NCBI RefSeq assembly: GCF_029626025.1 | Contig: NZ_JARUBF010000001.1 | Span: forward strand, 5,860,001 to 5,924,000 | DNA length: 64,000 nt | Source of the DNA: Solwaraspora sp. WMMD406 | GTDB taxonomy: Bacteria > Actinomycetota > Actinomycetes > Mycobacteriales > Micromonosporaceae | Reading direction: 5' to 3' | In this document: in pieces, positions 1 to 64,000 of the stretch | Position numbering within the stretch: the first letter of the stretch is position 1 | How the letters are laid out: every line of letters starts with the position of its first letter | Program-made: the position numbers and the translations under genes | The notes under the pieces: generated by a model | The model's input: the letters and a program-made list of their open reading frames with translations, nothing else | Database searches by the model: none | Told to the model about the DNA's origin: nothing

Positions 1-1
1 C

Positions 2-1048
2 ACCACGGCGAACTGGCTCGCCGACTACCGGTTCACCGGGGACGTCGACGGCTACGCCGAAGGCGAGCTGTACTTTCCCAACTCGCCGATCCTGACGATC
101 TCCGGCACGTTCGCCGAGTGCGTCCTGCTGGAGACCCTGGTGTTGTCGGTGCTCAACCACGACTGCGCGATCGCCGCCGCCGCCGCGCGGGCGGTGACGG
201 CGGCCCGGGGTCGGCCGGTGATCGAGATGGGTTCCCGGCGCACGCACGAGGAGGCGGCCGTCGCCGCGGCGCGCGCGGCGTACCTGGCCGGTTTCGCGGC
301 CACCTCCAACCTGGCCGCCGGGGCACGGTACGGGATTCCCACGGCGGGGACCTCGGCGCACGCGTTCACCCTGCTGCACGACGACGAACGGGCCGCTTTC
401 GCGTCCCAGGTCGCGACGCTCGGCAAGGACACCACGTTGCTGGTCGACACCTACAGCATCAGCCAGGGCATCCGCAACGCCATCGAGGTGGCCGGTCCGG
501 AGCTGCGGGCGATCCGGATCGACTCCGGAGACCTGTCGGTGCTGGCCCTGCAGTCCCGCGAGCTGCTCGACTCCCTTGGTGCCACCGAGACGCAGATCAT
601 CGTCTCCGGTGACCTGGACGAGTACGCGATCGCCGCGCTGGCCGCCGAACCGGTGGACATGTACGGTGCCGGCACCGCCGTGGTGACCGGATCCGGCGCA
701 CCCACCGCCCACCTTGTCTACAAGTTGGTCGAGGTCGACGGCCGGCCGGTGGTCAAGCGATCGGAGAACAAGGCGACCGTCGGCGGTCGCAAGGTCGCGG
801 TACGCCGACACAAACCGACCGGCACCGCGACCGAGGAGATCGTCGTCTCGCAGGGGGTACCGGACCGGGTCAACGGCGACCGGGTCCTGCAGCACTCGTT
901 CGTCGCGGCCGGCGAACCGCTGGAGTCGCCGACCCTGGCACAGTCCCGCGAGCACCTGCGACGCTGCCTGATCTCGATCCCGTGGGAGGGTCTGAAGCTC
1001 TCCGCCGGGGATCCGGCCATCGCGGTGACCGTCGTGCCGTCCGATTAG
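2..1048 (+). CDS. pncB: Nicotinate phosphoribosyltransferase, 5'-truncated by the window edge
   Basis: Converts nicotinate, PRPP and ATP to nicotinate mononucleotide in the Preiss-Handler NAD salvage pathway (cytosolic). The frame is open from base 2, so the start lies outside the window; 348 residues are visible. Family signatures seen: the segment TANWLADYRFTGDVDGYAEG at the left edge, the EMGSRRTH stretch that carries the active-site His, the Asn after GFAATS, and IRIDSGDL in the phosphate-binding half. The stop at 1046-1048 is followed 33 bp later by the nicotinamidase gene. The pair therefore makes nicotinamide to nicotinate to NaMN, probably from one transcript. Family assignment is secure. 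Confidence 0.95.
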   Translation, partial: TTANWLADYRFTGDVDGYAEGELYFPNSPILTISGTFAECVLLETLVLSVLNHDCAIAAAAARAVTAARGRPVIEMGSRRTHEEAAVAAARAAYLAGFAATSNLAAGARYGIPTAGTSAHAFTLLHDDERAAFASQVATLGKDTTLLVDTYSISQGIRNAIEVAGPELRAIRIDSGDLSVLALQSRELLDSLGATETQIIVSGDLDEYAIAALAAEPVDMYGAGTAVVTGSGAPTAHLVYKLVEVDGRPVVKRSENKATVGGRKVAVRRHKPTGTATEEIVVSQGVPDRVNGDRVLQHSFVAAGEPLESPTLAQSREHLRRCLISIPWEGLKLSAGDPAIAVTVVPSD

Positions 1049-1081
1049 CTGGTTTTCGCTCGCCGAAGGGATGTCTGGCCC

Positions 1082-1666
1082 ATGCACCGCGCGCTGATCA
1101 TCGTCGACGTACAGAACGACTTCTGCGAGGGCGGCTCCCTTGCCGTCGGAGGCGGCGCCGAGGTGGCCGCCGCGATCTCCCGTACGGTCGCGCAGGCCCC
1201 GCCGGGTCGGTGGCGGCACGTCGTGGCGACCAAGGACTATCACGTCGATCCGGGAGCGCACTTCGGCGATCCGCCGGACTTCGTCGACTCCTGGCCGGTG
1301 CACTGCGTGGTCGGCACCGGAGGTGCCGATTTCCATCCCGACCTGGACACCGGTCCGATCGAAGCGGTGTTCCACAAGGGCCGGCACGCCGCCGCCTACT
1401 CCGGGTTCGAGGGACACACCGAAACCGGCACGGCGCTGGCCGACTGGTTGCGGCAGCGGGGCGTCACCGAGGTCGACGTGGTCGGCATCGCCACCGATCA
1501 CTGTGTACGGGCCACCGCCCTGGACGCCGCGCGCGCCGGGTTCGACACCACCGTACTGCTGGAGCTGACCGCCGGGGTCGCGCCGGCCACCACCGAGGTG
1601 GCGGTCGACAAGCTGCGTACGGCCGGGGTGACCCTCACCGGACGACCGGTCCTGCGCCCGGCCTGA
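1082..1666 (+). CDS. pncA: Nicotinamidase (isochorismatase fold)
   Basis: Hydrolyses nicotinamide to nicotinate plus ammonia, feeding the adjacent pncB. It has 194 residues, typical for the family. Visible catalytic set: Asp9 in IIVDVQNDF, Lys99 in FHKGRH and nucleophile Cys141 in ATDHCVRAT. The metal ligands Asp52, His54 and His60 lie in KDYHVDPGAH. This matches the arrangement known for mycobacterial PncA. ATG 1082 is used; no strong Shine-Dalgarno is visible in the 33-bp gap after pncB, in keeping with an operon. No regulator is seen nearby. Confidence 0.95.
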   Translation: MHRALIIVDVQNDFCEGGSLAVGGGAEVAAAISRTVAQAPPGRWRHVVATKDYHVDPGAHFGDPPDFVDSWPVHCVVGTGGADFHPDLDTGPIEAVFHKGRHAAAYSGFEGHTETGTALADWLRQRGVTEVDVVGIATDHCVRATALDAARAGFDTTVLLELTAGVAPATTEVAVDKLRTAGVTLTGRPVLRPA

Positions 1667-1704
1667 GGCACCCGCCCGGGCCGGTCCACCGAGGGCCGGT
1701 CCGC

Positions 1705-1758
1705 CACCACGTCGAGGGCCGGTCCCCGGTCCACCACGTCGAGGGCCGGTCCCCGGTC
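1705..1758. repeat. Tandem 27-bp repeat between pncA and the MFS gene
   Basis: Two exact adjacent copies (1705-1731 and 1732-1758) of a 27-bp unit beginning CACCACGTCGAGGGCC. Degenerate partial copies lie on both sides (about 1687-1704 and 1759-1775). The array fills most of the 208-bp gap between pncA and the transporter start. No coding role is evident; it looks like slippage-prone intergenic DNA. Confidence 0.7.
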
Positions 1759-1842
1759 CACCTCGTCGGCGGGTCCACGTCGTCGGTGAGTACGGTCACG
1801 TTCGGCGCGGCCGGGCCGAAATCGGCTGGCGGATGTCGTACC

Positions 1843-1861
1843 CGGCGGGAAAGATCCCGCC
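1843..1861. promoter_or_regulatory. Inverted repeat just upstream of the MFS gene
   Basis: GGCGGG and CCCGCC arms separated by a short AAAGAT spacer, ending immediately before the GGAGG ribosome-binding site (1862-1866) of the transporter gene. It could be an operator or a hairpin masking the RBS. No regulator gene is adjacent. Confidence 0.35.
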
Positions 1862-1874
1862 GGAGGTACGGATC

Positions 1875-3092
1875 GTGTTGACACTGACGCCTTACCGGGA
1901 TGCGCTCGCGCTGCCCGGCGTCGCCCGGCTGCTCGCCATCTCGATCGTGGCCCGGATGCCGAACACCGCCGCCGGGGTGTCGCTCACCCTCTACGTGGTG
2001 CTCGAACTGGGTCGAGGCTATGCCGCCGCCGGGCTGGTGGCCACCGCGATCACCGTCGGTGCCGCGATCGGCGCGCCGCTGCTCGGCCGGCTGGTCGACC
2101 GGCACGGCCTCCGCCCGGTCCTGCTGCTGTCGGTCTGCGCGCAGGCGACCTTCTGGGGGCTCGCCCCGCTGCTGCCCTATCTCGGGTTGGTGGTGGCGGC
2201 GGCGGTCGCCGGGCTGCTGAGCCTGCCGGTCTTCTCGGTGATCCGGCAGTCGCTGGCCGCCCTGGTCCCGGCCGATCGGCGCCGGCCGGCGTACGCGTTG
2301 GACTCGATGTCCGTCGAGGTGTCGTTCATGATCGGCCCGGCGCTGGCGGTGCTGCTCGCCACGACCGTGTCGCCGACGGCCGCGCTGGTCGCGGTCGGCG
2401 CGGGCCTGGTCGGCGCCGGGCTGCTGATGATCTGGATCGATCCGCCGGTACGGGGTGCGGGTGAGGCGCCGGCACGACCCGGGCAACGGATCGCCCGCCG
2501 GGACTGGCTGACCGCACGGCTGATCGGTGTGCTGGCGATCGGCGCGGCCAGCACCCTGGTGCTCGGCGGCACCGACGTCGCGCTGGTCGCGGCGCTACGC
2601 GAGTCCGGTCAACTGGCCTGGACCAGCGTGGTGCTGGCGGCCTGGGGCGCGTACTCACTGGTCGGGGGATTCGCCTACGGTGCGGTACGGCGGCCGTTGC
2701 CGCCGTTCGGGCTGATGGCGTTGCTGGCAGTCACCACCATCCCGGTGGGGTTGGGTGCCGGCCAGTGGTGGACTCTCGCCTTGGCCTTGCTGCCGGCCGG
2801 GTTGCTCTGTGCGCCCACGATCGCCGCGACGTCCGACGCGGTGAGTCGGCTCGCGCCGGTGTCGGTCCGGGGCGAGGCGATGGGGCTGCACGGATCGGCG
2901 ATGACCATCGGCATGGCCGTCGGTGCCCCGCTCACCGGTGCCGTCGTCGACGCCGCCGGGCCGGCCTGGGGGTTCGCCGCGATCGGCGTGGTGGGTTCGC
3001 TGGTCGCGCTGCTGGTGCTGCCGGCGCAGGTGCGGCGACGGCGGGGTGTCGCGGATCGGCGGCGGCTGTCCGCCGCCGCCGATCTCGCCTGA
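1875..3092 (+). CDS. MFS-family transporter
   Basis: A 405-residue polytopic membrane protein with about 12 hydrophobic segments. The typical MFS loop GRLVDRHGLRP lies between helices 2 and 3. The half-way loop (GAGEAPARPGQRIARRDW) is short and basic. A longer reading from ATG 1833 is open, but GTG 1875 is preceded at 8 nt by a clean GGAGG (1862-1866), so I prefer it. Substrate unknown; the sequence resembles drug/solute efflux members of the family. It converges on ctaD with only 64 bp between the stops. Confidence 0.88.
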   Translation: MLTLTPYRDALALPGVARLLAISIVARMPNTAAGVSLTLYVVLELGRGYAAAGLVATAITVGAAIGAPLLGRLVDRHGLRPVLLLSVCAQATFWGLAPLLPYLGLVVAAAVAGLLSLPVFSVIRQSLAALVPADRRRPAYALDSMSVEVSFMIGPALAVLLATTVSPTAALVAVGAGLVGAGLLMIWIDPPVRGAGEAPARPGQRIARRDWLTARLIGVLAIGAASTLVLGGTDVALVAALRESGQLAWTSVVLAAWGAYSLVGGFAYGAVRRPLPPFGLMALLAVTTIPVGLGAGQWWTLALALLPAGLLCAPTIAATSDAVSRLAPVSVRGEAMGLHGSAMTIGMAVGAPLTGAVVDAAGPAWGFAAIGVVGSLVALLVLPAQVRRRRGVADRRRLSAAADLA

Positions 3093-3116
3093 TGACCGAC
3101 CTGCGCCGATTCCGGA

Positions 3117-3149
3117 GTGATCGACCGACCGGGGTGATCGACCGACCGG
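3117..3149. repeat. 16-bp direct repeat in the MFS/ctaD convergent gap
   Basis: GTGATCGACCGACCGG occurs at 3117-3132 and 3134-3149 (17-bp period) between two convergent stop codons. No stem-loop terminator is evident in this 64-bp gap. Confidence 0.6.
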
Positions 3150-3156
3150 GTCCGGG

Positions 3157-4917
3157 TCAGCGCTCGTCGACGTTGGCCGTGGTGTCTTCCTGGTAGGTGG
3201 CGCCGCCGTCGGACTCGCTGGTCAGCGGTTTGGCACCGCCCTCCGGCGGGCCCGCGACGGACTGGTGGCCGGCGGCCAGCTCCGGGAACTTGAGGTCGAA
3301 TGCGGGCCGTTCCGACCGAATCCGGGGCATCCGGTCGAAGTTGCGCAGCGGCGGCGGGGAGCTGGTGGCCCACTCCAGGGAGTTGCCGTGGCCCCACGGG
3401 TCGTCGACGTCGACCAGCGGGCCGGCCTTGTACGACTTCCACACGTTGTAGAGGAACGGCAGCGTCGAGATGCCGGTGACGAACGACCCGATCGTGGAGA
3501 TCATGTTGAGCGTGGTGAAGCCGTCCGTGGCCAGGTAGTCGGCGTACCGGCGGGGAAAGCCCTCGTTGCCGAGCCAGTGCTGCACCAGGAAGGTGGTGTG
3601 GAAGCCGATGAAGGTCAGCCAGAAATGCACCCGGCCCAGCCGCTCGTCGAGCATCCGGCCGGTGAACTTCGGGAACCAGAAGTAGATGCCGGCGAACACC
3701 GCGAACACGATCGTGCCGAAGAGCACGTAGTGGAAGTGCGCGACGACGAAGTACGAGTCGGAGACGTGGAAGTCGATCGGTGGGCTGGCCAGCAGCACGC
3801 CGGACAGGCCGCCGAAAAGGAAGGTGACCAGGAAGCCGATCGCCCACAGCATGGGCGTCTCGAAGCTGATCTGTCCCCGCCACATGGTGCCGATCCAGTT
3901 GAAGAACTTCATGCCGGTCGGTACGGCGATCAGGAAGCTCAGAAAGCTGAAGAACGGCAGCAGCACCTGCCCGGTGGCGAACATATGGTGCGCCCAGACG
4001 CTCATCGACAGCGCGGCGATCGCGATGGTCGCGCCGACCAGACCCTTGTAACCGAAGATCGGCTTACGGGAGAAGACCGGGATGACCTCGCTGATGATGC
4101 CGAAGAACGGCAGCGCGACGATGTAGACCTCGGGGTGGCCGAAGAACCAGAACAGGTGCTGCCACAGCAGCGGACCGCCGGTCTCCGGGGCGTACACGTG
4201 GGCGCCGAGCATGCGGTCGGCGGCAAGGGCGAACAACGCGGCGGCCAGCAGCGGGAAGACCATGATCACCAGGAGGCTGGTGACCAGGATGTTCCAGGTG
4301 AAGATCGGCATCCGGAACATGGTCATGCCGGGGGCCCGCAGGGTCAGGATCGTGGTGATCATGTTGACCGCGCCGAGGATGGTGCCGAGACCGGAGATCG
4401 CCAGGCCGACGATCCACATGTTGGCGCCGACCCCGGGTGAGTGTTCGACGCTGCTCAGCGGCACGTAGGCGAACCAGCCGAAGTCGGCGGCACCGCCGGG
4501 GGTGAGGAAGCCACCCATGGCGAGCGTCCCGCCGAACAGGTACAGCCAGTAAGCGAAGCTGTTCAGCCGGGGGAACGACACGTCCGGAGCGCCGATCTGG
4601 ATCGGCGTGATGTAGTTCGCGAACGCGAAGACGATCGGCGTCGCGAAGAACAGCAGCATGATCGTGCCGTGCATGGTGAAGAGCTGGTTGTACTGCTCCG
4701 GGGAGAGGAACTGCATCCCCGGCTGGGCCAGCTCCGCACGCATGATCAACGCCATCAGGCCGCCGATCATGAAGAACGCGAAGGCGGTGACCATGTACAT
4801 GATCCCGATCTGCTTCGCGTCGGTCGTACGCAGCAGCCGCGCCATGGCCGAGCCCCGGACCGGCTCCCGGACCGGGAACGGTCGGGTGGCGATCGGCTTC
4901 GGTGCGACGGTGGTCAC
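3157..4917 (-). CDS. ctaD: Cytochrome c oxidase subunit I (aa3-type)
   Basis: Catalytic subunit of the terminal heme-copper oxidase: it reduces O2 and pumps protons in the cytoplasmic membrane. It has 586 residues and 12 expected helices. Visible signatures are [11 protein letters not shown] (low-spin heme His), [10 protein letters not shown] (CuB His and the cross-linked Tyr), WAHHMFATG (CuB His pair) and FHYVLFG (heme a3 and heme a His). The start is GTG 4917, with GGAGG at 4924-4928 six nucleotides upstream; the frame is open further upstream to 5004 without support. The C-terminal tail is hydrophilic and typical of actinobacteria. The gene stands alone; other cta genes must lie elsewhere. 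Confidence 0.96.
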
Positions 4918-5096
4918 GAATGGCCTCCGGTTCTCGTCGATCCCACGGCACTCGCGCCGATGATCCGCTGGCCGTGCCTCGCAGGCAGGATAGTCCCCGC
5001 TCACCCTGGGTCCGCACGCCGGGTGCCAGGACCCCCCGACGGCGCGCCGGACCGGGACACCACGACCCGACGGTACGGTCCGACCAGGCCCGCCTT

Positions 5097-5122
5097 GCCC
5101 CTGGGCGGCGCCGCCCAGGGGC
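5097..5122 (-). terminator. 26-bp perfect palindrome downstream of the FAD monooxygenase
   Basis: Two 13-bp arms (GCCCCTGGGCGGC and its complement) abut with no loop base between them, 14 nt past the stop of the leftward monooxygenase gene. No T-run follows. It is probably a GC-rich intrinsic terminator or transcript-stabilising hairpin that insulates ctaD. Confidence 0.6.
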
Positions 5123-5136
5123 AGCGGGACCCGGAT

Positions 5137-6252
5137 CTACACCGGGTCGATCAGCAGCCGGTAGTGCTCCTGGAAGATCGTGCTGCCTCTGCTGCGCAAC
5201 AGCGGGTCGCGCAGGGCCGGGCTGACGTCGCGGGTGTGGTCGCGGTCACGGGTCCGGTCCAGCACCCACTGGGTACGTGGCCGGCGCCGGCTCTCGTAGC
5301 CGGCGAGCGCCTCGGCGATCGACGAACGGGTCCGCACCATCTCGGCGAGCACCAGGGCGTCTTCCAGGGCCATCGCGGCGCCCTGCGACAGGGTGGGCGC
5401 GGTGGCGTGCGCCGCGTCACCGACGAGCACGACGTTGCCTCGGGACCAGGCCGACAACTCGACCTCGTCGGTGACCGCCACCTGCACCTTTTCCACCGCT
5501 TCGAGGACGGCCGGCACCGGATGGCCGTACTCGCCGAAAAGGTCCCGGAGCCGGACGAGCGGGTCGGCCGGCGGCGCCGAGCCAGCCGGTAGGGCCTCGT
5601 CGGCGTAACAGTAGAGCCGGCCGTACCCCATCGGCATCACCACGATCCCGGCCCGCTGGCCGAGCAGCCCGGTCCATTCGGTGATCTCCGGACCGCCGGA
5701 GACCACACTGCGGTAGACGATCTGACCCACCGGGTGCGCGGCACCGCCGAGTCCGGCCAACTGGCGCACCGTCGAGCGACGCCCGTCAGCACCGACGACC
5801 AGGTCGTACTCGGCGTACGATCCGTCGCCGAAGGCGACCTTGGTGGTCTCGTCGCCGACTTCCAGGTCACACACCTCGGTGTCGTGGCGGACCTCGCCGC
5901 CGGCCCCGGTGAGCAGCACCCGGTGCAGGTCGGCTCGGGGCAACGCGCGGCACTCGCCGACGCCGTCCCACAACTGGTCCAGGTCGACCGCGCACAGCTG
6001 TCGACCGGCCGAATCGAGGAAGCGTTGGTGGCGGATGACCGCGCCGAGCGGGCGCAACGGGCCGTCCAGGCCGAGCTCCCGTAGCGCCCGGATCGCGTTA
6101 CCGGGCAGGAAGATCCCCGCACCGGCCACAACGGATGGTGGGAGCTTCTCCACCACTGTGGGCCTGAGACCGGCCAACCGCAGCGCACGGGCCAATGCCA
6201 GACCGGCGACGCTGGCACCGACGATGAGCACGCGCACGGGTGCTTGAGCCAT
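5137..6252 (-). CDS. FAD-dependent monooxygenase (PHBH fold)
   Basis: A class A flavoprotein monooxygenase, expected to use NAD(P)H and O2 to hydroxylate an aromatic or related substrate. It has 371 residues. Motifs: dinucleotide-binding GASVAG (residues 12-17), VGADGRRSTVRQ (the DG motif), and LVGDAAHATAPTLSQGAAM near residue 280 (the GD motif that binds the ribityl chain). I chose ATG 6252, which has GGAGG at 6264-6268; an in-frame GTG at 6282 lacks an RBS. Neighbours give no pathway clue, so the substrate is unknown. Confidence 0.88.
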   Translation of the reverse strand: MAQAPVRVLIVGASVAGLALARALRLAGLRPTVVEKLPPSVVAGAGIFLPGNAIRALRELGLDGPLRPLGAVIRHQRFLDSAGRQLCAVDLDQLWDGVGECRALPRADLHRVLLTGAGGEVRHDTEVCDLEVGDETTKVAFGDGSYAEYDLVVGADGRRSTVRQLAGLGGAAHPVGQIVYRSVVSGGPEITEWTGLLGQRAGIVVMPMGYGRLYCYADEALPAGSAPPADPLVRLRDLFGEYGHPVPAVLEAVEKVQVAVTDEVELSAWSRGNVVLVGDAAHATAPTLSQGAAMALEDALVLAEMVRTRSSIAEALAGYESRRRPRTQWVLDRTRDRDHTRDVSPALRDPLLRSRGSTIFQEHYRLLIDPV

Positions 6253-6455
6253 AGTCCGCGCCGCCTCCGGGGGAATAGACACTCATTGAAGCCAAGAGAC
6301 TACTGCCGGCGACACTGCCGCGGTAGGCCCATCCCACCCACTTGTTCCGCGCGGATCCTGCGGTTACGGCACCCTGACAATCCGGTTGAATCGACCGACT
6401 CCGCCACCGACTCGGCACCGTGTTGGCAACATCCACTGGCGGAAATCGTAGCTGT

Positions 6456-7598
6456 TCAGCGTTGTACGCGGGCGCCCCCGCCGCCGACCAGAGACTCCAC
6501 TTCGGCCAGGTTGGCCATCGAGGTGTCACCGGGTGTGGTCATCGCCAGTGCACCGTGTGCCGCTCCGTACTCCACCGCCAAGGCCAGGTCGCCCTTCTCC
6601 AGCAGCCCGTACACCAGACCGGAGGCGAAACTGTCCCCGCCGCCGACCCGGTCCAGGATCTCCAGACCGGCACGGTGCGTAGCTTCGACGAATCCCGTCG
6701 GAGCCGACCACGCGATCGCTCCCCAGTCGTTGACTGTGGCGGTCCGCACCGTACGCAAGGTCGTCGCGACGACCCGGAAGTTCGGGTATGCCCGGACGAC
6801 CTCGGTGATCATCCGTTGGAAGTTGCCGACCTCCAACTCGGTCAGACTCTCGTCGGTGTCCGGTACGGCGAACCCCAAGCTCGCGGTGAAGTCCTCCTCG
6901 TTGCCGATCATCACGTCGACGTACCCGGCCAGCCGGCGGTTGACCTCCTGCGCCCGGGCCTGTCCGCCGATCGCCTTCCACAGGCTCGGCCGGTAGTTCA
7001 GGTCGTAGGAGATGATCGTGCCGTGCCGGCGGGCCGCCGCCATGGCCGCCTCGATCGTGTCGGGGGTCGTCTCCGACAGCGCCGCGTAGATCCCCCCGGT
7101 GTGCAGCCAGCGGACACCGAGCGCGCCGAAGAGGTGGTCCCAGTCGACGTCGTCGGGACGCAGTTGGCTGGCGGCGGTGTGTCCCCGGTCCGAGGTGCCG
7201 ACCGCGCCCCGCAGCCCGAAGCCGCGTTCGGTGAAGTTCAGCCCGTTGCGCACGCCGCGCCCGATACCGTCGTACGGCATCCAGCGCACCAGGGACGTGT
7301 CGACGCCACCGGTCAGGACCAGATCCTCCAGCAGGCGACCCACCTCGTTGTCGGCGAACGCGGTGATCACCGCGGTCCGCAGTCCGAAGCAGCGCCGCAG
7401 GCCACGCGCGACGTTGTACTCGCCGCCGCCCTCCCAGGCCCGGAAGGTACGCGCGGTGCGGACCCGACCCTCACCAGGGTCGAGCCGCAGCATGACCTCA
7501 CCCAGGGCGACCAGGTCGTAGCGGCATTCCTCGGCGGGCCGAGGGCTCAACGGCCCGGTGTCGGCGGGTCGCCGCCCGGCCGGTTGCGGATCAGACAT
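6456..7598 (-). CDS. kdgK: 2-keto-3-deoxygluconate kinase (PfkB family)
   Basis: Phosphorylates 2-keto-3-deoxygluconate to KDPG with ATP, supplying the aldolase encoded just upstream. It has 380 residues, and the N-terminal 25 are a variable extension. PfkB signatures: substrate-lid segment ALGEVMLRLDPGEG, GGGEYNVARGL (first PfkB motif) and DRVGGGDSFASGL with catalytic Asp322. ATG 7598 has GAGGAG about 6 nt upstream. It is transcribed with eda (106-bp gap), divergently from an IclR regulator; this context supports the kdgK call over other sugar kinases. Confidence 0.88.
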   Translation of the reverse strand: MSDPQPAGRRPADTGPLSPRPAEECRYDLVALGEVMLRLDPGEGRVRTARTFRAWEGGGEYNVARGLRRCFGLRTAVITAFADNEVGRLLEDLVLTGGVDTSLVRWMPYDGIGRGVRNGLNFTERGFGLRGAVGTSDRGHTAASQLRPDDVDWDHLFGALGVRWLHTGGIYAALSETTPDTIEAAMAAARRHGTIISYDLNYRPSLWKAIGGQARAQEVNRRLAGYVDVMIGNEEDFTASLGFAVPDTDESLTELEVGNFQRMITEVVRAYPNFRVVATTLRTVRTATVNDWGAIAWSAPTGFVEATHRAGLEILDRVGGGDSFASGLVYGLLEKGDLALAVEYGAAHGALAMTTPGDTSMANLAEVESLVGGGGARVQR

Positions 7599-7637
7599 CG
7601 AAACTCCTCGTCAAGAGATGGCCCAGACCGGTCACTC

Positions 7638-7719
7638 GGGTGCCGTACCGGTCAGGGCTGGGACTGGCCGAGACCGGCCGGGTCGGCTCCGGGTGCCGTA
7701 CCGGTCAGGGCTGGGACTG
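7638..7719. repeat. 29-bp direct repeat duplicating the 3' end of eda
   Basis: The 29-bp sequence starting GGGTGCCGTACCGGTCAGGG occurs at 7638-7666 and 7691-7719. The second copy contains the eda stop codon and its last codons; the first lies in the gap before kdgK. The bases between are also partly similar, so a degenerate 53-bp tandem duplication is likely. Confidence 0.75.
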
Positions 7720-8430
7720 ACTGCCGGCGGCGGCAGCGGCGACGGCAGCGGCGGTGAGCCGGGTCACCTCGGCCCAGTCGCCGGTGGCGAGCAGCTTGGG
7801 GGCGACCATCCAGGTGCCCCCGACGGCGAGGACCGCCGGGTGGGCCAGATAGTCGGCCAGGTTGCCGGTGTGCACCCCGCCGGTGGGGATGAATCGCACC
7901 GACCGGAACGGCGCGGCCAGGGCCCGTACCATGCCGATCCCGCCGAGTTGTTCCGCCGGGAAGAACTTGACGGTGTCCAGGCCCGCGTCGAGCGCCAGCT
8001 GGATCTCGGTCGCGCTGGACACCCCCGGGAACACCGGTACGCCGAGTTCCCGGCAGCGGCGGACGACCGCCGGACCGAATCCGGGGCTGACCACGAACCG
8101 GGCACCAGCCCGCACCGCCGCGTCGACCTGTTCGACCGTGAGGACGGTGCCGGCGCCGACCAGCATGTCGGGGTTGGCGGACATCGCGGCGATCGCCTCG
8201 GCGGCGGCGGCGGTCCGGAAGGTCACCTCGGCGGTCGGCAGGCCACCGGCCACGAGCGCGGCGGCCAGCGGCTCGGCGCCGGCGGGCTCCTCCAGCACCA
8301 CGACCGGCAGGATGCGGGCGGCACCGATAGCCGTGACGATGTCCGTTCCTGCCCCCGCTGCCACGCCCGGCTCCACGCCAGCCCCCACTACGGCATCCGA
8401 TCGCTGTTCAGCATCTTGAACGTTGGTCAC
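7705..8430 (-). CDS. eda: KDPG/KHG aldolase
   Basis: Cleaves 2-keto-3-deoxy-6-phosphogluconate to pyruvate and glyceraldehyde-3-phosphate, the last step of the Entner-Doudoroff and uronate branches. It has 241 residues from GTG 8430. The catalytic Schiff-base Lys155 sits in DTVKFFPAE; the acid/base Glu of ILPVVVLEE and the phosphate loop TGGVHTGN are present. The first ~30 residues precede the usual start of the barrel, and GTG 8430 lies inside a 16-bp palindrome, so translation may begin at a downstream GTG (about codons 15-23). It lies upstream of kdgK in one operon. Confidence 0.9.
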   Translation of the reverse strand: MTNVQDAEQRSDAVVGAGVEPGVAAGAGTDIVTAIGAARILPVVVLEEPAGAEPLAAALVAGGLPTAEVTFRTAAAAEAIAAMSANPDMLVGAGTVLTVEQVDAAVRAGARFVVSPGFGPAVVRRCRELGVPVFPGVSSATEIQLALDAGLDTVKFFPAEQLGGIGMVRALAAPFRSVRFIPTGGVHTGNLADYLAHPAVLAVGGTWMVAPKLLATGDWAEVTRLTAAAVAAAAAGSQSQP

Positions 8431-8440
8431 GTACGTGACC
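8425..8440. promoter_or_regulatory. Perfect 16-bp palindrome, candidate IclR operator
   Basis: GGTCACGTACGTGACC is self-complementary over all 16 bases and lies in the 66-bp gap between eda and the divergent IclR gene, overlapping the annotated eda start. A wider inverted repeat, GTTGGT (8422-8427) with ACCAAC (8452-8457), brackets it. Position and symmetry suggest the binding site of the neighbouring regulator. Confidence 0.65.
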
Positions 8441-8496
8441 CTACCGGGCGTACCAACGCTGTCAACCCGACGGCCGACGTGGCTAGAGTGACGACC

Positions 8497-9288
8497 ATGA
8501 CGGTGCGCGACGACCTGCCGGAGCGCGAGGGGTTCCAGCCGGTGAAGTCCGCCGGCCGGACGCTGGAGGTACTCGAAACACTGGCCGCCGCCGGTGGCCG
8601 ACGGTCACTCGGCGACCTGTCCCGCGAACTGCGCATACCCAAGAGCAGCCTGCACGGCATTCTGCGCACGATGACGCAGCGCGGCTGGGTGGAGACCGAC
8701 GACACCGGCACCCGCTTCGGGCTCGGCGTACGGGCCCTGCAGGTCGGGGCCGCCTATTTGGCCGCCGACGACGCGGTCGGCCTGCTGGACGGCGTCCTCG
8801 ACGAGCTGGCCCGACAGTTCGGGGAGACCGTCCACCTGGGCCGGCTGGACGGGCCGCACGTCGTCTACATGGCCAAACGGGAGTCGGTCCATCCGCTTCG
8901 GCTCTACAGCGCGATCGGTCGGCAACTCCCCGCGCACGCCACCGCCCTGGGCAAGGCGCTGCTGGCCGAGTACCCCGACGACACCGTCGACCGGCTGCTG
9001 ACCTGGCCGTTGCCCCGGCTGACCCGGCGCACCGTCGTCGAACCCGACGACCTGCACGCCCAGCTCGCCGAAATCCGTATCCGTGGGTACGCGGTCGACC
9101 GCGAGGAGAACACCGAGGGCATCGTCTGTCTGGCGATGGCGATGCCGCTGCGCTCGCCGGCCACGGACGCGATCAGCCTGTCCATCCCGTCCGGCCGGAT
9201 CGATCCGGCCGGCGAGGCACGGATCGTGGCCGGCCTGCGGGTCGCCGCCAGCCAGGTGCGAGCCGCCCGGGGCCTGGTCACGACCTGA
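8497..9288 (+). CDS. IclR-family transcriptional regulator
   Basis: A 263-residue dimeric DNA-binding regulator. It has an N-terminal winged helix (about residues 15-85; recognition helix in ELRIPKSSLHGILRTM) followed by the IclR effector-binding domain (about 95-260; HATALGKALLAE is typical). IclR members next to kdgK/eda usually respond to 2-keto-3-deoxygluconate and repress that operon; the effector here is inferred. ATG 8497 is chosen; GTG 8488 is in frame and equally possible because neither has a strong RBS. It probably also controls itself through the shared 66-bp intergenic palindrome. Confidence 0.92.
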   Translation: MTVRDDLPEREGFQPVKSAGRTLEVLETLAAAGGRRSLGDLSRELRIPKSSLHGILRTMTQRGWVETDDTGTRFGLGVRALQVGAAYLAADDAVGLLDGVLDELARQFGETVHLGRLDGPHVVYMAKRESVHPLRLYSAIGRQLPAHATALGKALLAEYPDDTVDRLLTWPLPRLTRRTVVEPDDLHAQLAEIRIRGYAVDREENTEGIVCLAMAMPLRSPATDAISLSIPSGRIDPAGEARIVAGLRVAASQVRAARGLVTT

Positions 9289-9423
9289 CCCGTCGCGTGG
9301 TCGACCGGGACAGACCGACCGGCCTGGATTCGGCACGGCGTTCGCGTACCTGAACGGCACCGGGGCCAATCACGGTCGGGTTCGATACATCGATTTCCAG
9401 CGCTCGCGTTGCGGATGCTTTTC

Positions 9424-9439
9424 ACACATGTAAATGTGT
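9424..9439. promoter_or_regulatory. Inverted repeat ACACAT-N4-ATGTGT upstream of the GH12 gene
   Basis: Six-bp perfect arms with a GTAA spacer, 11 bp before the CebR-type box and in an unusually AT-rich stretch for this window. It may be a second operator or overlap the promoter -10 region (TAAATG). Confidence 0.4.
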
Positions 9440-9450
9440 CTTAACGTCAA

Positions 9451-9464
9451 TGGGAGCGCTCCCG
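9451..9464 (+). promoter_or_regulatory. CebR-type operator upstream of the endoglucanase
   Basis: TGGGAGCGCTCCCG matches 13 of 14 positions of the known CebR box (TGGGAGCGCTCCCA), the LacI-family repressor site released by cellobiose or cellotriose in actinomycetes. The core GGGAGCGCTCCC is a perfect 12-bp palindrome about 100 bp upstream of the GH12 start. The cebR gene itself is not in this window unless it is the LacI gene at 33266. Confidence 0.85.
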
Positions 9465-9563
9465 CGACGCCAGACAGATCGCGTCCATCGGCCCCCGGGC
9501 CACCGACCGCAGCGAACCGCACCGACCCCGAGGTCACCGACTCCACGGAACCCAAGGAGCACC

Positions 9564-10709
9564 ATGAGACGTCCGATCCGCGCCGTGGCGGCAGCAGGTC
9601 TGCTGCTGGCCGGCGGCATGATCGCAGTCGTCACCGCCGCGCCCGCCCAGGCCGACACGGTGATCTGCGAGCAGTACGGCTCCACCACCATCCAGGGCCG
9701 CTACGTCGTGCAGAACAACCGCTGGGGCACCACCGCCCAGCAGTGCATCAACGTGACGAGCTCCGGCTTCTCCATCACCTCCCAGCAGGGCAGCTCACCG
9801 ACGAACGGGGCACCGGTCTCCTACCCGTCGGTCTTCTACGGCTGCCACTACACGAACTGCTCTCCGGGGACCAACCTGCCGATCCAGGTCAGCCGGATCA
9901 GCAGCGCGCCGACGAGCATCAACTACTCGTACGTCGGCAACGGCACCTACAACGCGTCGTACGACATCTGGTTGGACCCGACGCCCCGTACCGACGGCGT
10001 CAGCCAGATGGAGATCATGATCTGGTTCCACCGGCAGGGCTCGATCCAACCGATCGGTTCGCCGGTCGGCAACACCACCATCGCCGGCCGCAGCTTCCAG
10101 GTCTGGACCGGTAGCAACGGCAGCAACAATGTCGTCTCCTACCTCGCCCAGTCGTCGTCCAGCAGCTGGAACTTCGACGTGATGGCCTTCGTCAACGACG
10201 TGCGCAACCGGGGACAGATCACCAACTCCTGGTACCTGACCAGCGTTCAGGCCGGCTTCGAGCCGTGGAACGGCGGCACCGGCCTCGCGGTCAACTCGTT
10301 CTCGTCGACGGTGAACACCGGTGGCGCGCCGCCGCCGACCACCGCGCCGCCGACCACCGCACCACCACCCACCACCCCGCCACCCGGCGGCGGCGGGTGT
10401 CGGGTCAGCTACACGCCCAACACCTGGAACAACGGCTACACCGCCGAGGTACGGATCACCAACACCGGTGCCAGCACGATCAACGGCTGGACCCTGGCGT
10501 ACCAGCTGCCCTCCGGACAGACGATCAGCAGTGCGTGGAACGCCACCGTGTCACAGAGCGGGTCGTCGGTGACCGCCCGTAACCTGAGCTGGAACGGCAG
10601 CCTGGCACCGAACGCCAGCGCCTCCTTCGGCTACCAGGCGACCTACAGCGGCTCCTACTCGTCACCCGCCAGGTTCACCCTCAACGGCACGACCTGCGCC
10701 ACCGGTTGA
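9564..10709 (+). CDS. Secreted GH12 endoglucanase with C-terminal CBM2
   Basis: Hydrolyses internal beta-1,4-glucan (cellulose or xyloglucan) bonds outside the cell. It has 381 residues: signal peptide 1-31 (ending APAQA), GH12 catalytic domain about 32-255, Pro/Thr linker 256-278 and CBM2 279-381 with the terminal disulfide cysteines. The two conserved catalytic glutamates are Glu150 (QMEIMIWF) and Glu233 (GFEPW). ATG 9564 has AAGGAG at 9554-9559. A CebR-type operator lies upstream, so induction by cello-oligosaccharides is likely. Family assignment is firm; preference between cellulose and xyloglucan cannot be read from sequence. Confidence 0.93.
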   Translation: MRRPIRAVAAAGLLLAGGMIAVVTAAPAQADTVICEQYGSTTIQGRYVVQNNRWGTTAQQCINVTSSGFSITSQQGSSPTNGAPVSYPSVFYGCHYTNCSPGTNLPIQVSRISSAPTSINYSYVGNGTYNASYDIWLDPTPRTDGVSQMEIMIWFHRQGSIQPIGSPVGNTTIAGRSFQVWTGSNGSNNVVSYLAQSSSSSWNFDVMAFVNDVRNRGQITNSWYLTSVQAGFEPWNGGTGLAVNSFSSTVNTGGAPPPTTAPPTTAPPPTTPPPGGGGCRVSYTPNTWNNGYTAEVRITNTGASTINGWTLAYQLPSGQTISSAWNATVSQSGSSVTARNLSWNGSLAPNASASFGYQATYSGSYSSPARFTLNGTTCATG

Positions 10710-10735
10710 CCGACTGACCGTGACGCCCCGGTGGC

Positions 10736-10800
10736 GAATCGCGGATCCGTCACCCGCCCTCGGCACGACCCGTGCCCGTGGCGCGTCGGGTCCGCGATTC
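10736..10800. terminator. Long-loop inverted repeat in the GH12/aldo-keto reductase convergent gap
   Basis: GAATCGCGGA (10736-10745) and its complement TCCGCGATTC (10791-10800) lie between convergent genes. The 45-nt loop makes it a weak terminator candidate; no T-run is present. Confidence 0.35.
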
Positions 10801-10831
10801 ACCCGGGTCGGGTCCGCGGTCCACCCGGATC

Positions 10832-11617
10832 TCACTCGGTCAGGTCGTCGATCCGGGCCATCTCGCCGTCGGTCAGTTCGAAATCGAAGACGTCGGCGTT
10901 GGCAGCGATCCGCTGCGGCGTGACAGACTTCGGGATCACCACGATGCCGTGCTGCAGATGCCAGCGCAGCACCACCTGTGCCGGACTGACCTGGTGGGCG
11001 TCGGCGATCTCCACCAGCAGCGGGGTGTCCAGGTCGGTGTTCTGGAACGGGCTATAACCCTCCAGCACGACCCCTCGGGACTGATGTTCGACCAGAGTAC
11101 GGAGATCGTGCAGCGTCGGACCCCAGGGAACCTGGTTGACCGCCGGCACCGCACCTGTCGCATCGGCCAATTCGTCGATCTGCGCCAGGCTGTAGTTGCT
11201 GACCCCGATCGCCCGGACGTGACCGGCCTGGCGCGCCGCGACGAAGGCCCGCCAGGTCGGCACCGATTCCCCGCCCCTGGGCGGCCAGTGGATCAGCCAG
11301 AGATCGACGTAGTCGGTGTCCAGGGCAGCCAGGCTCGCCGCGAGGGTCTCCTCCGCCCGGCCGACCCGATCCGGCGGCAGCTTCGTCGTGACGAAGACGT
11401 CGTCGCGGGGTACGCCGCTGTCCTTGATCGCGCGGCCCACCTCGGCCTCGTTGCCGTACATGGTGGCGGTGTCCAGATGCCGGTAGCCGACGTCGAGCGC
11501 GGCCCGGATCGCCGAATAGCCCTTTTGTCCGGTTGCCTGCCAGGTGCCGAATCCGAGCACCGGCATGTCGACGCCGGGGCCGAGAGAGACGACCGCTTGC
11601 TCAACACGCGCTGTCAT
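10832..11617 (-). CDS. Aldo/keto reductase
   Basis: An NADPH-dependent reductase of the bacterial 2,5-diketogluconate-reductase-like AKR group. It has 261 residues. The complete catalytic tetrad is visible: Asp49 and Tyr54 in HLDTATMYGNE, Lys79 in VTTKL and His110 in WLIHWP. NADPH-binding IPKSV is near residue 227. ATG 11617. It is transcribed towards the GH12 gene and away from the GH63-like gene. Physiological substrate unknown. Confidence 0.93.
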   Translation of the reverse strand: MTARVEQAVVSLGPGVDMPVLGFGTWQATGQKGYSAIRAALDVGYRHLDTATMYGNEAEVGRAIKDSGVPRDDVFVTTKLPPDRVGRAEETLAASLAALDTDYVDLWLIHWPPRGGESVPTWRAFVAARQAGHVRAIGVSNYSLAQIDELADATGAVPAVNQVPWGPTLHDLRTLVEHQSRGVVLEGYSPFQNTDLDTPLLVEIADAHQVSPAQVVLRWHLQHGIVVIPKSVTPQRIAANADVFDFELTDGEMARIDDLTE

Positions 11618-11811
11618 GGGCTGGTGCTACCCGCTCTGAGCAGCGGATATACCTCTCCGAAACGACCGGCGTCAAGTAGCCGACAGACGGTACCGGCATC
11701 GCCGTCGATCCCCCACGCTGTTCACCGCGCGTACATTCGTCGTTACCGTCCCGCGCCAAGCGGGAGGGAAACCCGGCCACGACCGGGGCCGGACACCGAT
11801 CAGGACGGATC

Positions 11812-13338
11812 ATGAGCAACATCAGCACCACGACGACCACCACCACCGCCGAGCCGCTCACCACCCCGCCACTCACCACCACCAGCCCGCCATTCCCCAC
11901 CACCCCGCCACTCAGCACCGCCGCCGCCACCGCCACGGCCGCCGCCACGACCGCCACGGCCGCCGCCACCACTGCCACGGCCGCCGCCGGGTCTGACGAA
12001 CGAAGCACCGACGATCTGTGGCACATGGCCCGCGCGGTGCTGGACGCCAACTGGTCCCGGACGCACACGGTCCCGTCGCGCACCCTCTACCCGCACCAGT
12101 GGAGCTGGGACGCCGCCTTCATCAGCATCGGCCTGGCCCGGGTCGACCCCGACCGGGCCTGGCAGGACCTGCGCAACCTGTTCCAGGCCCAGTGGCCGGA
12201 CGGCCGGGTGCCGCACATCGTCTTCGACCCCGATGTCGCCGAACGCGACTACTTCCCTGGTCCTGGCTTCTGGCAGGTGCCGCAGCTACGGCCCGGACAT
12301 CCCGACGGCACCGGGATCGTCCAGCCGCCCGCCCACGCGCTCGCTGTCTGGGCGGCCTACCAGCGTCGGCCGGACGCCCGGTCGGTGGACCAGTTGCGCT
12401 GGTTCTACCCTCGACTGGTCGCCGCCCAGGACTATCTGCTCGGCGCCCGTGACGTCGGCGGCGGCGGACTGGCCAGCATCGTCCACCCCTGGGAGTCCGG
12501 CCTGGACAACAGTCCCGCCTGGGACGAGGCGCTGGCGGCCGTACCCGTGGACCTCGGCGTACTCGCCGGCCGGAACCGGCACGACAACCGGGTGGCCGCC
12601 GCCGCGCACCGACCGACCGACGAGGACTACGCCCGGTTCATCGCGCTCGCTTTGGCGTACCGGGACGGTGGTTACCACGACGACGGGCTGCGTGACCGGC
12701 ACGCGTTCATCGTCGAGTGCCCCACCTTCAACGCGCTGCTCGGCGCGGCGGAGCAGGCCCTCGCGGACATCGCGGCGGTGATCGGCGTCGACCCGGCTCC
12801 TCATCTCCGGCGGGCCCGGCGCATCACGCGGGCGATCGACAACCGGTTGTGGAACCCCCGGACCGGGCTCTACCACACCCGCGACGTACGCACCGGGCGG
12901 CTCGGTTCGGCCCGGTGCGTGAACGGTCTGGTGCCGCTACTGCTGGCTGAGTTGCCGGCGGAGCGGGTGGCCGCGCTGATCACCGCGGCCGAGTCGAAGC
13001 ACTTCGGCTTGTCGGCCACGATGCCGGTGGCCAGCTACGACCGTACGGCAGCCGACTTCGATCCGGTCCGCTACTGGCGCGGGCCGGTCTGGATCAACAT
13101 CAACTGGCTGCTCTGGCGGGGGCTGCGCGCACACGGCCGACCGGCTCAGGCCGCCGAGCTGCGGACCGCCATGTTGGAACTGGTCCGTCGGTCCGGTTAC
13201 TACGAGTACTTCCACCCGACGACCGGTGACGGTGTCGGCTCCGCCGCGTTCAGTTGGACGGCCGCGCTGGTCCTCGATCTCCTGGCCGATTCGTCGACCA
13301 CCGTCGAGGCGTCACCCCTCGCCCAGAGTATCGGCTAG
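11812..13338 (+). CDS. GH63/MGH-like glycoside hydrolase with Thr/Pro/Ala-rich N-terminus
   Basis: A 508-residue (alpha/alpha)6-barrel glycosidase resembling mannosylglycerate hydrolases and glucosidase-I-like GH63 enzymes. Signatures: LYPHQWSWDAAFISIGLARVD, an alpha-helical repeat core, VHPWESGLDNSP (acid region), and YWRGPVWININWLLW with a later GDGVGSAAFSWTAAL (base region). Residues 2-60 are a low-complexity Thr/Pro then Ala/Thr tract with no signal peptide, partly encoded by a 21-bp repeat (11932-11990); the catalytic domain begins near residue 65. The protein is probably cytosolic. Specificity (mannosylglycerate, glucosylglycerate or other) is uncertain. Confidence 0.8.
   Translation: MSNISTTTTTTTAEPLTTPPLTTTSPPFPTTPPLSTAAATATAAATTATAAATTATAAAGSDERSTDDLWHMARAVLDANWSRTHTVPSRTLYPHQWSWDAAFISIGLARVDPDRAWQDLRNLFQAQWPDGRVPHIVFDPDVAERDYFPGPGFWQVPQLRPGHPDGTGIVQPPAHALAVWAAYQRRPDARSVDQLRWFYPRLVAAQDYLLGARDVGGGGLASIVHPWESGLDNSPAWDEALAAVPVDLGVLAGRNRHDNRVAAAAHRPTDEDYARFIALALAYRDGGYHDDGLRDRHAFIVECPTFNALLGAAEQALADIAAVIGVDPAPHLRRARRITRAIDNRLWNPRTGLYHTRDVRTGRLGSARCVNGLVPLLLAELPAERVAALITAAESKHFGLSATMPVASYDRTAADFDPVRYWRGPVWININWLLWRGLRAHGRPAQAAELRTAMLELVRRSGYYEYFHPTTGDGVGSAAFSWTAALVLDLLADSSTTVEASPLAQSIG
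11932..11990 (+). repeat. 21-bp tandem repeat in the GH63-like gene
   Basis: Three copies of GCCACGGCCGCCGCCAC at 21-bp period encode an Ala/Thr heptad-like tract. Length changes by whole units would stay in frame. Confidence 0.7.
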
Positions 13339-13509
13339 TTGACAGCCGTTGGAGCCGTGTCGAGCAGCGCCGATCCGACACTCCGACGGCCACCGGTACC
13401 CGTTCGTCCGCTCATCTGCAGATGCCGTTGATTCCGAGCTATCTCGCAAAATGGTCAGAAAACGTTTGCGCCTCGGCGGAAAATAGCCGCGCGTGACAGC
13501 CCGGGTACC

Positions 13510-13552
13510 GTGAGGTCTCCTTCACCGTACGGTGAGCGACAGGAGGCCTCAC
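13510..13552. promoter_or_regulatory. Nested inverted repeats upstream of the conservon
   Basis: An outer 11-bp pair with one mismatch (GTGAGGTCTCC at 13510-13520; GGAGGCCTCAC at 13542-13552) encloses a perfect 12-bp palindrome CACCGTACGGTG (13523-13534). It lies about 125 bp before the first conservon gene and could be an operator pair or RNA structure. The whole 13339-13675 gap (337 bp) holds no gene that I can support. It also contains CGCAAA...TTTGCG arms around an AT-rich stretch (13446-13472). Confidence 0.5.
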
Positions 13553-13675
13553 GGACGGTTCCAGCCGATCCCCACGGCATCTATCTTCCCTGCCGGCGGG
13601 CACCGCTGCCGGCGTCGATCTGACGCCCGACGTGCCATCTCCCGCCATTCGCTGCGACCGCCAGGGGGGTGGGCG

Positions 13676-15049
13676 ATGCATCCTGCACACAACGCCGCAC
13701 ACAGGAGACCACGGCTCGACCGTCCGTTCCTTCGAGCCGGGCTCGCCGTACTGCTCCTGGCGCCGGTCTGTCTGTTGTTCGTCCAGTTGTGGCGCGGCAC
13801 CGCCGCGGACGTCGCCTTCGCCGAACGGGAACGCGACGGAATCTCCTATCTCGACGCACTCAACCAGCTCACGGTGGCGCTGGTCGACGCGCAATCGGCG
13901 GCCGTCGCCGGTCAGCCGGTCGACCGCGACACGATCGGTCGGGCCGTGAACGCGGTGAACGACGTGGACGACCAGCTCGGCGAATCCCTCCGGGCACGAC
14001 AACGGTGGAGCACGCTCCGGTCGGCCGTCGAAGCACTGCCCGGCCGAAGCTTCGACGACCCGGCCGACGCGTACGCCGCCTACCGCGAAGCCACCGACCT
14101 GCTCCTGGCCCAGTACGCCCGGGTCCGGGAAAGCTCGAACCTCATCCGGGACCCGGAAGGCGACACCTACCACCTGCAGGACGCCGCCGCCGAGGAACTA
14201 CCGGAGGCGATCGTCGCGGCCGGACGCCTCGCGGATCTGGCGGTGCTGCTACCCAGCCGGACCGAAACCGAACGGGGCCTCGCCCTGGTCGAACTGACCG
14301 CTGCCCTGGGTGACGTACTGTCGCCGGCCGGCGACCTCGCCAGCGACGTCCAGGCTGCGGTGGAAAGCACCGAAAGCCATACCCTGAGCAGCAATCTGCT
14401 CACCCAGGTCGACCGGTTCCAGCGCAGCGTCGACACGATCGCCGCGGTCGACGCGGTGTTGGGCTCGGCCAGCGGCGACAACGCGGGCCGCGACCCGGAC
14501 GCCGTAGCCGATCTCAGTGCTCTCGGGCAGCTGCGGGTCGAGGCCCAGGACTCCGCCGCCGAACTGGCCGCCACCCTGCTGACCGAACTCGACGGTCTGG
14601 TCGCCGAACGGCTCGGTGACCTGCGGCGCGGCCAGTGGATCGCGGTCGGCGCGTTCGTCCTGGCGCTCCTGCTCGCCGCCGTACCGGTGGTGATCACTTA
14701 CATCGGATCCGCAGACGCGCGGACCGGGTCGGACACCGGGGGTGGCCGGCCGAGCGGCACCGCCGCCGGTGACCCCGACGACGGCCGGACGACCAGCGGC
14801 GGCGGCCGGACGACCAGCGGCGGCGGCCGGACGACCAGCGGCGGCGACCCGGACCACGCCGACGGCTCCGACCACGCCGACGGCTCGGACCACGTCGGCG
14901 GCTCGGACCACGTCGGCGCGCGACCGGACCGAGCATCCCGATGGCCGGACCTCGCAACGGTCCCGCTCGCCGCCGGCACCCCCGGTACAGGCACCGGTTC
15001 AGCCGGTCCCGACACAGGACGGTGGGGGCCGACAGGTGCTACTCGATAG
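13676..15049 (+). CDS. Two-TM sensor-like protein heading a conservon operon
   Basis: A 457-residue protein not matched to a named family. It has a membrane helix at about 20-38, a large helical extracytoplasmic region (about 40-318) and a second helix at 319-343. The cytoplasmic tail (344-457) is low complexity with three 7-residue RTTSGGG repeats and Asp/His/Gly repeats. The layout mimics the sensor half of the kinase downstream but has no HAMP or kinase. ATG 13676 follows GGGGGGTGGG. It overlaps the kinase gene by 14 bp, so the two are translationally coupled. I infer an accessory sensor or decoy for the conservon kinase. Confidence 0.75.
   Translation: MHPAHNAAHRRPRLDRPFLRAGLAVLLLAPVCLLFVQLWRGTAADVAFAERERDGISYLDALNQLTVALVDAQSAAVAGQPVDRDTIGRAVNAVNDVDDQLGESLRARQRWSTLRSAVEALPGRSFDDPADAYAAYREATDLLLAQYARVRESSNLIRDPEGDTYHLQDAAAEELPEAIVAAGRLADLAVLLPSRTETERGLALVELTAALGDVLSPAGDLASDVQAAVESTESHTLSSNLLTQVDRFQRSVDTIAAVDAVLGSASGDNAGRDPDAVADLSALGQLRVEAQDSAAELAATLLTELDGLVAERLGDLRRGQWIAVGAFVLALLLAAVPVVITYIGSADARTGSDTGGGRPSGTAAGDPDDGRTTSGGGRTTSGGGRTTSGGDPDHADGSDHADGSDHVGGSDHVGARPDRASRWPDLATVPLAAGTPGTGTGSAGPDTGRWGPTGATR
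14782..14844 (+). repeat. Three 21-bp tandem repeats in the sensor-like gene tail
   Basis: Units at 14782-14802, 14803-14823 and 14824-14844 encode repeated RTTSGGG. They are followed by four diverged 18-bp units (about 14863-14930) encoding DHADGS/DHVGGS. Both arrays lie in the cytoplasmic tail. Confidence 0.75.
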
Positions 15050-17696
15050 ACTCCGCATCCGGGGCAAGCTGGCCCTGCTGGTCCTGATCCCGCTCGTCGC
15101 GGTGGCGTCGCTGACCGTCCCGGTCGTGGTAGGTCGGGTCGCCCTCGCCGGGCGGGCCGCCGACACGCTGCGGACCATGCAGCTCAGTGGACGCGTCGGC
15201 TCACTGATCCAGGACCTGGAGCAGGAACGCCTCCTGCTGGTCGGGCACCTGCTCGGCGGTGCCGACCGGCCGCAGGTGCTGCTGCAGGAAGCGACCGTAC
15301 GCGACCGGGCCGCAGACATCCGCGCCGACCTCGGAGCCGAACTCGACCCGGAGCTCGCGGCCGCGGTGGCCGCCGTCGACGGACTCGACGGCGTCCGCGC
15401 CGGAGTGCTCGCCGGGTCCGCCGCGACCGACGAGGTGATGGCCGGCTACGGGACGGTGATCCGCCGGCTGATCGACGGTCTGCGGCTGGTCGACGAGGCA
15501 GACGTCACGACCTCGGAAGGGCGCCAGATCGTCGCGCTGGACGCCGCGCTGCGCCTCGACGACGCGATCAGCGCCGGCGCCACGCACATGCTCGTCGTGG
15601 TCGGTGAGCGCAGCCCCGCAGCGGCGACCCAGTACGCGATGAGCCTGATGTCGGCGCAGGACAACGCGAGCCGGTTCGGCCGCTTCGCCACCCCCGAACA
15701 GCTCGCGCTCTACGAGCTGGTGGAGAACGCGCTCGACCAGCGACTCGGCCGGGGCTTCACCGCCCAGGCGCAGAGCGGGGCCAGCGACGGATTCGACGCC
15801 GATCCCACCGCCGCGCTGGCCGGGCTGACCGTCGAGACGCTGTACCCCTCGTTGGAGTCGCTGATCGCCCTCGGCCGGTTCGTCGAACGCAAAATCGTCA
15901 TCGACGTCACGGTCGAGGTCGCCCGCCGGCAGCAACAGATCCTACTGACCGCGTACGGGGTGGTCGCCCTGGTCCTGATGGTGCTGCTCGCCGTGGTCAC
16001 GCTGAGCCTGATCATCGCCCGGTCGGTCGCCCGGCCACTGACCCGGCTGACCTCGTCGGCCGACCGGATGGCCCGGATCGCCGAGGCCGAACTCGTCCGG
16101 GTCGCCGACGACGACATCGAAACCCCCCATCCGGTACGGCTGGATCCGGTCGAGATCAGTGCCACCGACGAGATCGGCGACCTCGCCCGAGCCTTCGAGC
16201 GGGTGCAGGTCACCGCCGCCCGGCTGGTCGAACGTCAGGTGCTCAGCCGTCGCAACGTGGCGCAGATGTTCGGTCACGTCGGTCGGCGTACCCAGAATTT
16301 GGTCAGTCGACAGCTGGCGATCATCGACCGGCTGGAGCGGGAGGAGACCGACCCTCGGCGTCTGCAGCATCTGTACCGCCTCGACCACGTCTCCAGCCGG
16401 CTGCGCCGCAACGCCGGCAGCCTGGTGGTGCTCTCCGGTGCCGGTGGCGCCGAGGAGCACATGTCACCGCTGCCGGTGTCCGACGTCGTCCGCCTCGCTC
16501 TCGGCGAGATCGAGGACTACACCAGGGTGGACGTCCAGGCACCGGCCGGCCCGGCCATCGCGCCGTCGGTCATCGCCGACCTGGTGCTGCTGCTGGCCGA
16601 GGTGATGGAGAACGGCACGGTCTTCTCCCCGCCGCACACCAGGGTCACCGTCACGACGGTGTCGACCGGCCGTGGGCTACGGATCAGTGTGGTCGACCGT
16701 GGACTGGGGCTGTCCGAGCGGCGGCTGGCCGACGAGAACGCCCGACTGACCCGCCGGGAGCGCCTCGACCTGATGCCGACCGAGGTGCTGGGGCTGTTCG
16801 TCGTCGGCCGGCTGGCCCGCCGGCACGGCATCGACGTCGTCCTGACCGCCACCCCCGGCGGGGGTGTCACCGTCACCATCGACCTGGGGCCGGAGCTGGT
16901 GGTGTTGCCGCCCGAAGCGACCCGGCCGAGCCAGTCGGGCCAGCCGCCCTCCGCCCATACGACCACCAGCTCGGCCGTACCCGCGTCGGCCGTACCCGCG
17001 TCGGCCGTGCCTGCCTCCGCCGTGCCGGCGCTCCCGACCAGATTGGCGGGTTTCGACACCGCCGCCCTGCAACGCGCCACCCGGACGCTGGGCATCGGTC
17101 AGCCGTGGAACGCCTTCGCGGCTCCGGCCGGCCCGACGAGCCGGTCCACCGTGCCGACGCCGGCGATCAGGCCGGCCGAGTCGGCCCGCTCGGCTGGTGA
17201 ACCGCCGCCGGCGGGCCGGCTTCAACTACGGCGACGCGTTCCGGGCGCGCAGCACCCGGTGGGCACCGCCACCTCCGTCGACCAGCCCGCCGACCAGGCG
17301 GCCTTCTCCGCCGCTGGCAGCGGCGACGGACCGGGAGGTCCCGACAGCACGCCGGGCGGCCGAGACGGACAGCCAACCCCGTCCGGCACACCGGTGACCG
17401 ACCCGGCCGCCGCCCGCGCCCTGCTGGAGGAGTTCGAAGCCGGGGTACGCCGCGCACAGCGGCAGGTGACCCAGGACCCGACGCCGGGCGGGACGCCCCG
17501 CCTGACCCAGCGGGTGCCGGGTGCCAGCCTGCCGGAACCGCCCCCGTCGGCGCTGGGCAGCGCGGCACGCCAGCCCTGGCCGCCCGACCCGCAGGCCGCG
17601 AAGGACGCCATGGAGGAGTTCGAATCGGGCGTCCACCGCGCGCTTTCCGAGATCATCGCCAACCATCATCACCGCGACGACGAAGGAATCCGATGA
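15036..17696 (+). CDS. Conservon sensor histidine kinase-like protein (CvnA type)
   Basis: An 886-residue membrane protein. TM1 spans about 12-34; an extracytoplasmic nitrate/nitrite-sensing-like (NIT) helical domain spans about 40-300. TM2 is 303-327 and HAMP about 328-395. A conservon-type H-box region (YRLDHVSSRLRRNAGSL) is near 447 and an HATPase_c domain with N-box Asn526 (EVMENGTVFSP) follows. Residues 640-886 are a Pro/Ala-rich tail. GTG 15036 matches the start of the TM1 leader (LLDRLRIRGKLALL); an open extension upstream is composition-driven. Its partners follow directly (ATGA overlap). In conservons this protein recruits the Roadblock, DUF742 and GTPase proteins at the membrane. 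Confidence 0.9.
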   Translation: MLLDRLRIRGKLALLVLIPLVAVASLTVPVVVGRVALAGRAADTLRTMQLSGRVGSLIQDLEQERLLLVGHLLGGADRPQVLLQEATVRDRAADIRADLGAELDPELAAAVAAVDGLDGVRAGVLAGSAATDEVMAGYGTVIRRLIDGLRLVDEADVTTSEGRQIVALDAALRLDDAISAGATHMLVVVGERSPAAATQYAMSLMSAQDNASRFGRFATPEQLALYELVENALDQRLGRGFTAQAQSGASDGFDADPTAALAGLTVETLYPSLESLIALGRFVERKIVIDVTVEVARRQQQILLTAYGVVALVLMVLLAVVTLSLIIARSVARPLTRLTSSADRMARIAEAELVRVADDDIETPHPVRLDPVEISATDEIGDLARAFERVQVTAARLVERQVLSRRNVAQMFGHVGRRTQNLVSRQLAIIDRLEREETDPRRLQHLYRLDHVSSRLRRNAGSLVVLSGAGGAEEHMSPLPVSDVVRLALGEIEDYTRVDVQAPAGPAIAPSVIADLVLLLAEVMENGTVFSPPHTRVTVTTVSTGRGLRISVVDRGLGLSERRLADENARLTRRERLDLMPTEVLGLFVVGRLARRHGIDVVLTATPGGGVTVTIDLGPELVVLPPEATRPSQSGQPPSAHTTTSSAVPASAVPASAVPASAVPALPTRLAGFDTAALQRATRTLGIGQPWNAFAAPAGPTSRSTVPTPAIRPAESARSAGEPPPAGRLQLRRRVPGAQHPVGTATSVDQPADQAAFSAAGSGDGPGGPDSTPGGRDGQPTPSGTPVTDPAAARALLEEFEAGVRRAQRQVTQDPTPGGTPRLTQRVPGASLPEPPPSALGSAARQPWPPDPQAAKDAMEEFESGVHRALSEIIANHHHRDDEGIR

Positions 17697-18172
17697 CCAG
17701 TCCCTACCCGCCAGACACCGCCGAACACCCCGGGCAGCAGGCCGGGTCCAACGCCTCGCTGAGCGCCGAAGCGAAGACCTTCAACTGGCTGCTGGACTCG
17801 TTCACCTCCAGCACCGCCGGCGTCCGGGAGGCGATCGCGGTCTCCTCCGACGGTCTGCTGATGGCGATGTCGGCGATCCAGGACCGTTCCAACGCCGAGC
17901 GGCTGGCCGCCGTGGTGTCCGGAATGACCAGCCTGGCCGGTGGCGCGGCGAACTGGTATTCGTTGGGCACGGTGAACCGGGTGGTGGTCGACATGGCCGA
18001 CGGCTACCTGCTGGTCAGCTCGATCAGCAGCGGTTCGGTGCTCGGCGTGATCGCCGACCGTTCGGCCAGCCTGGGCACGGTGGCGTACGAAATGACACTG
18101 TTCGCCGGGCGGGCCGGTAGCGCGCTGACCCCCCGGCTCATCGCCGAACTGAAAAACGCCGTCCAGTCGTGA
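17693..18172 (+). CDS. Roadblock/LC7 domain protein (CvnB type)
   Basis: 159 residues with one Roadblock/LC7 domain (about 25-125; AVSSDGLLMAMSAIQDR and GYLLVSSISSGSVLGVIADRS are typical). It is the expected regulator of the partner small GTPase in the conservon complex at the membrane. The start ATG overlaps the kinase stop (ATGA), and its own stop overlaps the next GTG. Confidence 0.93.
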   Translation: MTSPYPPDTAEHPGQQAGSNASLSAEAKTFNWLLDSFTSSTAGVREAIAVSSDGLLMAMSAIQDRSNAERLAAVVSGMTSLAGGAANWYSLGTVNRVVVDMADGYLLVSSISSGSVLGVIADRSASLGTVAYEMTLFAGRAGSALTPRLIAELKNAVQS

Positions 18173-18657
18173 CGCCGCCGTACGGGGCGGACGAGCCGAT
18201 CGACGCCCCGCCGCGGGTCCGCCCCTACCTGCGTACTCCCCCGTCGGAGGACGACCGGCGCGGGCCCGGCGGCCAAGCGGCGGGCGGTGACTGGCCGGCG
18301 GACGACGAGGCACCCGGGCTGCGACCCTTCGTGCTGACCGCCGGCCGGGTCACCGGTGCCGACCCCGACATCGGACTGGAGACACAGGTCACCGCACGTG
18401 CCCCGGATAACGTCCCGCCGGGGCTTGCGGTACGCGATCTGTCGCCCGAGTCGCAGGCGATCGTCGCGCTCGCCGCCGAGCCGATCTCGGTGGTCGAGAT
18501 CTCCGCCCGACTCGGGCTGCACCTGGGCGTGACCCGGGTCCTGGTCGGCGACCTGCGGGCTGCCGCCCATCTCGACGTGCACGTACCCGACGTCGAGGCT
18601 TCCGCCGATGCCGACACCATCCTGCGAGTGATCCGTGGACTACGTGCCATCTCCTGA
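18169..18657 (+). CDS. DUF742 protein (CvnC type)
   Basis: 162 residues. The DUF742 core begins at LRPFVLTAGRVTG (about 44) and ends with a winged-helix-like segment (LAAEPISVVEISARLGLHLGVTRVLVGDL). Residues 1-40 are Pro-rich and contain a second RPYLRT-like segment. It is a scaffold or adaptor of conservons of unknown biochemical activity. The GTG start overlaps the Roadblock stop. Confidence 0.92.
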   Translation: MTPPYGADEPIDAPPRVRPYLRTPPSEDDRRGPGGQAAGGDWPADDEAPGLRPFVLTAGRVTGADPDIGLETQVTARAPDNVPPGLAVRDLSPESQAIVALAAEPISVVEISARLGLHLGVTRVLVGDLRAAAHLDVHVPDVEASADADTILRVIRGLRAIS

Positions 18658-19348
18658 CCGCGAGACCAGTCGACCATCCGACGTCGGCACCGCACCCGTC
18701 GGCACAGCACCCGTCGGCACCGCACCCGCCGGCGCCCGGCACCGGGCGGCGCCCCGTACCGAGCCGACGCATGGCGTTCCACGCCGTACCGCGCCGATCC
18801 CGGTCAAGATCGTGATCGCCGGTGGGTTCGGCGTCGGCAAGACCACGACGGTGGGCGCGATCTCGGAGATCGCACCGCTGACCACCGAGGCGGAGATGAC
18901 CGCCGTCTCGGTCGGCGTCGACGACCCCGGCCCGGAGTCCGCCAAGACCACGACGACCGTGGCGATGGACTTCGGCTGCGTGACGATCGACCACAGCCTC
19001 AAGCTGTACCTGTTCGGCACCCCTGGTCAGGCCCGTTTCGGGTTCATGTGGGACGACCTGGCCCGGGGTGCCCTGGGGGCGCTCGTCGTGGTGGACAGCG
19101 CCCGACTGGACGACTGTTATCCCGCCGTCGACTACTTCGAACGGGCCGGGCTGCCGTTCGTGGTCGGTGTGAACACCTTCAACGGACAACTGCGGCATAG
19201 CATTGACGAGGTCAGGTGGGCGCTGGCGACGGCTCCGCACGTACCGGTGGTGGCGTTCGACGCGCGCGATCGGCTGTCCGTACGCGACGCCCTGCTGGTA
19301 GTTCTGGACCGCGCGCTGGACCGAGCGGTAAGGAGTCAGCCATCCTGA
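18635..19348 (+). CDS. Conservon small GTPase (CvnD type)
   Basis: 237 residues. P-loop GGFGVGKT (63-70), Thr-rich switch I region (AKTTTTVAMDFG), switch II LFGTPGQARF, and NTFNG in place of the classical NKxD motif, as is common in this family. The N-terminal ~50 residues are a disordered extension with TAPVG repeats. It acts with the Roadblock, DUF742 and kinase proteins in a membrane complex comparable to eukaryotic G-protein systems. It overlaps DUF742 by 23 bp. No cytochrome P450 gene (often the next conservon member) follows. Confidence 0.93.
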   Translation: MDYVPSPDRETSRPSDVGTAPVGTAPVGTAPAGARHRAAPRTEPTHGVPRRTAPIPVKIVIAGGFGVGKTTTVGAISEIAPLTTEAEMTAVSVGVDDPGPESAKTTTTVAMDFGCVTIDHSLKLYLFGTPGQARFGFMWDDLARGALGALVVVDSARLDDCYPAVDYFERAGLPFVVGVNTFNGQLRHSIDEVRWALATAPHVPVVAFDARDRLSVRDALLVVLDRALDRAVRSQPS

Positions 19349-19370
19349 GGTGGTAACAGAGGGAGAACGG

Positions 19371-19886
19371 ATGCGTGGGGATCTGGACGACGCGCTCGCC
19401 CGACTTGCCCGCCGTGACCAGCTGCAGAGGCGGGTCAACCAGGGCAACGACCGGACGAGTTCGGCCGCGCAGGAGATCGCCGCCGTGGTCCGCCAAGTGG
19501 TGGAGCGTCACCCCGGGCTGCTGGCGACGGTCCGGCTGGAAAACGGCGGTCAGGCGGTGGAACTGCGGATCGCCAACCAGGACGGGCACATCCAGCTCAC
19601 CGTCACCGGTCCGGCCGGTCCGGGGGCGTTGCCGTCGGCCACGCGGCACGTCACGACGGACGGCAGTGCGATCGGCCACGGCGTGCCGAACGGCAGTGGC
19701 GCGATCGGCCACGGCGTAGCGGGCCACGGCGTAGCCGATGGTGGTGCCGCGCTGGGCATGCCGACCGCGGGCGGCCCGCCGGAGTGGCCACCACGGACGG
19801 AGAACACCCCGGACAGCCCGGCGGCCCGATTGGCCGAACTGATCCGGCAGGATCCGTCCCTGCTCAACGGCGCCGCCGACGGCTGA
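19371..19886 (+). CDS. Small conservon-associated protein, function unknown
   Basis: 171 residues, 22 bp after the GTPase and on the same strand, with GAGGGAG before ATG 19371. The N-terminal ~90 residues look folded (helical DLDDALARLARRDQLQRRV then a beta-rich VRLENGGQAVELRIANQDG). The rest is Gly/His/Pro-rich with imperfect repeats encoding IGHGV/AGHGVA, and a C-terminal helix follows. I do not recognise a family; position suggests an accessory conservon member. Confidence 0.7.
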   Translation: MRGDLDDALARLARRDQLQRRVNQGNDRTSSAAQEIAAVVRQVVERHPGLLATVRLENGGQAVELRIANQDGHIQLTVTGPAGPGALPSATRHVTTDGSAIGHGVPNGSGAIGHGVAGHGVADGGAALGMPTAGGPPEWPPRTENTPDSPAARLAELIRQDPSLLNGAADG

Positions 19887-19947
19887 TGCCCGGCGGCGAG
19901 CCAGCGGCTGGACCGGGTCGAGCAGGGACGGGCAGAACCTGCGCGGG

Positions 19948-20340
19948 TCAGGAGGACGGCGGCTCGTCGCGGCCGGACTCCTCCGCCTCGTCGGCTTCCT
20001 TCTTGGTGCGGTGCACGGCCCCGTCGGCGTGCTCCGGCGGTCCGTAGACGGTGTAGAGCACCAGCGGATTCGGCCCGGTGTTGAGGAAGTTGTGCGTATG
20101 TCCGGCGGGTACGACCACCAGGTCGCCCTGAGCCACCTTGCGCCGCTTGCCGGACACCACCGCCTCGCCCACCCCACTGACAAACGACAGGATCTGGTCG
20201 ATGTCCTCGTGAACTTCCTCGCCGATCTCGCCGCCCGGCGGAATGGTCATGATCACAAGCTGGGTGTGCGCACCGGTCCAGAGCACCCGCCGGAAGTCCG
20301 GACTCTGCTCAGCGACGGTGGCGATCGTGAAGTGCTCCAT
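19948..20340 (-). CDS. Cupin-domain protein
   Basis: 130 residues forming a single cupin barrel. Motif 1 is GEEVHEDIDQILSFVSG (metal-type His and Glu) and motif 2 is VVPAGHTHNFLNTG. The C-terminal ~25 residues are highly charged. Small cupins of this type are often sugar-binding or dioxygenase-like, but there is no basis here for a specific activity. ATG 20340 begins at MEHFT; longer upstream frames are open without support. Confidence 0.85.
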   Translation of the reverse strand: MEHFTIATVAEQSPDFRRVLWTGAHTQLVIMTIPPGGEIGEEVHEDIDQILSFVSGVGEAVVSGKRRKVAQGDLVVVPAGHTHNFLNTGPNPLVLYTVYGPPEHADGAVHRTKKEADEAEESGRDEPPSS

Positions 20341-20483
20341 GCCCCCAAACCTACCCACTTCTGTGGGTTGGTACGCCTGTGTTACGCGCCGCACCAGCGC
20401 ACCGGGCGGTGCCTCGGCCGCACTGCCGGTCGGACTCACCGGACCGTCCGGCCGGTCGCTCTGCCTCGCTCTACCAGTCGGCC

Positions 20484-21074
20484 TCACCCGGCGAGCTCGA
20501 CGATCGCCTCGACCAGCAGCCAGCAGCCGAACAGGAAGAACAGCGCCGCCGCGCCGTAGGCGATCACCCGCTCGGGCAGGCGCTTGCCCAGCATCCGGCC
20601 GACCACGATGGCGAGCGCGTCGGCGGCCACCATGCCCAGGGTCGAGCCCAGCCAGGTGCCGAACCAGCCGTGCCGGGTGGCCAGGGTGATCGTCGCGAGC
20701 ATGGTCTTGTCCCCCAGCTCGGCCAGGAAGAAGGCCACCGTGACGGCCATGATCGCCGAACCGGTGGTACGGCGGGCCCGGCTGGCCTCGTCGTCGCTGA
20801 GCGAATCGCCGCGCAGAGTCCACACCCCGAACCCGAAGAACGCCAGTGCCGCCGCGAGCGCGATCCAGCCGGTGGGCAGGGCGACGCCGAGCCCGTACCC
20901 GATGGCCACCGACACCAGGTGCACGACGGCGGTGGCCACGGTGATGCCGATCAGGACCGGCCACAACTTGAATCGGGTGGCGAACGTCAACGCCATCAAC
21001 TGCGACTTGTCGCCCAACTCGGCGACGAAGATGACGCCGAAGCTGATCGCGGTAGCGGCCAGAAAGCCGTCCAT
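20484..21074 (-). CDS. TMEM165/GDT1 (UPF0016) family Mn2+ exporter
   Basis: 196 residues, six helices, with the two diagnostic ExGDK motifs AELGDKSQLM and AELGDKTMLA in helices 1 and 4. Bacterial members export manganese. ATG 21074 begins at MDGFLAAT; the upstream open frame to 21248 is really the riboswitch leader. The yybP-ykoY riboswitch on the same strand supports Mn2+-induced expression. Confidence 0.93.
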   Translation of the reverse strand: MDGFLAATAISFGVIFVAELGDKSQLMALTFATRFKLWPVLIGITVATAVVHLVSVAIGYGLGVALPTGWIALAAALAFFGFGVWTLRGDSLSDDEASRARRTTGSAIMAVTVAFFLAELGDKTMLATITLATRHGWFGTWLGSTLGMVAADALAIVVGRMLGKRLPERVIAYGAAALFFLFGCWLLVEAIVELAG

Positions 21075-21104
21075 GGTGCCTCTCATCCGGTCGGGGCCGG
21101 ATCG

Positions 21105-21250
21105 GGCACGCTGACCTCGACCCGGCTTGTTCAGCCTGAGTCGAAGGTCTCGCCCACCCGGCGGACACCGCCGCCGGGTCGCCGCGGCCGGGTGCCGGGG
21201 CACCAGTGTGTCGACCGCGATGTTGGGAGCTACTCCCCCTCGCCGCAAGC
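21105..21250 (-). promoter_or_regulatory. yybP-ykoY manganese riboswitch
   Basis: On the minus strand the leader of the UPF0016 gene contains both hallmark loops of this RNA. GGGGAGTAG (complement of 21230-21238) opens the element, and GCGAGACCTTCGACTC (21138-21153) closes the Mn2+ site. A long GC-rich helical arm lies between them. The conserved loop pairing senses Mn2+ and turns on exporter genes of exactly this family. Boundaries are approximate. Confidence 0.85.
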
Positions 21251-21456
21251 GAGACTAGCCGGTTCGGGGACGATGAGTGGGCTTAGTGACACACAACACG
21301 GGGGCGGGTCATCCTCCGCTGGGCGTTTCCGTTACGTTCACCATCGTCGGCTGTGTGCACGTCAATCGCCCAGGGTGGACGCGACGGCGGCACTCGCGGA
21401 CACTATGCCGGAGCTTCCAGGACCATCAATCGCCGATACCTGTTGAGGGCGTGACC

Positions 21457-23524
21457 ATGACCGAGCCAATCCTGGTGGTCGATGTCGGCACGTCGGGCAC
21501 CCGGGTGGCGCTGGTCGTCGGTGACCAGACGACCCTGGTCAAGGAACCGGCCAGCGGCGCCGCCAGTTGGCCGTCGTCGGTCTGCCTGGCCGACGACGGC
21601 TTCCTCGTCGGCACCCCAGCCGAAGTGCGCAAACGAGCGATCCCCCGACGCTACATCGACGGCCCCCGGCGGGCGGTCGACGCCCAGGCGTCGATGTGGC
21701 TGGAACATCGCGAGGTGACCGGGGTCGAGGCGCTCTCCGCCTACCTCACCGTGATCGGGGCGGAGACCCGGCAACTCTACGGTGGACCGGTCGATCGGCT
21801 GACGCTGACCGTACCCGCGGAGTATCTGCCCGGGGACCCCCGCCGGGACGCGATGATCGCGATCGGCGAGGCGACCGGCTTCCGCGACGTGGAACTGCTC
21901 CCCGCCACCGTCGCCATCGCACTGGACCCACTGACCGACGGTGACCTGCCGGCCGGCGCGCTGGTGCTGGTCTGCGACCTCGGCGCCACCTGGACGACGG
22001 CCGTGGTCCAGGTGTACGGCAGCCACTCGGTGCAACTGGCGCAGCAGACCTGCGCCGCCGGCCGGGAACTCGACGCACTGCTCATCAACGACCTGCGTAC
22101 CGAGGGCCGGTCCTGGCTGGAGCCGATGCTGGCCGCCCCCGGCGACGCCGGACTACGGGCCTACTACGAGGCGATCGACTTCACCCGCCGGCTCAAACAC
22201 CAGCTCGTCGACACCGAGGAGGTCGTCGACCATCTCACCCCGCTGACCCCGCCGTACCGACTGACCCGTGGCTGGCTGGACGCGTTCGCCGAACCGGCGC
22301 TGCGGTGGCTGGTCGACAGCGCCCAGGACGTGCTGGCCACAGTCGGCGCCTCCCCGGCGGACATCACCGCCGTGATGGTGGCCGGCGGCGGGGCGTATCT
22401 GCCGGCGGTGCACCCGACGTTGCAGGCCGGACTCGGGTTCAGCGGCACCGGCGGTGAACGCACCGACCCGCTGCGGCGCGGTCCGGAGCCGGAACTCGCC
22501 GTGCTGCGCGGTGCCGCCCGGTTCGCCGCCGGGGCGGCCGGCCGGGTCATCGTCGCCGAGCCGCCCCGCTGGCGGGTCGAGCCGACGACCTGGGAGGTCC
22601 CGGGCGGCCGGGCCCGGCTGCTGCGCTGGTGCGTGCCGCCGGGCGAGCCCTACCCGGCGGGGGCGGTGCTGGCCCACGTACGGACTCCCGACGAGCGGGT
22701 CTTCGAGCTCACCGCCGCCCAGCACGGCCGCCAGCTCGGGCAGCAGTCCGCCCCCGGTGACCTGGTCGGGCCGGTGCTGGTGGTGGCCAGCGCCAAGGAC
22801 GCGTTGGCTCTGCAGCGCCAGCCGCCACCCCGGCGGCGGCACCTGGAGTCGACCGGCTCGTGGCTGCTCAGCCCGGACCGGCTCAACCTCGTCGAGTGCG
22901 ACCGGTCCGCCCGCGTCGTACGGCTGCGGGCGATCGCCGACGACACCGTGCTCGCCGAGTTCCGGCCCGACCACGGCACCAGTCAGGACTCCCGGGGCCG
23001 GGTGTTCATCGACCCGGACGGACGGTTGTCAGTCGTCGCCTGGGACACCGAGGGCTTCGTCTCGGTGTGGGACATCGAGACCGGCAAGCTCACCGCCCGC
23101 TTCCGGGATCCCGGTGAGCCGCATCGGCTGCTGGTCGACGAAAACCGGTGGCAGGCCGCCGTCGAAGGGCGGGGCAGGGCCGTCGGACGGTACCGGCGGA
23201 CCGTCACCACCCTGTGGGACCTGCGCGGCGGCACCCGCGTCGACCGGATCACCGACGACAACTGGCACCAGCGGATGCCGGAGTTCGCCGAGCACAGCCG
23301 GGCGGAAGGACTGGCGACCGCCGGTACCAGCCCGGACGGGCAGTTGCGGGCGGGCGTGGTGGCCGGGATGGACGGCATCGCCGCGATCGTGCTGCACGAC
23401 GCGTCGACCGGTCAGGAACTGTTCCGGGTGCTGGGCGGGACCGGGCAACGGGTCCGGGTCGGGTTCAGCGCCGACAGCCGGCACCTGCTGGCCAACTGGG
23501 AATCGGACGAGCGGAGCCTGATCG

Positions 23525-23541
<17 letters not shown>
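21457..23541 (+). CDS. Hsp70-like protein fused to a C-terminal beta-propeller domain
   Basis: 694 residues. Residues 1-365 follow the actin/Hsp70 ATPase fold: VVDVGTSGTRVAL (phosphate 1), VCDLGATWTTAVV (phosphate 2) and VMVAGGGAYLPAV (adenosine). The phosphate-2 loop has lost the canonical DLGGGTxD, so ATP turnover is doubtful. Residues about 370-470 resemble the matching segment of the next gene. Residues 480-694 carry WD-like blades (VSVWDIETGKL, TTLWDLRGGTR, IDVWDV). No peptide-binding SBD is recognisable. ATG 21457 is chosen (GTG 21451 also possible). It overlaps the next Hsp70-like gene. Confidence 0.8.
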
Positions 23542-24880
<1,339 letters not shown>

Positions 24881-24887
24881 CCCGGAC

Positions 24888-24936
24888 GCCGCGCGGCCCG
24901 ACGTCACCGCCCTCGCCGCGCGGCCCGACGTCACCG
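24888..24936. repeat. 22-bp direct repeat between convergent genes
   Basis: Two exact copies (24888-24909 and 24915-24936; 27-bp period) start with GCCGCGCGGCCCGACGTCAC, between the Hsp70-like stop and the Erm stop. Each contains a CCGCGCGG palindrome. No classical terminator is seen. Confidence 0.65.
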
Positions 24937-24946
24937 TCTCGAGCGG

Positions 24947-25774
24947 TCAGCGTCGTCGTGGGGCGGTGAGCAGCCGGAACAGCGCCAGCCACTGCTCCGG
25001 CCAGAGCTCACCGGCCAAGGCCCCCGGCGGTATCCGGGTCGCCCGGACCGCCGCCGCGACCCGTTGCGCCGGATAGGCCCGCCGCAGCGATGCCGCCACC
25101 GAACCGCCGACACCGCCGAAGCCGATCTCCACCAGCCGCCGGTAGGCCGGTATCGACTGGGCCGGTAGCAACGGCACCGGGCGGCGGTCCAACCGCAGGA
25201 TGCCCGAGGCAACCCGGGGCACCGGCCGAAACGCGGTCGGTGGGATCCGTCCGGCGAGCCGCCATTGGAATGACGGCCAGGTGCACACCGTGAGCAGGCT
25301 CCACCGGCCGTAGTCGCCGGTGCGTTTGCGGGCGTACTCCAGCTGTGTCACCAGGGTCGCGGACCGCAGTCCGGGCGCGTGCAGGCACCAGTCGACGATC
25401 GGCGCGGTCGCCGCGTACGGGATGTTGCCGACCACCGCGAACGGGTCGGCCGGCGGCTCGGCGGTCAGGAAGTCGGCGTGCACGGGTGTCACGTTCGGCA
25501 GGTCGCGGCACCGGCCGGTCAATTTACGGAACAGGTCAGGATCGATCTCGTACGCAAGCAGCCGGTCGCCGCGCCGGACCAGCCGGCCCGCCAGCGCCCG
25601 GGTGAGCTGCCCGGTGCCGGCGCCGATCTCGACGACGAGCTGCCCGGGGATCGGACGGGCGGCCTGGACCACCTGGTCGATCGCGGTCCGGTCGTGCAGG
25701 AAGGTCTGGGAGGACACCCGGCGGGTTCGGTCCTCGGCGCTGCGGGCGGGGTCTCGAGGCGGGTGATGTGCCAC
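24947..25774 (-). CDS. ErmE-like 23S rRNA (adenine-N6) methyltransferase
   Basis: SAM-dependent methylation of A2058 in 23S rRNA, giving macrolide-lincosamide-streptogramin resistance, usually self-protection in producers. About 275 residues from GTG 25774. Signatures: SSQTFLHD (family SQNFL), VEIGAGTGQLT (SAM motif I), YEIDPDL (motif II), VVGNIPYAATAPI (the NIPY catalytic motif IV) and a C-terminal helical domain ending in WPEQWLALFRLL. The start is uncertain, since the frame is open to 25900 and no strong RBS is visible. No leader peptide or macrolide cluster is adjacent. Confidence 0.88.
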   Translation of the reverse strand: MAHHPPRDPARSAEDRTRRVSSQTFLHDRTAIDQVVQAARPIPGQLVVEIGAGTGQLTRALAGRLVRRGDRLLAYEIDPDLFRKLTGRCRDLPNVTPVHADFLTAEPPADPFAVVGNIPYAATAPIVDWCLHAPGLRSATLVTQLEYARKRTGDYGRWSLLTVCTWPSFQWRLAGRIPPTAFRPVPRVASGILRLDRRPVPLLPAQSIPAYRRLVEIGFGGVGGSVAASLRRAYPAQRVAAAVRATRIPPGALAGELWPEQWLALFRLLTAPRRR

Positions 25775-26245
25775 GGTCGGATCCAGTCTGCCGATCGGCG
25801 AGCGGCCGGATCGGCGGTACGCGGACCGGTGCCATCGACGGCGGATCCGGTCCAGGTGAGCAGGACTCGGACCGCCCTGGCCGGGCAGGTGTGTCGGCAC
25901 GTCGCGGTGCGGACGGACAGACCTCGGCAGTGACCCGCCGGGCAGGCGGGTGTGCGGGGCTGAACTCGATCAGACGCGCGATACGTGCTGGCCCACGGCC
26001 AGGGCGGGACGCCGGGCACGCGGGCGGGCCACCAGCAGCGGACCCCACGCGCCGGGCGTACCGGCGGCGCGGATCAGGGCGTGGAACGTGGCTGACACGA
26101 GGTGCACGATAGCCAGCCGGTCGGCAGCCGACAACCTGTTTTCCGCACGCCGCCGGGCGGCTCGACGCGCCGACTGCACGCGCCGGTACGGGGACCAGCC
26201 GGTGTCGTCGCGGCCCGTACCCTGCTGCGGCCGTGACCCGCCGCT
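25775..26245. other. Intergenic region upstream of the Erm gene
   Basis: 471 bp with no supported gene. A 97-codon frame on the minus strand (25970-26263) contains a plausible helical stretch (AADRLAIVHLVSATFHALIRAAG). It has an Arg-rich start and end and no clear RBS, so I leave it uncalled. The region must hold promoters for the Erm gene and the rightward gene. Confidence 0.5.
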
Positions 26246-28480
26246 GTGCCTCGACGTTGTCAACGCGTGCGAGCCGACGATTCAACAGGATCCGCCGAGG
26301 CGACCTCATTGTCCGCCAAGGCGACCTCCGACCCGACCGGAACACCGGCCGGACCACCGGCCGGGCCACCAGGCGAGCCACCAACCGGGTCACCAGGCGG
26401 GCCACCAGGCGAGCCACCAACCGGGTCACCGGCCGGCGAACTCGACCCAGCCAAGCCGCCCGTGCCGAAACTCCCGTCGACGGTCCGGTTGGGTGCCCCG
26501 ACCGACCGCTACTACGACCGGCTTGTCCGGTTGGCGTACCTGGTCATGGCTGACGCCACCGAGGCACCGGCCGGCGCCGGTACGCGGCGGCCGGCCAGGC
26601 CGCACGGGGTGATCCGGGCGCACCGCATCGTCCGTCGATCGCTGCCCTGGCGTCCGCTGGACGACGCGGGCCAGCTGTGGATGCTCGCCCGGGTGATCCG
26701 CCGGGCGAGTCGGCCGCGCCGGTTCACCCCTCCGGTGTTCCAGCACTGGGGCCGGCCGATCCGATCGGGTCACGACCCGGAGTGGGACCGGCTGTTCGCC
26801 GCGCTCGCCACCTTGCCGGCACCGGTCCGCGCCGGATATCTCCTGCTGGTGGTGGAACAGCTTTCGCCACGGGACGCGATCCTGGTGCTGCACGAAGCGG
26901 GTTGGCCGGACGCGGTGGTCCAGGTCGCGGCCGGTGCCGCCGAGCGACAGCGGCTGGCCGACACGGAAGGGCTTTCCCCGGACCGGCAGCGGGCATTGCT
27001 CACCGGGCCGGTCACCGACCCGATGACGGTCCGGCTGCAGGCACCTGACCTGCGGACGTTGCGGCTGGTACGGGCGCTTCGGTTGACCGGGGCGGCGGGG
27101 GCGGCGCTGGTGGTGGCGGCCGTGTCCGCAGCGGTCCTCCCTGGTTTGCCGGACTTCCCGCCCTCCTCCGGTCCGGCCGGCGACGACCCAGCCGGACCGG
27201 TCGTGGCAGAGGTACGGCGGGTCGGCGAGCAGGCCTGGACCGGCTCGGCGGCGCTGACCCTGGCTTCGTGGCCGACCCGTGGTTCCCGCCTCGACGACCC
27301 AGGACTGGTCGAGGCGGCGGTGGACGCCTGGCTCGGGCTGGCGGCGATGACCTTGGCGGATCCGGCGACGTCGACGGCGGCGTACGGTGCCCGGGGCGGC
27401 GGCGGGGATCCGGACGCCGCGCCGGCCGGTGTGGCGGTGGCCACCGATGCCGGGATGGTCACCGCGACCGGCAGCGAGGGGGTCGGGTTGGCCGCGCCGG
27501 TCGGCGGGGCGCAACTGCTGTACGTCGGGGACCTCCCGGAGGGATCGGCGCCGGAGCCCGGCGGGTCCGCGCCGGAGCCGGACGTGCTCGTGGTGCTGGC
27601 CGACGCCACCCGGATCGCGGTGTACCGGCAGGCCGGGCGGTCGCGGTCGCTGCGGATCGAACCGGCGCCCGCCGCGCATCCGTCGACCAGCAGCGCGATC
27701 CGGTTGACCGGTTCGGACGGCACCGCCCGCTACCTGGTCGCGCCGTGGGTGACGGCGGTGGAGTCCCGGGCGTTGAGCGGCGACGACTGGGTCCCGCTGC
27801 CGGTCGGGGCGACCGGGCTGACGGATCCGGCTCCCGCCGGCCCGGACGGTTGCTGGTCCGGCCCGGTGCTGCGGGTGCTCGGCGACGAGATCGCGGGCGG
27901 TCGGGGGGCGACCCTGGCCGATCTGGGCAGGACGGCGCTGACCTGGCTGGCGTACCTGCCGCCCGGCGCGCATCCGGGGCGTGCACCGGAAAACGCCGAC
28001 GCGCCCGGTGGTGGCGCGGTCTGGGCCCGGCTCGGCTGCCTCACCGGTGAACTCGCCGCGCACACCCCACGTTCGGTGCTTGCCTGGGAGGTCTGGTCCG
28101 GGTCCCTGCCGGGAGCCAGCGATCCGGTACGGCTGGTCTGTCTGCGGGCGGAGTTGCCGCAGGACGCCAGCATGGTGGCGGCGGTCCTGCTGGCCGCCGG
28201 ACCACCGGCGCGGGCGGTCGCGACCGCCGCCGACACCCGCTCGTGCAGTTCACGTGCCCCGGCGGTGGTGGTCGGCTGGTGGTGGGAGTCGTCCGACGGT
28301 GCCTGGCACCATGTCGCGGTCGGCGGCGGACCGGTCGCCGAAATCGAGGTACGCGTCAGCGACCAGACGATGCGGGGAGCCGGTCTGCTCGTCTCGCCGG
28401 CGTACCCGGACGGTCCGGTGGGACCGGTGCGGATCGGTGGCACCGACGCGGCCGGCCGACCGGTGCCGGTGCTCGGCTGA
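26246..28480 (+). CDS. Large single-TM protein with a sigma-factor-like N-terminal region
   Basis: 744 residues from GTG 26246 (GTG 26267 also possible), with no named family. Residues 25-75 are Pro/Gly repeats (GPPGEPPTGSP) encoded by repeated DNA. Residues about 85-270 resemble a degenerate ECF sigma factor: YYDRLVRLAYLVMAD (region 2-like), then LPAPVRAGYLLLVVEQLSPRD (region 4-like helix-turn-helix entry). A TM helix is at about 283-303, and a ~430-residue Ala/Gly-rich, beta-rich domain would lie outside the membrane. I infer a membrane-bound regulator or anti-sigma-type sensor; this is speculative. Confidence 0.7.
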   Translation: MPRRCQRVRADDSTGSAEATSLSAKATSDPTGTPAGPPAGPPGEPPTGSPGGPPGEPPTGSPAGELDPAKPPVPKLPSTVRLGAPTDRYYDRLVRLAYLVMADATEAPAGAGTRRPARPHGVIRAHRIVRRSLPWRPLDDAGQLWMLARVIRRASRPRRFTPPVFQHWGRPIRSGHDPEWDRLFAALATLPAPVRAGYLLLVVEQLSPRDAILVLHEAGWPDAVVQVAAGAAERQRLADTEGLSPDRQRALLTGPVTDPMTVRLQAPDLRTLRLVRALRLTGAAGAALVVAAVSAAVLPGLPDFPPSSGPAGDDPAGPVVAEVRRVGEQAWTGSAALTLASWPTRGSRLDDPGLVEAAVDAWLGLAAMTLADPATSTAAYGARGGGGDPDAAPAGVAVATDAGMVTATGSEGVGLAAPVGGAQLLYVGDLPEGSAPEPGGSAPEPDVLVVLADATRIAVYRQAGRSRSLRIEPAPAAHPSTSSAIRLTGSDGTARYLVAPWVTAVESRALSGDDWVPLPVGATGLTDPAPAGPDGCWSGPVLRVLGDEIAGGRGATLADLGRTALTWLAYLPPGAHPGRAPENADAPGGGAVWARLGCLTGELAAHTPRSVLAWEVWSGSLPGASDPVRLVCLRAELPQDASMVAAVLLAAGPPARAVATAADTRSCSSRAPAVVVGWWWESSDGAWHHVAVGGGPVAEIEVRVSDQTMRGAGLLVSPAYPDGPVGPVRIGGTDAAGRPVPVLG

Positions 28481-28529
28481 GCCGGATCCCCCGCAGAACG
28501 AGCCCGATCCCCGCGACGGCTGAGCCGGG

Positions 28530-29435
28530 TCAGTCGCCGACCACGGTCGTACGGTGTGCGGTCCGGGCCGTGTCGGCCGCCGCCAGCACCCGGACCACCT
28601 CGTGGGCGAACCGGACGTCGCACGGGTGGCCGGGCGTACCGGACTCGACCTGGCCGACCAGCGCGTCGATCGCGGCCTGGTAGGCCTGCACGACGGTGAC
28701 GTCGCGGTGCGGCACCGGCACGATCCCCGGCTCGCCGAAGAGCACGACGTCGAACGTCTTGGCCGCTGGCGGGCCGTCGAGGGCGAGCGACAGGGTGCTG
28801 GCCGCGCCGCCACGGTGCCGCAGCAGCAGATGGACGCCACCGGCCGGGCCGTCCATCGCGGCCACCTGGGTCACCGGTCCGAGGACCGGAAGCAGGATCG
28901 ACAGTACGTGTGGTCCGATGTCCCACAGGCCGCCGTACCGGCGCCGCCAGGGTGAGGCACCGTACGGGTTGCCGGGCTCGGAGATGGCCGCGAACAGGGT
29001 GCCACGGGCACCGTGCCAGGTCCCGGCGGCCGGCCGAGCGAGAAAGTCGACCATTCCCGGGTTGAACCGGCTGGTGAAGAAGACGACCGAGGCGACCCGC
29101 CGCCGTTCGACGGCGGTGACCACGTGGTCGGCCGCCTGGACGCTGAGCGCCAGTGGTTTGTCGAGCAGCAGGTGCCGGCCGGCGTCGGCGGCCCGGACGG
29201 CGATCTCCGCCTGTACGTCCGGCGGCAGCGCCACGGCGACCGCGTCCACGTCGGCCAGCAGCGCGTCGACGTCCCGGTACGGCGAGACGTCGTACCGCTC
29301 GGCGAGTGCCCGTACCTTGGCCGGGTCGCGCCCCCAGATCCCGACGAGGTGCGCTCCCGGGTGGGCGGCGAGTGCCGCCGCGTGGGTTTCGGCGGCCCAG
29401 TGGCCGGTGCCGAACAGACCGAACCGCAGTGCCAT
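28530..29435 (-). CDS. Gfo/Idh/MocA-family oxidoreductase
   Basis: 301 residues. Rossmann N-terminus FGLFGTGHWAAETHAAAL and the family EKP-like motif, here LLDKPLALS (Asp for Glu, Lys conserved). The C-terminal beta-sheet domain contains WDIGPHVLSILL. Expected to oxidise or reduce a sugar or inositol derivative with NAD(P). ATG 29435 has GAGGAGG about 9 nt upstream. No sugar gene is directly linked; substrate unknown. Confidence 0.88.
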   Translation of the reverse strand: MALRFGLFGTGHWAAETHAAALAAHPGAHLVGIWGRDPAKVRALAERYDVSPYRDVDALLADVDAVAVALPPDVQAEIAVRAADAGRHLLLDKPLALSVQAADHVVTAVERRRVASVVFFTSRFNPGMVDFLARPAAGTWHGARGTLFAAISEPGNPYGASPWRRRYGGLWDIGPHVLSILLPVLGPVTQVAAMDGPAGGVHLLLRHRGGAASTLSLALDGPPAAKTFDVVLFGEPGIVPVPHRDVTVVQAYQAAIDALVGQVESGTPGHPCDVRFAHEVVRVLAAADTARTAHRTTVVGD

Positions 29436-29537
29436 GTCGGTCGTCCTCCTCTGGTCGCCGGCTCTGGTCGCCGGCAAGTGTGCCGTACCTGGCCCGACGG
29501 CGCGACCACCGACGCGGCACCGGGACGGGTCGGGCGG

Positions 29538-30329
29538 CTATCGGCGTCGGCGGGTCCGGCCGGCGTACTCGGCGGCGAGGTGCGCTTCGGCGGCCTCGGC
29601 CGTCGCGGCGGCGGCTTCCTCGGCGAGCGCGGTGGCGGCCAGCTCGGCGATCCAGGCAGCTTCGGCGGCGCGTCGGGCGATCGCGGCGGCGGCGTCGTAC
29701 TCCCGGCGGGCGGCCCGATCACGCCTCCGGTGCTGTTCGACGGTCTGGTCACGTTCGTGGCGGCCCAGGTCGGGGTCACCGGCTCGCCGCCACACCTCCC
29801 GCAGCTGCTGCACGGAGATGTCGCCTCGACGGTAGGCGGTCAACGCGGCCCGGCTCACGTCGCGTTCGAGCTGGCTGCCGGCGTCGGCCGGGGCCTTCAT
29901 TGGGGCGGATCCGGCCGGCGCGGATTCGGCCGGCGCGGCTGCGGCCGGCGCGGCGTTCACCGGCGCGGCGTTCACCGGCGCGGATGCGGCCGAGGCCTTC
30001 GTCGGCGCGGCCATCGGCGGCTGGGTCCGCGCGGCGCGCAACGCCTGCTGGTACGCCCGTCCGGCGGTCTCCTGCCGCTGCCAGGCGTCGTCGCGGACCT
30101 GTCCGGTGGCGGTGGACCGCAGCCGGGCCGCGTCCGCCGCGATCCGGGCCGCCTTCGCGGCGGCGGCGATCGCGGCGGCCTCGGCGGCCAGTTCGTCCGC
30201 TTCGCGGCGCAGGAGTTGCCGGTCCGGCCGGGTGCTGGGCGGTCGGTCAGCCAGCGCGGCGAGGGCGAGCAGGGCCAACAGCACGCCACAGCAGGCGAGT
30301 AGGAGTCCCCAAATGCCGGTGCCAGTCAC
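29538..30329 (-). CDS. Ala-rich single-TM coiled-coil protein
   Basis: 263 residues, function unknown. An N-terminal membrane helix (about 6-27), then a basic/acidic Ala-rich coiled coil (34-75), an Ala/Pro linker with APVNAAP repeats (about 110-150), and a second long Ala/Glu/Arg helical region to the end. GTG 30329 is preceded by GGGGAG. It could be a membrane-anchored structural or spacer protein. The composition makes homology calls unreliable. Confidence 0.65.
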   Translation of the reverse strand: MTGTGIWGLLLACCGVLLALLALAALADRPPSTRPDRQLLRREADELAAEAAAIAAAAKAARIAADAARLRSTATGQVRDDAWQRQETAGRAYQQALRAARTQPPMAAPTKASAASAPVNAAPVNAAPAAAAPAESAPAGSAPMKAPADAGSQLERDVSRAALTAYRRGDISVQQLREVWRRAGDPDLGRHERDQTVEQHRRRDRAARREYDAAAAIARRAAEAAWIAELAATALAEEAAAATAEAAEAHLAAEYAGRTRRRR

Positions 30330-30565
30330 CGTGCTCCCCGGTGGATCGGATCGAACCCGTCCCGGAACTGACTATAGACTCCAATTGATACCGACAGCCA
30401 CCGTACGGACACCGAAGATCACCACTGCGAGGTCCCCACCCCCGACGCGGCCGGGGCCGGGACCGGTCGACGTGACACCATCGGCTGCCAGCAGGGCCTC
30501 AGCGAGGTCGACCGCCCTGGTGAGTAGGGTGTGGGCGTGTCTGTGGCAGATGAGGTATCGCTACG

Positions 30566-30931
30566 GTGAACGGTCCGCTCGGCACCGTGGTCATCGTTCT
30601 CGCCCTGGCCGTCGCCGGGTGGGCGTTGCTGTGCGCGGCGTTGCGTCGGTCACCGGGCTGGATCCAGTTCCTCGGTCTCGCTGTCGTCGAAGCCGCCCTG
30701 GTGGTCCTGCTGGTCGCCGTCGGCGTGGCACTCGTCGGCGGTGAGCGGCCCGGCGACGCGGCGGTGTTCGCCGGATATCTGATCACCACGCTCAGCCTGC
30801 CGCCGATGGCTGCCGTGCTGGGCCGGATGGAACCGACCCGCTGGGGTTCGCTGACCATCGGTGTCTTCTGTCTGGTGATCCCGGTGCTGGTGGTACGGCT
30901 GCAGCAAACGTGGACGGTGGCCGGTGGCTGA
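30566..30931 (+). CDS. Small four-helix membrane protein
   Basis: 121 residues, GTG start, four predicted membrane helices and almost no extramembrane loops. No named family recognised. It overlaps the next membrane-protein gene by 8 bp, so the two are probably co-translated and may act together. Confidence 0.75.
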   Translation: MNGPLGTVVIVLALAVAGWALLCAALRRSPGWIQFLGLAVVEAALVVLLVAVGVALVGGERPGDAAVFAGYLITTLSLPPMAAVLGRMEPTRWGSLTIGVFCLVIPVLVVRLQQTWTVAGG

Positions 30932-31394
30932 GCAGCGCAGACAGACCGGGACGGCCGGGGCCGCCCGGACCGGACGTACCCGCAGCGGACCCGGGCGGGT
31001 GCTGATCGGGGTCTACCTCCTGTTCGCCATCGCCGCGTCGTCGCGGGCCGGGGTACAGATCGCCACCAGGTTCGACGAGGCCCCGGTGGCGTACCTGCTG
31101 TCGGCGTTCGCCGCCGTGGTCTACCTGGTCGCGGCGGCCGGCCTGATCCGCGACGGCCGGACCGGTCGGCGGATCGCGTACGTCTGCTGCACCGTGGAAC
31201 TCGTCGGGGTGCTGGCGATCGGGGCGGCGAGCATCGCCGTGCCGGCCGCGTTCCCGGACGAGACGGTGTGGTCCGGTTTCGGCAGCGGGTACGGCTACAT
31301 CCCGCTGGTGCTGCCGGTGATCGGGCTGCTGTGGCTGCGCCGTACCCGGGCCGGAGGCGCCGACGCCCCGGATCAGCTCGCGCCGACGTCGTAG
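30924..31394 (+). CDS. Small four-helix membrane protein, partner of the preceding gene
   Basis: 156 residues. A basic N-terminus (residues 1-25) precedes four predicted helices, and the last ends in WLRRTRAGG. Function unknown. Its 3' end overlaps the convergent GH13 gene by 22 bp (31373-31394), so any termination must occur inside the neighbouring coding sequence. Confidence 0.75.
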   Translation: MAEQRRQTGTAGAARTGRTRSGPGRVLIGVYLLFAIAASSRAGVQIATRFDEAPVAYLLSAFAAVVYLVAAAGLIRDGRTGRRIAYVCCTVELVGVLAIGAASIAVPAAFPDETVWSGFGSGYGYIPLVLPVIGLLWLRRTRAGGADAPDQLAPTS

Positions 31395-33040
31395 CCGGAG
31401 TCGAGCCGCAGCCGGATCCAGCGGTAGCCGTACCCGTCGATGTCGAGAGCGTCGAGTTTGCCGACCGGCGGGTAGTCCTGGTCGGCGAGGACCTCGGTGG
31501 GCAGCCTGGCCTCGTCGTAGAGGTCACCCAGGTCGACGGTGGCCTTCTCGGTGCCGAGGTTGTGCAGGAACAGCATCGCTCCACTGTGGTCGTCGGCGCG
31601 GTGCACCAGCACGCCCGGCGGAGCGGGCACGTCGACGTGGGCGCAGGAGCCGGCACCGACCTCCGGGGCCTCCCGCAGCGTACGGATCATGCGTTCGAAC
31701 CAGGCGAGCAGTGAGCCGTGGTCGCGGCGCTGGGTGGTGACGTTGACCGTACGGTAGCCGTACTCGTCATCGTCGATGATCGGGCGGACCAGCTGGTCGG
31801 GCTCGGCGGTGGAGAAGCCGGCGTTGGGCAGCAGGGACCACTGCATCGGGGTACGGATGGCTTCCCGCCCGTCCAGCGACAGGTCCTCTCCCATGCCGAT
31901 CTCCTCGCCGTAGCGCAGCACCGGGGTGCCGCGCAGGGTGAACTGCAACGAGTACGCCATTTCGATCCGCCGCCGGTCGTTGCCGAGCATCGGGGCGAGC
32001 CGGCGGCGGATGCCGCGCCCGTACAGTCGCATGTGTTCTTCCGGTCCGAACCGGGCGTACACCTCCTCGCGCTGGGCGGTGGTCAACCGCGACAGGTCGA
32101 TCTCGTCGTGGTTGCGCAGGAAGGTGGCCCAGGAGGCCCCGGCGGGCAGCGCCGGGGTGTCGCGCAGCGCTTCGATCACGGGCTCGGGGTCTTGGCGGGC
32201 CAGGGCGAGCAGCAATCGGCCGTTGAGCATGAAGTCGAACAGCATGTGCAGGCGGTTGGCCGACCCGCCCTGATCGGCGAAGTAGTCGACCAGTTGGTCG
32301 GGTTCGACGTTGGCCTCGGCGAGCAGAACGGCGTCGCCGCGCCGCCATTGCACATGCTGGCGCAGTTCGGTGAGGAAGTCGAAGTCCTTGGGGGACTGCG
32401 GCTGGTCGGGTTCGGTGTGTTCGATGATGAACGGTACGGCGTCCATCCGGAATCCGGCGACGCCGAGCTGCAGCCAGAACGAGATGATCTTCTTGATCTC
32501 GTCACGGACCTGTTCGTTGAAAACGTTGAGGTCCGGTTGGAACTGGTAGAACCGGTGGTAAAACCACGCCTTCGCGGTGCGGTCGTAGCTCCAGGTCTCG
32601 TGCTGCTCTCCTGGGAAGACCATGCCCTGGCGGCGGTCGCTGGGCTCGTGGTCGGACCAGACGTACCAGTCGCGGTACGGCGAGTCCGGTGACGACCGGG
32701 CGGACTGGAACCAGGGGTGCTGGTCGGAGGTGTGGTTGACGACCAGGTCGATGATCACGCGGATGCCTCGGTTACCGGCCTGGTGCAGCAGTTCGGCGAA
32801 GTCGCCGAGGGTGCCGAAGCGCGGGTCGACGTTGTAGAAGTCGGTGACGTCGTATCCGTCGTCGCGGCCGGGTGAGGGGTGGATCGGGTGGAGCCACAGG
32901 CAGGTGACGCCGAGGCGGGCGAGGTAGTCGAGCCGCCCGATGAGTCCGGGGATGTCACCGACACCGTCGCCATTGGAGTCGGCGAAAGTGTCGATATCCA
33001 GACAGTAGATGACCGCCTTGCTGAACCACCGGTCACTCAT
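31373..33040 (-). CDS. GH13 alpha-amylase family enzyme, trehalose-synthase-like
   Basis: 555 residues, cytosolic (no signal peptide). Catalytic nucleophile Asp200 in GFRMDAVPF, acid/base Glu242 in LLAEANVEP and Asp312 in FLRNHDEID; conserved IDLVVNHTSDQHPWF near 100. The opening (WFSKAVIYCLDIDTFADSNGDGVGDI) and length resemble trehalose synthase or alpha-glucosidase-like GH13 members. ATG 33040 is chosen over GTG 33049. It is divergent from a LacI-type regulator. Exact reaction uncertain. Confidence 0.9.
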   Translation of the reverse strand: MSDRWFSKAVIYCLDIDTFADSNGDGVGDIPGLIGRLDYLARLGVTCLWLHPIHPSPGRDDGYDVTDFYNVDPRFGTLGDFAELLHQAGNRGIRVIIDLVVNHTSDQHPWFQSARSSPDSPYRDWYVWSDHEPSDRRQGMVFPGEQHETWSYDRTAKAWFYHRFYQFQPDLNVFNEQVRDEIKKIISFWLQLGVAGFRMDAVPFIIEHTEPDQPQSPKDFDFLTELRQHVQWRRGDAVLLAEANVEPDQLVDYFADQGGSANRLHMLFDFMLNGRLLLALARQDPEPVIEALRDTPALPAGASWATFLRNHDEIDLSRLTTAQREEVYARFGPEEHMRLYGRGIRRRLAPMLGNDRRRIEMAYSLQFTLRGTPVLRYGEEIGMGEDLSLDGREAIRTPMQWSLLPNAGFSTAEPDQLVRPIIDDDEYGYRTVNVTTQRRDHGSLLAWFERMIRTLREAPEVGAGSCAHVDVPAPPGVLVHRADDHSGAMLFLHNLGTEKATVDLGDLYDEARLPTEVLADQDYPPVGKLDALDIDGYGYRWIRLRLDSGYDVGAS

Positions 33041-33090
33041 GTCGGCCACCCGCCGGGACGAATCCGCTGTTCACGCTCTGCCCGCTCATG

Positions 33091-33109
33091 GCGGGAAACC
33101 TTTTCCTGC
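33091..33109. promoter_or_regulatory. Imperfect palindrome between the GH13 gene and the LacI gene
   Basis: GCGGGAAACCTTTTCCTGC is symmetrical at 16 of 19 positions and lies 51 bp before the GH13 start in the divergent intergenic region. It is a candidate operator for the adjacent LacI-family protein. Confidence 0.45.
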
Positions 33110-33265
33110 TGGCCCCGGCGGCAAACCCCGGTTCCGGTCGCCGCACCATATGTCGGCTACCTCACGTAGGCGATGGTTGCTCACCGTACCCGGTCTGTAA
33201 TCATCGTGCCGGGTTCCGTGATCGGGACCCGGGGTCGGGGCGAGCAGGTGAAGAGGCGAGGAACG

Positions 33266-34297
33266 ATGGCGACCATCTACGACGTGGCACGAAAAGCGGA
33301 GGTCTCACCGGCGACGGTCTCCCGGGTGGTCAACGGTCACGCCAATGTGGATCCGGTGCTCGCCGACCGGGTCCGGCGCGCCATGAACGAGTTGGGATAC
33401 CGGCCGAACGCGGTGGCGCGCAACCTGCGGCGTAGCCGGACCACGCTGTGGGCGGTGGTGATCAGCGACATCGGCAACCCCTTCTTCACCGCCCTGGTGC
33501 GCGGCGTGGAGGACATCGCCCAACGGTCGGGCTTCTCGGTGGTGCTCTGCAACACCGACGAGGACCCGACCAAGGAGGCCCGCTATCTCAACGCGGTCCT
33601 GGCCGAGCAGGTCGCCGGCGTGATCATCGCCCCGTCGGGTCCGCAGACGGATCTCGACCAGTTGGCCGCCGCGCGGGTGCCGGTGGTGGTGATCGACCGG
33701 CAGCTGCACGGTAGTCGGATCGACACCGTGCTGGTCGAGAACGAACACGGGGCCGAACTCGCCACCGCTCATCTGGTCGAATCCGGCTACCAGCGGATCG
33801 CCTGCATCACCGGCAGACGTGGCGTCTACACCGCGAGTAGCCGACTTGCCGGCTACCGACGCGCGCTCACCGCCGCCGGTCACCATTACGACGAGCGGCT
33901 GGTCCGCTACGCCGACTTCCGGTCCGACGGCGGCTATCAGGCCATGTCCGAGCTGCTGCGCTGCCAGCCCCGCCCGGACGCGTTGTTCGTGGCGAACAAC
34001 CTGATGACGGTCGGTGCGCTGGAGTGCCTGGTCGACAACGGGATCACGGTGCCGGCGGACATGGGCGTGGTCGGGTTCGACGATCTGCCCTGGGCACATC
34101 TGGTACGTCCGGCGCTGACCACCGTGGCCCAGCCCACCTACCAGCTCGGCGAGACAGCCGGACAGTTGCTCACCGAACGGATAGCCACCCCGGACCGGGA
34201 CGCGACGACCGTGACCCTGCCGACCAAACTGCAGGTACGCGAGAGCTCGACCCGCCGGCCGGGTCCGTCCGTCGGATCGGACCCGGTGTCCGACTAG
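33266..34297 (+). CDS. LacI-family transcriptional regulator
   Basis: 343 residues. N-terminal HTH MATIYDVARKAEVSPATVSRV with hinge helix (NAVARNLRRSRT), then the periplasmic-binding-protein-like core (VVISDIGNPFFTALVRGVED, VVGFDDLPWAHLVRPALTTV). ATG 33266 with GAGGA upstream; in-frame starts at 33248 and 33173 are less likely. It is divergent from the GH13 gene, which it probably represses until a malto-oligosaccharide or similar sugar binds. Target sugar is inferred from context only. Confidence 0.93.
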   Translation: MATIYDVARKAEVSPATVSRVVNGHANVDPVLADRVRRAMNELGYRPNAVARNLRRSRTTLWAVVISDIGNPFFTALVRGVEDIAQRSGFSVVLCNTDEDPTKEARYLNAVLAEQVAGVIIAPSGPQTDLDQLAAARVPVVVIDRQLHGSRIDTVLVENEHGAELATAHLVESGYQRIACITGRRGVYTASSRLAGYRRALTAAGHHYDERLVRYADFRSDGGYQAMSELLRCQPRPDALFVANNLMTVGALECLVDNGITVPADMGVVGFDDLPWAHLVRPALTTVAQPTYQLGETAGQLLTERIATPDRDATTVTLPTKLQVRESSTRRPGPSVGSDPVSD

Positions 34298-34356
34298 GTG
34301 TGAGATCTCCCGTTCCCGGGTACGGCACATGATCCGCCGATCCGCGAGGGAGCCCC

Positions 34357-35016
34357 ATGGCCGTCACCGTCGACACACCACCTGAGGGAGCCGGCGGGCT
34401 GACCGGCTGGGTGGCCGACGTCATCGCCAGCCTCGGCGAGGTCGGGGTGGGCCTGCTGGTGGCCCTGGAGAGCGTCGTCCCGCCGATCCCCAGTGAAATC
34501 GTGCTGGCGATGGCCGGCTACCTGGCCAGCCAGGACCGGGTCAACCTGATCGGGGTCTGGGTCGGCGCGACGGTCGGTTCGCTGGCCGGTGCGCTGTTGC
34601 TCTACTGGCTGGGTGCCGTGATCGGCGAGGAGCGGCTGCGCCGGTGGCTGGACAAGGTGCCGTTGGTCGACCTGGAAGATCTGGACAAGGCCGACCGCTG
34701 GTTCGAGCGGTACGGCCGGTGGGCGGTGTTGTTCGGCCGGATGGTGCCGGTGGTACGGAGCCTCGTGTCCGTGCCGGCGGGTGCCGACCGCATGCCGCTG
34801 GTCCAGTTCAGTGCGTTGACCTGCCTGGGCAGCGGGGTGTGGAACGCGTTGTTCGTCGGTGCCGGCTTCGCGCTCGGCTCCCAGTGGCAGGAGGTCGAGC
34901 GGTACAGCCGCTGGTTCGACATCGCCGTCTTCGTGATCCTCGGCGGGCTGGTCGTCTACTGGGTGTTCGGCCAGGTACGGCGGCGTCGCCGTCGCGCGGA
35001 GAGCCGCCGCACCTGA
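34357..35016 (+). CDS. DedA-family membrane protein
   Basis: 219 residues. DedA/SNARE-associated signature: GLLVALESVVPPIPSEIVLAMAGYLA, the conserved Arg-containing motif FGRMVPVVRSLVSVPAG, and a C-terminal TM helix with a basic tail. DedA proteins are membrane lipid scramblases or flippases. GAGGGAG precedes ATG 34357. It stands alone, with no operon partner. Confidence 0.93.
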   Translation: MAVTVDTPPEGAGGLTGWVADVIASLGEVGVGLLVALESVVPPIPSEIVLAMAGYLASQDRVNLIGVWVGATVGSLAGALLLYWLGAVIGEERLRRWLDKVPLVDLEDLDKADRWFERYGRWAVLFGRMVPVVRSLVSVPAGADRMPLVQFSALTCLGSGVWNALFVGAGFALGSQWQEVERYSRWFDIAVFVILGGLVVYWVFGQVRRRRRRAESRRT

Positions 35017-35066
35017 GCACCGGGCGCGCGCTGATCGGGATCAGTCGTACGCTCGGGTCTGGTCCG

Positions 35067-36413
35067 TCATTGGAAACCGGCGGTGATCGCGGTGAACTCC
35101 CAATTCCGCTGATCGATGCTGCTGCAGCCGGAGCTGAGCGGGGCACCCGGACAGGGTCGGTCCCGGTTGACCGACCAGAACGCCAACCGGGCCAGTCCTC
35201 GGGCGCGGGCCCAGTCGCGGATCTGGGTCCACTGCGCCACCGTGGTGATCTCCCCCTGGTCGGATCGCCCGTTCATCCCGGAGATTCCCATCCGCGCGTA
35301 CGCGGTGGTGTCGTTCCATCCGAAGGCGGCCTTCAACGTGTCACGAAGCCCGGTGGCGGCGCTGACCGTGGAGCCGTACATGTCGGCGTGTCCGCCGAAG
35401 TTGAACGGCATGATGGTCCAGACGTCCACACCGGCCTGCAGTTGCGCCGCCCGGTTGATCATGCGGGTGCCCCACCAGGTCGGTCCCGTGGTGGCGGTGC
35501 CGATGGTGACGATGGTGATCAAGCCCGGGTTGTTCTGCTTGAGGATCTTCAGCGCGCCGAGAATCCGGTCCTGGACCGTCTCGTTTTCGAACTCGTCGAT
35601 ATTTTCCACGTCCATGTCGATCGCGCGCAGCTGGTAGGCGTCGATTACCTGTTGCAGCGCGCCGGCGAGGGCCGCTGCCGAGGCGCAGTTGGGGCCGAGC
35701 TTGTTGCCGCTCCAGCCACCGACGGACGGGATGATGTCGCCGCCGGCGGCCCGGATCGCGGCGATCTGGGCAGCGTCGCTGCCCCCGAGCAACGGCCGCG
35801 CCCCGTCCCAGGCCGGGGTACAGCCACCGCCGGAGAGGATGAACGCCCGGGTGAACCATCGGATGCCGGTCGCGGACATCACCGTGGCGGGGGCGGGCGC
35901 GTTGCCCCAGTCGTAGATGTAGGGGGCGGCCTTCATCCCGGCTGGCACCGGTGGCGGGCTGGTCGGCGGCGGGCTGGTGGGCGGCGCGGTCGTGGGCGGG
36001 GTCGTCGGAGCCGGGCCACCGCCGCAGGAGCCTCCGTTGACGGTGCAGTTGATCGGATCACCGGTGCCGCTGGCGACGAAGCCGAACGAGGTGCTAGCCC
36101 CGGGGGCGAGTACGCCGTTCCACGAGTGGTTGGTGGCGGTGATCCGCTGGCCGCTGGTGGTCAGTCGGGCGTCCCAGAAGCTGCTCACCCGGGTTCCGGC
36201 CGGCAGGTCGAACTGGACGGTCCACGAGCTGATCGCCGTCGACGTGTCGTTGGTGACGGTGAACTTGGCCTCGTACCCGCTGCTCCAGCTGGCGGTGCGG
36301 ACGAAGGCGGCGGTGGCGGCGGACGCGGCGGGCGCGAACAGGATGGTGGCGGTGACGACGGCAGTGGACAGACTGGCGACGAGGACCGCCGCCCGGAAGG
36401 GTCGGACTTTCAC
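35067..36413 (-). CDS. Secreted GH18 chitinase with N-terminal CBM2
   Basis: 448 residues: signal peptide 1-32, CBM2-like domain about 33-133, Pro/Thr/Ser linker 134-158 and GH18 barrel 159-448. The catalytic motif reads AIDMDVEN (Asp266, Asp268, acid Glu270); FAFWSVNRD closes the barrel. GTG 36413 has GGAGG at 36418-36422; an upstream frame is open without support. It is 34 bp downstream of a second chitinase gene on the same strand, so they are probably one transcript making two complementary enzymes. Confidence 0.92.
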   Translation of the reverse strand: MKVRPFRAAVLVASLSTAVVTATILFAPAASAATAAFVRTASWSSGYEAKFTVTNDTSTAISSWTVQFDLPAGTRVSSFWDARLTTSGQRITATNHSWNGVLAPGASTSFGFVASGTGDPINCTVNGGSCGGGPAPTTPPTTAPPTSPPPTSPPPVPAGMKAAPYIYDWGNAPAPATVMSATGIRWFTRAFILSGGGCTPAWDGARPLLGGSDAAQIAAIRAAGGDIIPSVGGWSGNKLGPNCASAAALAGALQQVIDAYQLRAIDMDVENIDEFENETVQDRILGALKILKQNNPGLITIVTIGTATTGPTWWGTRMINRAAQLQAGVDVWTIMPFNFGGHADMYGSTVSAATGLRDTLKAAFGWNDTTAYARMGISGMNGRSDQGEITTVAQWTQIRDWARARGLARLAFWSVNRDRPCPGAPLSSGCSSIDQRNWEFTAITAGFQ

Positions 36414-36447
36414 AGTGCCTCCACGGTCGGGGTTCACGGCTCGGGGT

Positions 36448-37914
36448 TCACGGCAGAGTCGCGAGATGAGGTTTGACGGTGCGGGCGAACGAGTTGCCGT
36501 TGGTCACGTCCCAGTTGATCGACCAGGTCATCGCGCCCCGGATGCCGGGGTAGGTGCGTGGTGGGCGGAAGCTGCCGCAGTTGGTGCCCCTGGCCAGGCA
36601 GTCGAGCGCCTGGTTGACCATGGTCGGGGCGACGATGCCGCCGCCGGCCGCGCCAGGACCGGCGGGCAGGCCGAGCGCCACCTGGTCGGGCCGCAGACCG
36701 GCTTCCAGTTGCAGGCAGGCCAACGCGGTCATGAAGTTGACGCTGCCCTGGCTGTAGGCGAACCGCTGGTCACAGCCGAGCATCGACCCGGAGTTGTAGA
36801 ACTGGGTGTGCACGACGGTCAGGATGTCGCGGATGTCCAGGGCCAGCTTGAAGTAGGACACCGACGGTGACTGCATGTCGATGGTCTGCGGGGCCATCGT
36901 GATGATCAGACCCGCCCCGGTACGGCTGCGGAGCGCCCGCATGGCCTGCGCCATGTAGGTCGGGTTGAGCCCGTTCTCCAGGTCGATGTCGACGCCGTCG
37001 AAGCCGTACTGCTGGATCAGGCGGTAGAGGCTGTCGGCGAGTGCGGTGGCGGAGGCGGCGTCGTTGACGGCGACCCGGCCGGTTTCCCCGCCGACCGAGA
37101 TGATCACCTTTTTGCCGCGCTGGTGCAGCGTGGCGACGTCGGCCGTGAACTGGGCGTCGGTGTAGCCGCCGAGCGAGGCGGACAGGCCGGGGTCGATGCC
37201 GAAGGTGACCTGGCCGGGGACGCTGGTGGCCTCGGCGAAGGCGACCGCGATCAGGTCGTATTCGGCCGGTACGTCACGCAGCCGCAGCTCGACGGCAGGA
37301 TTGTCGAAGTTGTGCCAGTACCCGGTGAGGAAGTGCTTCGGCAGCCCGTCGTTGCCCGGCGGTGGAGTCGTCGGCGGGGCGGTGGTCGGCGGAGCCGTGG
37401 TCGGTGGTGCGGTTGTCGGTGGCGGGGCCGTCGGCGGGGCCGTGGTGGGCGGCGCGGTCGTCGGCGGTGCGGTCGTCGGCGGCGCGGTCGTCGGCGGCGC
37501 GGTCGTCGGCGGTGGTTGCTGCCCGCCGCAGGGCGCGCCGTTGAGGGTGCAGTTGAGCGGTGCGCCCGGACCGCTGCCGATGAAGCCGAAGGAGACCGAG
37601 GCGCCGGGTGCGACGGTGCCGTTCCAGCTGCGGTTGGTGAAGGTGAACCGCTGCCCGGAGATGGTGAGCAGGGCGTCCCAGTAGGTGCCGACCGTGGTGC
37701 CGGCGGGTAGGTCGAAGACGAGGGTCCAGCTGGTGATGGCGGCCGTTCCGCCGTTGGTGATCGTGACCTTGCCTTCCCACCCACTGCCCCAGTCCGAGGT
37801 CTTGACGAAGCTGGCGCTCGGTCCGGCGGCGAGGGCCGGACCGGCGGCCCAGATCGCTCCTGCGGTGGCGAGGACCGCGGCCAGTGCCGGGGCCACCATC
37901 CGTACGGCTTTCAT
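36448..37914 (-). CDS. Secreted GH18 chitinase with N-terminal CBM2 and a long PTT linker
   Basis: 488 residues: signal peptide 1-30, CBM2-like domain about 31-130, a ~50-residue APPTT repeat linker (135-186) and a GH18 barrel. The canonical FDGVDIDLEN motif is present (Asp306, Asp309, Asp311, acid Glu313). Barrel features SVGGETG and MTWSINWD match ChiC/ChiD-type actinomycete chitinases. ATG 37914 is chosen because GGGAGG sits about 7 nt upstream; ATG 37920 lies too close to it. It is first gene of a two-chitinase operon. Confidence 0.94.
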   Translation of the reverse strand: MKAVRMVAPALAAVLATAGAIWAAGPALAAGPSASFVKTSDWGSGWEGKVTITNGGTAAITSWTLVFDLPAGTTVGTYWDALLTISGQRFTFTNRSWNGTVAPGASVSFGFIGSGPGAPLNCTLNGAPCGGQQPPPTTAPPTTAPPTTAPPTTAPPTTAPPTAPPPTTAPPTTAPPTTAPPTTPPPGNDGLPKHFLTGYWHNFDNPAVELRLRDVPAEYDLIAVAFAEATSVPGQVTFGIDPGLSASLGGYTDAQFTADVATLHQRGKKVIISVGGETGRVAVNDAASATALADSLYRLIQQYGFDGVDIDLENGLNPTYMAQAMRALRSRTGAGLIITMAPQTIDMQSPSVSYFKLALDIRDILTVVHTQFYNSGSMLGCDQRFAYSQGSVNFMTALACLQLEAGLRPDQVALGLPAGPGAAGGGIVAPTMVNQALDCLARGTNCGSFRPPRTYPGIRGAMTWSINWDVTNGNSFARTVKPHLATLP

Positions 37915-37946
37915 CGACATCCCTCCCTCGAAGCGTCAGTGCGGTA

Positions 37947-37975
37947 ATTATTAGGAGTCTTAACAGTTTTGTAAA
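37947..37975 (-). promoter_or_regulatory. Promoter of the chitinase operon
   Basis: On the minus strand TTTACA (37970-37975) and AATAAT (37947-37952) are separated by exactly 17 bp; each hexamer matches 5 of 6 bases of the vegetative sigma consensus. This is striking in an otherwise GC-rich window. The predicted start of transcription is about 25 nt before ATG 37914. A near-palindrome TTAGGAGTCTTAA (37951-37963) fills the spacer and is a candidate operator. No DasR-type site is recognisable. Confidence 0.7.
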
Positions 37976-38029
37976 CACCTCATCTCGGCGACCCACCCGG
38001 TCGCCGGCAGTGGCCGGTAGCATCTGCCG

Positions 38030-38701
38030 ATGCCCGAGACGCTGCTCGACATCGTCCGTCGGGAAGGCGTGGGCCAGCTCGGGGCGTACTTCCGACCGGG
38101 GGCGTACACCGGGCAGTGGTTCGAGACCTTCGCCGGCGGTGGTGACCGTGCCGACACCCGAGACCGGATCGTCGTCGACGATCTCTACGCGGTGGAGGCG
38201 CTCAACGTCCAGGTGCCGTTCGCCGTCGGCACCGAACTCCTCGACGGCCGGCTCGGCAGGGACGTCAGCGCACGCTTGCGACAGCTTCCCACCGTCGCCG
38301 AGCTGGGCGCCGACGGCACCGACGCCCTGGTCGCCGACGGCGGACCCGCCGACCAGGCATGGCAGCTGCTCGTCGACCGGAACAAAAGGACCGGTGTCGG
38401 CTGGGTCATCGCCGGCAAGCTGCTGGCCCGCAAACGCCCGAGACTGATCCCCGTCTACGACTCGATCGTCCGCTGCCAGCTGGGTGCGCCGAAGCGCGTG
38501 TGGCTGACGCTGCACGACCAGCTCGCCGCGAACGACGGCGAGCTCCGGGCCGCCCTCGCCGAGGTACGGGCGATCGTCGGCGTGGACGACAAGGTGAGCG
38601 TGCTGCGGGTCCTCGACATCGTCCTGTGGCGACGGCACGAGAAGGCACACCGGCGGACCGATCCGGCCGCGTGCCCGCGGCTTCGCTGCGTACGGCTCTG
38701 A
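38030..38701 (+). CDS. DUF6308-like protein
   Basis: 223 residues, cytosolic, function unknown. Recognisable stretches are the Trp/Phe-rich start (GQWFETFAGGGDR), YAVEALNVQVP, and VGWVIAGKLLARKRPRLIPVYDS, followed by a helical C-terminus. I associate these with the actinobacterial DUF6308 family from memory, and the name should be treated as tentative. ATG 38030. Its 3' end is 6 bp from the convergent DinB gene. Confidence 0.75.
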   Translation: MPETLLDIVRREGVGQLGAYFRPGAYTGQWFETFAGGGDRADTRDRIVVDDLYAVEALNVQVPFAVGTELLDGRLGRDVSARLRQLPTVAELGADGTDALVADGGPADQAWQLLVDRNKRTGVGWVIAGKLLARKRPRLIPVYDSIVRCQLGAPKRVWLTLHDQLAANDGELRAALAEVRAIVGVDDKVSVLRVLDIVLWRRHEKAHRRTDPAACPRLRCVRL

Positions 38702-38707
38702 TCGTCA

Positions 38708-39205
38708 CTACTCGTGCACGAGCTGCTCCCGCAGGATGTCCGCGTGTCCACAGTGCTGGGCGAGTTCGCGCAGCACGTGGAGATACACCCAGCGCAGCGG
38801 AAGCGGGCCCCGCCGGTTGCCGTACAGAATGTCGTCGAGCCCCAGGGTCGACGTCGCCCGGCGGGACGCCTCACACGCTTCGCGGTGCGCGTGCTGGACA
38901 CCGGCGATCGTGTCGTCGGCATCCAGGACGAACGAATCGTCCGCCGTCGCCGGCAGGCCGAGCTCGGTACGCGGCCGGCACGTGACGGCCTCGTCGAACC
39001 ACACCTTCTCGACGAAGGTCGCGTGCTTCACCAGACCCAGCAGCGTGGTCCGGGAGGCCACCAGCGAACGACGGGCCTGTTCCTCGGTCAGCCCGTCGAG
39101 GCAGCGGTTGAGCGCGGCACGATGCTCGTCGAGGAACGCCTCGAACTGCTCGCGCAGCGGCTGGGCGACGACCTGTTCGACGAAGGTCGGCGGGTAGGAA
39201 GGCAT
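38708..39205 (-). CDS. DinB/DUF664-family protein
   Basis: 165 residues forming the expected four-helix bundle. Metal-ligand positions of DinB-like proteins are visible: His in LVKHATFVEKVWF and the HxxxH-like pair in ELAQHCGHADILRE. Many actinobacterial members are mycothiol-dependent transferases or damage-inducible proteins; the reaction here is unknown. ATG 39205 begins at MPSYPPTF, with weak RBS support. Confidence 0.85.
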   Translation of the reverse strand: MPSYPPTFVEQVVAQPLREQFEAFLDEHRAALNRCLDGLTEEQARRSLVASRTTLLGLVKHATFVEKVWFDEAVTCRPRTELGLPATADDSFVLDADDTIAGVQHAHREACEASRRATSTLGLDDILYGNRRGPLPLRWVYLHVLRELAQHCGHADILREQLVHE

Positions 39206-39276
39206 GTGCGAAGCATCCCAGACCATCACCGACGAGTACGACACCATCGCCCGAGGCGACGGCGTCGCCGACGACA

Positions 39277-39308
39277 CCGCGAGGTGAGGCCGAGACCTCA
39301 CCTCGCGG
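39277..39308 (-). terminator. Hairpin terminator after the GH16 gene
   Basis: A perfect 13-bp stem (CCGCGAGGTGAGG with CCTCACCTCGCGG) and 6-nt loop, 49 nt downstream of the leftward GH16 stop and before the DinB gene on the same strand. No T-run, as is common in actinobacteria. Confidence 0.7.
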
Positions 39309-39356
39309 CGATGACGTGCGTCAGCCTTACCTCGACGGACCCATCGGTACGGCGGG

Positions 39357-40775
39357 TCAGCGGCGGAAGTGGAACCAGTTGACGTTGACGAAGTCGTTGG
39401 GCTGACCGCTGCTGAACGTCAGGTAGACCGTCTGTCGGCCGGTCACCGCCGACACGTTGCCGGGCACCGTACGCCAGGTCTGCCAGCCGCCGGTGTCACC
39501 GATGGCGAAGCTGCCGATCGGCGTGGCGGTCGGGCTGCCGATGCGGACCTGGACCAGACCACTGATCCCGGCTCCGGCGCCGGAGGCGACCCTGGCGACG
39601 AAGTCGCGCGGCGGTGTCGATCCGAAGTCAACGTTGTCGTAGCGGACCCAGTCGCCGTTGGCCAGCCAGCCGATGTTCCGCCCGCCTTCGCTGCACGCCT
39701 CGGTGCTCACGCCGTTCTGGGCGTTGAACGCCTCGGCCTGGATGGTGGCGTATGCGTTCACCCCGCTGCCGGGCGGCGGGGTCGTGGGCGGCGGCGTGGT
39801 CGGGGGCGGGTTCGACCCGCCGCCCCGGCTGTAGACGGCGACGTAGTCGACCAGCATCGGTACGCCGGAGACGGTGTTCGCCGTCGGCGTGGTGGAGCCG
39901 GCGACCCCGTTCGGGAAGGCGCCGCCCATCGCCACGTTGAGCAGGATGAAGTAGCCGGCGTGGCTGGTCATGTTGGACCAGTGCGGCTCTGGGATCTGCC
40001 CCTGCGTGACGGTGTGATAGTGCTGGCCGTCGACGTACCAGCGCAGTTGTTGCGGGCTGACGCTGGCGTCCCATTCGAAGCGGTAGGTGTGGAAGGCCGA
40101 CTGGCACGACGATCCCGGGCAGGCCCGGGAACCGCCGAGGCCGTTGAACTCGTCGCACGGTCCGCCGGGGGCGACTCCGCAGTGCAGGACGCCCCAGACG
40201 TTGTTGAGCCCGTTGACGTTCTCCATCACGTCGAACTCACCGATCGCCGGCCAGTTCTGGTAGTTGCCCCGGTACGGCGAGCCGAGTGCCCAGAACGCCG
40301 GCCAGTAGCCGGAGGCGGCGGCCCCGGTCACGTTCGGCACCTGGATCCGGCCTTCGATCGCCATGACGCCGCCGGACGGAGGCTTGAAGTTGCTGCGTAC
40401 GGTCTCGATGCGGGCGGAGGTCCAGTTACCGGCGCCGTCGCGGATCGGGGTGATCCGCAGGTTGCCGCTGCCGTCGTGGCGCACGTTGGCGGTGCTGCTG
40501 GTGTAGGTCTGGATCTCTCCGGTGCCCCACTGCGGCGGGCCGCCGGGATAGCTGGTGCCGGTGTCGATGATCCAGTTGGCCGACGACGGCAGGGTGTTGG
40601 CCGCGCCGGTGAAGTCGTCGCTCCAGACCAGGTTCCAGCCGCTAGGGGTGGGCGGCAGGGCGGCGTTGGCGTGCGCGGTGATCGAGGCTGCCACGACGGT
40701 GCTGGTCAGCGCCGCCGCGACGGCGAGAATTCGGGTACGAACCCGTCGGCGCGGGTTTCGCAGGGGTGCGGACAT
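39357..40775 (-). CDS. Secreted GH16 beta-glucanase with C-terminal CBM6-like domain
   Basis: 472 residues: signal peptide 1-39, GH16 domain about 42-315, a short PPPTTPPP linker and a CBM6-like domain about 343-472. The catalytic motif GEFDVMEN gives nucleophile Glu180, Asp182 and acid Glu185. The M-inserted E-x-D-x-x-E form is typical of laminarinase-type (beta-1,3-glucan) GH16. Two LacI-type palindromes lie upstream, so sugar-induced derepression is likely. ATG 40775. Confidence 0.93.
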   Translation of the reverse strand: MSAPLRNPRRRVRTRILAVAAALTSTVVAASITAHANAALPPTPSGWNLVWSDDFTGAANTLPSSANWIIDTGTSYPGGPPQWGTGEIQTYTSSTANVRHDGSGNLRITPIRDGAGNWTSARIETVRSNFKPPSGGVMAIEGRIQVPNVTGAAASGYWPAFWALGSPYRGNYQNWPAIGEFDVMENVNGLNNVWGVLHCGVAPGGPCDEFNGLGGSRACPGSSCQSAFHTYRFEWDASVSPQQLRWYVDGQHYHTVTQGQIPEPHWSNMTSHAGYFILLNVAMGGAFPNGVAGSTTPTANTVSGVPMLVDYVAVYSRGGGSNPPPTTPPPTTPPPGSGVNAYATIQAEAFNAQNGVSTEACSEGGRNIGWLANGDWVRYDNVDFGSTPPRDFVARVASGAGAGISGLVQVRIGSPTATPIGSFAIGDTGGWQTWRTVPGNVSAVTGRQTVYLTFSSGQPNDFVNVNWFHFRR

Positions 40776-40858
40776 CGCTGGCCTCTCTGCTGGGTGGGTG
40801 GGATGGTGTGCTGGTCACGCACTCCGGACCCGGCTGCCGGGCAGGAGCGGACGCCGAC

Positions 40859-40872
40859 TGAGAGCGTTCTCT
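40859..40872. promoter_or_regulatory. LacI-type operator 1 upstream of GH16
   Basis: TGAGAGCGTTCTCT matches the common LacI-family operator TGAGAGCGCTCTCA at 12 of 14 positions. It lies 83 bp upstream of the GH16 start, in the promoter region. Confidence 0.6.
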
Positions 40873-40945
40873 CCAGTGATCCCGCCGGGCGGTGATCCAG
40901 TGCATCAGGACTGATCAGGATGGTCGAGGCTCTGTCGAAAAGCTG

Positions 40946-40959
40946 AGAGAGCGCTCTCA
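40946..40959. promoter_or_regulatory. LacI-type operator 2 upstream of GH16, overlapping the yidC-like stop codon
   Basis: AGAGAGCGCTCTCA contains a perfect 12-bp palindrome GAGAGCGCTCTC (40947-40958). It is 87 bp (about eight helical turns) from operator 1, allowing looping repression. The stop of the upstream YidC-like gene lies inside it. Confidence 0.65.
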
Positions 40960-41856
40960 GGAGTTGTACGTCGTCGATCCACCCTTGTCAACAGTTGTCG
41001 ATATCAGCCGGCTCCGGAGCACGACCTGCTCCAGCACCGTCCACCCGGTGGTGGTAGCCAGATAGAGACCCGCCGCCAGCGGCACCACCAGGGCGAACAG
41101 CACCGTGCCGTACGGCAGCCACGGGATCAGCCGGTTCAACCCGGCGGTCACCTGCTCCGCCTGCCCGGCCGACCCACTCGCCTGCCCGGCCGACCCACTC
41201 GCCTGCCCGGCCGACCCACTCGCCTCGCCAGCCAGCTGGGCCGCGGCGGCGATCCGCTGGCGGGACCGGCGGGACGTCAGCCAGGCGAAGACCAGCAACG
41301 CGGCCAGCAACGCGCCGAACACCAGTGCCTCGCCCGGCCCGGCGAACTGAGCCGGGTAACGGCCGAGCCCGACCCCGAGCAAAACTCCGTCGAGCCCTCC
41401 GGACTCCGCCGACCGGGTGACCATCTGGTACATCAGCAGGAAGAACGGCGCCTGCAGCAGACCGGGCAGGCAGCCGGCGAACGGCGAGGCACCGTTCGAG
41501 CGATACAGCGCCATGGTCTCGGCGGCCAGCCGCTCCGGTTGGTCGGCGTACCGTTGCCGCAACTGCCGCAACTGCGGCGCGAGCGCCTCCCGGCGGCGTT
41601 CGGCCCGGATCTGCAGCCAGCTCAACGGCACGAGCAGGAGCCGGACGGCGACGGTGAAGACGACGATGGCCATGGCGACGGCACCCGATCCGGCGACCGG
41701 GGCGAGTACGCCGGCCAGCATGCCGAGCACGTCCAGGGCGGCGGTGACGACGGTGTCGATCGGACCGAAATCGGACGCCTGCGCGACGACGGCGTACGGG
41801 ACGGTGGCAGCGGGTTCGACGGGGGTGAGCGGGACAGCGGGCGGCACAGCAGACAT
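40957..41856 (-). CDS. YidC/Oxa1-family membrane insertase (second type)
   Basis: 299 residues. The YidC core is visible: VRLLLVPLSWLQIRAERRREALAPQLRQLRQRY (first core helix with basic coiled cytoplasmic loop), GCLPGLLQAPFFLLMYQM, and C-terminal helices LIPWLPYGTVLFALVVPLAAGLY. It lacks a large periplasmic domain and a basic C-terminal tail, so it is probably an auxiliary insertase rather than the housekeeping copy next to rpmH. A cytoplasmic loop contains three exact GQASGSA-type heptads. ATG 41856 begins at MSAVPPAV. It lies downstream of a DUF6412 gene, a usual neighbour. Confidence 0.88.
   Translation of the reverse strand: MSAVPPAVPLTPVEPAATVPYAVVAQASDFGPIDTVVTAALDVLGMLAGVLAPVAGSGAVAMAIVVFTVAVRLLLVPLSWLQIRAERRREALAPQLRQLRQRYADQPERLAAETMALYRSNGASPFAGCLPGLLQAPFFLLMYQMVTRSAESGGLDGVLLGVGLGRYPAQFAGPGEALVFGALLAALLVFAWLTSRRSRQRIAAAAQLAGEASGSAGQASGSAGQASGSAGQAEQVTAGLNRLIPWLPYGTVLFALVVPLAAGLYLATTTGWTVLEQVVLRSRLISTTVDKGGSTTYNS
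41159..41221 (-). repeat. Three exact 21-bp tandem repeats in the YidC-like gene
   Basis: Units at 41159-41179, 41180-41200 and 41201-41221 encode repeated Gly-Gln-Ala-Ser-Gly-Ser-Ala in a loop. Being exact and in frame, they are likely recent and length-variable. Confidence 0.8.
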
Positions 41857-42057
41857 CGGCGGGATCCCTCGGATACGTACGCGGTGATCCACGGCGGACG
41901 GGGGATGGCGGACCGACTTCGTCGGTGGCCGACCGGACGACCGCGGCGGATGATGGGCAGCGGCGATCGACACACCCGTCTGGTTCGCCCGCCAGCGGAG
42001 GTGGCTCGGGCCAGGCGATTCGGAAGCGAGGCTGACTCGGACCGGCGTGGGCGAAGG

Positions 42058-42369
42058 TCAGGCGGTCGAGGGCCGCCGGCCAGGAGCGCGCGGCCGAGGG
42101 CGGCCCGGCGCGTCGGGGTCGAGTTGGCGGGGGATCCGGCTGTGTCGGGCACGCTGACGCAGGCCGACGCGCAGCGGCGTCGGGTCGACGTACGCGGGTC
42201 CGGGGCGCAGCCCGGTCCGGACGGCGATCGCGACGACCAGCAACGCGGCGGCCGAGACGGCGGCCACCGTGACCAGGTGGGCCGGGTGGGTGACGGCCAG
42301 GCCCAGCACGGCGTAGGCGTACGCCCAACACGCCGTGATGATCACCAGTAGGCCGGGCACGGCAGCCAT
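42058..42369 (-). CDS. DUF6412-like small membrane protein
   Basis: 103 residues with two predicted helices (about 4-22 and 30-50) and a Pro/Arg-rich C-terminus. Similar proteins occur next to secondary YidC genes in actinomycetes, which supports a membrane-biogenesis partnership; I assign the DUF from memory and context. ATG 42369 is preferred over an upstream TTG. The 201-bp gap to the YidC gene holds no other gene. Confidence 0.65.
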   Translation of the reverse strand: MAAVPGLLVIITACWAYAYAVLGLAVTHPAHLVTVAAVSAAALLVVAIAVRTGLRPGPAYVDPTPLRVGLRQRARHSRIPRQLDPDAPGRPRPRAPGRRPSTA

Positions 42370-42514
42370 GGTAGGCAGGGCCGACAACCCCCACCGGCTC
42401 CCGCCATCCCGACCCGCGATCCCGACTGCGCCATCCTGACCCCGCGATCCCGCCCGAAAACCCTACAATCCGGTATGAAGGAGTCGCGATGCGCGCACCC
42501 TGCGGAGGAAGCCG

Positions 42515-43327
42515 GTGACCGGCTGGTTCGAACGCACCGTCGTGGCGACCGACCGGCTACCGCTGTTCTGCTTCTTCGTCGGCGTGATCGTCGGCTTCGG
42601 GTTCATCCGTTTCTCGGTCCGGATGATCCGGGCCCGGGTGCGCTGGTGGCCCGGCAACATCACCCCCGGCGAGCTGCACATCCACCACGTCGTCTTCGGC
42701 GTCGTCTTCATGCTCGTCGCCGGGGTTGCCGGCCTGGTGATCCCGGTCGAGACGACGTCGTGGCGGGCGGTGGCCGCCGGGCTGTTCGGCATCGGCGCGG
42801 CCCTGGTCCTCGACGAGTTCGCCCTGTTGCTGCACCTCAGCGACGTCTACTGGTCAGAAAAGGGACGCACGTCGATCGATGCCGTCTTCGTCGCGATCGC
42901 CCTGTCCGGGCTGCTGCTGCTCGGGCTGCGCCCGCTCGGCGCCAACGAGTTCCTCACCCGTGGCGAGACCGATCCGGCGCAGTTCGCCGGTGCCGCGCTG
43001 ATCGGGATCAATCTCACGCTGGCCGCGATCACCCTGCTCAAAGGCAAGATCTGGACCGGGCTGCTGGGCATCTTCGTACCGGTCCTGCTGATCGTCGGGA
43101 CGGTTCGGCTGGCCCGACCGCACTCCCCCTGGGCCCGCTGGTTCTACCGGGGCGGCAGCCGGTGGGCCGAACGACGCCGGGTCCGGGCCGCAGCGCGGGA
43201 GCGGCGCTACCGGCAGCCGATCATCATGGCCAAGATCCGGGTGCAGGAGCTGATCGCCGGACGGCACGATCTGCCGCTGCCCCGACCAACCCGACCAACC
43301 CGGCCGCCCCGACCACCCCGCCGCTGA
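42515..43327 (+). CDS. Polytopic membrane protein, function unknown
   Basis: 270 residues with about six helices. Conserved-looking GELHIHHVVFG places a His cluster at the start of helix 2, and LDEFALLLHLSDVYWSEKGR is another distinctive segment. The C-terminal ~60 residues are strongly basic and end in Pro/Arg/Thr repeats. GTG 42515 has GGAGG upstream. The HIHH motif suggests metal binding but I cannot name a function. Confidence 0.8.
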   Translation: MTGWFERTVVATDRLPLFCFFVGVIVGFGFIRFSVRMIRARVRWWPGNITPGELHIHHVVFGVVFMLVAGVAGLVIPVETTSWRAVAAGLFGIGAALVLDEFALLLHLSDVYWSEKGRTSIDAVFVAIALSGLLLLGLRPLGANEFLTRGETDPAQFAGAALIGINLTLAAITLLKGKIWTGLLGIFVPVLLIVGTVRLARPHSPWARWFYRGGSRWAERRRVRAAARERRYRQPIIMAKIRVQELIAGRHDLPLPRPTRPTRPPRPPRR

Positions 43328-43554
43328 ACGGCCGCCCCGACCGCCGCACCGCTGAACGGCCAGAGTGCGGTCGACCTGCCGGCATTCCTGCCGCGACCGG
43401 CACCACGCCGCGGCGGGCGAGGCGCACGATGGCGTACGACGATCGGCGGCGTGGCCGTACTGCCATCGGTGCCCGCCGCGTTTACCCCACCAGCCCGGTG
43501 GGGTATCCGGTCCCCGGCGCACCGAGTGTCGGTGCGAAGCGACAGGCGGTGCGA
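43328..43554. other. Intergenic region before the carboxylate-amine ligase
   Basis: 227 bp. The left part has short repeats (CCGACCAACCCGACCAAC; CCGCTGAACGGCC twice) that continue the repetitive end of the upstream gene. The rest should hold the promoter of the ligase operon; no gene is seen. Confidence 0.4.
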
Positions 43555-44781
43555 ATGGTGATCAGCGGTGCCGTCGTCCCGACGTCAACCCCTCGGCGTC
43601 CCGACGGGTTGACGGTCGGGGTGGAAGAAGAGTTCCTGCTTGTCGATCAGTTGACCGGTGCGGCCGTACCGGCGGTGGAGGCGGTTCTCGCCGAAATCCC
43701 GGCCGAGCTGCGTGGCCAGGTGCAGCGGGAGTTCCAGACCAGTCAGATCGAGATCGGCAGCCCGCCCGGCCTGGACCTGCGGGCGCTACGCCGTACCCTC
43801 GGAACGCTGCGCGGCGCGCTCGCCGACGCTGCCGACCGGGCCGGCGCCCGGCTGCTCGCCATCGGCACCGCACCGGTCGCCGGGCCGCTGCCGGACGTGG
43901 TGGACGATCCCCGCTTTCACCGCATCGTCGAACGGTACGGAATGCTGGTCCCCGGCCCCGGCAACAACGGACTGCACGTCCACGTGGCGATCCCGGACCA
44001 GGAAACCGGCGTACAGGTGCTCAACCACCTGCGTCCCTGGTTGCCGATCCTGCACGCGACGACCGCCAACTCGCCGTTCTACCAGGGCGCCGACACCGGG
44101 TACGCCAGTTGGCGGTCGATGATGTGGCAACGCTGGCCGGCGGTCGCCCCCACACCCCGGCTCCGGTCGCACGAGCACTACCAGCGCCTGATCGCCGACC
44201 TGATCACCGCCGGGCAGATCCTCGACGAGGGGATGCTCTACTGGTACGCCCGGCTGTCGGCGCACTACCCGACGGTCGAGGTCCGCATCGGCGACGTCTG
44301 CCCGAGTCTGGACGACACGATCCTGCTGGCGGCGTTGACCCGCGGCTTGGTCGGCACCGCGCTGACGGCGGTGGAGCAGGGGCGACCGGTGCCGGAGGTC
44401 GACCATCATCTGCTGGTGGCCGCGCACTGGCGGGCCGCGCACGACGGCCTGGAAGGGCTGGCCGTCGACCTGTCCGGCACCCCGGCGCTACGCCCCGGCT
44501 GGCATCTGCTGCGCCGGCTGGTCGACACGATCCGCCCGGAACTGGAGCGGCACGGCGACGGCGCTCTGGTCGACTCGCTGCTGGGCCGGCTGCGGGGGCG
44601 CGGCACCGGGGCGGCCCGACAACGGGCCGTGTACGCCGCCAGCGGGAACCTGCGGGACGTGGTGAACTTCATGGCGGAACAGACCCGCAGCACCTCGATC
44701 ATTCCCGCCCCGCCGCACGTGGCGCACGGCGACCAGCTCCCGACACCACAAGCCCAGCTCCCGACCCCGGAAGGCGGATGA
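43555..44781 (+). CDS. Carboxylate-amine ligase (YbdK/GCS2 family)
   Basis: 408 residues. GCS2-type signatures: LTVGVEEEFLLVD (ATP-site glutamates), QTSQIEIGSPP, NGLHVHVAIPD and TVEVRIGDVCPS. E. coli YbdK has weak glutamate-cysteine ligase activity; in actinobacteria, which use mycothiol, the true substrate is uncertain. ATG 43555 begins at MVISGAVV. The following FAD reductase gene starts 1 bp after the stop, so the two form an operon with a possible thiol-metabolism role. Confidence 0.88.
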   Translation: MVISGAVVPTSTPRRPDGLTVGVEEEFLLVDQLTGAAVPAVEAVLAEIPAELRGQVQREFQTSQIEIGSPPGLDLRALRRTLGTLRGALADAADRAGARLLAIGTAPVAGPLPDVVDDPRFHRIVERYGMLVPGPGNNGLHVHVAIPDQETGVQVLNHLRPWLPILHATTANSPFYQGADTGYASWRSMMWQRWPAVAPTPRLRSHEHYQRLIADLITAGQILDEGMLYWYARLSAHYPTVEVRIGDVCPSLDDTILLAALTRGLVGTALTAVEQGRPVPEVDHHLLVAAHWRAAHDGLEGLAVDLSGTPALRPGWHLLRRLVDTIRPELERHGDGALVDSLLGRLRGRGTGAARQRAVYAASGNLRDVVNFMAEQTRSTSIIPAPPHVAHGDQLPTPQAQLPTPEGG

Positions 44782-44782
44782 C

Positions 44783-46162
44783 GTGCCCGAACGGATGATC
44801 GTGATCGGCGGCGACGCCGCCGGGATGTCGGCGGCGTCGCAGGCCCGCCAGCTACGCCCGCGCGAAGACCTGGAGATCGTCGCCTTCGAGCGGGGCCGGT
44901 TCACCTCGTACTCCGCCTGCGGGATCCCGTACTGGATCTCGGGGTTGGTCGAGGATCGTGAACAGCTGATCGTACGGGATCCGGAGACGTTCCGGCGCGA
45001 CCACGCGATCGACGTCCGTACCCGGCACGAAGTGACCTCGATCGACCTCGACGAGCGCGAGGTGGTCGCGACCTCGTTCGACGACGGCGGCCGGGAGGTC
45101 CGCGAGCCGTTCGACATCCTGGTGTACGCCACCGGCGCGACTCCGGTCCGACCGACTTGGGCGGACACCTCCGCACAGGGGGTGTTCGGGGTGCAGACCC
45201 TCGACGACGCCTCCGACCTGCGGGACTGGCTGGACCAGGAGGACAAGCCCCGGCGGGCGGTGGTGGTCGGCGGCGGCTACATCGGCGTCGAGATGGCCGA
45301 GGCGTTGATCCGCCACGGCCTGGCGGTCACCCTGGTCGACCGCGGCACGCAACCGATGGCCACCGTCGATCCGGACATGGGAGCGCTGGTACGGGAGGCG
45401 TTGGTCGGCCTCGGCATCGACGTACGGACCGGGGTCAGCGTCACCGGCCTGCACGACCGCGACGGCCGGGTCTGCGAGGTGCTCACCGACGACGGGGCGG
45501 TGCCGGCCGACGTCGTGGTCCTGGGTCTGGGGGTACGGCCGAACACCGAACTCGCCGGCCGCTCGGGGCTGCCGCTCGGGGTGACCGGCGGGGTCCGGAC
45601 CGACCTGCAGATGCGGGTGGTCGACGTGCCCGGGGTGTGGGCGGCCGGCGACTGCGTCGAGACGTTCCAGCGGGTCAGCGGCCAGCCGATACACGTCCCG
45701 CTCGGCACGCACGCCAACAAGCAGGGCCGGGTGGCCGGCCTCAACATCGGCGGCAGCTACGCCACCTTCCCCGGCGTGATCGGTACGGCGGTGACGAAGG
45801 TCTGTGAGCTGGAGGTGGCCCGGACCGGGCTGCTGGAGCGGGAGGCCGCCGTCGCCGGCTACTCGTACATCACCGCCACCGTCGAGTCGAACAACCGGGC
45901 CGGCTATTTCCCCGGTGCCGCGCCGATGACCATCAAGCTGATCGCCGAGCAGCACACCGGCCAGTTGCTGGGTGCGCAGATCGTCGGCACGTCGGAGGCG
46001 GCGAAGCGGATCGACGTCCTGGCGCTGGCGGTGTGGAACCGCATGTCGGTGGCGGAGATGACGGCGCTGGACCTGGGCTACGCGCCGCCGTACTCGCCGG
46101 TCTGGGACCCGGTGCTGGTCGCGGCCCGGCGGGCCAACGACACGGTGTCCCGGACACCCTGA
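44783..46162 (+). CDS. CoA-disulfide-reductase-like FAD/NAD(P)H oxidoreductase
   Basis: 459 residues. FAD motif VIGGDAAGMSAAS at the N-terminus, single redox-active Cys in SYSACGIPYWISG (the SxxxCGxPY motif of CoADR and NADH peroxidase), second Rossmann VVVGGGYIGVEMAEAL, and the GVWAAGDCVE FAD segment. The typical C-terminal dimerisation domain ends in LGYAPPYSPVWDPV. Expected to reduce CoA disulfide or a related low-molecular-weight disulfide with NAD(P)H. GTG 44783 has GGAAGGCGG upstream. Operon with the carboxylate-amine ligase. Confidence 0.92.
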   Translation: MPERMIVIGGDAAGMSAASQARQLRPREDLEIVAFERGRFTSYSACGIPYWISGLVEDREQLIVRDPETFRRDHAIDVRTRHEVTSIDLDEREVVATSFDDGGREVREPFDILVYATGATPVRPTWADTSAQGVFGVQTLDDASDLRDWLDQEDKPRRAVVVGGGYIGVEMAEALIRHGLAVTLVDRGTQPMATVDPDMGALVREALVGLGIDVRTGVSVTGLHDRDGRVCEVLTDDGAVPADVVVLGLGVRPNTELAGRSGLPLGVTGGVRTDLQMRVVDVPGVWAAGDCVETFQRVSGQPIHVPLGTHANKQGRVAGLNIGGSYATFPGVIGTAVTKVCELEVARTGLLEREAAVAGYSYITATVESNNRAGYFPGAAPMTIKLIAEQHTGQLLGAQIVGTSEAAKRIDVLALAVWNRMSVAEMTALDLGYAPPYSPVWDPVLVAARRANDTVSRTP

Positions 46163-46234
46163 CGACGCCCTGAACTGGAGGTGGCCCGGAGGTGGCCCGG
46201 CGGACGGTGGAGCAGGGCCGTTAGGCTCGGCAGG

Positions 46235-46897
46235 GTGGACCCGGCACCGCACCGCGACGACGACCACCTGCGTGTCTCCGACGCCGAGCGCGAACAGGTG
46301 GTGGAGCTGCTCGGCCAGGCGACCACCGAGGGCCGGTTGACCCTCGACGAGTACGCCGACCGGGCCACCGAGGCCCATCAGGCCAAGACCCGGGGCGAGT
46401 TGGCCCGGCTGACCGCCGACCTGCCGCTGACCCACCCCGACCCGGCGGGCGGGGCCCTGCCGGCCGTGTCCCCGGCGCCGCTGCTGTCTCCGCTGTCTAC
46501 GCGCGGCGCGGGCCGGACCCCGGTGCCGTCGTCGGCGTCGGAGCCGGCGTCGACGGAGCGGATGGTCGCGATCTTCGGCGACGAGATCCGCAAGGGGCAC
46601 TGGCTGGTGCCGGAGCGGGTGGAGGCGCGGGCGATCTTCGGAGACTGCAAGATCGAACTGCAGGACGCCCAGCTCCAGCACCAGGTGACCACGATCGAGG
46701 CGACGGCGATCTTCGGCGCGGTGACGGTCTACGTGCCAGAGGGTGTCGACGTGCGAATGAGCGGCACCGCCGCGTTCGGCGAAAAGAAGATCAAGCTGAA
46801 GACGCCGCCCCGGCCGGGCGCGCCGGTGGTCCAGGTCGTCTGCAACGTGATCTTCGGTACGGTCACCGTACGCCCGCCGAAGCGCAAGTGGTGGTGA
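46235..46897 (+). CDS. DUF1707 protein with a LiaF-like C-terminal domain
   Basis: 220 residues. DUF1707 (LRVSDAEREQVVELLGQATTEGRLTLDEYADR) occupies about 8-60; a Pro/Ser linker follows; a beta-helical cell-wall-active-antibiotics-response domain (VAIFGDEIRKGHW, ATAIFGAVTVYVP, NVIFGTVTV) ends the protein. Such proteins are linked to envelope-stress sensing. GTG 46235. No TM helix, so cytosolic or peripheral. Confidence 0.88.
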   Translation: MDPAPHRDDDHLRVSDAEREQVVELLGQATTEGRLTLDEYADRATEAHQAKTRGELARLTADLPLTHPDPAGGALPAVSPAPLLSPLSTRGAGRTPVPSSASEPASTERMVAIFGDEIRKGHWLVPERVEARAIFGDCKIELQDAQLQHQVTTIEATAIFGAVTVYVPEGVDVRMSGTAAFGEKKIKLKTPPRPGAPVVQVVCNVIFGTVTVRPPKRKWW

Positions 46898-47014
46898 CCG
46901 GCGGCGCTCCGGCCTGATCGGACACTCGTTGCGGCGTGGTCGTACGCTGCATCCGTGGTGGTGGATACGCCGCCAGCCCCGGTGTGGGTTCCTCGGATGC
47001 GGTTGGGGGCGACA

Positions 47015-47533
47015 ATGGTTTCGCAGTCAGCGGGCAGTGACCTCGGCGCGCGCACGGACAGCTTTCCCGTCGATGATGGACGTCGGCTCGGACAGGGCAT
47101 CGGCTGCCTGGTCGTCGGGGCCGTGCCGACTGTCGTCGGGGTGATGCTCAGCGCGGCGTACGTGGCGAACGCCAACAGTTCCGGCTTCAGCCCGCTGCCC
47201 GGAGCGATCCTCGGCCTGGGGCTTGTGCTGTTGTTCTTCGGTGGGCTTCGACTGACGCAGCGGCTGACCCGGCCGGACGAACGCTTCGACCTGCACGAGC
47301 ACGGGTTCGTGCACCGCACGTCGCGCGGTGAGCGGGCGATACGCTGGGCCGACGTGGCGAAGGTCCGGCACCTCGGGTCGTACCGTGACGGCGGCTTGGC
47401 GCACAGCTTCGGGGTCGACTACCGATGCGTGGTCGAACTCCGCGACAAGTCGAAGATCAGATTCGACACGTTGACCGATCGCGCCGACGTCCTCGGCAGC
47501 AAAATCGACCGACACACGTCACCCCAGCCCTGA
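47015..47533 (+). CDS. DUF6585-like two-helix membrane protein
   Basis: 172 residues from ATG 47015 (GGGGGC upstream; GTG 46955 also in frame). Two helices (GIGCLVVGAVPTVVGVMLSA and AILGLGLVLLFFGGL) precede a PH-like beta domain (DLHEHGFVHRTSRGERAIRWADVAKVRH). Family name from memory; function unknown. Confidence 0.75.
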   Translation: MVSQSAGSDLGARTDSFPVDDGRRLGQGIGCLVVGAVPTVVGVMLSAAYVANANSSGFSPLPGAILGLGLVLLFFGGLRLTQRLTRPDERFDLHEHGFVHRTSRGERAIRWADVAKVRHLGSYRDGGLAHSFGVDYRCVVELRDKSKIRFDTLTDRADVLGSKIDRHTSPQP

Positions 47534-47673
47534 CCGGCTGACCGGAATTCGACACATCCACCCTGGACTCTCTGTTGTCGGTGACAGATGATGGTCGCGG
47601 CCCCGCGTGGGGGCAATAACCCGCGACACCACTGCGCCGGCCAACGCGAGGGATTTGAAGGATGTGAAAGCTT

Positions 47674-48459
47674 GTGAGCGGCAGCGAATATCTGATATCG
47701 GAGCTACGCCGGGTACGTGAGTCGATGAGGCTCACACAGGAGTCGTGGGCGGAGCGCGTCCACTTCTCGGTGACGCACGTCGGCGCGATCGAACGCGGCG
47801 ACCGGCCCGCGCTCCCCGACTACCTGAAAAGCGTCGACAAGGCGTTCGGCACCGCGTTCGTCAAGTTCTACCGCGAGTTCATCGTCGGCGAACACGCCCC
47901 CATCTGGCTGCGGTCCTTCATCGAGTACGAGGGCCAAGCAAGCCTGATCCGCGCCTTTCAACCGCTGCTGATCCCCGGACTACTGCAGACCGAGGCGTAC
48001 GCGCGAGCGGTGCTCACATCGTTCGGCATCCATGGAGATGCGATGGAGTCCGCGATCTCCACCAGGCTCGGCCGGCAGGAGATCTTCAAGCGGGCGTCGA
48101 AACCGTGTCACCTGGTGGCGGTCATCGACGAGGCAGCGCTCCACCGTGGCGCGGGCGGGCCGGAGGTGATGCGCGAGCAGCTGACGGCGCTCGCCGAGGC
48201 AGCCGAACGACCGAACATCCAGGTACAGCTGGTGCCGATGTCGACTGACGTCTACCCGGGCGTCGACGGCGGATTCATGATCGCTACCGTCGACGGGCGC
48301 GCGGTCGGCTACCTGGAGACCCACGTACGCGGGAAGGTCGTCGAAGCGCCGGACGACACCGCGCATCTTGAGCACGTCTGGGAGACGATCCGGGGCTATG
48401 CCCTACCAAGCCAGCAAAGCCTCGAATTGATCATGAGGGCAGCTGAAAAATGGGCATGA
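47674..48459 (+). CDS. XRE-family regulator with DUF5753
   Basis: 261 residues. N-terminal HTH (LRRVRESMRLTQESWAERVHFSVTHVGAIERGDR) and C-terminal DUF5753 (about 85-255; PLLIPGLLQTEAYARAVL, FDGGFMIA-like VDGGFMIATVDG). These proteins pair with a downstream DUF397 protein in an Scr1-like, toxin-antitoxin-like arrangement common in Streptomyces and Micromonospora. GTG 47674. Ten bases overlap the DUF397 gene. It lies upstream of the NACHT-WD40 locus but is separated by a 329-bp gap. Confidence 0.93.
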   Translation: MSGSEYLISELRRVRESMRLTQESWAERVHFSVTHVGAIERGDRPALPDYLKSVDKAFGTAFVKFYREFIVGEHAPIWLRSFIEYEGQASLIRAFQPLLIPGLLQTEAYARAVLTSFGIHGDAMESAISTRLGRQEIFKRASKPCHLVAVIDEAALHRGAGGPEVMREQLTALAEAAERPNIQVQLVPMSTDVYPGVDGGFMIATVDGRAVGYLETHVRGKVVEAPDDTAHLEHVWETIRGYALPSQQSLELIMRAAEKWA

Positions 48460-48686
48460 CTGTCGACACCCGCTGGCACAAGAGCTCGCACAGCGACGCG
48501 AGCGAACGCGTCGAGGTCGTCGAGGCTACCCGTCCGGAAGACGTGCCGGCGGCAGTGATCATCCGCGAGGGTGTGCTTCTCGCGGCCATGGCTCACCGCC
48601 AGTGGGATGAGCCCTTCTTCGATGAGCCACTCGACCTCGGTGGCCGGGTGCACCCTGACGAATGGACCGGATCAGGACCAAGGTGA
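48450..48686 (+). CDS. DUF397 protein
   Basis: 78 residues with the diagnostic start RWHKSSHSDASERVEVVEA, though the usual Cys is absent from the SSxS motif region. The C-terminal half (AHRQWDEPFFDEPLDLGG) is atypical. Small partner of the XRE-DUF5753 regulator. ATG 48450 overlaps the regulator stop. Confidence 0.88.
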   Translation: MGMTVDTRWHKSSHSDASERVEVVEATRPEDVPAAVIIREGVLLAAMAHRQWDEPFFDEPLDLGGRVHPDEWTGSGPR

Positions 48687-49015
48687 AGTCAGCGCTCTTC
48701 ATCGCGCATCTCGGCGAGCGTAGCGGCCACCTCCAGATCCTCATCACCGAGCTTCGGCGGGAGCGGGACCGGGCCGTCGAAGCTCGGGCTGACGGCACGC
48801 CCAGCAGTCACCAGTTTGCCAGCGCCGACCTGTCGTCAGCCACCGGAGCAGGCCTGACGATGACATGTCCGAGATCGATGATTCGACTGGGTGTCGCATC
48901 GGGAGACATGCATCAATTGCATCATGCCCGCTGTTCCGGTATCGGTTGCCGGCACCGACTACGCTGGGACTCTCGGTGCCATCTCCAGGGCTTCTGGTGA
49001 TCATGAGGTGGGTAC
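48687..49015. other. Gap between the DUF397 gene and the NACHT-WD40 locus
   Basis: 329 bp without a confident gene. A frame from ATG 48662 opens with a plausible helical segment (SALFIAHLGERSGHLQILIT) but degenerates into Cys/His/Arg-rich sequence, so it may be a gene remnant. The stretch 48870-48960 is relatively AT-rich and probably holds the promoter of the 49016 operon. Confidence 0.4.
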
Positions 49016-49414
49016 GTGTCCGGTCGGCGGGTTGCCTGGGCCGCAGGCGTTGGAGTGGTGATCGCCGCTGCGAACAGCGCGGTGATCAACAGGTTGCAGG
49101 GCGGCTGGCAGTGGTGGGTCGCGGCAGGAGTGTTGACGCTGGTGGGGGCGCTAGTAGCGGGCTGGTTGGCCGGAGGACCGTCGGAAGCACACCGGCGGAT
49201 CGGTGCTGGTGCGGTGGTCGCTGGTCGGGACCTCGGTGGCCGGGTCCGGACCGATTCGTCCACTGCGGCTGGTGATGAGTCCATGCCAGAGTCCGGGATC
49301 GCTCCGGGCGCGGTGGTCGCGGGACGGGACATCACCGGACAGGCGGACATCGACACCACCGGGGGTGGCAGATCCCGGCCGCCACGCCAGCAGAGACCGG
49401 GTCAGCAACGGTGA
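49016..49414 (+). CDS. Two-TM protein with two AGRDxxG motifs, putative effector partner of the NACHT-WD40 protein
   Basis: 132 residues, no named family. Two membrane helices (about 7-25 and 33-52) precede a hydrophilic tail. The tail contains two copies of a motif: GAGAVVAGRDLGGRV (63-77) and APGAVVAGRDITGQADI (96-112). The next protein carries the same motif once, at residues 8-22 (APGAVAAGRDITGTV). GTG 49016 has GAGGTGGG upstream. Its stop overlaps the next start (GTGA), giving tight coupling. I infer a membrane-acting effector recruited through homotypic motif assembly; no experimental family precedent is visible in the sequence. Confidence 0.8.
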   Translation: MSGRRVAWAAGVGVVIAAANSAVINRLQGGWQWWVAAGVLTLVGALVAGWLAGGPSEAHRRIGAGAVVAGRDLGGRVRTDSSTAAGDESMPESGIAPGAVVAGRDITGQADIDTTGGGRSRPPRQQRPGQQR

Positions 49415-52400
49415 GACCGAGATGGCAACTGGCCCCAGGCGCGGTCGCCGCCGGCCGGGACATCACCGGCACCGTTCACACCGGACCTACGTACGTGCAG
49501 ATCACGGTTGGCCAATCCGATCGGCTCCACTACGCAATCTTCGATCCCGCGCCGCTGTACGAGCAGCTGGATCTCGCCCGATTCCAGGGCCGCTCCGGCC
49601 TGATCACCCAGATCGACGAACGGATCGCCGCCACCGACCGTGGGTACGTCGTGGTGCGAGGCGAAGCCGGGGTCGGAAAGAGCGCGCTGGCGGCGCATCT
49701 GGTGTGGACCCGTCCTTGTGCCTACCACTTCACCCGGCTCGACAGCGGGGCGCGCAACCCGGTCGAAGCACGGAAGAGCCTAGCCGCGCAGTTGATCTGT
49801 GCGTGGGACCTAGCGGACAGGTTCGCCCCAGGGGATGTGTTCCCGGCTGCGGCGCAGCGGCCGGACTGGCTGGCCAAGGTCATTCGGGCGGCGGTTGCGG
49901 CCCGTGACGAACGGTTCGCGCCGGCAGAGCGACGGCCGTTGGTGCTGGTCGTCGACGGGTTGGACGAGGCCGAGGCGGATCCGCCGGGAATGGGCACCGG
50001 GATTCCGCTCGGCCTGCCGACCCCGGACGCCCTGCCTGCCGGGGCGTACATCGTGGCGACCAGCCGCTACGGCCTTCCGCTGGTCGCGTTGCGGGATGCG
50101 ATCCGGGTCGGTTGGTCGCAGATCGAGGTAGAGGGTGCCGACAACCTGGCCGACATGGCCGCCTACCTGCACGCCGCGACCACCGGCCCGACCCCGGACC
50201 CGGCGCTGACCACGATGCTGGCCGAGCGCCAGGTTCCTGCGACGGCGTTCGTCGCTACGCTGCTCGACCGCTGCCGCGGAGTGTGGATCTATCTGCGGTA
50301 CGTGCTCGACGAGGTCCGCGCCGGTCTGCGTCCACCGAACGATGTTGCGTGCCTGCCGGACGGGCTGCGCGGCTACTACGAGCTACAGATCCAGCAGCGG
50401 TGGGCCAAACATCCCGACTGGCGGTCGCTGCACCTGCCCGCGCTGGCGGTGCTTGCCGCCCTCGGCCGCCCGATCGACCGCGACGACCTCGCCACCGTGC
50501 TCAACAGGCCGGATGCAGCCACCGACCTGGCAGCGTGGCTGGAAGGGCCAGCCCGCGCGTTCCTCGACGTGACCACCGGCCCGGACCGCCACCGCCAATA
50601 CCTGGTCCGCCACCAGAGCCTGCGTGACCTGTTCATTGCCGCCCCGAGCGACGATGAAGCAGGGGAACCGATCGCCGCCGGGCTTACCGACGAGTTACAC
50701 ACCGCCTGGCAGACCGCGCACCGCGCGATCGCGACGTGGCTGACCCCACCAATCAACGCCGAGACCGGTCGACGCGACTGGTCCGGCACCGACGACTACA
50801 CCCAGCTGCGACTGCCCGCACACGCTTCCACTGCCGGGATACTCGACGAGCTCATGGCCGATCCTGGATTCCTGCTGTCCTGCCCACCCGGCCAGATCCT
50901 GGCGCACCGCCACACCCTGACCACCTTAGAGGCCGTCACCGCAGCTGCGGCCCTAGAAAGCGCCGCTACCAGCGACTGGAACGACTGGTCCGACGGGAAA
51001 CGGGCGTGGTGGCTGCATGTCTGGGCACGCAAGACTCGATCGACACACCTGGCGGAGCACCTCATCGCTGACCACCCTGAGTGGCCCTGGCATGTGCAGA
51101 CCGCCATTTGGTCGGGAACCACACACCGTACCCTCACCGGCCACACCGACACGGTACGTGCAGTGGCGGTCCTACCCCGACAGGATGGGCAACACCACAT
51201 CATCACCGCCGGTGATGATCGGACAGTACGGATCTGGGACCCCGACACAGACCACCAGCTCACCACACTCACCGGCCACACCAGCGAGGTTCGTGCGATG
51301 GCGGTGCTACCCCGCCCAGACGGCCGACACCACATCGTCACAGCTGGCGGCTTCGGCGACGACTGGTCGGTGCGGATCTGGAGTCCCGACACTGGCCGCA
51401 TACTCACCGAACTCACCGATCGCGCCAACTGGGTAACGTCAGTGTCCGTATTGCCCAGCTCCAACGATCAACACCACGTCGTTACGTCCGGTAATGATGG
51501 ATCGATGCGAATCTGGGACCCCGACACAGGCCAACAACTCACCACACTCACCGGCCACACCAGCCGAGTAAACGCAATTGCGGTATTGCCAGCCCCAGAC
51601 GGCCGACACCACCTCGTCACAGCCGGCGATGATCGCACAGTTCGGATCTGGGACCCCGACACAGGCCAACAACTCACCACACTCACCGGCCACACCAGCC
51701 GAGTGATCGCGATAGCGGTGCTACTTAAACCGGACAACCGCCACCACATCGTCACCGCTGGCGGCTTTGGCGATGGTGATGGTTCAGTGCGGATCTGGAA
51801 TCCCGACACCGGCCATCAACTGATCGTCCACACCGGAACGGTTCACGCGTTGGCCGTACTACCCCGCCCAGGCGGCCAAGATCACGTCATCACCGCCGGC
51901 GGTTTTGGTGATGGCTGGGTACGGATCTGGAACCCGGACACCGGCCATCAACTCGCCGAACTAACCGGACACACTGACGCGGTAAGCGCAATCGCTGTAC
52001 TACCCCGCCCAGACGGCCAACACCACATCATCACCACCGGTTGGGATCGGACAGTCCGAATCTGGAACCCCCACACCACCCAACTCACCGATCGCACCGA
52101 CACGGTAAGCGCAATCGCTGTACTACCCCGCCCAGACGGCCAACACCACATCATCACCACCGGAATCGATGGATCCATACATGTTTGGAATCCAGACACC
52201 GGCGACCAGCTCACCAAACTGACCAGCCATACCGGCGCAGTACGCGCGATCGCGGTACTGCCAGCCCCAGACGGCCGACACCACCCCGTCACAGCCGGCG
52301 ATGATCGAACAATCCGAATCTGGGACCCCGACACCGGCCACCAACTGACCGAATTCACTTACCACGACACCTACAAGGTACATGCGATCGCGATACTGCC

Positions 52401-53799
52401 AGCCGCAGATGGCAAACATCACATCGTTACGGCCAATACTGATGAATCAGTGCGAATCTGGAACAGCGACAGCGGCAGCGGCAGCGGCAGCGGCAGCGGC
52501 AGCGGCAGCGGCAGCGGCAGCGGCAGCGGCAGCGGCAGCGGCAGCGGCAGCGGCAGCGGCAGCGGCAGCGGCAGCGGCAGCGGCAGCGGCAGCGGCAGCG
52601 GCAGCGGCAGCGGCAGCGGCAGCGGCAGCGGCAGCGGCAGCGGCAGCGGCAGCGGCAGCGGCAGCGGCAGCGGCAGCGGCAGCGGCAGCGGCAGCGGCAG
52701 CGGCAGCGGCAGCGGCAGCGGCAGCGGCAGCGGCAGCGGCAGCGGCAGCGGCAGCGGCAGCGGCAGCGGCAGCGGCAGCGGCAGCGGCAGCGGCAGCGGC
52801 AGCGGCAGCGGCAGCGGCAGCGGCAGCGGCAGCGGCAGCGGCAGCGGCAGCGGCAGCGGCAGCGGCAGCGGCAGCGGCAGCGGCAGCGGCAGCGGCAGCG
52901 GCAGCGGCAGCGGCAGCGGCAGCGGCAGCGGCAGCGGCAGCGGCAGCGGCAGCGGCAGCGGCAGCGGCAGCGGCAGCGGCAGCGGCAGCGGCAGCGGCAG
53001 CGGCAGCGGCAGCGGCAGCGGCAGCGGCAGCGGCAGCGGCAGCGGCAGCGGCAGCGGCAGCGGCAGCGGCAGCGGCAGCGGCAGCGGCAGCGGCAGCGGC
53101 AGCGGCAGCGGCAGCGGCAGCGGCAGCGGCAGCGGCAGCGGCAGCGGCAGCGGCAGCGGCAGCGGCAGCGGCAGCGGCAGCGGCAGCGGCAGCGGCAGCG
53201 GCAGCGGCAGCGGCAGCGGCAGCGACCAGGAAATAATCGGCTACCATTTTCCCCGGGTGAACGCGGTGGCGGTACTACCCAACCCGTATGGCGGACACCA
53301 GATTGTCACCGCTGGCGGCGACTCTCGTGACGGATCTGTGCGAATCTGGAATACTCGCGCCACCTGGCCCAGCTATTACTGGAGACGGGGAACGGAGTTT
53401 CGGGGCGTGGCGGCCCGAGCGGTGCATGCGATCGCGGCGCTACTCCGCCCAGACGGCGAACACCATCTCGTAGTTGCCGGTGACGATCGGAAAGTGCGGA
53501 TCTGGGATCCCCACAGCGGACACCAAATCATCGAGTTAAGCGGCCATGAGGCGCGAGTGAATGCGATAGCAGCACTTCCAGCACCATACGGCCAAAAAAA
53601 TATCGTCACCGCTGCCGACGACGGGTCGGTTCGAATCTGGAACGCTGACACCAGCGAACAATTAGCGACACTCACCGGCCATTCCAGCCGCGTAAACGCG
53701 GTAGCGGTGCTGACCGACTCAAAGGGGAGACATCGCATCGTCAGTGGCAGCGCCGACCGCTCTGTGTTGGTCTTCGCGCCGAGGAGCGCGGACCACTAA
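49411..53799 (+). CDS. NACHT/STAND NTPase with 14 WD40 repeats and a 250-residue Ser-Gly tract
   Basis: 1462 residues. N-terminal motif APGAVAAGRDITGTV (8-22), Walker A GEAGVGKS (84-91), Walker B VLVVDGLDEA (178-187), sensor VATSRYG (215-221), then a helical region to about 568. WD40 repeats fill 570-1462. I count 14 blades by their terminal RIW-type strands, enough for two seven-bladed propellers. Ten precede and four follow a perfect (Ser-Gly)125 tract at 1021-1270. No enzymatic effector domain is present, so signalling probably passes to the coupled membrane protein. The WD region is visibly more AT-rich than its surroundings and contains near-identical repeats. The stop TAA abuts an IS630 insertion. 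Confidence 0.88.
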   Translation: MRPRWQLAPGAVAAGRDITGTVHTGPTYVQITVGQSDRLHYAIFDPAPLYEQLDLARFQGRSGLITQIDERIAATDRGYVVVRGEAGVGKSALAAHLVWTRPCAYHFTRLDSGARNPVEARKSLAAQLICAWDLADRFAPGDVFPAAAQRPDWLAKVIRAAVAARDERFAPAERRPLVLVVDGLDEAEADPPGMGTGIPLGLPTPDALPAGAYIVATSRYGLPLVALRDAIRVGWSQIEVEGADNLADMAAYLHAATTGPTPDPALTTMLAERQVPATAFVATLLDRCRGVWIYLRYVLDEVRAGLRPPNDVACLPDGLRGYYELQIQQRWAKHPDWRSLHLPALAVLAALGRPIDRDDLATVLNRPDAATDLAAWLEGPARAFLDVTTGPDRHRQYLVRHQSLRDLFIAAPSDDEAGEPIAAGLTDELHTAWQTAHRAIATWLTPPINAETGRRDWSGTDDYTQLRLPAHASTAGILDELMADPGFLLSCPPGQILAHRHTLTTLEAVTAAAALESAATSDWNDWSDGKRAWWLHVWARKTRSTHLAEHLIADHPEWPWHVQTAIWSGTTHRTLTGHTDTVRAVAVLPRQDGQHHIITAGDDRTVRIWDPDTDHQLTTLTGHTSEVRAMAVLPRPDGRHHIVTAGGFGDDWSVRIWSPDTGRILTELTDRANWVTSVSVLPSSNDQHHVVTSGNDGSMRIWDPDTGQQLTTLTGHTSRVNAIAVLPAPDGRHHLVTAGDDRTVRIWDPDTGQQLTTLTGHTSRVIAIAVLLKPDNRHHIVTAGGFGDGDGSVRIWNPDTGHQLIVHTGTVHALAVLPRPGGQDHVITAGGFGDGWVRIWNPDTGHQLAELTGHTDAVSAIAVLPRPDGQHHIITTGWDRTVRIWNPHTTQLTDRTDTVSAIAVLPRPDGQHHIITTGIDGSIHVWNPDTGDQLTKLTSHTGAVRAIAVLPAPDGRHHPVTAGDDRTIRIWDPDTGHQLTEFTYHDTYKVHAIAILPAADGKHHIVTANTDESVRIWNSDSGSGSGSGSGSGSGSGSGSGSGSGSGSGSGSGSGSGSGSGSGSGSGSGSGSGSGSGSGSGSGSGSGSGSGSGSGSGSGSGSGSGSGSGSGSGSGSGSGSGSGSGSGSGSGSGSGSGSGSGSGSGSGSGSGSGSGSGSGSGSGSGSGSGSGSGSGSGSGSGSGSGSGSGSGSGSGSGSGSGSGSGSGSGSGSGSGSGSGSGSGSGSGSGSGSGSGSGSGSGSGSGSGSGSGSGSGSGSGSGSGSGSGSGSGSDQEIIGYHFPRVNAVAVLPNPYGGHQIVTAGGDSRDGSVRIWNTRATWPSYYWRRGTEFRGVAARAVHAIAALLRPDGEHHLVVAGDDRKVRIWDPHSGHQIIELSGHEARVNAIAALPAPYGQKNIVTAADDGSVRIWNADTSEQLATLTGHSSRVNAVAVLTDSKGRHRIVSGSADRSVLVFAPRSADH
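51511..51704 (+). repeat. Exact 59-bp WD40 repeat duplication
   Basis: The 59 bp at 51511-51569 recur identically at 51646-51704 (135-bp offset, one blade). They encode the end of one WD blade and the start of the next (WDPDTGQQLTTLTGHTSRV). Identity at synonymous sites points to very recent duplication or gene conversion. Confidence 0.85.
51980..52163 (+). repeat. Exact 61-bp WD40 repeat duplication
   Basis: The 61 bp at 51980-52040 recur identically at 52103-52163 (123-bp offset). They encode VSAIAVLPRPDGQHHIITTG in two neighbouring blades. This is a second, independent sign of intragenic repeat exchange. Confidence 0.85.
52471..53220 (+). repeat. Perfect 125-copy hexanucleotide repeat (AGCGGC)
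   Basis: 750 bp of uninterrupted AGCGGC, in frame as Ser-Gly. The flanking codons are AGC GAC on both sides (NSD before, SDQE after). Every 60-bp line from 52501 to 53220 is identical. The other forward frames read Ala-Ala and Arg-Gln, and the reverse strand Ala-Ala, Pro-Leu or Arg-Cys, all open. True copy number may differ if the assembly collapsed or estimated it. Confidence 0.95.
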
Positions 53800-53827
53800 G
53801 TGGTCGAGGTCGTAAGTCCTTCGGGGG

Positions 53828-55023
53828 TTACGCGGCCAGGGCGTGTGCGGCGGGTTGGCGTTCGCGGCTGGAGGGCTGTTGGGGGTTCGGCTCTTTCGGT
53901 TCGTGTCGTTCGATCCGGGCGAGTAGATCGGCGAGGTCGGTTGGGGTGAACTTCCATCTGAAGGGCCGGGCGGTCGCGTTGTAGCGCTGCTCGCAGGCGG
54001 TGAGGCGGTCCTGCACCTGGTCGAGGTTGGTGAAGTCGTTGGGGTGACGACTTTGCGTTGCACGATGGAGAAGTAGATCTCCACTTGGTTGAGCCAGGAG
54101 GCGTGGACCGGGGTGTGGATCATGACGGCGTTGGGGTAGCACCTGGCCAGCCGGTCGATCGCGGCTTGGCCTCGGTGGGAGGAGCCGTTGTCGACGATCC
54201 GGAACACCCGCCGGGCGGAGGCGTACGGCTCGCGGGTCATGACCTCGTCGACCAGTTCGGTGAACGGGTCGATGCCGGTGGTGTCCTGGCAGAGTCCGAT
54301 GACGTGGGCGCGGTGCACGTCGTAGGCGGCGAGGTAGGCGAGTGCGCCGCCGCGGTCGTATTCGTGGTTGACCCGCATGGCGCGGGCCGCGCCTGGTGGC
54401 AGGGTGGGGTGGCAGCGGCAGCGGGCCTGGATGCTGGTTTTCTCGTCGGCGCAGATGACGTACTCGTCGTCGCCGAGCGGGACGCCTTGGTGGGAGCGGG
54501 CGTAGAGGTCGAGCACGCGGGTGGCTTTGACCGCGAAGTCGGGGTCGCGGATGAAGATCCAGGACTGGTGTCGCCAGGGTTTGAGGGTGTCGGTGGCCAG
54601 GAACCGGCGGATCGTGGAGGGCGAGATCGCCGCGACTATGCCCCGGGCGACGACCTCGCGGGCCAGGTCGGGGCAGCCCCACCGCGACAGTGGCGCCTCG
54701 GCCTCGGCCGGTAGCTGGCAGGCCAGGGCTTTGACCTCGGCGACCTGCACGGGCGTGAACCGGACCGGCCTGCCGGTTCGCTTGCGGTCGGCCAGACCGG
54801 GCAGTCCCTGCTCGGCGTAGCGTCCACGCCAGCGGCGCACGGTGTCGATGTGCACGCGCTGCCGGGCGGCGATCTTCTGGTTGGAGTAGCCGTGGGCGGC
54901 GTCGCGGACGATCCGGGCGCGGATGACCTGCTGGTAGGCGGCGGTGTGGGAGTGGGCCAGGGCCTTGAGCCGGTGCCGGTCGGCGGCGGGCAAGATGATC
55001 TGGCGTGCTCGGGGGACGGGCAC
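53828..55023 (-). pseudogene. IS630-family transposase, frameshifted
   Basis: Helix-turn-helix N-terminus (SNQKIAARQRVHIDTVRRWRGRY) and a DDE domain: ICADEKTS, RIVDNGSSHRG and ASWLNQVEIYFS. The reading frame from GTG 55023 holds to IVQRKVVTP and then continues correctly only in another frame (NDFTNLDQVQDRLTACEQRYNA...) to 53828. The switch maps to a G-run at 54041-54044 on the plus strand, consistent with loss of one base from a run of five. It could be a true inactivating deletion, a sequencing error or programmed frameshifting. All three DDE residues lie before the shift. Confidence 0.85.
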
Positions 55024-55120
55024 GGGCGAGCCTTCACGACAATGATCCGGTGTGGGGCTCGCAGGTTGCCCTGCCGATGCCGCCGTCGGGCGTCGACACG
55101 CCGGGGGCAGGATGTGACCC

Positions 55121-55441
55121 ATGCCGGCGATTCCCGAGTCCACCAAGAACTCCCTGGCGCAGCGGCTGCGTGAACACGCCAAGGCGAGATGGCCCCAGCT
55201 GGCCGCGGTGGATGTGCGCTGTCGCGGGCGGTTCGCGTACGTCACCGGCGAACTGGCCGACGGCGAGCGGCTGCCGCTGATGCGGTACCGCTACGGCGGG
55301 TCCGCGCGCCGCTGGGGCACCGCGATCTACGTGGCCGGCAGCAACAGCTACGAGGACCAGATCTGGTTCAGCGGCAGCGTCGAGGACGCCTTCGACCTCG
55401 TCTGCGACATCCACATCAGCCCCATCACACCCGAACCCTGA
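55121..55441 (+). CDS. Passenger protein of the IS630 element
   Basis: 106 residues. It starts MPAIPESTKNSLAQRLREHA and contains RFAYVTGELADGERLPLMRYRYGGSARRWGTAIY. It lies between the transposase (divergent, 97 bp apart) and the right inverted repeat, inside the element. Similar small proteins are frequent in actinomycete genomes, but I know no function. ATG 55121. Confidence 0.75.
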   Translation: MPAIPESTKNSLAQRLREHAKARWPQLAAVDVRCRGRFAYVTGELADGERLPLMRYRYGGSARRWGTAIYVAGSNSYEDQIWFSGSVEDAFDLVCDIHISPITPEP

Positions 55442-55655
55442 CCCCAGTCACCCGTCAACCCCCGAAGGACTTACGACCTCGACCACTAAGTGGTCCAGAG
55501 GTCCGGTTCGGCGATCCGCCTTACCTTGCCAATCGAGCTGCCTTCAGTGAGCTAACGAGGTCCGGGCTTCATCGGCGGTGCAGCCAATTGGCGAACCGCA
55601 GAAACCAGTCCACCGCTACGCGCTCCACACCGAATCGAATTCGCCGTGTTACTGA

Positions 55656-55670
55656 CCGGTGATTCACCGG
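55656..55670. repeat. Inverted repeat downstream of the Nei-type gene
   Basis: CCGGTGATTCACCGG has 6-bp perfect arms with a 3-bp loop, 24 nt after the leftward glycosylase stop; it may act as a terminator. It closely resembles the CGGTGGTTCACCG units at 57557-57631. The rest of the 55496-55694 interval holds no gene. Confidence 0.45.
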
Positions 55671-55694
55671 GGTGGGCGAACGTGGGGGTCTCGG

Positions 55695-56648
55695 TCAGCG
55701 TACGGACGCTGGGGCGGGGCGGGTGGTGACGGGGCGGGCGACGGCTCGTTGGCAGGTGGGGCACCAGTAGCAGTTGCGGGCGGCGAGGACGGCGCGCTGC
55801 ACGGTGGTGCCGCAGAGCAGGCAGGGCTGGCCGGCGCGGCGGTAGACGTACACCTCGCCGCCGTGCCGGTCGACGCGCGGTGCCCGGCCCATCGCCTCCG
55901 GCAGGTGCTCGGCGCGGACCGTGTCGATCCGACCCCGCTCCACCCCGACGCGCATCAGGTCGACCAGGTCGGCCCAGATCAGCCGCCACTGGCCGGCGGT
56001 GAGCCTCCGGCCGGACGTGGTCGGGGCGATCCCGGCCCGGAACAGCACCTCGGTGGCGTACACCAGGCCGACCCCGGCGACGATCGACTGATCCAGCAGC
56101 AGCGCGCCGAGCGGCTTGGCGCTGCGCCGCACCCGCTCGCCGGCAGCGTCCGGGTCGGCGTCGGTCCGCAGCGGATCCGCCCCGAGCCGACCCCGCAGGG
56201 CATCCGCCTCGGCCGCGGTCAGCAGCTCACAGGCCGCCGGCCCGCGCAGATCGATCCAGTGTCGACGATCCGAACCCAGGTCTGGGCTGGTGTCCGTACC
56301 CGTGATGGGGTCTGGCTCGCAGGATGACCCCGGCGGGCGGTGACCGACCAGGCGGAGCCGGATCTGCCCGACCGGGTCCGGCGGCTCCCCCGGACCGTCG
56401 GCGAACGTACCGTACAGCCCGAGGTGCACGTGCAGGATGCCGCCGCCCGCGCCGCCGTCGTAGCCGCCACCGTCGTAGTGGTGCAGCAGATGCTTGCCGT
56501 ACGCCTCGGTCGCCGCCAACGTCGCGCCGGTCAGCCGGGCCGCGCCGGCCGCGAACCGGCCCTGCGGGCTGGTCGCCGCCACCACCGACCCACCGAGTAC
56601 GGCGTGGTGGTGGGCCGCCAACCGGTGGATCGTGTGTCCCTCGGGCAT
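55695..56648 (-). CDS. Fpg/Nei-family DNA glycosylase/AP lyase
   Basis: 317 residues. The mature N-terminus PEGHTIHRLA supplies catalytic Pro2 and Glu3, with Lys52 in AYGKHLLHH. The H2TH region is LGALLLDQSIVAGVGLVYATEVLFRAG, and a zinc finger (CLLCGTTVQ...CYWCPTC) follows. The PEGHT start and overall form fit the Nei2-type actinobacterial branch for oxidised pyrimidines. A ~30-residue Pro/Asp-rich insertion (about 103-130) interrupts the N-terminal sandwich. ATG 56648. It stands alone. Confidence 0.94.
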   Translation of the reverse strand: MPEGHTIHRLAAHHHAVLGGSVVAATSPQGRFAAGAARLTGATLAATEAYGKHLLHHYDGGGYDGGAGGGILHVHLGLYGTFADGPGEPPDPVGQIRLRLVGHRPPGSSCEPDPITGTDTSPDLGSDRRHWIDLRGPAACELLTAAEADALRGRLGADPLRTDADPDAAGERVRRSAKPLGALLLDQSIVAGVGLVYATEVLFRAGIAPTTSGRRLTAGQWRLIWADLVDLMRVGVERGRIDTVRAEHLPEAMGRAPRVDRHGGEVYVYRRAGQPCLLCGTTVQRAVLAARNCYWCPTCQRAVARPVTTRPAPASVR

Positions 56649-56789
56649 GGCAGCAGAGCCTATCCGCAGTCAGCGATCGCGACGGTCGACGTGTGGCGGA
56701 CCGGACATCTGGGTACCCCGCTACGGTAACCGCCGGTGACCGGACCCATCCGGGAGCTCAGGACCGGCGCATCGATAAGGAGGTGTCCC

Positions 56790-57536
56790 ATGGTCAGGAT
56801 TCCCGCGTTGTCCCGACGTTCGGACCCGGCGGAGCCCGTCGAAGCGGGCCAGCCGCCGTCCACCGCCGCCACTACCACCACCACGACCGAGGCCGACCGG
56901 GCCGCAGCCGATCGGGAGCACGCCCGCCGGTCCGCCGAGCACGCCAGCGCGCAACGGTCGGCCGCCGAACGGGCCGCCGACCGCGCCGAGACCCAGCAGC
57001 TCGACACCGCCCGGCGAGACACCGCAGGACGAGACACCGTACGGCGGGGCGACACCGCCGAGACGCCGACGGTCGGCCGCGATCGTGGCCCGGCCACCGG
57101 CACCGCCGTCGTCGACCCGGCCACCCGGCCGACCCCCGGTCCCCGGCCCGAACCGCCCACCCGGGAGGAAACCGGCCCCCGGCCGACACCGCCGCCGGCC
57201 CCGGCCGGTCCGCGCCCCCGGGCCAGCCTGCTGGCCACCGCCAGCCTGATCGTCGGGCTCGCCGCTGCCGCCTTCGTGCTCTCCGGTGCCCTCGCGCCGT
57301 ACGGGATCGCCCTAGGTGTGATCGCGCTGGCGCTCGGCCTCGGTGGGATCTCGGCGACCGCCCGCCGGCACGTCGCCGGCCGGACCGAGGCGCTGATCGG
57401 CATCGTCCTCGCCCTCGGGACGATGATCGTCGGAAGCCTGGCGATGACCGGCGCGCTGACCTGGCTGACCACCGAGACCGACACGGTGAACCAGCTGCGT
57501 GAGTGGCTCGACTCACAGTTTGTCGACCGTATCTGA
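56790..57536 (+). CDS. DUF4190-like membrane protein with charged N-terminal region
   Basis: 248 residues. Residues 1-145 are hydrophilic: Thr repeats, an Ala/Glu/Arg coiled-coil (ADRAAADREHARRSAEHASA), RRDTAGRDT repeats and a Pro-rich stretch. Two or three helices follow (LLATASLIVGLAAAAFVLSG; ALIGIVLALGTMIVGSLAM) as in DUF4190 proteins. ATG 56790 has a strong AAGGAGG. Function unknown. Confidence 0.8.
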   Translation: MVRIPALSRRSDPAEPVEAGQPPSTAATTTTTTEADRAAADREHARRSAEHASAQRSAAERAADRAETQQLDTARRDTAGRDTVRRGDTAETPTVGRDRGPATGTAVVDPATRPTPGPRPEPPTREETGPRPTPPPAPAGPRPRASLLATASLIVGLAAAAFVLSGALAPYGIALGVIALALGLGGISATARRHVAGRTEALIGIVLALGTMIVGSLAMTGALTWLTTETDTVNQLREWLDSQFVDRI

Positions 57537-57556
57537 CGGGCACATTCAATCCCGCA

Positions 57557-57631
57557 GCGGTGGTTCACCGCTGGAGCTTCACCCCGGCGCGGTGGTTCAC
57601 CGGCCAGCAACACCGAAGCGGTGGTTCACCG
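57557..57631. repeat. Three copies of GCGGTGGTTCACCG
   Basis: Copies at 57557-57570, 57589-57602 and 57618-57631. Each contains an inverted repeat CGGTG-GTT-CACCG. They are followed at 57634-57680 by a diverged tandem series (AGTACGAACCGC, AGTACGAACCGT, AGTGCGAACTGC). All lie in the 367-bp gap (57537-57903) between the DUF4190-like gene and ddaH, which contains no supported gene. Confidence 0.7.
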
Positions 57632-57681
57632 CGAGCAGTACGAACCGCAGTACGAACCGTAGTGCGAACTGCGGTGCGATC

Positions 57682-57713
57682 TTCGGGGGGCGACGACGAC
57701 GTCGCCCCCCGAA
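57682..57713. terminator. Strong 14-bp hairpin before ddaH
   Basis: TTCGGGGGGCGACG and its exact complement flank a 4-nt loop. No T-run. It likely terminates transcription from the DUF4190-like gene, or attenuates entry into ddaH-rocD. Confidence 0.7.
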
Positions 57714-57903
57714 ACGCGTCTCGGCTCGGAATCCCGACGTACGCAATGAATGGTTGTCCGAACGGCCCGGATGCGCAACGATCAGATGCCGTACGCAAGT
57801 CTCAGCGATGGTTTCTGCCGCCTTGAGCCCTTAACGTGGAGGACAAGCGCCAGCCCCATGGCCGACCGCCGGGGCGCGCCCGACCCTCAGGAGCTTGACG
57901 CTG

Positions 57904-58731
57904 ATGACGACGCCCGTGACGACGCACGCCACCCACCGGCACTACCTGATGTGCCGGCCGACGTACTTCGCCGTGGAATACACCATCAACCCGTGGATGG
58001 ACCCGACCCGACCGGTCGACCGCGACCTCGCCATCGCCCAGTGGGACAACCTGCGCCAGACCTACCAGCGGCTCGGCCACACCGTCGACACGATCGAACC
58101 CCTGCCCGGCCTGCCCGACATGGTCTTCGCCGCCAACGGCGCCACCGTCATCGACGGGCGGGCCCTGGCCGTGCAGTTCCGCGAACCACAGCGCGCCGAC
58201 GAGGCCCCCGCCTACCGGGGCTGGCTGGAGCGGGCCGGGTTCGACGTCCACGACGCCAAGCACATCAACGAAGGCGAAGGCGACCTGCTGCTCGTCGGCG
58301 ACTACGTGCTGGCCGGCACCGGTTTCCGCACCTCACATTCGGAACACGCGCACGTTCAGGAGGTCTTCGGCCGGCCGGTGGTCACCCTGCAACTGGTCGA
58401 CCCGTGCTTCTACCACCTGGACACCGCGCTCGCCGTCATCGACGAGCGGACCATCGCGTACCTGCCGGAAGCCTTCTCCCCCGGCAGCCAGGCCGTGCTG
58501 CGGCGGCTGTTCCCCGACGCGATCCACGCCACCTGGGCCGACGCGGCGGCGTTCGGGCTCAACGCGGTCAGCGACGGCCGGCACGTGGTGCTGCCCGTAC
58601 AGGCCGAGGCGTTGACGGCGGCGCTGCGGGAACGCGGCTACCAGCCGGTCGGCGTCGACCTCTCCGAGCTACGCAAGGCCGGCGGCGGGCCGAAGTGCTG
58701 CACCCTGGAGCTGAGAGGGGCACGACGATGA
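57904..58731 (+). CDS. ddaH: Dimethylarginine dimethylaminohydrolase / amidinotransferase-fold hydrolase
   Basis: 275 residues of the GME (guanidino-modifying enzyme) superfamily. It hydrolyses Ng-methylated arginine, or possibly arginine, to citrulline. Features: MCRPTYFAVEYTINPWM start, LPDMVFAANGATV (substrate Asp), catalytic His in DPCFYHLDTALAVI and nucleophile Cys265 in GGGPKCCTLEL. ATG 57904 with AGGAG upstream. Its stop overlaps the rocD start (ATGA), so the two enzymes are co-made for guanidino-amino-acid catabolism. Confidence 0.88.
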   Translation: MTTPVTTHATHRHYLMCRPTYFAVEYTINPWMDPTRPVDRDLAIAQWDNLRQTYQRLGHTVDTIEPLPGLPDMVFAANGATVIDGRALAVQFREPQRADEAPAYRGWLERAGFDVHDAKHINEGEGDLLLVGDYVLAGTGFRTSHSEHAHVQEVFGRPVVTLQLVDPCFYHLDTALAVIDERTIAYLPEAFSPGSQAVLRRLFPDAIHATWADAAAFGLNAVSDGRHVVLPVQAEALTAALRERGYQPVGVDLSELRKAGGGPKCCTLELRGARR

Positions 58732-59945
58732 TCGTCGACGGGATGCTGCGGACACCGGGCGCGTTGCGGGACGCCGAGCGCTGGACCGCGCACAACTATC
58801 ACCCGCTGCCGGTGGTGCTCAGCGAGGCCACCGGGGCCTGGGTGACCGACGTCGACGGCAAGCTGTACCTGGACTGCCTGGCCGGCTACTCGGCGCTCAA
58901 CTTCGGCCACCGGCACCCGAAGCTGATCGAGACGGCGCACGCCCAACTCGACCGGCTCACCCTGACCAGCCGGGCGTTCGTGCACGACCAGTTCGCCGAC
59001 TTCTGCCGCGAGCTGGCCCAGCTCTGCGGCAAGGAGCTGGTGCTGCCGATGAACACCGGTGCCGAAGCGGTGGAAACCGCCATCAAGGTCGCCCGCAAAT
59101 GGGGCTACCAGGTCAAAGGCGTACCGGACGGGCAGGCGACCATCGTGGTCGCCGCCGGCAACTTCCACGGCCGGACCACCACCATCATCAGCTTCTCCAC
59201 CGACGACGAGGCCCGCGCCGACTTCGGGCCGTACACCCCGGGCTTCAAGATCGTGCCGTACGGCGACCTCGCCGCGCTCGCCGACGCCATCGACGAGACC
59301 TGCGTCGCGGTCCTGCTCGAACCGATCCAGGGCGAGCAGGGCGTGGTGGTGCCACCTGAGGGCTACCTGACCGGGGTACGTGACCTGTGCACCCGTAACG
59401 ACATGTTGTTCCTCGCCGACGAGATCCAGTCCGGGCTGGGCCGCACCGGGGCGACGTTCGCCTGCGACCACGAGGGCGTCGTGCCCGACATGTACCTGCT
59501 GGGCAAGGCGCTCGGCGGTGGCATCGTGCCGGTCTCGGCGGTCGTCGCCGACCGCTCGGTGCTCGGCGTACTGCGCCCCGGCGAGCACGGCTCCACGTTC
59601 GGCGGCAATCCCCTCGCCTGCGCGGTCGCCACCGAAGTGGTCCGGCTGCTGGCCACCGGCGAATACCAGCGGCGCTCCGCCGAACTCGGCGCGCGGCTGC
59701 ACGCCGGTCTCGGTGAGCTGCGCGACGCCGGCCGTCTGCTCGCCGTACGGGGTCGCGGCTTGTGGGCCGGGCTGGACCTGGACCCGCGACGATTCACCGG
59801 ACGGCAGGCCTGCGAACGGCTCGCCGGACGTGGCATGCTGGTGAAGGACACCCACGGTTCGACGATCCGGCTCGCACCGCCGCTCGTCGTCGACGCCTCC
59901 GACGTGGACTTCGCCCTCGAACAGCTTTCCTTCGTGCTGCGATGA
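58728..59945 (+). CDS. rocD: Ornithine aminotransferase
   Basis: 405 residues, class III PLP aminotransferase. Converts ornithine and 2-oxoglutarate to glutamate-5-semialdehyde and glutamate. PLP Lys260 lies in LLGKALGGG; FLADEIQSGLGRTG supplies the cofactor Asp; MNTGAEAVETAIKVARKWG is the OAT-type phosphate-binding loop. The start overlaps ddaH by 4 bp. The pairing suggests arginine-derivative catabolism to glutamate. Confidence 0.93.
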   Translation: MIVDGMLRTPGALRDAERWTAHNYHPLPVVLSEATGAWVTDVDGKLYLDCLAGYSALNFGHRHPKLIETAHAQLDRLTLTSRAFVHDQFADFCRELAQLCGKELVLPMNTGAEAVETAIKVARKWGYQVKGVPDGQATIVVAAGNFHGRTTTIISFSTDDEARADFGPYTPGFKIVPYGDLAALADAIDETCVAVLLEPIQGEQGVVVPPEGYLTGVRDLCTRNDMLFLADEIQSGLGRTGATFACDHEGVVPDMYLLGKALGGGIVPVSAVVADRSVLGVLRPGEHGSTFGGNPLACAVATEVVRLLATGEYQRRSAELGARLHAGLGELRDAGRLLAVRGRGLWAGLDLDPRRFTGRQACERLAGRGMLVKDTHGSTIRLAPPLVVDASDVDFALEQLSFVLR

Positions 59946-60020
59946 GCACACCGGCCGGCCGGGGGGCGATGCGCCGCCCGGCCGGAGGCCGAGCCGACCA
60001 CGTCAGTCGACCCGCCAGCG

Positions 60021-60659
60021 TCAGTGGAACACGACGGCCCGTCCACAGGCGATACTCGCCCGGCACGCCTCGTGCAGTGTGAGCCACACCTGGGTCTCGA
60101 CCGCGAAGTCGGCGTCGTCGGGCACCGCGAACAGCCGGGCCGCCTCGGTGTCAGCCAGCTCCCCGTCCGCGCTCAGCCGGATGCCGAGCGCGGGCGCGCA
60201 CCGGCGCAGCTCGGCCAGCAGCCCCTGGCTCGACCCGACCATCCCGCCACCGGCGATGTCATCGTCGGCCGGCAGGAACAGTGGATCACCGACGTCGACC
60301 GGGACGTAGTAGCCGGCGTGGTCGGAATGGCACAGCAGATGCGACTCCAACAGGGACGCCTGGTCCTCGACGAGTTCCCGGTCGGCGGCGAGCCCGCCGG
60401 CGTCGGCGATCGGGATGATCGGCCGCGCCAGGTCCACCAGGACCAGCACCCGGCGCAGCTGATGCAGACCGCTGGCGGGAAAGCTCCGCAGGCACGGGCG
60501 CGTCGACGGCACCGCCGCGTCGTACGGCTCCTGCCAGGTGACCTCCTCGCCGGCCAGAGACGTGCTCAGACGGTCGAGCTGGGCACGGCTGCGCGCCGCC
60601 GCCTCGTCGTCGATCCTGGACAGCGCCGAGGTGATCCCGACCGTTACCGCAACACTCAT
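60021..60659 (-). CDS. Unrecognised cytosolic protein
   Basis: 212 residues, ATG 60659, not recognised. It has a charged helical N-terminus (RIDDEAAARSRAQLDRL) and a mixed alpha/beta middle (VLVLVDLARPIIPIADAGG; HAGYYVPVDVGDPLFLP), and ends in a helix with two Cys. Composition and length suggest a real protein. It is flanked by rocD (opposite strand) and the secreted nuclease (same strand). Confidence 0.6.
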   Translation of the reverse strand: MSVAVTVGITSALSRIDDEAAARSRAQLDRLSTSLAGEEVTWQEPYDAAVPSTRPCLRSFPASGLHQLRRVLVLVDLARPIIPIADAGGLAADRELVEDQASLLESHLLCHSDHAGYYVPVDVGDPLFLPADDDIAGGGMVGSSQGLLAELRRCAPALGIRLSADGELADTEAARLFAVPDDADFAVETQVWLTLHEACRASIACGRAVVFH

Positions 60660-60768
60660 GCGGGGCAGGTTAACCCGCGCCGGTGACAGGTCGATCAGCC
60701 GGCGGCGGGCCAGCCAGCCGTACGCCGGTCGAGCGTGCTCGGCGTACGGCTGGCTGGACTCCCGATCG

Positions 60769-61404
60769 TCAGCAGGTGGCGAGCATGCCGGACAGGGCCG
60801 ACTTCTCCGCGCTGTCGACGGTCAGCGAGTAGTACCACTTCACCTGGATCCAGGCGCGGGCGTACGTGCACCGGAAGGCGGCACGCGGCGGCTGCCAGCT
60901 GGCCGGGTCCTTGTCCCCCTTGGCCTGGTTGACGTTGTCGGTGACCGCCCACAGTTCGGGTCCACCGAGGTCGTTGGCGTACGTCTGACGCCGCGACGTG
61001 GTCCAGGACCAGGCGCCCGACCGCCACGCCTCGGCCAACGGCACCATGTGATCGATGTCGACGTCGGAGGCGGCGGTCCAGGTCGCCCCGTCGAACGGGC
61101 TGTACCAGGACCCGGAGGTGGCTGCGCAGCTGCTGTTGACCACGACGTTGGTGCCGTCGCGTTTGAGGACCTGCTCGCGGGTGTTGCACGAGCCGGTGAT
61201 GGTGATCCAGTGTGGGAACAGGCTGCGGCTGTAGCTGGACTGGTGGGATTCGGCGGCGACGGTGAGTGAGTTGAGCCGGCTCAGTGCCGTGCTGTAGGAC
61301 GGGATGTTCGGCGGGGTGGCGGTGGCGGGGACGGCGGTGAGGCTGAGGGCGACGACGACGGCGATCGCCGCAGCCGTGGCTGCCTGGATGATCCGGCGGG
61401 CCAT
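60769..61404 (-). CDS. Secreted HNH-family nuclease (DUF1524/GmrSD C-terminal-like)
   Basis: 211 residues. Signal peptide 1-30 (ending VPATAT), then a small nuclease domain. The catalytic core VDIDHMVPLAEAW contains Asp116, Asp118 and His119; LWAVTDNVNQAKGDKDP supplies the Asn/Lys of the HNH fold. Conserved cysteines (73, 93, 179, 211) suggest disulfides. Extracellular DNA degradation for nutrition or competition is the likely role. ATG 61404 with GGAG upstream. Confidence 0.9.
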   Translation of the reverse strand: MARRIIQAATAAAIAVVVALSLTAVPATATPPNIPSYSTALSRLNSLTVAAESHQSSYSRSLFPHWITITGSCNTREQVLKRDGTNVVVNSSCAATSGSWYSPFDGATWTAASDVDIDHMVPLAEAWRSGAWSWTTSRRQTYANDLGGPELWAVTDNVNQAKGDKDPASWQPPRAAFRCTYARAWIQVKWYYSLTVDSAEKSALSGMLATC

Positions 61405-61644
61405 GTGACACTCCAGACTGTCGACGCGCCGTGGCCGGACTGGGGGATCCGGACTGGGGCACGGCGACGCCGATCGATGTCAGCGAATCTAAGGATGCCG
61501 GACACCAATGCTGAAACAGCAGCGTGAACGCCATGTGAAGAAGTGCTTGATTGGTGGCCGCACCCGTCGCCACAGACACTTGAGTCCCGATCGACACACC
61601 AGGCTCACGAGCCCCGAGCGGCCCACCAGTGCTGGTGGCCGGGC

Positions 61645-62130
61645 ATGACGATGACACCGCCGGTCGCCTACCCGGTCCCGACGCCGTCGCCGGGCACGCT
61701 GAGCATCATGGCCCGCCCGGCCGGCGGCGACCGGCTCGACGACGACCTGGCCGCGCTGGTCGACAGCGGCGCACACCTGCTCGTCTGCCTGCTCACCGCC
61801 GACGAACTCGACGAACTCGGGCTGTCCGACGAACCGGCCGCCGCCGACCGCGGCGGGCTGGAGTTCCACCACTTCCCGATCGCCGACTTCAGCGTCCCCG
61901 ACCGAGCCGCCGCCGACCAGCTCACCGAGCTGATCGTCGACCGGCTCCTCGCCGGCCGGCACGTCGTCGTACACTGCCGGGCCGGCATCGGCCGGTCGTC
62001 CCTGGTGGCGGCCGCCAGTCTGGTCCGGCTCGGGCTCGACCACGAGGACGTCTGGCCGATCGTGTCGGCGGCACGTGGCGTGCCGGTGCCCGAGACCGAG
62101 GAACAACGCCGATGGCTCGCGTACGGCTGA
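61645..62130 (+). CDS. Protein-tyrosine/dual-specificity-type phosphatase
   Basis: 161 residues with the CX5R signature HCRAGIGRSS (Cys111, Arg117) and a candidate general acid Asp81 in FPIADFSVP. Small cytosolic phosphatase; substrate unknown. ATG 61645 or ATG 61651 (two codons later). An SRPBCC gene follows on the same strand. Confidence 0.9.
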   Translation: MTMTPPVAYPVPTPSPGTLSIMARPAGGDRLDDDLAALVDSGAHLLVCLLTADELDELGLSDEPAAADRGGLEFHHFPIADFSVPDRAAADQLTELIVDRLLAGRHVVVHCRAGIGRSSLVAAASLVRLGLDHEDVWPIVSAARGVPVPETEEQRRWLAYG

Positions 62131-62213
62131 CCGCCCGCCGACTCGGAGTACGGGTGACGAGCCGACTCACCCCCCGCCGCGCGGTCCCGGCTCCGGTAGC
62201 GCACGATGGGCCG

Positions 62214-62702
62214 ATGCCTGTCGTCGAGGCGGTGGCCACAGTCCCCGTACCCCCGGAACTGGCCTTTGCCGTGTCCCAGACCACCACGCCGGTCCGGCAC
62301 CGCTGGGACCCGTTCATTCGGACCCAGCATTTCGTTGACGGCGCCACCCGGCCGGGCAAGGGCGTTCGCACGTTCACCCGGTCCCGGCACGGCCTGAGCA
62401 TGATCACCGAGTACGTCTCCTACGCCCCTCCCACCAACGTGGGCATGAAAATGGTGCGTGGGCCGTGGTTCTTCGAGATGTTCGCCGGCGGCTGGCGGTT
62501 CGCGCCCGCCGCCGAGCCCGGCCACACCGTCGCCACCTGGCGGTACAGCTTCCGCTGCCGGCCGGCGGCCCTGCGGCCGATCGCCGACCGGATCGGGGTG
62601 TGGCTGCTGGGCCGCGACATCCGCCGCCGGATCGCCGGATACGCGGCCGGCTGCGCCGACCCGGACGTCGTCGCCGCTGCCAGACTGACGCTGCCAGACT
62701 GA
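62214..62702 (+). CDS. SRPBCC (START/polyketide-cyclase-like) domain protein
   Basis: 162 residues. START-like helix-grip pattern: VVEAVATVPVPPELAFAVSQ at the start, then RHRWDPFIRTQHFVDG and a long C-terminal helix ending RRRIAGYAAGC. It would bind a hydrophobic ligand; the ligand is unknown. ATG 62214 is chosen; an in-frame ATG at 62112 would overlap the phosphatase gene. Confidence 0.82.
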   Translation: MPVVEAVATVPVPPELAFAVSQTTTPVRHRWDPFIRTQHFVDGATRPGKGVRTFTRSRHGLSMITEYVSYAPPTNVGMKMVRGPWFFEMFAGGWRFAPAAEPGHTVATWRYSFRCRPAALRPIADRIGVWLLGRDIRRRIAGYAAGCADPDVVAAARLTLPD

Positions 62703-62879
62703 CTGACGCTGCCGGGCCGCCGCTGCCGGTCAGTCCGCCAGCAGCGCGAGGTCGGCGGTCCTCAACGTGGTCGTCACCAGCAACTCACCCTCAACGGTGG
62801 ACTCGTCGTCGAGAACGATCTTCGTCGACAGTGAGCGGGCGGTGGTCCGGTTCTCGCCAGCGACCGAAGGGACAGCGAC

Positions 62880-63581
62880 ATGAGAAGGAACCTCGCGGCC
62901 GTCGTTCGCGGCCTCGTCATCGCCGCTGGCCTGGTGGCACTCGCCACCGGGCTGGTGGGCGCGGCCGAGCCCTACCAGCAGACCCGGGCGTTCCACCGGG
63001 TCGTCGAATGTGAGCAACAGAGGTCTGGCAACTGCTTCGACAGCGAACCCGGGTCGATCGTCGGCCGACGGATCTACACCACCACGTCAACGCATACCGA
63101 CGCCGAGGGGCACACCTGGACGACGACCCACACCCACTACGAGATCACCTGGCAGCGCGCTGATGGCCGCCGGCAGGCCCGGGACGTGACGTCGGCCTTC
63201 TACCGCGCGGTGGGAGAAGGCACAGCGGCGACGTTGCGTCTCTGGCGTGACGAGGTCGTCGGTATCGAGGCGGCCGGACTGTCCCACTGGTTCGTGCCCG
63301 AGTCCGGCCACCGGCTCAGCGGCTGGCTGCACCTGGCCTGGCTGGGCACCGGCGTCCTACTGTGGGGGCTCTTCGGCTGGTGGGATGGCCTGTTCATGCT
63401 GGGTTTCCGCGTCTTGGCGTGGATGTTCATGAGCATCATGCCGGTGTGGGGAGCGATCAGCGTGCTGGCGTACGGCTGGAGCAGTGGCGCCGAAGTCGTC
63501 GTACAGGTCGTGTTCGGGGTGTTGTTCACGGGTGTCTCCGCCGCGATGTTGATCGCGTCGCTCTTTTTCGCCGACTGGTGA
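62880..63581 (+). CDS. Membrane protein with a large extracytoplasmic domain
   Basis: 233 residues, no named family. N-terminal helix (10-28), an extracytoplasmic domain to about 150 with two Cys (CEQQRSGNC) and a Thr/His-rich beta segment (TTTSTHTDAEGHTWTTTHTHYE), then three C-terminal helices. ATG 62880 with GAAGGGA upstream. It resembles small actinobacterial membrane proteins of unknown function. Confidence 0.75.
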   Translation: MRRNLAAVVRGLVIAAGLVALATGLVGAAEPYQQTRAFHRVVECEQQRSGNCFDSEPGSIVGRRIYTTTSTHTDAEGHTWTTTHTHYEITWQRADGRRQARDVTSAFYRAVGEGTAATLRLWRDEVVGIEAAGLSHWFVPESGHRLSGWLHLAWLGTGVLLWGLFGWWDGLFMLGFRVLAWMFMSIMPVWGAISVLAYGWSSGAEVVVQVVFGVLFTGVSAAMLIASLFFADW

Positions 63582-63606
63582 GACAGGCGCAGCGGAGCGA
63601 TACAGG

Positions 63607-63642
63607 GTCGAGGCCGGACCCTTGGCGGGGTCCGGCCTCGAC
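63607..63642. terminator. Bidirectional terminator hairpin
   Basis: A perfect 15-bp stem (GTCGAGGCCGGACCC and its complement) with a 6-nt loop lies between two convergent genes, 25 and 21 nt from their stops. No T-run. Confidence 0.85.
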
Positions 63643-63663
63643 TGGTCATCGTGTGTGGAGCGG

Positions 63664-64000
63664 TCAGCTGTTCCAGTGCTGGGCGACGAGTTCGGCGGCC
63701 TGGGTCTCCCACTGGGCGTAGTGGTCCGGGTACGCCGACACCTGCACCACCTGCGCGGCCTCGGTCAACGCCATGTCCTGCCAGCCGTCGACCTGCTTGA
63801 GCCCGGTCAGGAACGCGGTGGTGGAGTACTCGACGTCGGTGATCTGCTCCACCGTGCCCCAGCCCGACGACGGCCGCTGCTGGAACAGGCCCTGCGAGTC
63901 GTGGTCGTTACGGTCACCCAGGTGACCCAGGTTCTCCAACTTCGACTCCTGCAGGGCGGTGGCGATCGCCACCACGGCGGCCCGCTCGTCCATGCCGGCC
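63664..64000 (-). CDS. C-terminal part of a probable secreted lytic-transglycosylase-like protein, cut by the window edge
   Basis: The frame runs open to the right edge, so only the last ~112 residues are seen. It contains AVVAIATALQESKLENL, SQGLFQQRPSSGWGT and SAYPDHYAQWETQA. This pattern is common at the C-terminus of actinobacterial secreted peptidoglycan-associated proteins; the helix with Glu (QESKLEN) resembles the catalytic segment of lytic transglycosylases. Signal peptide and true start are outside the window. Confidence 0.75.
   Translation of the reverse strand, partial: AGMDERAAVVAIATALQESKLENLGHLGDRNDHDSQGLFQQRPSSGWGTVEQITDVEYSTTAFLTGLKQVDGWQDMALTEAAQVVQVSAYPDHYAQWETQAAELVAQHWNS

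Follow-up and report, generated by a model that had tools for sequence, protein, structure and literature searches.

The gene and the layout of its product

The window analyzed here, a 64-kb stretch of DNA, carries a plus-strand gene for a membrane-anchored sigma-like protein, present in one copy in its 7.16-Mb genome; the host, Solwaraspora sp. WMMD406, is a soil bacterium. The original prediction described the gene as an open reading frame at 26246-28480 (plus strand, 744 aa) whose product joins a possible degenerate ECF sigma domain to a single transmembrane (TM) helix and an extracellular region, an arrangement that the profile and structure tests reported below support. The frame is indeed open over this interval, and the region-2-like and region-4-like motifs quoted for it, YYDRLVRLAYLVMAD and LPAPVRAGYLLLVVEQLSPRD, are present at 26510-26554 and 26813-26875, respectively. 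Judging by conservation, the true start is probably the GTG at 26267 rather than 26246. Protein conservation in same-genus relatives sets in around this GTG, and the codon is preferred because it lies 8 nt past the CGTT box of a conserved promoter-like element just upstream, an element within which the start at 26246 falls. The element reads GTGACC-N16-CGTT (26233..26258, plus strand), with a -35-like box at 26233-26238 and a -10-like box at 26255-26258. With the start corrected on the basis of conservation onset and distance to the -10-like box, the coding sequence (26267..28480, plus strand) specifies a protein of 737 aa.

This protein consists, in order, of a disordered tail, a helical cytosolic domain, a TM helix and an exported part of ~420 residues. 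The N-terminal tail (26267..26485, plus strand) is of low complexity and rich in Pro, Gly, Ser and Thr, with pLDDT <50 nearly throughout residues 1-78; it spans ~70 residues in the window protein and differs in length among relatives. As originally predicted, a single clear membrane segment follows the sigma-like region. This TM helix (residues 262-290; 27050..27136, plus strand) is supported by hydropathy, K/R bias and a helix in the AlphaFold (AF2) model, and its N-terminus is placed inside because five K/R residues flank the segment before the membrane and none after it. A single strong TM segment was also found in the other 23 members of the family that were examined, and across all 24 the K/R count before the membrane equals or exceeds the count after it (equal in L059). 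A further marginal hydrophobic window, at residue 178, lies within the sigma4 region.

The exported domain, put at ~430 aa in the original prediction, proved to be an ectodomain of about 420 aa (27212..28477, plus strand). It is beta-rich and contains exactly four Cys, and it is delineated by Cys counts, conserved Trp, Cys and Gly columns, and the AF2 model. Exactly four ectodomain Cys were counted in 23 of the 24 members, the exception being L056, which ends right after the TM helix.

Resemblance of the cytosolic domain to ECF sigma factors

Searched alone, the window protein gave no matches in Pfam or NCBIfam, and a search of genome contigs with this single sequence returned no relatives. 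Aligned as a family, the cytosolic domain (13 members) matched 13 ECF sigma factors from the same genome in hhalign with a probability of 95.2% (P 2.7e-8) over 119 columns that span sigma2 into sigma4, and with a probability of 93.7% when the comparison was repeated with 24 members. This profile-profile match to ECFs at 94-95% probability bears out the originally proposed sigma resemblance, and the controls were clean: LuxR-type response regulators reached 0.1-0.2%, the ectodomain and the reversed alignment 0.1% each, and the top scorer among 150 column-shuffled alignments 0.9% (score 17.7 vs 50.5 for the real alignment), with none of the 150 exceeding 20%. An HMM built only from the same-genome ECFs recovered 2 of the 31 distinct members in the scan (L097, E 2.6e-6; L151, E 0.0066) and did not recover the window protein at the limit of E 0.01. 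The family profile reached true ECFs at E of about 1e-6 to 3e-3, where the E-values of L129-L146 are not independent, these loci having been fetched on family-profile matches.

Matches of the relatives to curated models were consistent in kind and low in score. Pfam PhyR_sigma-like, the best sigma-type match, was found below cut-off in 3 of 13 members (best E 0.0013), Sigma70_r4_2 in one (E 0.044), the NCBIfam PhyR-family model in four (best 0.04), and two NCBIfam sigma-factor models in one member each (0.0015 and 0.028). No sigma match exceeded the curated cut-off for the window protein, for the seven members with scores shown or, in Pfam, for L096-L098; the L145 protein had no Pfam match. 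Weak PDB ubiquitin matches of the window protein were taken as chance, as was a viral fusion-protein match of L059 in Pfam, which lies below cut-off (E 0.00029).

Absence of a sigma2/sigma4 fold had been named in advance as evidence that would count against the sigma interpretation; the AF2 models, built from eight sequences, show both sigma2-like and sigma4-like helices. Mean pLDDT was 72.8 for the full-length protein and 78.5 for the domain alone. The predicted ECF sigma2-linker-sigma4 fold occupies residues 76-234. Its three sigma2-like helices (residues 76-94, 113-125 and 133-148; 26492..26710, plus strand), identified from AF2, hhalign and the charge comparison below, are less confident than sigma4 and are followed by a weakly predicted linker. 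The confident sigma4-like unit of four helices (residues 171-234; 26777..26968, plus strand), with pLDDT mostly near or above 90 and its own charge data, is aligned by VIA-align to SigW, SigJ, RpoE and PhyR. In the model, region 2.4 is, by eye, apparently shortened, and the equivalent of region 2.2 is basic rather than acidic.

Foldseek alone yielded no significant match, the best sigma factor having E 0.087 for the full-length model and 0.5 for the domain. After VIA-align, a step that re-orders Foldseek's own list, SigW, SigW and SigJ ranked top for the whole protein (Z 10.2, 9.9 and 8.2). For the domain alone, rows 1-27 of 50 were sigma factors, PhyR or initiation-complex chains taken as sigma, and the first unrelated row had Z 4.7. 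The domain scored Z 10.4 with SigW-RsiW, 10.4 with RpoE-NepR, 8.9 with PhyR-NepR (4qic) and 6.8 with PhyR (3n0r), values that reach ~10 at best, below the ~13 recommended by the tool as a safe level for helical bundles. The sigma2 and sigma4 domains of an ECF are thus present by prediction.

These sequence and model comparisons confirmed that the resemblance of the cytosolic domain to ECF sigma factors exceeds chance. An unrelated helical cytosolic domain with accidental sigma-like motifs would fit the lack of above-cut-off sigma matches in the window protein and in the relatives with scores shown, as well as the non-significant result of Foldseek alone, but it is at odds with the hhalign P value and its clean controls, with the recovery of L097 by the ECF-only HMM, with the reach of the family profile to true ECFs and with the structural ranking. 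We consider it very improbable, and chance similarity was rejected on the hhalign controls (shuffles, reversal, response regulators and ectodomain).

Core RNA polymerase is contacted by the acidic surface of region 2.2, and -35 DNA by the sigma4 recognition helix. In the family, the helices facing RNA polymerase and the -35 element have, on average, lost or reversed their usual charge. For the region-2.2 helix, the mean net charge is +3.33 (-1 to 7) in 24 members vs -0.92 (-4 to 1) in the ECFs; for the recognition helix, it is -0.83 (-4 to 3) vs +2.85 (2 to 4). The 13 ECFs compared all come from one genome. Both differences have p of about 2e-6, which is indicative only, since the sequences are related. 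The window protein itself carries +5 in region 2.2 and -1 in the recognition helix. There is overlap between members and ECFs (region 2.2 of L152 has a charge of -1, and the recognition helix of L150 one of +3), and the ECF combination of an acidic region 2.2 with a basic recognition helix is absent from the family average. The region-2.2 signature that we searched for was found in 1 of 24 members vs 8 of 13 ECFs. Charge loss is indirect evidence, and divergent contacts may be tolerated by some genuine sigma factors.

The HxxxCxxC pattern is a zinc-finger (ZAS) motif. It was found in none of the 24 members, 14 of which have no Cys at all ahead of the membrane segment; an ECF protein encoded elsewhere in the same genome (L085) carries it as HIESCSTC.

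The sigma-like domain is under purifying selection. Its pN/pS was 0.16-0.56 in eight pairs and did not exceed that of the ectodomain in six of the seven pairs for which both were calculated (0.36 vs 0.33 in the seventh; L052/L056 was left out of this comparison, L056 being without an ectodomain). The low pN/pS therefore argues that the domain is not a decaying remnant. Purifying selection, the ECF-type promoter upstream and an order of parts that is the same as in ECF52/53, as these are presented in the available text of PMC8999054 and PMC5826349, also speak for a latent working sigma factor. In that case, a protease cut near the membrane would free the cytosolic part to join RNA polymerase and drive transcription, possibly from its own GTGACC-N15/16-CGTT promoter, as proposed for ECF48/52/53. 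However, the acidic 2.2 helix and the basic recognition helix are both lost on average, the 2.2 signature is confined to one member, HxxxCxxC is missing throughout, and region 2.4 appears shortened in the model, so that a releasable sigma factor seems to us quite unlikely.

Distribution, promoter and neighbouring genes

The sigma-like membrane protein is a real family rather than a one-off, near-universal in genus g88, which we infer to be Streptomyces, and sporadic in the taxonomic family of the window. The family profile matched 98 of 101 sampled g88 genomes, some only partially, 14 of 354 genomes of the window's taxonomic family (own included, one weak) and 7 of 61 close genomes (own included, two of them short and weak). 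At class level, 70 of 394 genomes were matched, the weak matches including true ECFs or other proteins. Seven named contigs matched, including those of Micromonospora pattaloongensis, Phytohabitans (two), Micromonospora sp. (as filed), Nonomuraea soli and Streptomyces (two). Among 72,556 plasmid records, two, both from Streptomyces, encode partial relatives annotated as hypothetical proteins. Relatives of the sigma-like domain are also encoded in another family, f27, either on their own or attached to a hydrophobic segment and a tail of a different kind. Among the papers available to us, literature searches on a degenerate or membrane ECF-like family, the promoter motif and the BldN consensus retrieved no title or abstract on this family.

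The promoter-like element is conserved upstream of the gene in several genera. Its strict form, GTGACC-N15/16-CGTT, was found in 32 of 45 upstream rows vs 0.1 expected from Markov shuffles, and in none of the 45 on the reverse strand; the loose form was found in 37 of 45 vs 0.35 expected. The 45 rows comprise 16 early members and 29 class loci (L100-L128), for which the 250-nt stretch was counted from the start of the profile match rather than from the start codon; L099 (the window again), L092-L095 (duplicate places) and later loci are left out. By group, the strict form occurs in 4 of 4 rows from the window's genus, 4 of 5 from g61 and 24 of 26 from g88, and is absent from three f31 rows, two g59 rows, L012, L059 and L096-L098. 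L012, L059, L097, L098 and the fifth g61 row carry the loose form without the strict one; neither form of the element turned up in any f31 or g59 row.

Whole-genome scans of ten g88 genomes with exact spacing, three of which also belong to the 45 rows, placed a site ahead of the family gene in all ten (nine by downstream ORF, one by position). In eight of the ten, a site also precedes an ABC-transporter ATPase gene (seven by ORF, one by identical site sequence). The ten genomes held 49 sites vs 5 in the backwards control, the family and ABC genes accounting for 18 of the 49. The listed start lies 9 nt after CGTT in seven of the nine g88 family ORFs checked, and the distance varies in g61. In the window's own genome, GTGACC-N15-19-GTTGTC occurs at 18 sites vs 2 in the backwards control, and only the site of the window gene is promoter-like, as judged by eye against listed ORF starts. 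In its sequence, the GTGACC-N15/16-CGTT form resembles ECF promoters, and since the gene's own promoter is of ECF type, the gene probably belongs to an ECF regulon. According to the available text of PMC6767563, GTGACC is also found at some sigma-E target sites of S. coelicolor, combined there with different -10 boxes, e.g. CGTCTG; the letters of the motif had no match in the portion of PMC9205884 available to us.

Linked sigma or anti-sigma genes, which the original prediction had suggested looking for, were encountered as a pair in one lineage: a scan of the 64-kb window detected no ECF-type sigma gene, and three g61 genomes carry a ShbA/RsdA-type pair beside the family gene. We scanned 702,056 bases at 42 loci (five of them repeats: L008 and L092-L095) for ECF genes. 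At E <=0.01, no ECF-type ORF was detected in the window or in L008-L012, and none lies near the gene at the loci from its genus and g9; a sigma partner adjoining the gene in the window's genus was rejected on this basis. ECF-type genes were found at all five g61 loci (L052-L056) and at L096, L147 and L196; at L147, the ECF-type gene adjoins the family gene in divergent orientation. At L053, L054 and L055, an RsdA-type anti-sigma gene (PF16751, above cut-off at E 8e-9 to 2e-8) precedes the family gene, whose start lies 53, 64 and 47 nt, respectively, beyond it. This anti-sigma gene begins before a ShbA-type sigma gene (NF007230, likewise above cut-off) has ended; the three genes share a strand, and the family gene retains its own promoter-like site. 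The pair thus stands beside the family gene at three of the five g61 loci, in one lineage that is the only place where it was seen, anti-sigma genes having been looked at in L053-L055 only. The two genes are adjacent and on the same strand in the three genomes and encode separate proteins, and their partnership with the family protein is a lead only. Around the family gene, gene order differs, by eye, between lineages.

These neighbourhoods bear on a further alternative, in which the ex-sigma domain is now unrelated to transcription and, for example, holds cytosolic or envelope partners together as a scaffold beneath a surface receptor, the ECF-type promoter reflecting mere regulon membership. 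Such a role would be compatible with the loss of both the nucleic-acid and the RNA polymerase surfaces, with the lack of a nearby ECF-type gene at most scanned loci and with the lineage-dependent gene order. It sits less well with the retention of sigma-like features across both domains, with the position of the gene downstream of a sigma/anti-sigma pair at three g61 loci and with a distant split version, described below, that pairs the ectodomain with a working-type ECF. The pair at L053-L055 led us to raise slightly our estimate for a sigma mimic and to lower slightly that for a scaffold, which we now regard as unlikely, although less so than a releasable sigma factor.

A putative sigma mimic at the membrane

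The sigma2/sigma4 fold is well supported by profiles and models; the mechanism is inferred. We favour, tentatively and at somewhat less than an even chance, a single-pass membrane receptor whose cytosolic ex-ECF sigma domain has turned into a sigma mimic, that is, a PhyR-like decoy, over both a re-purposed scaffold and a releasable true sigma factor. The ectodomain would sense an outside signal and thereby change the presentation of the sigma-like domain at the inner face of the membrane. The domain would then bind a partner of real sigma factors, either an anti-sigma or a sigma itself, rather than RNA polymerase, and titration of this partner would switch an ECF regulon, by analogy with PhyR and NepR. 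Going by gene order in one lineage, the ShbA-type sigma and the RsdA-type anti-sigma are the candidate partner pair, and the ECF-type promoter of the gene itself would close a feedback loop.

The broadest version of this proposal is more doubtful. It holds that nearly all members of one large actinobacterial genus carry a transmembrane sigma mimic, which relays signals from outside to an ECF regulon through binding to a sigma or anti-sigma at the membrane, with the ShbA/RsdA-type pair as the first candidate, and whose ECF-type promoter, forming a feedback loop, is of a kind also found at an ABC-transporter ATPase gene. If true, PhyR-like partner switching would here take a one-component form that needs no kinase. 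More generally, a sigma-shaped membrane protein kept by many actinobacteria may be an overlooked signalling receptor. A conserved receptor with a sigma-shaped, apparently non-transcribing domain would represent a different route by which envelope signals reach transcription, and many actinobacterial genes that are still uncharacterised would gain a testable function, for which the conserved promoter and, in one lineage, the ShbA/RsdA neighbours provide immediate experimental handles.

Among known systems, PhyR offers the closest parallel to the proposed mimicry. According to the available text of PMC8103513, the sigma-like domain of PhyR has the correct ECF structure with degenerated promoter- and core-contacting regions, and it titrates an anti-sigma factor. 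The family likewise has an ECF-like sigma2-sigma4 domain in which the regions contacting RNA polymerase and DNA are degenerated. PhyR differs from the family in having a receiver domain and in being gated through phosphorylation, whereas gating here would be via the TM helix and the ectodomain; Pfam detected no receiver domain in the window protein or in 12 other members.

ECF sigma factors are usually restrained by separate membrane anti-sigma factors, and in ECF48/52/53 the ECF, a zinc-finger anti-sigma portion and TM parts form one fusion protein, as the available sections of PMC8999054 describe. In ECF52/53, the parts follow the order ECF, TM, outer domain (PMC8999054, PMC5826349, both available in part). 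The original prediction considered a membrane-tethered sigma-like protein an unusual signalling design. Tethering itself has already been described in ECF48/52/53, so that what remains unusual is the missing zinc finger and the degraded surfaces toward RNA polymerase and DNA. The family resembles ECF48, ECF52 and ECF53 (e.g. SCO4117) in combining an actinobacterial ECF domain, a TM segment and outer parts in one chain, as far as these groups are covered in PMC8999054 and PMC5826349. In the same sources, those groups are described as having a zinc-finger segment, and SCO4117 as containing a recognised ECF domain, whereas the family lacks the zinc motif and has no sigma match above cut-off. A C-terminal TM helix and an outer domain are present and a zinc-finger segment before the membrane is not, and membership in ECF48/52/53 was rejected on the absence of HxxxCxxC from all 24 members. 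We therefore file the family beside PhyR and ECF52 and not within them, because the receiver domain of the former and the zinc finger and intact sigma surfaces of the latter are missing.

The ECF-type promoter upstream, the ShbA/RsdA neighbours in one lineage and a split version of the ectodomain are new here. The split version occurs in one distant genome (L145/L196), where a SigE-family ECF gene (TIGR02983, above cut-off) overlaps the gene that follows it, which encodes a TM helix plus an ectodomain relative (HMM E 1.2e-6). The locus was fetched for its ectodomain match, the neighbouring sigma gene not being a selection criterion, and among the distant ectodomain matches L141, L142, L143 and L145, an ECF gene is among the listed ORFs only at L145 (1 of 4). 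Two genes and a working-type sigma are found there, in contrast to the one fused chain and degenerate sigma of the family. This one case suggests a sigma gene and the gene for its membrane sensor as the origin of the family.

Genes flanking the sigma-like gene

Upstream of the gene for the degenerate ECF sigma-like protein with its TM helix and ectodomain, the window carries two adjacent Hsp70-like genes on the forward strand (21277-24880), the first encoding a 754-aa protein whose end weakly matches WD40-like sequence and the second a protein of 451 aa. By eye, similar Hsp70-like genes occupy the equivalent position in three other loci (L009-L011), and the pair was not seen in L012 or the remaining listed loci. 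Between this pair and the sigma-like gene lies, on the reverse strand, a gene of the ribosomal RNA adenine dimethylase family (24947-25900; PF00398, E 1.1e-50). Visual inspection also placed a dimethylase family gene next to the sigma-like gene in L011 and L012 and found none among the genes listed for L009 and L010, so that this gene comes and goes.

Downstream, on the forward strand, the window encodes two small hydrophobic proteins of 121 and 156 aa (30566-31394), neither of which had a match in Pfam. Inspected by eye, such a pair also lies downstream in L009-L012 and in two g61 loci (L052 and L056). The family member in L056 (L056:6719-7354) is truncated, ending directly after the TM helix, and consists of the sigma-like domain and a membrane anchor, without the ectodomain.

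Related sigma-like and ECF-type proteins

In another taxonomic family (f27), degenerate sigma-like proteins, stand-alone or TM-linked (L129-L135), are related to the cytosolic domain of the family, with E-values of about 1e-17 to 1e-20. A search for ECF-type ORFs around the checked f27 loci (L193-L195, L198) found none.

One genome of g88, a genus inferred to be Streptomyces, carries a diverged ECF-type gene on the forward strand (L147:8482-9177), divergent to the family gene; its product scored below the cut-off for the SigE-family model (E 8.8e-18) and above it for Sigma70_r4_2. The Solwaraspora genome carrying the window encodes an ECF sigma factor with an HxxxCxxC zinc motif (L085, G000:C1 near 5623081), possibly akin to ECF48/53, groups described as ECFs fused to zinc-finger anti-sigma and TM parts. 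By eye, the L085 chain also holds a hydrophobic segment.

A shared promoter type

In g88 genomes, GTGACCGATC...TCGTT, the promoter type of the sigma-like gene (GTGACC-N15/16-CGTT), lies upstream of an ABC-transporter ATPase gene, gene and promoter being located around position 1500 in L188, L191, L202, L206, L208, L222 and L226.
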